From assembly GCA_001804915.1 (NCBI GenBank), contig MHDI01000094.1:1-36039 (forward strand): a DNA stretch of 36,039 bases, given 5' to 3'. The notes beneath the pieces are model-generated. The model saw nothing but the letters and a program-made list of their open reading frames with translations. It made no database searches and was not told the origin of the DNA. This stretch comes from Nitrospinae bacterium RIFCSPHIGHO2_02_FULL_39_82 (lineage in GTDB: Bacteria; Nitrospinota; Nitrospinia; UBA9942). Shown here in pieces: positions 1 to 36,039 of this stretch; within the stretch, counting starts at the first letter, position 1; each line of letters opens with the position of its first letter. A program made the translations under genes and the position numbers.

Positions 1-47
1 TATCTCTTAAATAAAGAGATTATTAAATAGAACAAAAACATAATAAA

Positions 48-136
48 ACCACGGAAGGACACGGATAAACACAGAAAAACAATGAAATAGTAAAAGGGTT
101 TATCTTGTCCGTGTCCATCCGTGATAAATCCGTGGT
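48..136. repeat. Imperfect palindromic repeat, ACCACGGA...TCCGTGGT, built from iterated CACGGA/TCCGTG words
   Basis: accacggaaggacacggataaacaca ... tgtccgtgtccatccgtgataaatccgtggt are inverted arms; related in layout to the copies at 29809 and 30837. Confidence 0.75.
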
Positions 137-177
137 AGTTTTATAATTTATACATAAACAAAAAGGAGGAAAGACAA

Positions 178-615
178 TTGTTTTCGCAGCCTATTCTTAA
201 TTTTAAGTTGAATAAATTCATAGTAATGATTTTTGTTTCTTTCTTTTTAATAGGTTTTTTAGAATTAAATCTTTTTGCCAAAGATGAAATTACTATCCCG
301 AATACCAAATGGGATATAGAGAAAGGCAAAAGGCTTTTTCATCATTATTGTGCTCACTGCCATGGAAAAGGGGGGAAAGGGGATGGTCCAAATGCAGTTA
401 ATCTTGACCCAAAACCGAGAGATTTCACCGATGATAAGTATATGGTTACGAGAACCAACCAGAATCTTTTTGATGTTATAAGTAAAGGTGGTGCTGCAAT
501 AGCCCGATCAACCTTTATGCCACCTTTTGACAATACCCTTTCAAAGGAGGAAATCTTAGACATAATGGCTTATATCCGTTCCTTTGCACCGGTAATAAAG
601 GGTCCCAAAGTATAG
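178..615 (+). CDS. Small secreted/membrane-anchored monoheme c-type cytochrome
   Basis: TTG start behind aggagg; N-terminal hydrophobic signal; CAHCH heme c motif; later Met-containing MPPF segment. Confidence 0.85.
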   Translation: MFSQPILNFKLNKFIVMIFVSFFLIGFLELNLFAKDEITIPNTKWDIEKGKRLFHHYCAHCHGKGGKGDGPNAVNLDPKPRDFTDDKYMVTRTNQNLFDVISKGGAAIARSTFMPPFDNTLSKEEILDIMAYIRSFAPVIKGPKV

Positions 616-633
616 AAGAGAAGAAACCATAAA

Positions 634-3006
634 ATGAGGAATGAATTAATATTTGAAGCTCAGAGACCTGCAGTCAGGAAATTGTATTGTTACTTCCTTA
701 CGATCCTTGTTCTTCTCTTTTGTGTAGGACTGCTTAGCCTCAACCCGTCCTTTGCCCAGGAGGGAAGGCAGGCCCCCACGGTAGACTACAGGGATATTCC
801 GTGGATCGGAAGCCGTAATCTCGTCTGGGTAATTGCCCAGGTTCACCTCCTCTTTGGCGGATTCGTCCTGGGTGTCCCGATCTTTGTCTGGATCTGCGAA
901 CTGATCGCGGTGAAGACAAAGGATACCCGGTACGATAAGCTGGCCAAGGAATTTACGAAACTGCTCACGGCCTCGTTTGAAATGACCGCTATGATAGGGG
1001 CCCTTTTTCTTTTTGTTCTCCTCATCTGCTATCCCAAGTTGATGAGTTACCTCACGGGTATTTTTCTGCCCACCTACTATGTGTATGTGCTCCTGTTCTT
1101 TGGGGAGACGACTACCCTCTACCTGTACTGGTCTGGGTGGGAGACCGTGCAGCGGCGCAGGGGTCTCCACCTGTTCTTGGGCTTTCTGCTCAATGTATTC
1201 GGATTCCTCATCATGATTGTGCCGAATGCCTGGGCGACTTTTCAGGCCAGCCCGGTGGTTCTCTCGGCGGGCATGGGTGCCTGGGAGAAGGCGTGGATCG
1301 CAATGCACAACCCAACCTGGTGGCCGCTAAATGTTCACCGTTTTATTTCGAATGTGGTATTAGGTGGATTCGTCTGCGGGGCATACGCCGCCATTCGGTA
1401 TCTCGGTGCCGAGTCACAGGAGGAACGGGCCCATTATGACTGGATGGGCTATGTGGGCAATTTTATCGGGATCTTCGGCCTTCTGCCCCTGCCGTTTGCC
1501 GGCTACTGGTTGACGATGGAGATCTACCGCTACAATCAGCAGATGGGAATCACCCTGATGGGAGGATTCCTCTCCTGGCTGTTCATCATCCAGGCCGTGC
1601 TGATTGGTGTCCTTTTCCTGGGAAGCAATTATTACTTCTGGCTGGGCATTGCCTACCGGACGGAAGGGGCCGAGCGGTATAAGAAGCCCATCCTGGTGAT
1701 GCTCGTGTTGCTTTTAATCTGCTTTGGGATATGGATGACGCCTCACAGCATGGTGGCCAGCCTTCAAGAAGCCCGGCAGATGGGTGGAACGCACCACCCC
1801 CTCTTGGGTGTCTTCGGTGTGATGTCGGCCAAGATGACGGTGTCTAACCTGATGATTCTGATCACATTTGTGAGCTTTCTGGTGTACTGGCGTGCGAATA
1901 AGGTAGAGACTGTCAGATGGGCAAAGGGAGCACGTCTGACGCAAGCCGTATTAATTGTCGGCGCGGGCATCTACATCATCTGGGCGGGAGTCTATGGCTA
2001 CTTTGTGCCGGCTATTGTTCGCATCTATGTGTTGTCGGTTTCACAGGTAGGAACGGTGATTGGCGTGCTGATCCTTGTGACGATCATCGCGGTGGTGTCA
2101 ATGCGCAACGCCAAAGAATCCAAACCGTTGCATTGGGGCATGATGCCGGCGCGAAGCCAATACCTACTGGTGATGAATGCGGTGATCGTGATTCTGACCA
2201 TGAGTCTAATGGGGTATGCCCGTTCGGCTTCGCGGGTCCACTGGCATATCTATGGTGTATTACAGGACACCTCTCCCCATGCTTATACCCCAGCCCTGGG
2301 ACAGGCCTCTGTGTTTATTTCAATATCCACCTTTCTGTTCTTCATTATGGTGGTCTTTCTCTTTTGGGTTATCTCCCGCACTATACGTCGCCCTGCCTTC
2401 TCAACACAGTACTTTTTCATGGTGCCCTTTATCTTCTGGGTTGTCTCCCTTCCCGAAAAGCGCGCTGTACTGACTCAGCAGATTTCGGAACGTCCCAAAT
2501 TTTTTCAAAAGACCATGGCGACCGTTTGTGGGATCCTGATCGCGTATACCTATCTTTCCCATCAAATCCCGCAGCAGATCTCTCTTCCACCCAAGCAGGA
2601 AGAGTTCAACCCATCGCAGATCAAGACCCAGGCCGATTTAGTTAAGGCGGGGCAGAAGCTTTTTTTTGGCAAGGGTCAATGTGCTCTCTGCCATTCCATC
2701 GGACCAAGCCATACGGCACGCGCACCTGATCTCCAGGGGATCGGGGCAAAACTCACGAGGGAATTTATCTACGAGTCCCTCACTCAGCCTCAAGCCTATC
2801 TCTATATGCAATATGATCAGGGGGGGACCCCAAGGCCATTTCCGGCGAAGATGCCGGCCATCAACAAATCACCCGTCGGTCTTTCTGATCCCGAGTTGTT
2901 AGCCGTTATGTCGTTTGTTCAGAGCTTGGGAGGCAAAGTCACGATACAGCCCGAGGAAGTGAAGACCTTTATGACGACGATAACTGTTTCTACAGGAGAA
3001 CCATAA
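634..3006 (+). CDS. Cytochrome bd-like oxidase (CydA-like, multi-TM) with C-terminal cytochrome c domain
   Basis: 790 aa, many TM helices, CydA-like N-terminal part, C-terminal CALCH heme c motif; resembles the bd-like oxidases known from Nitrospira. Confidence 0.75.
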   Translation: MRNELIFEAQRPAVRKLYCYFLTILVLLFCVGLLSLNPSFAQEGRQAPTVDYRDIPWIGSRNLVWVIAQVHLLFGGFVLGVPIFVWICELIAVKTKDTRYDKLAKEFTKLLTASFEMTAMIGALFLFVLLICYPKLMSYLTGIFLPTYYVYVLLFFGETTTLYLYWSGWETVQRRRGLHLFLGFLLNVFGFLIMIVPNAWATFQASPVVLSAGMGAWEKAWIAMHNPTWWPLNVHRFISNVVLGGFVCGAYAAIRYLGAESQEERAHYDWMGYVGNFIGIFGLLPLPFAGYWLTMEIYRYNQQMGITLMGGFLSWLFIIQAVLIGVLFLGSNYYFWLGIAYRTEGAERYKKPILVMLVLLLICFGIWMTPHSMVASLQEARQMGGTHHPLLGVFGVMSAKMTVSNLMILITFVSFLVYWRANKVETVRWAKGARLTQAVLIVGAGIYIIWAGVYGYFVPAIVRIYVLSVSQVGTVIGVLILVTIIAVVSMRNAKESKPLHWGMMPARSQYLLVMNAVIVILTMSLMGYARSASRVHWHIYGVLQDTSPHAYTPALGQASVFISISTFLFFIMVVFLFWVISRTIRRPAFSTQYFFMVPFIFWVVSLPEKRAVLTQQISERPKFFQKTMATVCGILIAYTYLSHQIPQQISLPPKQEEFNPSQIKTQADLVKAGQKLFFGKGQCALCHSIGPSHTARAPDLQGIGAKLTREFIYESLTQPQAYLYMQYDQGGTPRPFPAKMPAINKSPVGLSDPELLAVMSFVQSLGGKVTIQPEEVKTFMTTITVSTGEP

Positions 3007-3007
3007 A

Positions 3008-4465
3008 ATGGAAATTGAATCCATAAAACCCCTCTTAGCTGTTGCCACATCTTTGCTTGGGGCCGCGGTCATCGTGGTAACCCGCAAGTCTCCGAATATC
3101 CGTGAGGGGTGTTCGTTGGGGGCGGCGATTCTGAAGTTTCTTATCGTGGCTACGATGATCCCACCCGTCCTGGCTGGCAAGACGCTCCACATGACCCTAT
3201 TTTCATTTCTTCCCGAGGTTTCCATTGCCTTGCGGGTAGATGCCCTGGGGCTTTTATTTGCTACCACTGCCTCTTTTTTGTGGATTGTAACCACCCTTTA
3301 CTCCATTGGCTATATGCGCTCCCTCAATGAGCATGCGCAGACCCGCTACTATCTATGTTTTGCAATCACCATGTCGGCCACTATGGCGGTGGCCTTTTCG
3401 GCCAATTTATTGACGCTGTACATTTTTTACGAGCTGATCACATTCTTTACTTATCCCTTGGTGACACACAAAGAGACCGACGAGGTGTTTGCGGCAGGGA
3501 ACAAGTATATTTTTTATCTTTTGATGTCGGCGAAATTCTTTTTACTGGCCATCATCTTGACCTACGCCTTTGCCGGCACCTTGGATTTTCGTCCAAACGG
3601 CCTCTTCGCCTCTAAAGTCAACCCAACCATACTGACCCTTATCTATTTTCTTTTTCTGGTCGGGATCAGTAAGGCGGCGATCATGCCGTTTCATGCCTGG
3701 CTGCCCGCTGCCATGGTGGCTCCCGCACCTGTGAGCGCACTGCTTCACGCGGTGGCGGTTGTGAACACGGGGGTCTTCTGCGTACTACGCGTAATCTTTC
3801 ATATCTTTGGGGTAGAGTTGATGAAGGTGTTGAACCTGGGTGCCATGACGGCCCTCATCGCGTCCTTCACCATTATCATTGCTTCAATATATGCCTTCAC
3901 ACGAGATGACCTCAAAGAGCGCTTGGCCTATTCTACGATCAGCCAACTCTCGTATATCGTGCTTGGTGGGGCGCTCTTGACCTCAAGCGGCATGGCTGGC
4001 GGGATCATGCACATTGCCAACCATGCGTTTTCTAAGATTACCCTCTTCTTCTGCGCGGGTTCGATCTATGTAGCTTCGCACAAGACCCATATTTCTCAAT
4101 TGGATGGAATCGGTAAGCAGATGCCCTGGACCATGGCCGCATTTTCGATCGGGGCACTCAGCATCATCGGTATTCCGCCCCTGGCCGGATCCGTAACCAA
4201 GACATATCTGGCGAGCGGCTCCACCGTGGCATACGGGCTTCCGATCCGATATGTCTTGTGGGCAAGTCTCCTGTTAAACGCCGGCTATTTTCTTCCTATC
4301 GTGTATAAGGCCTTCTTTAAGGCGCCAAAACAGGAGGGAGCGCTACAGATCCAGGAACCCTCCTATTTTATTGTCATCCCCTTGTTCGTCTGCGCAGCCA
4401 TCTCTGTGATCTTGGGGATTTACCCCAAGTTGTTATTGGATATGATCGGGCAGGTTATTAGATGA
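3008..4465 (+). CDS. MrpD/NuoM-like proton-conducting membrane transporter subunit
   Basis: 485 aa polytopic protein; segments such as LLTLYIFYELITFFTYPLVTH, GISKAAIMPFHAWLPAAMVAPAPVSALLHAVAVVNTG and DDLKERLAYSTISQLSYI typical of the NuoL/M/N and MrpA/D superfamily. Confidence 0.85.
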   Translation: MEIESIKPLLAVATSLLGAAVIVVTRKSPNIREGCSLGAAILKFLIVATMIPPVLAGKTLHMTLFSFLPEVSIALRVDALGLLFATTASFLWIVTTLYSIGYMRSLNEHAQTRYYLCFAITMSATMAVAFSANLLTLYIFYELITFFTYPLVTHKETDEVFAAGNKYIFYLLMSAKFFLLAIILTYAFAGTLDFRPNGLFASKVNPTILTLIYFLFLVGISKAAIMPFHAWLPAAMVAPAPVSALLHAVAVVNTGVFCVLRVIFHIFGVELMKVLNLGAMTALIASFTIIIASIYAFTRDDLKERLAYSTISQLSYIVLGGALLTSSGMAGGIMHIANHAFSKITLFFCAGSIYVASHKTHISQLDGIGKQMPWTMAAFSIGALSIIGIPPLAGSVTKTYLASGSTVAYGLPIRYVLWASLLLNAGYFLPIVYKAFFKAPKQEGALQIQEPSYFIVIPLFVCAAISVILGIYPKLLLDMIGQVIR

Positions 4466-4468
4466 ATC

Positions 4469-5203
4469 TTGAAAAATATTTGGGGCAGCATGATTAAAAA
4501 ACCTTCTATTTTAATAAAGGCAGTTATTTTTCTTATATTGATATATACAGGATTAAGGCTGATAAAGCCACCCCTTCCATTCAGCCTGCTCTTTATGTAT
4601 ATGACCATCTCTATATTGGGAGTACTTGTATGGGTAACATTATACGAAGATACGATGAAGGAGTTCTTTAATCCTATCGTTAATTTCCTTTCTGGTGAGG
4701 GGCTTACTGGCTTGAAGAAAAATTTAAGAATTGCAATTCTGATAATATTTCCCTTGTGGGTAGGATTTTTTACCTATTCAAAAATTGCACCTAAAAATCA
4801 ACCACCTCTGGAGGCAAGGGTTATACACCCCTCTCCACCTATAGAATATACCGGCATTGAGATCACTGTTGAAGACAGTGAAGAGACTGTCTCTGAAGGT
4901 GCGACTATATATTACGACAAGTGCATATTCTGTCATGGTGACCAGTTGGATGGTAATGGTGCAGAGGCGTTAGCAATGAATCCCCCGCCGGCAAATTTTA
5001 GAGACGCGGGAACTATTGCCCAGCTTCAGGAGTCATACCTCTTCTGGAGAATACTCAAGGGCGGAGAGGGACTACCTGTAGAATCCACTCCATGGAAATC
5101 AGCCATGCCGCCATGGGAAGGGAGGCTGACCGAGGAGGAAATCTGGAAGGTCATAAAATATTTATATAAGGAAACAGGACATTCACCGAGGACATGGAAA
5201 TGA
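4469..5203 (+). CDS. Membrane-anchored monoheme cytochrome c (about three TM helices then heme domain)
   Basis: CIFCH motif in GATIYYDKCIFCHGDQLDGNG; hydrophobic N-terminal segments. Start could be TTG 4469 or ATG 4490. Confidence 0.8.
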   Translation: MKNIWGSMIKKPSILIKAVIFLILIYTGLRLIKPPLPFSLLFMYMTISILGVLVWVTLYEDTMKEFFNPIVNFLSGEGLTGLKKNLRIAILIIFPLWVGFFTYSKIAPKNQPPLEARVIHPSPPIEYTGIEITVEDSEETVSEGATIYYDKCIFCHGDQLDGNGAEALAMNPPPANFRDAGTIAQLQESYLFWRILKGGEGLPVESTPWKSAMPPWEGRLTEEEIWKVIKYLYKETGHSPRTWK

Positions 5204-6735
5204 TACAATTTAAAATTGATAAAAAGTGGTATTTAATTTATACAATATTTGTTATTTTTATTATTTTACTACCCCTATTAACCTCTTATGCAGGAGAGAA
5301 GGATATTGGAGCTATGGTTACATCAAAATTTATCAAGGGTGATATATCAGATGACCCAAATTCCCCTGTATGGGAGCAGGTACCCACAGCTCAATTCCCC
5401 TTATTTTCCCAGGTAAGATTTGAACCCAGATGGTTTGACGGCAAAGTAAGGTCAATATCTGTTCGCTCTATAAACAATGGAGATAAGATTGCCTTTCTAT
5501 TGGAGTGGGAAGATAAAACAGAGGATAGAAAAGGGGATGGGCTTAAAGATGGTGTTGCCATTGAGTTTCCTGTTGGAAAGGAAAAGGCGCATTTCTCTCA
5601 TGCTTCAAGGATGGAACAGCTTCCGGGTGGAAAGGTTAATATATGGCACTGGAAGGCAGGCTCAACAGATATAAAGGATATGAATGCAGAGGGGTTAGGG
5701 ACTTTAACCGTTCAAGAGCATCAGGATGTTACCGGTAAAAACTTTTGGAATAATAATAAATGGAAGGTAGTTTTTTTAAGAAGATTAAGTAATTCCGATA
5801 ATAATGATGTCCAGTTTCAACCTAAGGAGTATAAGGAGTATAAAGATATTGCATTTGCAGTATGGGATGGTTCTAATGAAGAGCAGGGTGCGCAAAAGAC
5901 AATCTCATCGTGGTATTATCTGCAGGTAGAAGTCCCTCCAAATAGAATGATATATGCCTACAGTTTAATTGCAGTTGTTGTGGCAGGGTTATTTGAGTTT
6001 GTTATAATCAGGAAGTTAAAAGGTATAAAAAAGGGGGTCTTATCATTAATTTTGCTCTTTGTAATTTTGAATGGATGTTTTAGAAATGAAACTGCAGAGA
6101 GGGGAAAGAACCTCTATGCAAAATATTGTTCCTCATGCCATGGGAAAAAAGGGAGAGGGGATGGTTTCAATGCAGCATATTTAGACCCGAAACCAAGAGA
6201 CCACACTGACAGCAAAGAAGAGTATATGGTAGCGAAAGACAATAAAAAGCTTTTTGATGTTGTGTCTAAAGGGGGGAGAGGTATTGCAAAATCACCGTTA
6301 ATGCCCCCATTTGGCAATACTCTTTCTGAAGGCGAAATATGGAGTGTGGTTGCATATATGAGAACCCTTCACAAAAATAAATTTGAAAAAATAACTATAC
6401 AGGAAACGGAAAAAGTAGTTAAAAAGAAAACACATCTTAAGATTGAAAAAATTAATTTTGAAAATGTTGAATCCCTGTCAGAGGATATAAGTCGTGGAGA
6501 AAGGCTTTTTAAGGAAAAATATGGCTGTTACTCCTGCCACAGAATTGGAGAGAAGGGGGGTGTAATTGGATCACCGTTAGATAGGGTTGGGTTTAGATTA
6601 AATGCAGACTGGATATTTAGATGGATATCAAACCCTCAAACTATTAAACCGGATACTATTATGCCAAATTTTGGTATGCCTGATAGGGATGCGAGATTTA
6701 TAGTCTCATACCTGAAATCTCTTAAGGGGATTTAA
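5194..6735 (+). CDS. Ethylbenzene dehydrogenase gamma-like heme-binding domain, TM helix, then two cytochrome c domains
   Basis: N-terminal signal, EB_dh-like region (RSINNGDKIAFLLEWEDKTED...DGVAIEFPV), TM about residues 250-275, then CSSCH and CYSCH motifs. Confidence 0.7.
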   Translation: MEMIQFKIDKKWYLIYTIFVIFIILLPLLTSYAGEKDIGAMVTSKFIKGDISDDPNSPVWEQVPTAQFPLFSQVRFEPRWFDGKVRSISVRSINNGDKIAFLLEWEDKTEDRKGDGLKDGVAIEFPVGKEKAHFSHASRMEQLPGGKVNIWHWKAGSTDIKDMNAEGLGTLTVQEHQDVTGKNFWNNNKWKVVFLRRLSNSDNNDVQFQPKEYKEYKDIAFAVWDGSNEEQGAQKTISSWYYLQVEVPPNRMIYAYSLIAVVVAGLFEFVIIRKLKGIKKGVLSLILLFVILNGCFRNETAERGKNLYAKYCSSCHGKKGRGDGFNAAYLDPKPRDHTDSKEEYMVAKDNKKLFDVVSKGGRGIAKSPLMPPFGNTLSEGEIWSVVAYMRTLHKNKFEKITIQETEKVVKKKTHLKIEKINFENVESLSEDISRGERLFKEKYGCYSCHRIGEKGGVIGSPLDRVGFRLNADWIFRWISNPQTIKPDTIMPNFGMPDRDARFIVSYLKSLKGI

Positions 6736-6789
6736 AATTAATAATCCAGTGATAAACATAACATTTAACTAAAACAAAGGGAGGTAAAA

Positions 6790-8274
6790 ATGTTCAAGAG
6801 ATTTTCAATGACATTATTCATATTAATATTAAGTTTAATGACCTCTTCTTCAAAAGTGTTAGCTGAAGAGTCGCCATTTATCGGTTATAGTGGAGGGGGA
6901 TATAATGGTAAATTGATGATATTCAGTATCCCGGGGTTAGAACTCTTAAAGGAGGTATCAATCGGTGTAGATATTCGTGGTCCAGTTACGGATGGGAAAA
7001 ATCTCTTTGTAGTGGATAAGGCACAGAATATTGTTTCAATAATTGACCTTTCAAACTCATCGGTAAAAAAGAACATAAAACTTTCTGATGGTTTTGGGCC
7101 GAATTCAATAGCTGTCTCTAAAGATGGTAAAAATGTTTATATTGCCGGAGAACTGAGTGGAAAAGTGGCAGCAGTTTCTGTGGAGTCAGATAAAATGGTT
7201 GCCCTCGCTCTACAGCCTATGCCGAGTTCGCCAAATTTTATTGCCATTACACCGGATGGGAAACATTGTCTGGTAAGTGACTATACCAATAACAGGGTAC
7301 TCCGTATATCCACATCTCCTTTTAAATTAGATAAGGAGATTAAGGTGAGGGGACCTTATGGAATTACTGTTACGCCTGATGGAAAATATGCACTGGTAAG
7401 CAGTAAATTTTCTGCCTCCCTTATTTTTATTGACCTCAAAAATTTCAAAATAGAAAAGACTTTAAAGACAGGTGCAGTCCCAATGAATATCGTAGTTGAT
7501 TCAAAGGGTGCCTTTGCCTATCAATCTCAGCATGCAAGTAGTGAGATAATAAAGATTGATATTGAAAAAAAGGAGGTTGCAGGGAGATTCACAGTAAAAC
7601 ATAACCCTGGTAATATCTCTATTTCCCCTGATGACAAGTATCTGATATCTTCCAATAAGTTTTCAACAGGTATATATGATAAGCTATATTCAAATATTTC
7701 TGATAAAGGCGGAGCTGTTACTCCGCAAAATATGGAGGTCATAGAGATAGGGAGTGGGAAGTCTGTAAAACAGGTGGCTATATCAGGAGACATTTCTGAT
7801 ACAGTTATACTTACGAAGGGTTCTGTGAAGGATGCATCCCTAAAAAGCAGTGGTCAATTTGTTAAACAAGGAGGTAAACCAGATTTGGCGCCAAAAGAAG
7901 GCGTTAAAATAAGTTACACTGCGGCTGATGATAGACCACCCGGGACATTTGATGCTGAAGATGGGGCTATAGAGATAAGACTGAAGGCACTCTCATATAT
8001 CTTTACCCCAAATACTGTAAATGTCTTTAAGGGGGATACAGTTAGATTTATAATAACAAATATAGATGAAAAGGCGCTCTTTATAGATAAACCCGATGTA
8101 GTTCATGGTTTTACTATCAATGGATTAGGAAAACAGACGAATGTGCTTTTACCAAGGGGGGTATCAGCTGTAGTAGAATTTAAGGCTGACAAAAAGGGGA
8201 TATATAATTTTTATTGCAGCAATTTCTGTGGTCCTGTGCATCATGAGATGAGAGGGACACTTATAGTCGAATAA
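6790..8274 (+). CDS. Secreted YVTN-type beta-propeller with C-terminal CuA cupredoxin domain (nitrous-oxide-reductase-like, CuZ histidines absent)
   Basis: Repeated TPDGKYALVS/SPDDKYLIS propeller motifs; C-terminal VVHGF ... CSNFCGPVHHEMRG matching the CxxxCxxxHxxM CuA motif; RBS gggagg. Confidence 0.8.
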   Translation: MFKRFSMTLFILILSLMTSSSKVLAEESPFIGYSGGGYNGKLMIFSIPGLELLKEVSIGVDIRGPVTDGKNLFVVDKAQNIVSIIDLSNSSVKKNIKLSDGFGPNSIAVSKDGKNVYIAGELSGKVAAVSVESDKMVALALQPMPSSPNFIAITPDGKHCLVSDYTNNRVLRISTSPFKLDKEIKVRGPYGITVTPDGKYALVSSKFSASLIFIDLKNFKIEKTLKTGAVPMNIVVDSKGAFAYQSQHASSEIIKIDIEKKEVAGRFTVKHNPGNISISPDDKYLISSNKFSTGIYDKLYSNISDKGGAVTPQNMEVIEIGSGKSVKQVAISGDISDTVILTKGSVKDASLKSSGQFVKQGGKPDLAPKEGVKISYTAADDRPPGTFDAEDGAIEIRLKALSYIFTPNTVNVFKGDTVRFIITNIDEKALFIDKPDVVHGFTINGLGKQTNVLLPRGVSAVVEFKADKKGIYNFYCSNFCGPVHHEMRGTLIVE

Positions 8275-8287
8275 AGGGGGGGATAAG

Positions 8288-8728
8288 ATGAAAAGATATT
8301 TATTTATGCTATTTATTTTTACCTTTTTTCTTTTTGGTTTTACATTGTCTTTATATGCCCTTTCTGCTGATGAATTTCTTGAAAAGGTCAAATTTACAGG
8401 CAAGCCTGTTGCAAAGAAGGGGAATCCTGCCGAAGGGAAGGAGAATTATGCAATGTTCTGCACAAATTGCCATGGTGAGAAGGGCGAGGGTAATGGACCA
8501 GTAGCAAGTGTGGCAAAGATGGACCCTAAACCGAAAAATCATACAGATGGAAAATATATGAATGAAAGGAAGAGTGAAGATTTGTTTAAAGTTATAAAAC
8601 TCGGAGGGAAGGGAGTGGATAAATCTGTTTATATGCCGGCATTTGGTATGATTCTGTCCGAAGAAGAAATTTGGAATCTAATAGCCTATTTACGCACAAT
8701 AGCAGCACCACCATATTCCGGAAATTGA
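8288..8728 (+). CDS. Small secreted monoheme c-type cytochrome
   Basis: Signal peptide; CTNCHGEKGEGNGP; paralogous to 178-615. Confidence 0.85.
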   Translation: MKRYLFMLFIFTFFLFGFTLSLYALSADEFLEKVKFTGKPVAKKGNPAEGKENYAMFCTNCHGEKGEGNGPVASVAKMDPKPKNHTDGKYMNERKSEDLFKVIKLGGKGVDKSVYMPAFGMILSEEEIWNLIAYLRTIAAPPYSGN

Positions 8729-8754
8729 AAGAATTCAGACTTAAGGGAGGTTTT

Positions 8755-10518
8755 ATGGGTAAGAGATATAAATTTAAGGTAAATCCAAAACTTTACGAAG
8801 GGATTCCATGTCAGACTAACTGTCCTGTCCATACAGATGTCAGGGGTTATGTAACACTTATATCTCAGGGGAGATTTGAAGAGGCTTATGACCTTATAAG
8901 GGAGACAAACCCGTTCCCATCTGTCTGCGGGAGGGTCTGCCAGCATTTTTGTGAAGTAAACTGTAGCAGACAGAGAATAGATGATAAATCAGTCTCAATC
9001 TGCACACTAAAGAGGTCAGCATCTGATTATACACTTAGAAAGAGGGGCAAACAGCCTTCTGCAAAATTTTATGGCACATTGGAAAAGGTGGCAGTTATAG
9101 GTGCTGGACCTGCAGGACTTACCACCGCCCATGACCTTGCAAGACTCGGATATAGGGTTACTGTATTTGAATCTCTCCCATTTGCTGGAGGAATGCTGAT
9201 TGCAGGGATACCTGCGTATAGACTACCGAGGGATATCATTCAGGCTGAGGTGGATTATATAAAGAGTATTGGAGTTGATATAAAACTAAATACCAAAGTG
9301 GGGAAAGACATTCAGATAAAGGATTTGATGAAGGAGTATAAGGCTATCCTTATAGCAGCGGGTGCCCATAAACCTGTTAAGTTAAATATATTAGGTGAGG
9401 AATATGAAGGGCTGATTCATGGTGCTACATTCATGCAAAAGGTGAACATGAATGAGCCATTAAATCTCAAAGGGAAGAGGGTAGGGGTGGTAGGTGGCGG
9501 TTTCACTGCAATGGATGCGTCTCGCTCGGCGATAAGACTTGGTGCATCAGAGGTATATATTATCTATAGAAGGACAAGGGAGGAGATACCTGTAAATGAA
9601 AAGGAGATTATTGAGGCAGAAGAAGAGGGGGTACAGTTTAAATACCTCATATCACCTGTGAGGATATTGAGCAGGGATGGGAAAAATATATCGGGGGTAG
9701 AGTGTATAAAAAATGAGTTGGGTGAACCTGATAAGAGCGGGAGAAGGAAACCAGTCCCTGTTAAAGGTTCAGAGTTTGTTATGGATTTGGATATCATAGT
9801 CCCTGCAGTAAGCCAGGCACCTGATATGTCATTCATAGGTGATAGTATGGGGTTCAGGATGACAAACTGGGGGACAATAGCAGTTGACCCCTCTACATTT
9901 GATACCAACATAAAAGGGATATATGCCTGCGGTGATTTCATTACAGGGACAAGGGATGTAATAAATGTCATAGCAGATGGACATAAGTCAGCTATGGCTA
10001 TAGATAAATTTTTGAGGGGGGTTGATGCAGATGAAGAAATAGAGGAGATTGAAAGGGTTGTAGTTGGTTATCCTCGTAAAGAGAGGGGATACGATACTAT
10101 AAGAAGGCATAAGGCGATGACAATTTCAATTGAGAACAGGGTATCGACTTTTAAAGAAGTAGAAACGGGTTTTACAGGAGAGGATGCAATGATGGAGGGA
10201 AAGAGATGCCTCCAGTGTAATCACATCTGGACACATCTGACTGAAAAATGTTTCCTCTGTAAAAACTGTGAAGATGTATGTCCGGTGAATTGTCTGACAG
10301 TTGTTCGTCTTGATGAGCTGGCACACAATAGATTTTTCAATGAAAATATTCCACTTATAACTCAGGGTATCATACCTGTTGAAATAAAAAGGGAACTTTG
10401 TATAAGGTGTGGACTCTGCGAACAGGTCTGCCCTGCAGATGCTATAACATTTATTTCTACCCGACCAGCTAAGAAGGAAAAGATGGTTATTTTGGAAGAA
10501 GTAACATCGTTGCTATAA
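8755..10518 (+). CDS. NAD(P)-binding FAD oxidoreductase of the GltD (glutamate synthase small subunit-like) family with C-terminal 2x[4Fe-4S] ferredoxin domain
   Basis: GAGPAGLTTAHDLARLGYRVTVFE; N-terminal CQTNCPVH/CGRVCQHFCEVNC; C-terminal CFLCKNCEDVCPVNC and CIRCGLCEQVCPADA. ATG 8755 with ggagg RBS preferred over the ORF-track start. Confidence 0.88.
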   Translation: MGKRYKFKVNPKLYEGIPCQTNCPVHTDVRGYVTLISQGRFEEAYDLIRETNPFPSVCGRVCQHFCEVNCSRQRIDDKSVSICTLKRSASDYTLRKRGKQPSAKFYGTLEKVAVIGAGPAGLTTAHDLARLGYRVTVFESLPFAGGMLIAGIPAYRLPRDIIQAEVDYIKSIGVDIKLNTKVGKDIQIKDLMKEYKAILIAAGAHKPVKLNILGEEYEGLIHGATFMQKVNMNEPLNLKGKRVGVVGGGFTAMDASRSAIRLGASEVYIIYRRTREEIPVNEKEIIEAEEEGVQFKYLISPVRILSRDGKNISGVECIKNELGEPDKSGRRKPVPVKGSEFVMDLDIIVPAVSQAPDMSFIGDSMGFRMTNWGTIAVDPSTFDTNIKGIYACGDFITGTRDVINVIADGHKSAMAIDKFLRGVDADEEIEEIERVVVGYPRKERGYDTIRRHKAMTISIENRVSTFKEVETGFTGEDAMMEGKRCLQCNHIWTHLTEKCFLCKNCEDVCPVNCLTVVRLDELAHNRFFNENIPLITQGIIPVEIKRELCIRCGLCEQVCPADAITFISTRPAKKEKMVILEEVTSLL

Positions 10519-10525
10519 ACAAGCT

Positions 10526-10915
10526 ATGCTAATAGTAAAAGAGATAATGAATCCTAATGTCTATAGTCTCGCATCCAATACCATACTTCGGAAAGTTGCC
10601 AGGGTTATGAGGGATAAAAAAGTAGGGTGTATCATTGTTAAAAAAAATGGTGAGTTCGTGGGGGTTGTTACTGAAGTAGATATTGTCAGAAAAGGGATTG
10701 CAGAAAATTTGGACATGGATTTAACAAAAATGGAAGATATTATGAGTGCGCCTCTTATCACAATAGATTCCAATAAAACAGTAACAGATGCAAATGAAAT
10801 CATGGATAAGAATGGAACACGGCATCTGGCTGTTAAAGAGGGAAGGGAAATTATAGGTATTATCTCTGCCCGCGACCTCATCCATCCTCCATACTTAGAT
10901 GGAGAAGGGTGGTGA
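10526..10915 (+). CDS. Tandem CBS-domain protein
   Basis: Two CBS-like repeats (VGCIIVKKNGEFVGVVTEVDIV ... TRHLAVKEGREIIGIISARDLI). Confidence 0.88.
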   Translation: MLIVKEIMNPNVYSLASNTILRKVARVMRDKKVGCIIVKKNGEFVGVVTEVDIVRKGIAENLDMDLTKMEDIMSAPLITIDSNKTVTDANEIMDKNGTRHLAVKEGREIIGIISARDLIHPPYLDGEGW

Positions 10916-10930
10916 TTTTAGTAAATGATA

Positions 10931-11701
10931 TTACATCCCCACTATGTTATACCCTGCATCCACATGTATAATCTCACCGGTTACACCGTTTGAGAGGTCA
11001 CTGCAAAGGTAAAGGGCTGTCTTCCCAACCTCTTCAGCCGTGATATTTCTTTTGAGTGGTGATTTTTCCTGACAATGTTCCAGCATGGTTCTAAGTCCTG
11101 ATATACCTGATGCAGCGAGTGTCTTTATCGGTCCTGCAGATATGGCATTTACCCTTATTCCATTCGGCCCCATATCTGATGCAAGATAGCGGACACTTGC
11201 CTCCAGTCCTGCCTTTGCAACACCCATGACATTATAGTTTGGTATTACCTTTTCAGAACCATAGTAAGTCAGTGTAACAATACTCCCGTTTCTTCCCTTC
11301 ATAAGCGGTTCAGCATGTCTGCATAACAATGTCATTGAATAGACACTGACATCCATTGCCAGTAAAAATCCTTCTCTGCTTGTATTTATGTATCTACCAG
11401 AAAGCTCATCTTTATTGGCAAATGCAAGGGAATGGATCATAAAATCTATACCTTGAAACACTTCGCCTGTTTTTTTAAAAACTTGCTCAACCTGTTCATC
11501 CTTGCTTACATCACATGGTTCAATGATTTTTGCACCAACACTTTCTGCCAGTGGTCTTACCCTCTTTTCCAGAATCTCATTTTGATATGTAAATGCAACT
11601 TCAGCCCCTGCATCCGTCAACTGCTTTGCACATGCCCAGGCAATACTCCTTTCATTCGCCACACCGAATACAATCCCTTTCTTGCCTTCCATCAATTTCA
11701 T
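10931..11701 (-). CDS. fabI: Enoyl-[acyl-carrier-protein] reductase (NADH)
   Basis: MEGKKGIVFGVANERSIAWACAKQL and YNVMGVAKAGLEASVRYLA typical of FabI. Confidence 0.93.
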   Translation of the reverse strand: MKLMEGKKGIVFGVANERSIAWACAKQLTDAGAEVAFTYQNEILEKRVRPLAESVGAKIIEPCDVSKDEQVEQVFKKTGEVFQGIDFMIHSLAFANKDELSGRYINTSREGFLLAMDVSVYSMTLLCRHAEPLMKGRNGSIVTLTYYGSEKVIPNYNVMGVAKAGLEASVRYLASDMGPNGIRVNAISAGPIKTLAASGISGLRTMLEHCQEKSPLKRNITAEEVGKTALYLCSDLSNGVTGEIIHVDAGYNIVGM

Positions 11702-11750
11702 ATACCCTCCGTTTAAGCCGTTTGAACCGTTATTTTTTAAATCCCCCGAA

Positions 11751-11955
11751 TTATGAAGAGAGTATCATCTCTGTAAGCATACCTGTCCCTGTGCCAAGTT
11801 CTAATATTTTCAGTCTATTGTTTCGATTTGGGCAAATCATATTAACAACAGTTCCATAGAAATTGTAAAAACCGGGTATCATTTTTTCTCTCTTGGAAGA
11901 ATCGTATTTCTTTGCCCAATTTTTGAAAATGTATCTTTACACCGTCAGCCTTCAT
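11751..11955 (-). pseudogene. Remnant of class I SAM-dependent methyltransferase, frameshifted and truncated
   Basis: Reverse-strand translation gives MKADGVKIHF then, after a 1-nt shift, FKNWAKKYDSSKREKMIPGFYNFYGTVV...LKILELGTGTGMLTEMILSS*; motif I is present, the rest of the fold is missing. Confidence 0.65.
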
Positions 11956-12752
11956 AGTAGCGATAGATTGGTTCTATTGTTTGTTAAAATGCCTGTTATG
12001 TCCCCAAAAACTATTGCATCTTCAACTGTTGCTGTTAGGGGAAGCAAATCTTTGGTAAACCATATCCAGACTATCCCTTTTGATTTGAATATTGCACCAG
12101 GAACCTTTACCAACAGCATATATCCATCTCCCTCCTCTATGCCTAACTTTTTCTTTACAGCAATCTCTTCTTCTTGAGAGGATACATAGATGGAATAATC
12201 CACAATCCCTTTGTCAGGGATTCCTTTTACAACATAATTCTTCCCCTTTTCAATATTTCCTAAAAATCCAAATCTAAAGTTGAAAAGTGCAGAGAGGATA
12301 TCCTCATAAATTATAGTTGGAGGTATATCTTCAATTGTTTCCTTTATAAGTTTTTGCGTAAAGGAAACACTGTTAATTATTTTATTGGTTTCATAATCCA
12401 TAGAACTAATAGACTGCCATATCTTATTACCGACAATCTCAATCCTTTCAAATTTTATAGATATTAACCTGTTTAGATTTTCATCATACATGAGATGAGA
12501 AATGTATATATATTTGCGGTAACTTGTAATGAAACCTATAAATCCAAGTGTCTCAGCCTCTAATACAGCAGTATAATCGTTATTAGTATTATTTCTTTTA
12601 AATGTTATTTTCCCTTCGGCAGCCTTTTTAAACCATAAAAAACTAATATCATAATGGAGGGATTCCTCCGGCAAGTCAATTGCAAAAACTGTATTAGTAA
12701 GACAGAAGATTGATAAGAAGATGGATGTTATGATTTTAATTAAATGTTTCAT
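11952..12752 (-). CDS. Secreted DUF3108-like protein
   Basis: Signal peptide; LHYDISFLWFKKAAEGKI...; DILSALFNFRF; KGIVWIWFTKDLLPLTATVE. Confidence 0.65.
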   Translation of the reverse strand: MKHLIKIITSIFLSIFCLTNTVFAIDLPEESLHYDISFLWFKKAAEGKITFKRNNTNNDYTAVLEAETLGFIGFITSYRKYIYISHLMYDENLNRLISIKFERIEIVGNKIWQSISSMDYETNKIINSVSFTQKLIKETIEDIPPTIIYEDILSALFNFRFGFLGNIEKGKNYVVKGIPDKGIVDYSIYVSSQEEEIAVKKKLGIEEGDGYMLLVKVPGAIFKSKGIVWIWFTKDLLPLTATVEDAIVFGDITGILTNNRTNLSLL

Positions 12753-12856
12753 GAACTTATTTTATTAAAAATCCAGAGTCAATCTTTTTTTTAGTTTTCA
12801 TATTCTATACTTTCCTATTAATTCAGTCAGTGAAAGTCTGTGGCAAATGGATTAAT

Positions 12857-12943
12857 TGGTGCCGAAGGGGGGACTCGAACCCCCACATCCTTGCGGACAT
12901 TAGACCCTGAATCTAACGCGTCTGCCAATTCCGCCACTTCGGC
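12857..12943 (-). tRNA. tRNA-Leu(CAG), CCA encoded
   Basis: Reverse complement GCCGAAGTGGCGGAATTGGCAGACGCGTTAGATTCAGGGTCTAATG...GGTTCGAGTCCCCCCTTCGGCACCA; anticodon stem TTAGA/TCTAA with loop TTCAGGG; long variable arm. Confidence 0.95.
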
Positions 12944-13006
12944 ATTTTAGAAATTACTCTATCATTTCTAAATATCTTAAGTCAATTAATGAGGGTGTCG
13001 GCTAAG

Positions 13007-13681
13007 TTAGTGTGATTTGATAATAATAAAATCTGCCTTTTCAGGTAGCGACCAATACAGGGCACGGGCATCATCTGTATCCATTACAGTTTCTATGCGG
13101 GTAAAAGGTGTTTTTTTAAAATAGTTCCATATCAGTTGTAAGGAATTCCAGAGGTGTATCAGTTTCTTCTTTATGTAATTTAAAGCCGATAGAAAAATGT
13201 TGTTATGAAATTGGGGGGTTACGGATATAGAGAGGTCGTTATTAAAATATAATATATAATTTGTTGGCATATCTTTTATGTCAAAGGTATTAGCCTGTGC
13301 AGGCATACTGGAAGGGTTATCACCAGTTTCATTTTTAGGTTGCTGTGGGGTTATCTCGGTCCTTTTTGGGGAAAACAATGCCTTTCTTTTCGTAAATATA
13401 TAACTTTGACCGATATATCTTTTTCCTAATATATTCATGTCAATAATATAGAATTCTCTTAAAATAATCCCTTTTGCCTTGAAAAATATCTTTTTGTCAT
13501 TTATATCCAATGCCAGATATGTAAGGGGTTTGCCTGCTATCCTTAATTCTGTTTCAAGAAGGGTGTTTTCTTTTCTAAAGTGTTCTATATCTCTTAAATT
13601 ATTGCCGGCAAATAAGGCATTATCCTGAGATAGGAAAATAAATGACACTGCCAACAAGAGGTGCCAACGGATATTTTGCAT
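13007..13681 (-). CDS. Secreted protein of unknown function
   Basis: 224 aa with N-terminal signal (LLLAVSFIFLSQDNALFA); no recognised family. Confidence 0.6.
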   Translation of the reverse strand: MQNIRWHLLLAVSFIFLSQDNALFAGNNLRDIEHFRKENTLLETELRIAGKPLTYLALDINDKKIFFKAKGIILREFYIIDMNILGKRYIGQSYIFTKRKALFSPKRTEITPQQPKNETGDNPSSMPAQANTFDIKDMPTNYILYFNNDLSISVTPQFHNNIFLSALNYIKKKLIHLWNSLQLIWNYFKKTPFTRIETVMDTDDARALYWSLPEKADFIIIKSH

Positions 13682-13765
13682 AATTTAAAAGAAGAGTTTC
13701 GGGGAGGAAGGATTAGAATAAAATATATGAACGATTGAACCCTCAAACCCTTGAATAGTTATTAC

Positions 13766-14458
13766 TCAAAAAATATATACCTTTGTTCCTATACTAGTAG
13801 CCTTATAAACTGTTTTCAAATCATTATCACCCAGTCGGATACACCCATGGGTAACCGATTTGCCGAGGAGTCTGGTGTAGAGCGTCCCATGAATGAAGTA
13901 ACCATTACCAATTTCAAGGGCATAATCCCCGAGAACCCCTTCTTCAAATCTATCATAATAATTTTTTGGTATATCTTCTCCTTCTTCAATGAATGCCCAA
14001 TCAGGTTTTACCCAGGAAGGACCTACTATTTTTTTCTTAATTGCAAATTCACCACGAGGCGTATCAAATACCCATCTCCTCTCTTTATTCTTCGGGTCTA
14101 TAAGAAAGCTGCCGCTGCCTGTAGATACTGTTGCCTGATGTATGACCTTATTTCCCCTTTTCAGATAGAGGATATTTTTTGCCGTGTCTATTACAATATA
14201 ATTGCTGTTTGGCAGCAAGAAAGATAAAGATTTTTTCAGTTCGCTATTCCTTTTGATTATTTTTTTTGCATCAACAGAATCTGCGTTTTTTACAAGATTC
14301 TTATCTACCTTTTCTTCTATATAATATACTATGCCGTGCAATGTAAAAGACAGGATAACTGATATTGCAAGAAGACTGCCTATAAGCCATTTTAAAGGTA
14401 AACAAAAAGATGTCCTGTCGTTGTCATTATTGATTATTATTTTTTCTGCACATTCCAT
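13766..14458 (-). CDS. Membrane-anchored L,D-transpeptidase (YkuD family)
   Basis: N-terminal TM; canonical catalytic motif IHGTLYTRLLGKSVTHGCIRLGDND. Confidence 0.9.
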   Translation of the reverse strand: MECAEKIIINNDNDRTSFCLPLKWLIGSLLAISVILSFTLHGIVYYIEEKVDKNLVKNADSVDAKKIIKRNSELKKSLSFLLPNSNYIVIDTAKNILYLKRGNKVIHQATVSTGSGSFLIDPKNKERRWVFDTPRGEFAIKKKIVGPSWVKPDWAFIEEGEDIPKNYYDRFEEGVLGDYALEIGNGYFIHGTLYTRLLGKSVTHGCIRLGDNDLKTVYKATSIGTKVYIF

Positions 14459-14469
14459 AACTCTGATAT

Positions 14470-15597
14470 CTAGGTCTTTAGATACGCCTCTAATTTTTTG
14501 AGGCTATTATAAAATTCATTGTTTGGGTTTATAGTACCCACAATAGTAACGGGCGTCCCCACAGTAACCATTTCAAAGAGCTTGTCCATATCATGATTCT
14601 CAAGGGCGATGCAACCGTATGTAGTGCCATCATTTCCCCCTCCATGAATCTCAATAAGCCCACCTATCTTTGAGGTTTTTGAGATAAGCCCTCTCTGCTT
14701 TGCTCTTAAAAATTCCCTTTTATCATCCTGATTTGGATAGTTTAAAAGGAGTGCCTTGTAATATTTGCTTTCTCCTTCTCCAGCCTTTTTGGTTATATGG
14801 TATCTCCCCTCCGGGGTAGCACCGTCGCCTGAAAGTAATTTATCTTTGTATCCATTATTACCCAGCCCTATATTAAAGGTTATTATAATTTTACCATTTT
14901 TGTATAGTGTAAGTGTTCGCTCTGCCTTATCAACTATAATGGCGGTTATTTTCTCTCTCCCCGACTCCTTAATCGTATCGTTTACAAATCTCCTCCATTT
15001 AACTATTAAATCATTATGTGCATATCGCCTGAGAATCGGAGTTACCAACTTTTCCGCATCTACCAGAAAGGTATATGCCGTCTCTATTTTTTCAAGGGCA
15101 GAATCATACTTCCCATTTTCAAGAGATATTTTTGCTTCTTTGATTGCGAGGTCTCCAAGCGTGAGTCTTTTTCTTGCCTGAATCCCTGCATTTATTTTCA
15201 GTGTCAGTTCATCTATAATTTTTACTCTATCCTTCAGACTTTTTATTTTATCAAAAACCATTTGTCTTTTTTCATCTCTTTTTGTCCTGACAATCCTTAA
15301 AACCTCGTTCCCTTCATCTATAATACCTTTGGTAATTTTATAAACCTCTTCATAATTCCTCAGTAATGAAAATCGTGATTTCTCGTGAATAATTTTATCC
15401 TTAAGCACCTTTATATTAAGTTTGAATCTTAGATATCCGTCAGGGAGGTATTTATCTGCATCAATTCTGTAGAGTTCTCTGTCAATATCTTCTATAGGTT
15501 TGATTTCAGGGGGTGGAGATGAATTACAGCTATAGGAAAGTATAATGAATATAAATGGGAGGACTATCGCCCTCCCATTTATTGATAAGTTTTGCAT
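14470..15597 (-). CDS. Lipoprotein with helical N-terminal domain and C-terminal YkuD-type L,D-transpeptidase/YafK-like domain
   Basis: Cys after hydrophobic N-terminus (ILSYSC); catalytic motif IHGGGNDGTTYGCIALEN. Confidence 0.82.
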   Translation of the reverse strand: MQNLSINGRAIVLPFIFIILSYSCNSSPPPEIKPIEDIDRELYRIDADKYLPDGYLRFKLNIKVLKDKIIHEKSRFSLLRNYEEVYKITKGIIDEGNEVLRIVRTKRDEKRQMVFDKIKSLKDRVKIIDELTLKINAGIQARKRLTLGDLAIKEAKISLENGKYDSALEKIETAYTFLVDAEKLVTPILRRYAHNDLIVKWRRFVNDTIKESGREKITAIIVDKAERTLTLYKNGKIIITFNIGLGNNGYKDKLLSGDGATPEGRYHITKKAGEGESKYYKALLLNYPNQDDKREFLRAKQRGLISKTSKIGGLIEIHGGGNDGTTYGCIALENHDMDKLFEMVTVGTPVTIVGTINPNNEFYNSLKKLEAYLKT

Positions 15598-15618
15598 AAT
15601 TCTCAGGCCATAAAGAGA

Positions 15619-16254
15619 TTATTTTTTCCCCTTTTTCTTTCCCTTTGCCTTTTTTGCTGCCTCAACTTTTTCTATTGCCTGCTGAACCTGAGCTGAAACT
15701 GAATCCGCCTTCCCTTTTATAGAATTAGCCTTTGCAGTGGCACCACTATAGTCTTCACCATCAGTTGCCTTCTGAACTTCATGGAGAGAATCCTCCGCTG
15801 CCTTAATATCACCTTTCAATGCCTCAATCTCAGCCTTTGTCTCCTTTCCTGCGGGTGCCTTTTCTAACATTGTTTTGGCATTGCTGATAGAACTATTGGC
15901 TTCCCCCAAAGATGCTATAGCATTCTTTTTTGCCTCTTCCTTTTTTGCAAGAGTATCAGCCTTCAATTTTTCTGCATTAGTTCTTACAGATGCAAGCATC
16001 TCTTTTGCCTTATCATATTTTCTGAGGAGAGGAAATTTGCCATCCTGCACCTTAACCTCATCCAGTGCGGCAGATAATTCATCATCTAATCCTTTTGCAT
16101 TATCTGGCAGATACTTTTCTGCCCCTGCAGATTTTGCAGATTCCACAGCCTGCTTTGCAGAATCTATATCTTCAGTAGGTGGTTTTGCACAACCTGCAAT
16201 AAATAGCAATGTAATTAAAAAACAACTTAAAGATATTTTAATAACCCTTTTCAT
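15619..16254 (-). CDS. Helical/coiled-coil lipoprotein with Lys-rich C-terminus
   Basis: Lipobox LFIAGC; long helix-favouring region; ends KKAKGKKKGKK. Confidence 0.75.
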   Translation of the reverse strand: MKRVIKISLSCFLITLLFIAGCAKPPTEDIDSAKQAVESAKSAGAEKYLPDNAKGLDDELSAALDEVKVQDGKFPLLRKYDKAKEMLASVRTNAEKLKADTLAKKEEAKKNAIASLGEANSSISNAKTMLEKAPAGKETKAEIEALKGDIKAAEDSLHEVQKATDGEDYSGATAKANSIKGKADSVSAQVQQAIEKVEAAKKAKGKKKGKK

Positions 16255-16430
16255 CTTTCTTTAAAACCTCCTCTTATTCAATAGTTATAATGAATTAATT
16301 CCCCTATACTCGCAATTTAATCGTTATTGAGCTTTCTTCCCCTCAATAAGTATAGGTTCAACAAGAACAGATATTGAACTTCAAAAGTAATTGAGACAGT
16401 TATAAACTGCCCCGACTTCCGTTGTTAACC

Positions 16431-16742
16431 TCACTTTTTCTTCTTCTTTGCTTTTGGAGCCTTTGAGGCTTCAAGCTGTTTGGTCAAGTCAGATAACTTG
16501 GCACTCAACTCATCTCTCATATGAGTGAGTCCTTCAACCTGAGATCTTAAAGCAGAATTTTCAGTGGTGAGGTCTTTCAGCTTACTGTCCAGTATAGTTT
16601 TTTCTACATTAAGGGATTCCACCTGACTTTTTAAGGTGGCATTTTCTTCCTGGAGTTGTTTTGATTGGCAACCTGAAAACAGTGGAATTAAAACAAATGC
16701 CGTCAACAGCAATCCCTTTATTAAATTTCTCAATATAATCAC
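16431..16742 (-). CDS. Lpp-like small coiled-coil lipoprotein with Lys-rich C-terminus
   Basis: Lipobox LFSGC; heptad-like LQEENATLKSQVESLNVEKTILDSKLKDL; ends PKAKKKKK. Confidence 0.75.
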   Translation of the reverse strand: MIILRNLIKGLLLTAFVLIPLFSGCQSKQLQEENATLKSQVESLNVEKTILDSKLKDLTTENSALRSQVEGLTHMRDELSAKLSDLTKQLEASKAPKAKKKKK

Positions 16743-16782
16743 CTCCTTTCAGTTAATATTTTATCCCAGATTATGCATTAGC

Positions 16783-16890
16783 CACGAATGAACACAAATT
16801 AAAAGACAAGTGCAGTAGATAGTGAATAATGAATAGTTTTTACTGACTACTATTCACTAACGACTATTAACTATCTTTTACCTGTGGCTT
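16783..16890. repeat. Imperfect palindrome, gccacgaatgaacaca ... cctgtggc with inner agatagtgaataatgaatagt/actattcactaacgactattaactatct
   Basis: Inverted arms read directly. Confidence 0.65.
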
Positions 16891-16952
16891 AAAGCATTTT
16901 TTGGGTTTATATATTGGTCATTATTTATTTATTGGAATTTGGTTGTTGGTTA

Positions 16953-17957
16953 TTAAATCAGCCCATACCTCTTCCTCGCTATAGTCAGTATATTCATTAT
17001 CATCTCATTATAACTTATTCCGGATATCCTTGCAGCCTTTGGAAAGCATGAATTGTCTTCAGGGTTTGGCAGTATTCCGGGTAATGGATTAAGTTCAAGT
17101 ATATTGGGATTTCCATTTGTATCAAGTCTGATATCTATCCTGCACCAATCTCTGCATCTGAGAGCCCTATAAGACTTCAGGGCAACATCCTCTATTTTAT
17201 GCCTTAGTCCATCGGTAATATCTGCCGGACATTGAAATATCTCAAGGGGATTATCTGCCTTATCCCACAACCACTTAGCTTCATAAGAATATATAGGGTT
17301 GACCCCATCGGGAAGGGTATCAAACCTTATCTCAACAATGGGAAATATTTTTGTATCCCCATCGTTTCCCATAATCGCCACCGTGAATTCCCTTCCCTTT
17401 AGATATTCTTCAATAATGGCAGGTTGGTGATACTGAGCGATAACCTCCTCAACCTTTTTCTTTAAATCAGAAATTGTGAATACTACGGCATCGTTTCTGA
17501 CTCCCTTACTTGAACCCTCATGAAGGGGTTTTACGATAATGGGAAAGTTTTTCAATCTTACCCTCTCTAAGGTAGACGATACTACCTGAAATGATGGGGT
17601 AGGTATTTGATAAGATGATAATATCTCTTTGGCTCTACCTTTGTCAAGACATAAAGAGAGTGTCAGAGGGTCAGAACCCGTGTAAGGAATAGAGAGCATC
17701 TCTAAGATGGCAGGTATATGGGATTCCCTATTTGCCCCGTCTCTACCCTCTGCCATGTTGAATATAATATCAGGTTTTGAATTTTTAAAGTTTTCCACCG
17801 CATTTTCATCCGCCTCAATCAGAATAACCTCATATTGTGTTGATAGGGCAGACCTCACTGCCTCAATAGTTTCCTCTGTATCCCATTCTGCATCCCAGTC
17901 AGATGGAAGCCCTTCTCTATGCCCTTTTTTTAGATTGAAAGTCAGACCGACACGCAT
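16953..17957 (-). CDS. ATP-grasp ligase, D-Ala-D-Ala ligase-like (paralogue B)
   Basis: PDIIFNMAEGRDGANRESHIPAILEMLSIPYTGSDPLTLSLCLDKGRAKEIL; FPIIVKPLHEGSSKGVRNDAVV; CRIDIRLDTNGNPNILELNPLPG. Confidence 0.85.
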   Translation of the reverse strand: MRVGLTFNLKKGHREGLPSDWDAEWDTEETIEAVRSALSTQYEVILIEADENAVENFKNSKPDIIFNMAEGRDGANRESHIPAILEMLSIPYTGSDPLTLSLCLDKGRAKEILSSYQIPTPSFQVVSSTLERVRLKNFPIIVKPLHEGSSKGVRNDAVVFTISDLKKKVEEVIAQYHQPAIIEEYLKGREFTVAIMGNDGDTKIFPIVEIRFDTLPDGVNPIYSYEAKWLWDKADNPLEIFQCPADITDGLRHKIEDVALKSYRALRCRDWCRIDIRLDTNGNPNILELNPLPGILPNPEDNSCFPKAARISGISYNEMIMNILTIARKRYGLI

Positions 17958-17959
17958 AA

Positions 17960-19198
17960 CTACCCTCTTTTGAATAGCTCAAATTGTTTAAGCCGTTTGG
18001 CAGATTCATGATATTCAAATATCTTTCCTTCATAGTTCCTTAAAGTTACCCGTCTGTCAGCCTGAGATATAAGATATGCAGGACTAAGAGGAATCTTGCC
18101 ACCTCCCCCTGGTGCATCAATGACAAAGGTGGGAACGGCATAACCAGTGGTATGTCCCCTGAGCTTTTCTATTATATTGATACCTGCCGAGACAGGTGTG
18201 CGGAAATGCCCTGTTCCAACTGCCGGGTCACACTGATAGATATAGTATGGTCTGACCCGTATCTTAAGGAGTTCATGCATAAGCTTTTTCATGATATGAG
18301 GCTTATCATTTATTCCACGGAGAAGGACAGTCTGACTTCCGAGAGGAATTCCTGCATTTGCTAAAAGTTCACATGCCCTCTTTACCTCTTTTGTAATCTC
18401 TTTTGGATGGCAAAAATGGATACTCATCCAGAGTGGATGATATTTTTTGAGTGTTTCTGTAAGAGATATATCTATTCGCTGAGGAAGAGTTACAGGAACA
18501 CGGGTGCCAATCCTTATTATTTCAACAGATGGTATTTTTCTCAGGTTTGCAAGTATATCCTCCAACATTTCCTCTCTAAGCAAAAGAGGGTCTCCACCTG
18601 ATATCAAGACATCCCTTATTTTCCTGTTTGCCCTTATATAAGAATATACATCGTTGAGTCTATTCTTTGAGATGACATTCTCTTCAGCTCCTACTATTCT
18701 CCTCCGTGTGCAATATCTGCAATACATGGCACACTGGTCTGTAACTATAAGGAGTGCCCTGTCAGGATATCTGTGTACAAGACCTGGAAGTGGTGAATGG
18801 GTATCTTCACCGCAAGGGTCAACCATATCATGGGATGAGATATAAGATTCTTCTCTTCTGGGGACTGCCTGACGGCGGATTGGACAGTCAGGATTGTAAG
18901 GGTCAATCAAAGAGGCGAAATAAGGAGTTATTGCCATTGCCAGCCTTCCCCCCGCAGCAATTACACCCTCTTTCTCTTCCGGAGTCAATTTAATAATCTC
19001 TTCTAACTGTTCAAGCGTAGTAATTCTTTCTTTTAACTGCCAGTGCCAGTTATTCCATAACTCTTTTGAAACAGGTTTTATTGACCTTTTTTCCTCTGTG
19101 GTATTTATATTAGGCGGGAGTTTAAAAATTTGATGACCAACTATTATGGGTATTTTACTACCGGGAGGCTCTTCAAAACTACACTCCGATGATTCCAT
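17960..19198 (-). CDS. KamA-family radical SAM amino acid 2,3-aminomutase
   Basis: CAMYCRYCTRRRIVG (CxxxCxxC), DVLISGGDPLLL, RIGTRVPVTLPQRI; KamA-like length and C-terminus. Confidence 0.88.
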   Translation of the reverse strand: MESSECSFEEPPGSKIPIIVGHQIFKLPPNINTTEEKRSIKPVSKELWNNWHWQLKERITTLEQLEEIIKLTPEEKEGVIAAGGRLAMAITPYFASLIDPYNPDCPIRRQAVPRREESYISSHDMVDPCGEDTHSPLPGLVHRYPDRALLIVTDQCAMYCRYCTRRRIVGAEENVISKNRLNDVYSYIRANRKIRDVLISGGDPLLLREEMLEDILANLRKIPSVEIIRIGTRVPVTLPQRIDISLTETLKKYHPLWMSIHFCHPKEITKEVKRACELLANAGIPLGSQTVLLRGINDKPHIMKKLMHELLKIRVRPYYIYQCDPAVGTGHFRTPVSAGINIIEKLRGHTTGYAVPTFVIDAPGGGGKIPLSPAYLISQADRRVTLRNYEGKIFEYHESAKRLKQFELFKRG

Positions 19199-19235
19199 AT
19201 AAAATTTCTTTTTCCCTCCATAAAAAGTTAATATT

Positions 19236-19259
19236 TAGCGTACCATAAAATGGTAGCTA
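19236..19259 (-). promoter_or_regulatory. Hairpin in the kamA 5' leader
   Basis: TAGCTACCATTTTATGGTACGCTA: TACCAT/ATGGTA stem extended by TAGC/GCTA. Confidence 0.45.
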
Positions 19260-19296
19260 TAAAACCATCTCACTTACTGCATTTTCTATTTATTAA

Positions 19297-19325
19297 AATA
19301 TAAACACAATATATTGCGGTGTCAA
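19297..19325 (-). promoter_or_regulatory. Predicted sigma70-type promoter for kamA: TTGACA-N17-TATATT
   Basis: Reverse complement TTGACACCGCAATATATTGTGTTTATATT. Confidence 0.65.
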
Positions 19326-19347
19326 GAAAATTTTTAAAATAAGACTT

Positions 19348-19836
19348 TCAGGGCAGAGAGAATATTTTTTTATAAATTATTTTATCATCTCCTGTCGAAT
19401 AAAAATCTTTTACCCTTGCCTCTTTTGCAAAACCATTTTTTAAATAGAATCTACGGGCTTTTTCATAGACTGCCCTTGAGGATGTTTCGGCAAGAAGCAT
19501 TCTCCCTGATAGTTTTATTATTTCATCCTCTACATATTTAAGGAGTCTCTTGCCGATACCATATCTTTGATATTCTGGCTTGACAACAAGCCAGTAAATG
19601 TCATAAACAGAATCTGTGAGTGGTGATTTTCCATAGCATGCATATCCAAGTATTTCTTCGTTATCATTTAAGGCAGAGGCAATAAAATAGTCCTTCTGGT
19701 GGAGGTTATTAAGGTATATATCTATCAGTTCAAGTGCGCAGTTGATTTCCATTTGATTGAAGACATCACATCTCAAGAGTATGGATTTAATAGCCTCTCT
19801 GTCTTCGCTTATCATTCTTCTAATTTTTATTTCCAT
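19348..19836 (-). CDS. GNAT-family N-acetyltransferase
   Basis: YWLVVKPEYQRYGIGKRLLKYVEDEI acetyl-CoA motif; overlaps upstream gene by 17 nt. Confidence 0.88.
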   Translation of the reverse strand: MEIKIRRMISEDREAIKSILLRCDVFNQMEINCALELIDIYLNNLHQKDYFIASALNDNEEILGYACYGKSPLTDSVYDIYWLVVKPEYQRYGIGKRLLKYVEDEIIKLSGRMLLAETSSRAVYEKARRFYLKNGFAKEARVKDFYSTGDDKIIYKKIFSLP

Positions 19837-20851
19837 AAGACCTCTCCAGTGCAGTATTCAGGATATTTTTAATCATATCTTTGTATGAGCATCCTGCTGT
19901 CTTTGCTGATTCTGCCATCCCTCCATTGATTGATATATCAGGATTGGAATTTACCTCTAAAACAACAGGTGTTTTATCTTCTCTCATTCTGATATCAACT
20001 CTGGCATAATCCCTGCACCCTGTAACCTTGAATGCCCTCAATGCCACTTCCTTTATTTTCTGCTCCTTATCACTGTCAATATTTGCAGGACATAGGGACG
20101 CTGTAAGCTTATATATATCACTTTCTTCCATCCACTTGGATTTATAACAGAGTATTTTCGGTGCATTAACAGGTAATTTAGAATAATCTATTTCAGATAA
20201 AGGTAAAACAACGGACGGGTGATTTCCTATAATTGATATACTGAATTCTCTGCCATCTATATACTCTTCTATCAGAGCCGTTTGATTATATTTATTGAAA
20301 ATATATTCAACCTTTTTCCTGAGTGTGTCAATATTGAAAACAACTGAGTCTCTGTCAATACCGAGACTGCCATCTTCTGATAATGGTTTAATGAAGAGGG
20401 GAAACTGCAGATTACAGATTAAAGATTCCAGATTATTAATATTGTCAATATTAATCTGTATTCCTCGGGGGACTGAAATGTTATCTTGATTTAGAATTTG
20501 TTTGGTCTTCCATTTATCGTTTGTTAATCCTATGACTGCAGGTGGAGAACCCGTATACACAATATTGAGCAGTTCAAAGAGGGCAGCTATATTCATCTCC
20601 ATAGAAGTGTCACCATCAAATGCCTCACAGAGATTGAATATGATGCAGGGTTTTGATTTCTCTATTCTTTCTATTGTATTTATTAGGTTGCTGGGATTTA
20701 AAGCTATTCGGGAGGCATCAAAACCTGATTTGATTAATGCTATTTCTATATCTATGGATGTCTTTACTACTGACCTCAGAGAGATTATATCTTCTTCAAT
20801 ACCCTTTTTCGATAAGAGGTCATCATTATAAACAATGATTATATTTTTCAC
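19820..20851 (-). CDS. ATP-grasp ligase, D-Ala-D-Ala ligase-like (paralogue A)
   Basis: KPCIIFNLCEAFDGDTSMEMNIAALFELLNIVYTGSPP; FPLFIKPLSEDGSLGIDRDSVV; ARVDIRMREDKTPVVLEVNSNPD. GTG start overlapping the pdaD stop (TAGTG) preferred over ORF-track start. Confidence 0.85.
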   Translation of the reverse strand: MKNIIIVYNDDLLSKKGIEEDIISLRSVVKTSIDIEIALIKSGFDASRIALNPSNLINTIERIEKSKPCIIFNLCEAFDGDTSMEMNIAALFELLNIVYTGSPPAVIGLTNDKWKTKQILNQDNISVPRGIQINIDNINNLESLICNLQFPLFIKPLSEDGSLGIDRDSVVFNIDTLRKKVEYIFNKYNQTALIEEYIDGREFSISIIGNHPSVVLPLSEIDYSKLPVNAPKILCYKSKWMEESDIYKLTASLCPANIDSDKEQKIKEVALRAFKVTGCRDYARVDIRMREDKTPVVLEVNSNPDISINGGMAESAKTAGCSYKDMIKNILNTALERSYGNKN

Positions 20852-21393
20852 TAAAATAAAAGTACTGCTGCTGCAACAACTGTGCAATAGCCATTTTTTA
20901 CCACTGCAGTCTGGGTTATATTTGTTGTCCTGACTATCTTGCCGCTGATTTTGAAGACATCTTCCTTCTCATCCCAGCTTTTATTTTCATCAAATTCAAC
21001 ACCGAGGGTTGAGGCGAGCATTGCAGCAGCCAGATCTTCCGAATAATCCCCTGCAGATTTTTCAGTTTTACCATAGGAATGATGTTCACTCAGATATCCG
21101 TATATAGTTTTATCAGTTGGTATTGCACAACCTACAGAAGCTGCAACCAAACGATGCGGTTCATTGCTTCCACATCTCGCAAGTACACAATATGTTATCA
21201 TCCCCGGTATTAATTGTCTTATTCCCTCATTTCTGCTGATTATCTTGCAGCCTGGTGGAAATATACTGGAGACATAAACCAGATTACACTTTTCAATACC
21301 TGCATCTCTGAGTGCAAGCTCAAAAGAGCGAAGTTCCTCCTTATGAGTTCCAACACCTTTGGTAAAAAACACTTTCTTGGGTACAAGTACCAT
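20851..21393 (-). CDS. pdaD: Pyruvoyl-dependent arginine decarboxylase
   Basis: [79 protein letters not shown]. Confidence 0.88.
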
Positions 21394-21414
21394 TTATTTT
21401 CCTCCTCTTAATCA

Positions 21415-21479
21415 AGGGGTAAGGATTAAAAAAAAGGATTAGTGGGATAAATTACCCCTTAATCCTTATCCCTTACCCC
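21415..21479. repeat. Imperfect palindrome at nadE/pdaD junction
   Basis: aggggtaaggattaaa ... ttaatccttatcccttacccc. Confidence 0.65.
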
Positions 21480-23184
21480 ATTTATTTGTTATTGGTAGCC
21501 TTCTATCCTTACCGAATGCCTTCGGTGTTATTTTTATGCCGGGAGGAGCCTGCCTTCTTTTATATTCATTTTTATCTACCATTTGTGCAATCCTCCTTAC
21601 TATTTCTTCGTTATACCCCATTTTCACAATCTTTTCTACCGGTTTATCCTCCTCTACATAGGCATGGAGTATTGGGTCAAGCACAGAATACGGTGGAAGT
21701 GTATCTGCATCCTTCTGATTAGGTTTTAGTTCTGCGGATGGCTCCTTTTCCAGTATGCTTCTTGTTATAATCTCCCTCCCTTCTAAAGAGTTTTTATATT
21801 TAGCAAGTTCATATACGAGTGTCTTTGGAACATCCTTTAAAATTGCAAATCCCCCTGCCATATCTCCATAAAGAGTGCAATAGCCTGTGCTTATCTCACT
21901 CTTGTTGCCTGTTGTAAGAACTAACCAGCCAAATTTATTAGAGAGTGCCATCAGAATGTTTCCCCTTATACGGGCCTGTATATTTTCTTCTGTGGTATCC
22001 CTTTGCAATTTCTCAAATACATCCTCAAGGGTAGTATCATAGGTCTCCATCAAGGCAGATATGGATATCTTAAAAAATTTTATACTGAGATTTTTTGAGA
22101 GTTCTTCTGCATCAATAATACTGCCCGCTGATGAGAATAGTGACGGCATGGAGACACCTATTACATTATCATTTCCAAGTGCATCTACTACAATAACGGC
22201 AGTTAGTGCCGAATCTATCCCTCCACTCAAACCTATTACTACCTTTGAAAATCCATTTTTTCTAACATAATCTCTTGTCCCGAGGAGGAGGGCGGTATAT
22301 ATCTCCCCTAATTTATCCAGGGGTTTATTTTTACCAGTCTCAGGGAGATGTGGTTTTATCTCCCCATTGGATTTTCCACTCACCTTTATTACTTTTACAG
22401 GAGGGATTTTCGATTTTCGATTACTTATACCTGAAAATTCTAAATCAGCAAATATCATATCCTCTTCAAACTGCTTACCCTCTGCAATAAGTCTTCCTTT
22501 TTTATCGAATACAAAACTATTTCCATCGAACACAAGCTCATCCTGTCCACCTATGAGATTGTTATATATTATATGGCAATTATTCTCCCTTGCCCTTTCT
22601 GATATCATCTTTTTCCGTAACTCACCTTTCCCTGAATGATATGGAGAAGAAGAAATATTTATTATAAGTTCAGCCCCTCCCTTTTTTGCCTGCCATCTTG
22701 GCGGCCCTTCATGATACCATATGTCTTCACATATGTTTATTCCCGTAACTATACCATTTATAATAAATACAGGGCATTCCTGCCCTGGCTGAAAATATCT
22801 TTTCTCATCAAAAACAGCATAGTTTGGCAAATATATTTTATGGTATACCCCTTTGATTTTTCCCTTGTTCAAAACGGCAGCGGCGTTGTAAATGGCATCT
22901 TTTTTATCAGCAAAACCAACAATAGCGGTTAATCTTTTTGTCTCTTTTGCAATTTTTTTTAAATACTCCTTATTCTCACTGACAAAATCTTCCCTTAACA
23001 AAAGGTCTTCAGGGGGATAACCTGTAATAGCCAATTCAGGGAATATTACTATATCTGTTTTAAACTTTGAAGCTTTTTTGATGTATTCAATAATTTTTTT
23101 TGTATTTCCCCCGAGGTCACCGACGGTGGTATTTATCTGTGCGACAGCTATTCGTAAGCTTGACACCTTAACCCCCTCCTGCAA
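21466..23184 (-). CDS. nadE: Glutamine-dependent NAD+ synthetase (nitrilase domain + synthetase)
   Basis: LRIAVAQINTTVGDLGGNTKKI; GINICEDIWY; VIGLSGGIDSALTAVIVVDALG. Confidence 0.93.
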   Translation of the reverse strand: MQEGVKVSSLRIAVAQINTTVGDLGGNTKKIIEYIKKASKFKTDIVIFPELAITGYPPEDLLLREDFVSENKEYLKKIAKETKRLTAIVGFADKKDAIYNAAAVLNKGKIKGVYHKIYLPNYAVFDEKRYFQPGQECPVFIINGIVTGINICEDIWYHEGPPRWQAKKGGAELIINISSSPYHSGKGELRKKMISERARENNCHIIYNNLIGGQDELVFDGNSFVFDKKGRLIAEGKQFEEDMIFADLEFSGISNRKSKIPPVKVIKVSGKSNGEIKPHLPETGKNKPLDKLGEIYTALLLGTRDYVRKNGFSKVVIGLSGGIDSALTAVIVVDALGNDNVIGVSMPSLFSSAGSIIDAEELSKNLSIKFFKISISALMETYDTTLEDVFEKLQRDTTEENIQARIRGNILMALSNKFGWLVLTTGNKSEISTGYCTLYGDMAGGFAILKDVPKTLVYELAKYKNSLEGREIITRSILEKEPSAELKPNQKDADTLPPYSVLDPILHAYVEEDKPVEKIVKMGYNEEIVRRIAQMVDKNEYKRRQAPPGIKITPKAFGKDRRLPITNKWGKG

Positions 23185-23231
23185 AGATATATTAAAAAGG
23201 ATGGATATGCAAGAATAAATTTAAAACAGAT

Positions 23232-24152
23232 TTAAGTAACAATGGACCCAGTTATTTCTTTTATTGCTTTAATGCTTTTTTGTTCACAGTATAATTCTAA
23301 TCCATCTATAATCTTCTCTGTTACTGCAGGGTCGATGAAATTAGCAGTTCCCACCTGAACTGCAGAGGCACCTGCAATCATGAATTCAATAGAATCTTTA
23401 TAGGTCATTATCCCTCCGATACCGATTACTGGCAATTTAATACTCCTTGCCACCTGCCAGACCATTTTCAGGGCAACAGGTTTGATTGCAGGTCCTGAGA
23501 GACCGCCAATTATATTTGCTAATTTTGGGCGTCTGGTTTCAATATCAATCGCCATACCTGAGAGTGTATTAATAAGTGAAATTGCATCTGCACCTGCCTC
23601 AGCGGCAGACCTTGCAATGACGGTTATATCAGTAACATTGGGAGATAGTTTCACTATCAGTGGAAGATTTGTATTTTTTCTGACAGCGCTGACCACCCTG
23701 AAAGTTAAATCAGAATTTGTCCCGAACTCAAGCCACCCCTCCTGTTTATTAGGACAGGAGATATTCATCTCAAGCCCGTGTATGCCGGGAGCAGAACCTG
23801 CCATTTTTGCAATTTCGCAGTATTCATCAATGGAATCACCAAAGAAATTTACAATAACCTTAGTATCATATTTTTTAAGAAAGGGGAGTTTTTCTTTTAT
23901 AAAGGTATCCATTCCTATATTCTGCAAACCGATAGAATTGAGCATACCTGCCTCTGTCTCTACAATCCGTGGAGGGGGATTACCGTTTCTTGGGGTAAGG
24001 GATAGTCCTTTAACAATAATTGCACCTAATTTATTGATATTCACATAAGGGGCATATTCCTCTCCATATCCAAATGTCCCCGACGCTACCATTACAGGAT
24101 TTTTTAGGTTTATACCCGCAATATTGACTGAAAGGTCTATATCTCTTCCCAT
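23232..24152 (-). CDS. pyrD: Dihydroorotate dehydrogenase (class 1B catalytic subunit)
   Basis: NPVMVASGTFGYGEEY; NISCPNKQEG; VIGIGGIMTYKDSIEFMIAGASAVQVGTANF. Confidence 0.93.
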   Translation of the reverse strand: MGRDIDLSVNIAGINLKNPVMVASGTFGYGEEYAPYVNINKLGAIIVKGLSLTPRNGNPPPRIVETEAGMLNSIGLQNIGMDTFIKEKLPFLKKYDTKVIVNFFGDSIDEYCEIAKMAGSAPGIHGLEMNISCPNKQEGWLEFGTNSDLTFRVVSAVRKNTNLPLIVKLSPNVTDITVIARSAAEAGADAISLINTLSGMAIDIETRRPKLANIIGGLSGPAIKPVALKMVWQVARSIKLPVIGIGGIMTYKDSIEFMIAGASAVQVGTANFIDPAVTEKIIDGLELYCEQKSIKAIKEITGSIVT

Positions 24153-24973
24153 AATATCTCTCCTGCATCAAAAACAGGTCCGTCTTTGCAGACACACTTA
24201 TATAGTCGTGAGTCGCGATTTTTCACTTTTACAACACATCCAAGACAAGCACCTGTCCCACACGCCATATTTTTATCAAGGGAGACCTGACAGGATATAT
24301 TTTTATTTATTGAAATATCTGCTACAGCCTTTAACATGCCCTGTGGCCCACAGGCAAATATTGATAACTGAGCCATGAGCAATGAGCCATGAGCAATGAG
24401 CCATTCTTTTAGCAGTTCAGTGCAAACCCCCTTTTTACCCATTGAACCATCTTCAGTTGCTATATGAACATTTGCCCCTATTTTTTCAAAATCCCCTTTG
24501 CATAAAATATCGTCTTTTGTCTTTCCACCAATAAAAACTATAATTTTGCCCCTTGACCCTTGCCCCTTGCCCCTTTTTCTTATCTCCTCTGCCAAGGCAA
24601 CCATTGGTGCAATACCTATCCCGCCTGCAATAATAATAGCTTTTTCTATTCCCTCAGGGAACCAGAATCCTCTCCCCAGAGGACCGAGTATATCTACCTT
24701 ATTTCCCTCTTTTAAATTTGACATTATCTCCGTCCCTTTTCCTGTTATCTGATAAAGGATTTCAAATTCTCCCCTGCCCCCCTTTTTAAAAGGGGGGTGA
24801 TGGGGGATTATCCTGTGAAAACTCATAGGCCGTCTTAAAAGGGGGTCATAATGCGGGCTGACCTTTATCATAACAAACTGACCCGGTAAGGCATTTATAA
24901 ACCCTTCACATGATAGCTTCATTTTGTAATATGAATTAATTAGTCTTTTGTTTTTCAGAACAATTGACAGCAT
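24137..24973 (-). CDS. pyrK: Dihydroorotate dehydrogenase electron transfer subunit
   Basis: DPLLRRPMSFHRI; GGIGIAPMVALAEEIRK; CGPQGMLKAVADI; 2Fe-2S CGTGACLGCVVKV. Overlaps pyrD start. Confidence 0.9.
   Translation of the reverse strand: MLSIVLKNKRLINSYYKMKLSCEGFINALPGQFVMIKVSPHYDPLLRRPMSFHRIIPHHPPFKKGGRGEFEILYQITGKGTEIMSNLKEGNKVDILGPLGRGFWFPEGIEKAIIIAGGIGIAPMVALAEEIRKRGKGQGSRGKIIVFIGGKTKDDILCKGDFEKIGANVHIATEDGSMGKKGVCTELLKEWLIAHGSLLMAQLSIFACGPQGMLKAVADISINKNISCQVSLDKNMACGTGACLGCVVKVKNRDSRLYKCVCKDGPVFDAGEILWEEI
24369..24406. repeat. Word-iterating repeat inside pyrK (tgagccatgagcaa units)
   Basis: tgagccatgagcaatgagccatgagcaatgagccatt, encodes WLIAHGSLLMAQ in frame. Confidence 0.75.
24549..24577. 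repeat. Word-iterating repeat inside pyrK (cccttg units)
   Basis: ccccttgacccttgccccttgcccctttt, encodes KRGKGQGSRGK in frame. Confidence 0.65.
24770..24808. repeat. Palindromic repeat inside pyrK (cccccctttttaaaagggggg)
   Basis: cccctgcccccctttttaaaaggggggtgatggggg, encodes PHHPPFKKGGRGEF in frame. Confidence 0.75.
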
Positions 24974-24974
24974 A

Positions 24975-26531
24975 TTATCCTATCTCAATTATCTCAATTC
25001 CAACCCTGCCTATAAAATGAAGCAGTTTTAACTGCTCCTCCCAGCCTCCTTCAACTAATTTTACATGAGCGGCATCCACTTCTTCCTCTCCAAATGTGGG
25101 GTCAAGGGCAATCCATTTCCCGACATATACTTCAACCCACGCATGATACAAAAAGCCTTTATAATCTTCGGAATATACAATCCCGGATATAATCTTTGTA
25201 GGAATACCTGCTGCTCTTGCAATGGCGGCAAACAGATTTGAATGTGACTGACACTCCCCCTCTTTTGATTTCAGGGCATCAACTGCTGAAAAGGTATCCA
25301 CAGGTTTCTTTTCAAGGTAATCATAGACCCATTTGTTAATCTTCAATGCCTTTGACCATAAACTTGCCCCCGAATGTTTTAATCGGGGGTCAGATTCATT
25401 ACCCACTATTTCTTTGGCTATTTTTTTTATATCCGGATTATTTGATTGAATCTCAGGTGTATCTTCCAGATATTTACTAAAGGCTAAAGGCTGAAGGCTG
25501 AAGGCTGACGACTCTTGACTCCCGACTTCCGACTCCCAACTCTCTGTCTTTACCTCCATCTCCACATCATAAATATTTCTTATGACTCCTGACTCCGGAC
25601 TCTCTACTCTTGACTTCTTTATTACCTTCTGCCTCTGATCTTCAATGATAATATCAGGATTGCCTATATTCTTCAATTTTAATCTCAATCTCTTAACACC
25701 GTGTGGATTGGCTATATCTCTGTTAACTCTTATAAGACTAAAAGTTATAAAACTGCTGACAGGAAGTATCTCCCCTTCAAATTTAAGGGCGCTTTCTTTA
25801 TCCTCCTTTCTGGACTCCAAACCTTCCAGAGATGTTTCCTTTACAACCTCTCCATCCTCTGTAATCCATATACTTGATGATAGCTCTTTGAAATGTTCCT
25901 CTAAATAAAAGACCTCTTTTTCTAATCCGTCAATCATCATCTTTTCTTTCCTTTTTATTTCTATTTGTAATGGAATTATGGTCTGAATCGGCTCCAAAAA
26001 TGTTTTAAGGGTGTATTTTTTTCCGATATCCAATCCATGTTTTTTGATTACAAGTTCAATGGCACTTGCAAGATAGGTATTATTATCAAAATCTATTATC
26101 TTTTTTGATACAGCCCCTCCGGAAGTAATGTTCATATACAATTTATTCCCTTCTACAATTCCTGAAATGTCCTGTCTGTGGCTTGCTATTTCATAGAGGG
26201 ATTTAAATCCCTCTGTTTTTAAATCCTTTGTAAGATAGCACTCCTGACTGAAAGAGGTATTCTGAGTATCTCCAAAAGCCTTCATCTTTATAATAGCCTT
26301 AGACACTATCTTGTAGCCGTCCTTTCCTTCATATAAAATTGAATTTGTAAAACCGAGCTTGCTACCCTTAAAATATATCCCCATCCAGCGGTCACTGACG
26401 AGATTGTTATATTTGTATCCCTTTAAGTTAATGGTCTCAGATTGTGTAGATTTATCCTTGCAGGCAGATAGGTTAATATTGAAAAGAAAAAAAATAAGAA
26501 GGTAACAGGATAAACGATAATAAGTAGACAT
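24975..26531 (-). CDS. Transglutaminase-like (TGc) lipoprotein
   Basis: Lipobox INLSAC; GECQSHSNLFAAIARAAGIPTKIISGIVY ... YHAWVEVYVGKWIALDPTFGE (Cys/His/Asp core). Confidence 0.85.
   Translation of the reverse strand: MSTYYRLSCYLLIFFLFNINLSACKDKSTQSETINLKGYKYNNLVSDRWMGIYFKGSKLGFTNSILYEGKDGYKIVSKAIIKMKAFGDTQNTSFSQECYLTKDLKTEGFKSLYEIASHRQDISGIVEGNKLYMNITSGGAVSKKIIDFDNNTYLASAIELVIKKHGLDIGKKYTLKTFLEPIQTIIPLQIEIKRKEKMMIDGLEKEVFYLEEHFKELSSSIWITEDGEVVKETSLEGLESRKEDKESALKFEGEILPVSSFITFSLIRVNRDIANPHGVKRLRLKLKNIGNPDIIIEDQRQKVIKKSRVESPESGVIRNIYDVEMEVKTESWESEVGSQESSAFSLQPLAFSKYLEDTPEIQSNNPDIKKIAKEIVGNESDPRLKHSGASLWSKALKINKWVYDYLEKKPVDTFSAVDALKSKEGECQSHSNLFAAIARAAGIPTKIISGIVYSEDYKGFLYHAWVEVYVGKWIALDPTFGEEEVDAAHVKLVEGGWEEQLKLLHFIGRVGIEIIEIG
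25478..25545. repeat. Word-iterating repeat inside transglutaminase gene
   Basis: aaaggctaaaggctgaaggctgaaggctgacgactcttgactcccgacttccgactcccaac; encodes ESWESEVGSQESSAFSLQPLAF. Confidence 0.75.
25583..25616. repeat. Second gactc-word repeat inside transglutaminase gene
   Basis: gactcctgactccggactctctactcttgac; encodes SRVESPESGV. Confidence 0.65.
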
Positions 26532-26592
26532 AATTCTTCTACAGAATCCAGAATGAGTTAATTAAGATTCCCCGCTTCAATCAAAATGATAT

Positions 26593-27327
26593 TTAATCAG
26601 AATTCTGACTCCTGAATTCTGTATTCTCAAATTCCTCTAGCACCTTCTGTGCAGCAGATTGTTCAGCCTCTTTTTTGGTTTTTCCAATTCCAACACCACA
26701 CACCTTATTATTAATAATAACTTCAACCTCAAATATCTTTTCGTGTGATGGTCCATATTCCGCCGATACTTTGTATTGCGGGATTGAAGATTGTCTGTTC
26801 TGTATAAGCTCCTGAAGCTCGCTTTTATAATCTTTGTGTAAACCGTATCCAGCCACTTTGTCAATTTTATCATTTAATATGTTTATAAGAACATCAAAAG
26901 CCTCTTTATATCCGCTATCAAGATAGATGGCAGCTATTACTGCCTCAAATGCATTGGCAAGAAGTGAAGTCTTGTCCCTACCTCCTGTCATTTCCTCTCC
27001 TTTTCCGAGGAGGAGAAATCTTCCTATCTCCAGTTCCCTTGCGATTAAAGAGAGATTTGCCTCACTTACCACCGCAGCCCTTATCTTTGTGAGTTCACCC
27101 TCAGAATAATTAATGAATCTCTTGATGGAATAGTCACTGACTATCAAACTCAGAACAGAATCACCAAGAAACTCCAGCCTCTCATTATCCTGCAGATTCT
27201 CATTTATATTTTCATTTACATATGATTTGTGGGTAAGGGATTGATTGAGGAGGTTTATATCATGAAATTTAAATTTGAACTTATTCTGAAGGACCTCTAA
27301 TTCCTTGACTCTGTCTTCAGTAAGCAT
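26593..27327 (-). CDS. rnc: Ribonuclease III
   Basis: DNERLEFLGDSVLSLIVSDYSIKRF; NAFEAVIAAIYLDSGY; dsRBD GIGKTKKEAEQSAAQKVLEEF. Confidence 0.94.
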   Translation of the reverse strand: MLTEDRVKELEVLQNKFKFKFHDINLLNQSLTHKSYVNENINENLQDNERLEFLGDSVLSLIVSDYSIKRFINYSEGELTKIRAAVVSEANLSLIARELEIGRFLLLGKGEEMTGGRDKTSLLANAFEAVIAAIYLDSGYKEAFDVLINILNDKIDKVAGYGLHKDYKSELQELIQNRQSSIPQYKVSAEYGPSHEKIFEVEVIINNKVCGVGIGKTKKEAEQSAAQKVLEEFENTEFRSQNSD

Positions 27328-27337
27328 ACCGTGAATA

Positions 27338-27425
27338 AAAATTAGGAATCAGGAATTAAAAATTAAGAATTAGGAAATCCTTAATTCATAATCCTTAATT
27401 CATAATTCATAACTCATAATTAGTT
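27338..27425. repeat. Imperfect palindrome at fabF/rnc junction
   Basis: aattaggaatcaggaattaaaaattaagaattaggaaatcc ... ttaattcataatccttaattcataattcataactcataatta. Confidence 0.7.
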
Positions 27426-27439
27426 AATACTGAAAAATG

Positions 27440-28699
27440 TCATTTTTCAGTGTGAATTAATTCGTATTTTTTGAAGATTATTGTAGCGTTTGTTCCTCCA
27501 AATCCAAAGGAATTTGACATGGCTATATTTACATCCGACTTCCTTGCCCTATTCGGAACATAATCCAGATCGCACTCAGGATCCGGTGTTTCATAATTAA
27601 TAGTCGGCGGTATTATCCCTTTATCTATAGCCAGCATAGCAAATATTGCCTCTACGCCGCCTGCAGCTCCAAGGAGGTGTCCTGTCATGGATTTGGTAGA
27701 ACTGACAGCCAGTTTATGAGAATGCTCGCCAAATACAACTTTGATAGCCATTGTTTCAAGACTATCAGCAAATGTGGATGTTGCATGGGCATTTATATAG
27801 TTAACCCAAGATGGTGATATCCCTCCATCTTTTAGAGCCATTTTCATACATCTGACAGCCCCATTCCCATCAGGGGGAGGAGATGTTATATGATAGGCAT
27901 CTGAACTCATGCCATAACCAACCACCTCGGCATATATCTTTGCACCTCTCTTTAACGCAAAATCCATTTCTTCCAGTATTATGATACCTGCACCCTCTCC
28001 CATGACAAAACCATCTCTGTCTTTGTCAAAGGGGCGACTTGCCCGCTGTGGTTCATCGTTTCTCGTTGATAGCGCCCTGGCAGCACAAAATCCACCAATC
28101 CCGAGCGGAGTTATTACAGACTCAGTTCCTCCTGCAATCATTATATCTGCATCATCTCTCTGAATAATCTTATACGCATCTCCTATTGCATGAGTTCCTG
28201 TAGCACAGGCAGTAACTACACATGAGTTAGGTCCTTTTGCCCCCAATTTTATGGATATCTGACCTGATGCAAGATTGGCTATAAGCATTGGAATAAAAAA
28301 AGGGGAGATCTTTCTTACCCCCTCTTTCAGATATATATCGTGATATTTTTCAATAGATGGCAATCCACCTAATCCAGCACCAACAAGCACTCCGACCCTT
28401 TCCGAGTTTTCATCTGTAATTTTAAGTTTAGAGTCTTCTACAGCCATTATGGCACTTGCTAAGGCATAATGAATAAAAGTATCCATCTTCTTAATCTCTT
28501 TTTTATCAATGTAATCAAATGGATTGAAATCTTTTACCTCTCCTGCAATCCTTGTGGGAAAATCTTTAGTATCAAATTTTGTAATGTGTCCGATTCCGGA
28601 TTCACCGCGGCAGATTGCCTCCCATGTTTTTTCCACACCTATCCCGAGAGGTGTAATCATTCCAAGTCCTGTAACAACAACTCTTCTATTCATAATCAA
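27440..28699 (-). CDS. fabF: Beta-ketoacyl-ACP synthase II
   Basis: [70 protein letters not shown]. Confidence 0.95.
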
Positions 28700-28742
28700 G
28701 ATGCAAGATGCAAGTAAAAGAACTTGTAACTTGCAACTTGAA
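28688..28742. repeat. Word-iterating palindromic repeat at acpP/fabF junction
   Basis: aatcaagatgcaagatgcaagtaaaagaacttgtaacttgcaacttgaaac. Confidence 0.6.
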
Positions 28743-28744
28743 AC

Positions 28745-28975
28745 TCATTTATTTTTCTCAATATATTCAACCGCATCCTTTACAGTTGTTATCTTCTCGG
28801 CATCTTCATCTGGTATCTCTATATCAAAAGTCTCTTCAAAAGCCATTACCAGTTCCACAGTATCTAACGAGTCTGCCCCCAAATCATTAACGAAAGATGC
28901 TGCAGGAGTTACTGCATTTTCTTCAACACCCAACTGCTCCACAATAATTTTTTTTACCCTATCTGCTACTGACAT
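28745..28975 (-). CDS. acpP: Acyl carrier protein
   Basis: [32 protein letters not shown]. Confidence 0.96.
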
Positions 28976-28981
28976 AATCCC

Positions 28982-29055
28982 TCCCTTTAATAACTTACAA
29001 CTTATAACTTACAACCTACAACCTGTTATTAGTTGCCAGTTGTTAGTTGTCAGTT
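28982..29055. repeat. Word-iterating palindromic repeat at fabG/acpP junction
   Basis: taataacttacaacttataacttacaacctacaacctgttattagttgccagttgttagttgtcagttggtta. Confidence 0.7.
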
Positions 29056-29057
29056 GG

Positions 29058-29795
29058 TTACATATACATTCCACCATTTACATGAATTACCTCTCCTGTT
29101 ATGTAAGATGCGTTTTCAGAAACCAGAAAGCAGACACAATTGGCAACATCTTCAGGTGTCCCGAGCCTCTCCATAGGTATTAATCTGGTTAATTCAGTTT
29201 TTGCATTCTCAGATAATATCCCTGTCATATCCGTAGCGATATACCCCGGTGCTACTGCATTGACATTTATATTTCGAGAGGCAAGTTCTCGGGCAATAGA
29301 TTTTGTAAAACCGATAATTCCTGCCTTTGACGCAGAATAATTTGCCTGTCCCGGATTGCCCATCACACCAACTATAGAAGTTATATTGACTATCTTCCCC
29401 CCTTTCTGTTTTATCATATATTTTGAAGCTGCCCTTGTGCAGTTAAATGTCCCTGTCAGATTTACACCTATAACAGAATCCCAATCCTCTTTTTTCATTC
29501 GTATAATAAGAGAATCTCGGGTAATGCCTGCATTATTCACCAGTATATCTATCTTCCCAAATTTTTCAGTACATAAGTCTATTACGCGGCTGGCATCTTC
29601 AAAATTTGATACATCTGCCTTTGCAACGATTACCTGCCTACCAATAGATTCTATCTTTTTTGCAGTATCAGATGCATTGGTAACATTTTCAGTAATAACA
29701 AGGTCAGCACCATTTTCTGCCAATGCAAGTGCAATTGCCCTTCCTATACCCTTTGCTGCCCCTGTAACAACTGCTATCTTTCCCTGTAGATTCAT
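29058..29795 (-). CDS. fabG: 3-oxoacyl-ACP reductase
   Basis: MNLQGKIAVVTGAAKGIGRAIALALAENGADL; YSASKAGIIGFTKSIARELASRNINVNAVAPGYI. Confidence 0.94.
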   Translation of the reverse strand: MNLQGKIAVVTGAAKGIGRAIALALAENGADLVITENVTNASDTAKKIESIGRQVIVAKADVSNFEDASRVIDLCTEKFGKIDILVNNAGITRDSLIIRMKKEDWDSVIGVNLTGTFNCTRAASKYMIKQKGGKIVNITSIVGVMGNPGQANYSASKAGIIGFTKSIARELASRNINVNAVAPGYIATDMTGILSENAKTELTRLIPMERLGTPEDVANCVCFLVSENASYITGEVIHVNGGMYM

Positions 29796-29808
29796 AACAA
29801 AATTTTTG

Positions 29809-29892
29809 CCACAGATTAACACAGATTTTCACAGATAAAGATTCTTTATTTTTTCTATCTGTGTTTATCTGTGTCCATCTGTGGTTGCTTTT
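29809..29892. repeat. CCACAGAT-type palindromic repeat, copy flanking fabD 3' end
   Basis: By eye, 83 of 84 positions match the reverse complement of 30837-30920. Confidence 0.9.
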
Positions 29893-30833
29893 TATAACTC
29901 TTTCAATGTCTTTTCCAGACTCTTTATATCTTCCACATTCAGACATCTTACATCCTTATTTATCCTCTTCATCAACCCTGAAAGAACCCTCCCGGGACCC
30001 AATTCAATAACTGTATCAATTTTATTATCCATTATCAATCTCATTGATTCAACCCATCTGACAGGATTGCTGACCTGACGCTTCAAAGATTTCCTTGCAT
30101 CATCTCCGCCGCTTATTGTCTTTGCATCTACATTGGTAATAATCGGAAAGGCAAGTTCATTGAACTTAACCCTGTCAAGTTCAACTCCGAATCTCTCTTC
30201 AGCGGGTTTCATTAATTTCGTGTGGAATGGGGCACTGACAGGAAGCATTACTACTTTCTTTGCCCCTTTATCCTGTGCAATTTTTGCCGCCATTTCTACA
30301 GCACCTTTTTCACCTGCTATTACTGTCTGTTCAGGACTATTATAATTAGCAGGCTGGACAGTTTTATTACCACCATTGTCTTCTATTTTTTTGCAAATAT
30401 CTTCAATTATATCCCTTTCAAGCCCGATAATTGCAGCCATTGCACCTGCACCGGGCGGAACGGCCTCCTGCATAAATCTCCCTCTCATTCTTACAAGTGA
30501 CACCCCATCACAAAATCCCAGCGAACCTGCCGCAAAAAGGGCAGAGTATTCTCCGAGGCTATGTCCTGCTGAAATGCATGGGGTAACTCCGTTTTCTTTT
30601 AACAGCTCACAGGCTATGGCACTGACTATAAAAATAGCAGGCTGGGTATTTTCTGTAAGTTTTAAAGTCTCTTCAGGTCCACTAAAACAGAGGGAAGAAA
30701 TGTTAAATCCAAGTATTTCCTCCGCCTCTTTAAATCTCTCAGAGGAAGTTTTACTATGATTATAAAATTCCTGTCCCATCCCTACATACTGGGAACCCTG
30801 ACCCGGAAACAGAAAAGCAATCTTTTTATTCAT
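29892..30833 (-). CDS. fabD: Malonyl-CoA:ACP transacylase
   Basis: MNKKIAFLFPGQGSQYVGMGQEFY; ISAGHSLGEYSALFAAGSL; SAPFHTKLM. Confidence 0.94.
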   Translation of the reverse strand: MNKKIAFLFPGQGSQYVGMGQEFYNHSKTSSERFKEAEEILGFNISSLCFSGPEETLKLTENTQPAIFIVSAIACELLKENGVTPCISAGHSLGEYSALFAAGSLGFCDGVSLVRMRGRFMQEAVPPGAGAMAAIIGLERDIIEDICKKIEDNGGNKTVQPANYNSPEQTVIAGEKGAVEMAAKIAQDKGAKKVVMLPVSAPFHTKLMKPAEERFGVELDRVKFNELAFPIITNVDAKTISGGDDARKSLKRQVSNPVRWVESMRLIMDNKIDTVIELGPGRVLSGLMKRINKDVRCLNVEDIKSLEKTLKEL

Positions 30834-30836
30834 ATT

Positions 30837-30920
30837 AAAAGCAACCACAGATGGACACAGATAAACACAGATAGAAAAAATAAAGAATCTTTATCTGTGA
30901 AAATCTGTGTGAATCTGTGG
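30837..30920. repeat. CCACAGAT-type palindromic repeat, inverted copy flanking fabD 5' end
   Basis: Inverted near-identical copy of 29809-29892. Confidence 0.9.
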
Positions 30921-30936
30921 TTTCAAACAGATTTTT

Positions 30937-31923
30937 TCACCACCTTATCAATGCTGAACCCCATGTAAGCCCGCCTCCGAAGGCTACCATGAGTATTAAA
31001 TCACCCTTTTTAATCCTTCCTTCTTTTAATGCCTCATCCAGTGCGAGTGGAATAGTTGCCGCAGATGTGTTTCCGTATTTCTCTATGTTTATAAATATCT
31101 TTTCCTGAGGTATTTTAAGATTCTCTGCAACGGCATCAATTATCCTTTTGTTTGCCTGATGTGGAATGAGGATATCCACATCAGAAATCTTATAGCCGTT
31201 TGATGAGAGTGCCTCTCTTGCAACCTCACTCATATTTTTTATTGCTATTTTAAAAAGGCTGTTACCTTTCATTTTCAAGAAATGAAGCTTATGGTTTATT
31301 GATTCATGGGTCGGGGGACAGCTACTTCCTCCACCTCTCAGATATAAAAGGTTTGCATACCTGCCGTCGGAATATATATGGGTGGATATTATCCCGTCCA
31401 TTCTGCTTCCCTTAAATCCCCTAAGAATAGTAGCTGCTGCCCCATCGCCAAATAAAACGCATGTGTTTCTATCTCCCCAGTCAATATATTTACTAAAAAC
31501 CTCAGATGCAATAAGAAGAACAGTATTATATTTATCGCTTTTTATATAATTCTCTGCCACCGAAAGGGCGTAGATATAACCTGAACAGGCAGCAGATATA
31601 TCAAAGGAGGCTGACCTCCCTGCACCAATGGATGACTGAACAAAACATGCGGTGGATGGAAAAAACATATCTGGTGTTGCAGTGGCAACTAATATCAGGT
31701 CTATTTCATCAGGAGCAATGCCGCTGTCCTTCAAAGCCCTGTTTGCAGCCTTAATGGCTAAATCAGATGCCTTATCTCTGTCAGATGCTATATGTCTTTC
31801 AGACATTCCTGTGCGGGTGCGTATCCACTCATCCGATGTATCTACTATTTTTTCTATGTCAAAATTGGTAAGAACCTTTTCCGGGACATATGAACCCGTT
31901 CCGATAATCTTGACCCGTTTCAT
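30937..31923 (-). CDS. fabH: Beta-ketoacyl-ACP synthase III
   Basis: MKRVKIIGTGSYVPEKVLTNFDIEKIVDTSDEWI; FDISAACSGYIYAL; HQANKRIIDAVAENL. Confidence 0.95.
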   Translation of the reverse strand: MKRVKIIGTGSYVPEKVLTNFDIEKIVDTSDEWIRTRTGMSERHIASDRDKASDLAIKAANRALKDSGIAPDEIDLILVATATPDMFFPSTACFVQSSIGAGRSASFDISAACSGYIYALSVAENYIKSDKYNTVLLIASEVFSKYIDWGDRNTCVLFGDGAAATILRGFKGSRMDGIISTHIYSDGRYANLLYLRGGGSSCPPTHESINHKLHFLKMKGNSLFKIAIKNMSEVAREALSSNGYKISDVDILIPHQANKRIIDAVAENLKIPQEKIFINIEKYGNTSAATIPLALDEALKEGRIKKGDLILMVAFGGGLTWGSALIRW

Positions 31924-31925
31924 AA

Positions 31926-31999
31926 AAATTAAGTTATTAAGTTATAAAGTTTAATGTTATAAAGTTGATGAACTTTACAAACTTTACGAACTTTCAACT
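31926..31999. repeat. Word-iterating palindromic repeat at plsX/fabH junction
   Basis: aagttattaagttataaagtttaatgttataaagttgatgaactttacaaactttacgaactttcaacttt. Confidence 0.7.
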
Positions 32000-33079
32000 T
32001 TATTCCCCTTCCTTTTTTCTCGAAAATTTTACAATTTCTTTTATTGCACTTAGAAGTCCCCCGCTTTTAGCTTCCGGTGGCTGAATATCAACATTAAGTT
32101 TTATATCCTCTTTAATATGCGTATTTACATCCCTCTCTATCAGTTCCTTTGCCTGTCTTATAGCATTTTTTATTGCCTTGGGAGAGGATGAGCCGTGTGC
32201 AATTATACATATACCATTTACACCGAGCAGTGGTGCACCACCGTATTCTGAATAATCTACTCTCTTGTTAAATATCTCCAAATATGGCTTGAGGAGCAGA
32301 TACCCTAATTTGCTTCGCCAGTTTTTAGTGAATATATCCTTTAAGGATTTTCCTATCATGTCTGCCAAACTTTCGCTTACCTTCAGGGTGATATTGCCCA
32401 CAAATCCGTCAGTTACAACTACATCTGCTGTTCCCTTGTATAGTTCCTTACCCTCTACATTTCCGATAAAATTGAGGGAACTTTTCTTAAATATTTTATA
32501 AACCTCTTTTGTGACTTCATTACCTTTTTCTTCTTCCTCTCCATTATTAATAATCCCAACTTTAGGATTGTTTATTCCGAGAACATATTTTGCAAAGTCA
32601 TATCCCATAATACCAAACTGGAATATTTGATAAGGTTTGCAATCCACATTTGCACCTGCATCTATGAGTATTACCGGACCCTTCAGAGTTGGCAACTGGA
32701 CGGCTATAGCAGGTCTGTCAATTCCGTTCAAAGTCCTGAGTATCAGAGTAGCAGCAGCCATAACAGCACCCGTATTACCTGCACTGACAAATGCATCTGC
32801 CTCACCATTTTTAATAAGCTCTATTCCAACCCTTATAGAGGAATCCTTCTTTCTGCGAAGGGCAACGGAGGGAGATTCATCCATTTCAATAATTTCGGGT
32901 GCATGCCTGATAGAGAGTGGAAGTTTATCAGTATCGTATTTTTTTAATTCCGAAGATATTACATCTTCTTTACCAACCAATATAATATCCACATTAAACT
33001 CCCTTGATGCATTAATCACACCTTCAATTACTGTTGCAGGGGCATTATCTCCCCCCATAACATCTACGGCTATTCTCAT
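32000..33079 (-). CDS. plsX: Phosphate acyltransferase
   Basis: MRIAVDVMGGDNAPATVIEGV; SAGNTGAVMAAATLIL; GANVDCKPYQIFQFGIMG. Confidence 0.95.
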   Translation of the reverse strand: MRIAVDVMGGDNAPATVIEGVINASREFNVDIILVGKEDVISSELKKYDTDKLPLSIRHAPEIIEMDESPSVALRRKKDSSIRVGIELIKNGEADAFVSAGNTGAVMAAATLILRTLNGIDRPAIAVQLPTLKGPVILIDAGANVDCKPYQIFQFGIMGYDFAKYVLGINNPKVGIINNGEEEEKGNEVTKEVYKIFKKSSLNFIGNVEGKELYKGTADVVVTDGFVGNITLKVSESLADMIGKSLKDIFTKNWRSKLGYLLLKPYLEIFNKRVDYSEYGGAPLLGVNGICIIAHGSSSPKAIKNAIRQAKELIERDVNTHIKEDIKLNVDIQPPEAKSGGLLSAIKEIVKFSRKKEGE

Positions 33080-33092
33080 TTCTGCACCGTCC

Positions 33093-33278
33093 CTATTCTA
33101 TTTCCTCAATTCGTAAAATCTCATTTCCCTTATAATAACCGCAGTTTGGACATACCTGATGAGGAGGCTTTGGTTCATGGCACTGTGGACATACTGATAG
33201 GGTGGGCAGACTCAATCTATGATGAGACCTCCTTTTCCCCCTCCTTGACCTGGATACCTTTTTCTTTGGTACTGGCAT
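33093..33278 (-). CDS. rpmF: 50S ribosomal protein L32 (zinc-binding type)
   Basis: MPVPKKKVSRSRRGKRRSHH; CPQC ... CPNC; ATG with AGGAGG RBS. Confidence 0.95.
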   Translation of the reverse strand: MPVPKKKVSRSRRGKRRSHHRLSLPTLSVCPQCHEPKPPHQVCPNCGYYKGNEILRIEEIE

Positions 33279-33289
33279 ATTTCCTCCTT

Positions 33290-33826
33290 TCAAAATTTTA
33301 TTTTTTTCAATGTAGAAAATCTTTCATTTATTTCTTCTCGCTTGCAACTACATATGGCGATGTTCAAATTCTGTCCACAATGAGGACATAATCCCTTACA
33401 ATTTTCATTACATAAGGGCTTTAGTGATATAGACAGCAATATCTGGTCAATTATAGGTGGGAGAATGTCTATCCCTTCACCTTTATAGTAATAGCTATTC
33501 AAATCGCTCGCTATAAGCTCTACCTCTTCTTTTGTAATCCCTTCACTTTCAGGTAGATACTCTGCTGAAAATTCGGTGCCAATCTCTTCCGTGAAAATAT
33601 TAAGGCATCTGCTGCATATATATTCAAGTGTTGTTGAAACCCTTCCATTCAAATATATATCATTATCAAATCTGTTAATAGTTCCTTTTATGGTTACATC
33701 TTTAACTATCTTAAAATCCTTACCTTTAAAATCAAAAAATGAAGGGTCCTTGATATATTCAATATCTAACCCTGAATCACCTATATCTTCAATATCAATC
33801 CATATACCCCCATGAGAGTCTGACAT
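33290..33826 (-). CDS. DUF177/YceD family protein
   Basis: Conserved position upstream of rpmF; CSRC...; CPHCGQNLNIAICSC; start at MSDSHGG is uncertain. Confidence 0.8.
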   Translation of the reverse strand: MSDSHGGIWIDIEDIGDSGLDIEYIKDPSFFDFKGKDFKIVKDVTIKGTINRFDNDIYLNGRVSTTLEYICSRCLNIFTEEIGTEFSAEYLPESEGITKEEVELIASDLNSYYYKGEGIDILPPIIDQILLSISLKPLCNENCKGLCPHCGQNLNIAICSCKREEINERFSTLKKIKF

Positions 33827-33878
33827 ATTAATAGAAGACACTGGCTGTAAGATACCTGTTTTGAAAATTTTGTTATAA

Positions 33879-33904
33879 TAAAAAAACCTGGCAATCACCA
33901 GGTT
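33879..33904 (-). terminator. Intrinsic-terminator-like hairpin in the leader of the yceD-rpmF-plsX-fab operon
   Basis: Minus-strand AACCTGG-TGATTG-CCAGGTT followed by TTTTTATT; no minus-strand gene upstream in the window that it could terminate. Confidence 0.6.
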
Positions 33905-33945
33905 GGAATAAAACAAATTGCAGGTTTTTAAATCTTATAAGCTTA

Positions 33946-33974
33946 TATATATCAACATATTCTGCTACTGTCAA
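33946..33974 (-). promoter_or_regulatory. Predicted promoter of fab operon: TTGACA-N17-TATATA
   Basis: Reverse complement TTGACAGTAGCAGAATATGTTGATATATA. Confidence 0.6.
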
Positions 33975-33999
33975 GGAATAATCTTCCCCGATTGGGAGG

Positions 34000-34027
34000 T
34001 TGACAAGAAGGGAGGTTTCTATATAAT
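34000..34027 (+). promoter_or_regulatory. Consensus sigma70-type promoter TTGACA-N16-TATAAT
   Basis: ttgacaagaagggaggtttctatataat, both boxes at full consensus. Confidence 0.75.
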
Positions 34028-34072
34028 GAATTCAATTACATATTTGGTTATTCTAATTATTGGTGACTGGAA

Positions 34073-35629
34073 TTGAAAATTACCTGCCAACAATCTTTTG
34101 AGAAGCTGATTTATCTGATAACTTTTCTGTTAATACTATTTCCATCTGGTTGTTCAAGGAAACAACTTACAAATAATAACACACTTATTATAGCAATTGA
34201 ATCTAACCCTACAAATCTTGACCCCCGTTTTTCCATGGATGCAGTATCATCTAAAATAACCCGCCTGATATTCAATGGTCTTTTAAGAAGGAATGAGAAT
34301 ATGGAACTTATCTCTGACCTTGCAGAAAGATGGGAGATGCAGAATGATGTTACTTATATGTTCTATATTGAAAAGGGAATAAAATTTCACGATGGAATTG
34401 AACTAACTTCAAAGGATGTAAAATATACTTATGAATCTATGCTTGACCCTGCCGCTAAATCTCCAAAAAGAGGGGGGTATGACAGGATAAAGGAGATAAA
34501 GATACCTGATGACTATACAGTAATATTTATTCTTAAAGAACCCTTTGCACCATTCCTTGATAACATGACACTTGGAATCATCCCTGAGCATATTGCAAAA
34601 GAAGGGGGGAGTGATTTCAGCGGACATCCAGTTGGAACAGGTCCATTTATATTTAAGGAATGGACACAGGATGAAAGGGTTATACTCTCTGCCAATAGCA
34701 ATCATTTTGAAGGAAGCCCAAAAATAAATGGTGTAATTTACAAAATAATACCAGATGAGACAATAAGGGTGCTTGAACTTGAAAAGGGGGATGTCCAGTT
34801 ATTTATGAATCCGATAACGCCTGACATACTGCCAAGGTTTGAAAAAAATCCAGAATTAAAGGTTATAAAAAAGACAGGGACAAATTATTCATATATAGGA
34901 TTTAATCTTAATGACCCTATTTTAAAGAACCTGAAGGTAAGACAGGCAATAGCCTATGCAATTGACAGGGATGGAATTTGCAAATACATATTAAAAGGGC
35001 TTGCAAAAAAGACAGATGGGATACTAACACAATATAACTGGGCTTATGAACCTGATTTAAAAAATTATGACTACAATCCTGAACTCTCAAAAAAATTATT
35101 GGATGAGGCTGGATACCTTGTTTCTAAAGAGAAAGGCATGAGATTCAAGCTTACCTTTAAAACCTCCCAGAATGAACTCAGAAAGAGAATTGCAGAGGTG
35201 TTTCAGGAGCAACTAAGAAAGATAGGTATTGAGATGGAGATAAGGACTTATGAATGGGGGACATTTTTCTCAGATATAAAATCAGGAAATTTTCAGGCAT
35301 TTTCTCTAACATGGGTCGGCATATCTGACCCTGATATTTTCCATTATATGTTTCATTCGTCAAGTTTCCCCCCTGATGGAGCAAACAGGGTCAGGTATTC
35401 AAATCCTGAAATAGATAATCTATTAGAACAGGGGAGAGTAACTTTACAACAGGAAAAGAGAAAAGAGATATACAGCAAAATCCAGAAGACAATCTCTGAT
35501 GAACTCCCGTATATAAACCTCTGGCATTCTGTGAATGTAGCAGTCATGAAGAAGAATATAGAGGGTTTTGTCCTCTATCCTGATGAAGACATGGTTTCTC
35601 TAAAAGATGTAAATATCAAATTACAATGA
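34073..35629 (+). CDS. Peptide/oligopeptide ABC transporter substrate-binding lipoprotein (SBP family 5)
   Basis: Lipobox FPSGC; TNLDPRFSMDAVSSKITRLIFNGLLRRNENMELISDLAERWE; VRQAIAYAIDRDGICKYIL. Confidence 0.92.
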   Translation: MKITCQQSFEKLIYLITFLLILFPSGCSRKQLTNNNTLIIAIESNPTNLDPRFSMDAVSSKITRLIFNGLLRRNENMELISDLAERWEMQNDVTYMFYIEKGIKFHDGIELTSKDVKYTYESMLDPAAKSPKRGGYDRIKEIKIPDDYTVIFILKEPFAPFLDNMTLGIIPEHIAKEGGSDFSGHPVGTGPFIFKEWTQDERVILSANSNHFEGSPKINGVIYKIIPDETIRVLELEKGDVQLFMNPITPDILPRFEKNPELKVIKKTGTNYSYIGFNLNDPILKNLKVRQAIAYAIDRDGICKYILKGLAKKTDGILTQYNWAYEPDLKNYDYNPELSKKLLDEAGYLVSKEKGMRFKLTFKTSQNELRKRIAEVFQEQLRKIGIEMEIRTYEWGTFFSDIKSGNFQAFSLTWVGISDPDIFHYMFHSSSFPPDGANRVRYSNPEIDNLLEQGRVTLQQEKRKEIYSKIQKTISDELPYINLWHSVNVAVMKKNIEGFVLYPDEDMVSLKDVNIKLQ

Positions 35630-35680
35630 ACACTCTGGGATTTTATCTTTTTATAAATTTTACTGACCAAACATATCTCG

Positions 35681-35974
35681 TCAGATTACGCTATTCCTGG
35701 TCAGGGGCAACAAAAGTTCTGAAACTTCTGCGAGCCCGTTTGATGACGCCATCCATAGAGCCGTAACCCCATTATCATTTTCCGCATCAGGGTCAGCACC
35801 TGCGGCAAGGAGCACCTTAACTATATCAATGTGACCCTTCCCTACTGCTTCTATTAAAGCCGTGCTTCCATCATTATCTTTCTTATTTACATCTGCACCG
35901 TCAGCAAGTAATATCTTAACAATATCCAGATAGCCTTCGTCAGATGCTACGGGATGATAATATCTTAATAACAA
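35681..35974 (-). CDS. Ankyrin-repeat protein, possibly 5'-incomplete
   Basis: GYLDIVKILLADGADVNKKDNDGSTALIEAVGKGHIDIVKVLLAAGADPDAENDNGVTALWMAS; no ATG start, only TTG. Confidence 0.65.
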   Translation of the reverse strand: MLLRYYHPVASDEGYLDIVKILLADGADVNKKDNDGSTALIEAVGKGHIDIVKVLLAAGADPDAENDNGVTALWMASSNGLAEVSELLLPLTRNSVI

Positions 35975-36039
35975 ACTCTCTTCGTGATGTTTGATATATG
36001 TCTCCTTCTCTGGGCTGTTTCAATTCGGATGAATATGCA

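Follow-up and report, generated by a model that had tools for sequence, protein, structure and literature searches.

The window, by which we mean the whole analysed stretch of 36,039 nucleotides from Nitrospinae bacterium RIFCSPHIGHO2_02_FULL_39_82, contains at positions 6790–8274 a gene whose product resembles nitrous oxide reductase (N2OR, NosZ) in its β-propeller and CuA domains and has lost the histidines of the catalytic CuZ site. The locus raises the question of what such a protein is related to, whether it could reduce N2O and, if not, what it does beside a set of cytochrome genes. The window features described below lie on the plus strand unless stated otherwise.

The ORF encodes a protein of 494 residues, begins with ATG and is preceded by GGAGG within a ribosome-binding site (GGAGGT, 6780–6785). 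Residues 1–25 (6790–6864) form a predicted Sec signal peptide, called by eye from a KR pair, a hydrophobic core and a terminal VLA. A YVTN/lactonase-type β-propeller (residues about 29–390; 6874–7959) is matched by Pfam Lactonase/YNCE and is modelled as a series of β-strands, with fair confidence over residues 61–270. The CuA cupredoxin domain (residues 391–494; 7960–8271) is matched by Cupredoxin_1 and COX2. Histidines ahead of this domain are found only at positions 159, 248 and 271, those inside it are at 439, 484 and 485, and the sole HH pair in the protein is 484–485. A preliminary description had read the gene as encoding a secreted protein with a YVTN-like propeller ahead of a complete CxxxCxxxHxxM CuA signature and its upstream His, and had counted three histidines before the CuA domain with no HH pair there. 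The count is exact, the signature is present as H439, C476, C480, H484 and M487, the two halves are recognized separately by the profiles above, and the predicted signal peptide supports secretion.

The best whole-length NCBIfam match is NF052460, the profile of clade III lactonase-type NosZ (L-NosZ), with 384 bits and E = 6.9e-115, and the match runs continuously from protein residues 29–494 against profile positions 2–479. The score lies under the curated cut-off of 700 bits, which is also missed by the His-bearing L-NosZ of Nitrospinota (566–603 bits) and is passed in five genomes of another class. Other profiles score far lower (clade II NosZ, 120 bits; clade I, 90 bits; CoxB, 37 bits). 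In the CuA domain, 47% of residues match L-NosZ and 33% canonical NosZ; for the propeller the figures are 30–33% and 21%. The window protein and its two orthologues (the window-type trio) have in common with L-NosZ a CGP[LV]H stretch and six extra residues ahead of the CuA His/Met position, both of which clades I and II lack. As judged from these matches and alignments, the window protein is a full-length relative of clade III L-NosZ and not of clade I/II NosZ. According to He et al. (doi 10.1038/s41586-025-09401-4), as cited in PMC13274427, L-NosZ was reported in 2025 as a new N2O-reducing family; a lactonase-domain 'NosZ-like' clade had been noted earlier (PMC11033732). The N2OR-like scaffold of the preliminary description thus stands as a relationship, but the lineage, which was not named there, is the lactonase-type one; each of the two halves, compared separately, is closer to L-NosZ than to canonical NosZ.

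In structural comparison, no L-NosZ structure was found in the PDB by sequence, and canonical N2OR is the match that covers both domains. Sequence search of the PDB and Foldseek both return N2O reductase, and the archaeal YVTN S-layer protein 1l0q ranks first. Since the models are poor (pLDDT 56 and 55, with a two-sequence alignment as input), the Foldseek TM-scores of about 0.5, obtained with the model of pLDDT 56, are not relied on. The rank of 1l0q, together with good scores of the propeller on generic YVTN/YncE models, is what would also be seen if a common YVTN/YncE propeller had been joined independently to a COX2-type CuA domain, with no NosZ in its ancestry. Such an origin is highly improbable in view of the single continuous L-NosZ profile match, the insertion and the CGP[LV]H motif in common with L-NosZ, and the relic histidines of the orthologues, which fall exactly on CuZ columns.

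The copper sites were compared in an alignment of 36 L-NosZ with canonical NosZ, represented by the Paracoccus denitrificans protein and two proteins of clade II. At the seven canonical CuZ columns the window protein has R63 and G64 (6976–6981; HH in canonical NosZ), N105 (7102–7104), Y190 (7357–7359), N233 (7486–7488), N275 (7612–7614) and S336 (7795–7797), so that none of the seven histidines is kept, in agreement with the earlier claim that CuZ ligands are absent. The G003 orthologue keeps two of seven and the G002 orthologue one; the His of the fourth column is retained in both. The register is least certain at the seventh column, although none of the three proteins has a His near it. All 36 L-NosZ keep six of the seven in the pattern H-N/E-H-H-H-H-H, the second His of the first pair being Asn or Glu; the missing ligand may come from a GHH in the next blade. 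In Pseudomonas stutzeri N2OR, CuZ is no longer metalated when any one of six of its seven histidines is replaced (PMC11573801). As single replacements already have this effect and the window protein has none of the seven histidines, it very probably cannot build CuZ.

The CuA site is intact. Its five side-chain ligands, H439 (8104–8106) and those in the stretch C476-S-N-F-C480-G-P-V-H484-H-E-M487 (8215–8250), are invariant in the window-type trio and identical to those of canonical NosZ. In all 36 aligned L-NosZ, including the one encoded elsewhere in the same genome (G000:C35) and those at loci L055–L084, the first His is replaced by Met (PDVTMGF versus LTHGF). Rotation of this His has been discussed as a CuA gate in canonical N2OR. 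The window protein is thus a mirror image of L-NosZ: it combines a canonical CuA with the absence of all seven CuZ histidines, whereas L-NosZ combines Met at the first CuA ligand with six of seven CuZ histidines. Two further histidines of the window protein, H248 (7531–7533) and H485 (8242–8244), are invariant in the three orthologues, and their columns hold Phe and Leu/Met/Gln, respectively, in all L-NosZ and canonical NosZ; a new metal site or tuning residues are possible from this conservation.

The two orthologues (G003, at L022, 79% identical; G002, 74%) come from the window genome's own family, which, judging by the G003 orthologue, is that of 'Nitrospinae bacterium RIFCSPLOWO2_12_39_16'. 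The trio is a sample of three sequences from metagenome-assembled, incomplete genomes of one family and three genera. Across the propeller, 65% of columns are invariant in the trio, but none of the seven former CuZ columns is (0/7; sampling test, P = 0.0005). Pairwise dN/dS is 0.12–0.18 over the protein and 0.07–0.12 in the CuA domain, ratios that are approximate because dS is near 1. Free variation at the CuZ columns together with low dN/dS points to a selected, derived protein, and variable CuZ columns beside a fixed CuA are the pattern expected if an N2OR-like ancestor dropped the need for CuZ. The relic histidines of the two orthologues argue for an N2OR-like ancestor that had CuZ and lost it, and against a scaffold that lacked CuZ from the outset; the preliminary description is amended in this respect. 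The long branch of the trio and the lost catalytic site would also suit a decaying gene without present function, but this is extremely improbable for a gene that is intact in three genera and has kept all CuA ligands, and the dN/dS range led us to reject a pseudogene.

In trees, the trio forms a single, long, well supported branch, whose position relative to the L-NosZ clade varies with rooting, and long branches meet there. By tree topology, the trio would be either sister to all L-NosZ, with the CuA His ancestral, or nested in them, with the Met reverted. A recent duplication of the resident L-NosZ gene was considered and rejected, since the trio does not branch with Nitrospinota L-NosZ.

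Further L-NosZ were gathered from the class, from other phyla and from a wider sample. No further window-type protein was found in 1,068 genome searches, which partly overlap, nor any CuZ-less member beyond the window protein's own family. A scan of genome contigs returned nothing beyond the G003 orthologue and one weak propeller match, a scan of viral contigs with the window-type and L-NosZ alignments returned no relative, and the best matches listed from plasmid tblastn were NosZ of clades I and II only.

The window genome (G000) holds a second, longer, His-bearing L-NosZ (G000:C35; L005:1663–3462, minus strand). Its L-NosZ profile score is 567 bits, and it is 31–46% identical to the window protein over matched parts. 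Both proteins are carried by G000 and G003. This co-occurrence, the presence of CuZ histidines and Met for the first CuA His in the resident protein, and the meeting of CuA and CuZ from opposite protomers in the normal N2OR dimer (PMC11573801) suggest a heterodimer that reduces N2O, in which the window protein would contribute CuA and its partner CuZ. We regard this as very unlikely. The two genes lie on different contigs with different neighbours; among incomplete assemblies, L-NosZ occurs without the window-type protein in G001, G004, G005, G007 and G008, and the window-type protein without L-NosZ in G002. Moreover, the Met is present in all 36 L-NosZ, including those of genomes that lack a window-type protein, and L-NosZ therefore needs no such helper.

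Several Nitrospinota-related genomes carry His-bearing L-NosZ genes (L005:1663–3462, L010–L013, L038 and L039), although a comparative study reports nosZ to be absent from all Nitrospinota that it analysed (PMC10839748). A related genome (G005:C134) also contains an ORF of 1139 residues (L016:1198–4617) whose N-terminal half is L-NosZ-like, with the CuA Cys/His gone and three CuZ His lost. This half is fused to about 600 residues without a Pfam match, in which, by eye, the stretches NGCGTG and HHNQ resemble those of caspase/CHAT proteins.

The window gene lies within a module of redox genes. The module starts with a monohaem cytochrome c (178–615), followed by a bd-like oxidase subunit (CydA-like; Cyt_bd_oxida_I) fused to a cytochrome c (Cytochrom_C; 634–3006), an MrpD/NuoL-like antiporter subunit (3008–4465, from a profile match), a membrane-anchored cytochrome c (4469–5203) and an NxrC/EBDH-gamma-like haem b subunit fused to a dihaem cytochrome c (5194–6735; EB_dh, TIGR03477 and two CXXCH). 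Downstream are a second monohaem cytochrome c (8288–8728) and, by profile, a GltD-like NAD(P)-FeS oxidoreductase (8755–10518), which is also the next gene in the G003 module. The small and membrane-anchored cytochromes were assigned from Pfam matches, and gene order was compared between the three genomes. In G003 the gene order is the same apart from the MrpD gene; the lone MrpD/NuoL-like subunit thus sits inside an oxidase module that occurs elsewhere without it. In G002 the downstream cytochrome c is kept, but an ABC ATPase/permease pair precedes the gene in place of the oxidase module. The proposed association with c-type cytochromes accordingly holds in all three genomes for the downstream cytochrome c (71–74% identity) and in two of three for the rest of the module, and because the G002 gene and its cytochrome c neighbour adjoin ABC-transporter genes, the link to the oxidase rests on two genomes.

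Two further CydA–cytochrome–NxrC-like modules are present elsewhere in the genome (C34 and C30), making three paralogous modules in one 1.6 Mb genome (window 634–3006, L117:4687–6552 and L122:1910–4156); the CydA–cytochrome c fusion and the CuA protein are present in the window copy alone. The CydA–cytochrome–NxrC-like module recurs in the class, and the NosZ-like gene is absent in the stretches read. Where PMC10839748 treats them, the CydA-like proteins of Nitrospinota are mostly of the OR-N class and are thought to be fed by cytochrome c. Comparable clusters in Nitrospina, Nitrospira and Kuenenia hold cupredoxin-like proteins, which have already been proposed as copper electron carriers to a terminal oxidase (PMC3578206).

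Taken together, the N2OR-related scaffold, intact CuA, missing CuZ, secretion and cytochrome neighbours make electron transfer without N2O reduction the best reading. We consider it reasonably probable that the window protein is a periplasmic CuA electron-transfer protein from L-NosZ stock that has lost CuZ, does not reduce N2O and has cytochrome partners. From a common stock with clade III N2O reductase, the protein would have lost the seven-His CuZ and kept the canonical CuA; without CuZ it would be unable to reduce N2O. Electrons would enter from a c-type cytochrome of its own operon, the best candidate being the product of 8288–8728, and could plausibly leave to the cytochrome c domain of the bd-like oxidase (634–3006) or to the NxrC-like dihaem protein (5194–6735), with the propeller serving as a docking or dimer scaffold. 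We infer copper loading, inactivity, the direction of electron flow and the partners, and with them the putative hub between cytochromes and a terminal enzyme that the preliminary description had suggested. The G002 gene order, and a possible other metal site at H248 and H485, count against this reading. A relay is the most likely role, and its main support is the module, which is context and not proof.

A copper chaperone, store or sensor, for instance in CuA assembly, is an unlikely alternative to an electron carrier. The protein is secreted and has a copper site, and in G002 its gene comes after the ABC ATPase/permease pair, but the ligands fit a stable dinuclear CuA site and not a transient copper donor, and the operon in two genomes consists entirely of redox proteins except for the MrpD-like subunit. 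A more specific form of the electron-transfer reading can be put forward only tentatively, namely that a retired N2O reductase now brings electrons, through CuA, into a bd-like terminal oxidase that is fed by cytochrome c. In heme-copper oxidases, COX subunit II has this part. If true, the bd superfamily would include a member fed through CuA, and an enzyme of denitrification would clearly have become an electron carrier of respiration.

Among known systems, L-NosZ is the closest: homology extends over the whole length, with a Sec-type signal, a lactonase-like propeller and a C-terminal CuA cupredoxin in common, although the window protein is only ∼35% identical and is found beside a bd-like oxidase module. 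Canonical NosZ of clades I and II shares the propeller and CuA architecture, but the window protein is 22–25% identical to it and has shorter propeller loops; no nosDFYL genes lie beside the window gene, and no NosD match was found in this genome. COX subunit II has the same CuA ligand pattern and cupredoxin fold, but the window protein is propeller-fused and secreted, with the low CoxB score given above, and no heme-copper oxidase subunit I is found beside its gene. The β subunit of hydrazine synthase is alike only in its propeller repeats (70 bits against a cut-off of 560). In properties, the nearest parallel is with DPANN archaea, whose secreted NosZ-like proteins have CuA and lack CuZ; when three of these were tried in a Pseudomonas nosZ mutant, N2O consumption was not significantly restored, and the authors placed the proteins between COX2 and clade II NosZ (PMC10936187). 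The DPANN proteins, compared here by their published description, are archaeal and of a lineage other than the lactonase type, and the wide margin by which L-NosZ is the best match of the window protein argues against a DPANN-like placement. The window protein is the first CuA-only NosZ-like case seen here on a lactonase-type scaffold, and relic histidines in its orthologues document the loss.

Profile scores are already used to count clade III NosZ, itself a new group, in soils and genomes. Window-type proteins reach hundreds of bits with the L-NosZ profile and have no N2O site, so that under lenient thresholds they would appear as false N2O sinks; gene surveys could miscount the window protein, probably a copper protein that carries electrons, as a nitrous oxide reductase. 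L-NosZ counts should be checked at the seven CuZ columns. The protein is also a natural experiment, an N2O reductase stripped to its CuA half, with L-NosZ as the counterpart that carries a natural His-to-Met change at the putative CuA gating residue.

Elsewhere in the window (16953–21393, minus strand), two D-Ala-D-Ala-ligase-like ATP-grasp proteins flank genes for a lysine-2,3-aminomutase-like radical SAM protein and for a GNAT acetyltransferase, and an apparent pyruvoyl-dependent arginine decarboxylase comes next. By its gene content, this cluster resembles a small pathway for amino acids or peptides.
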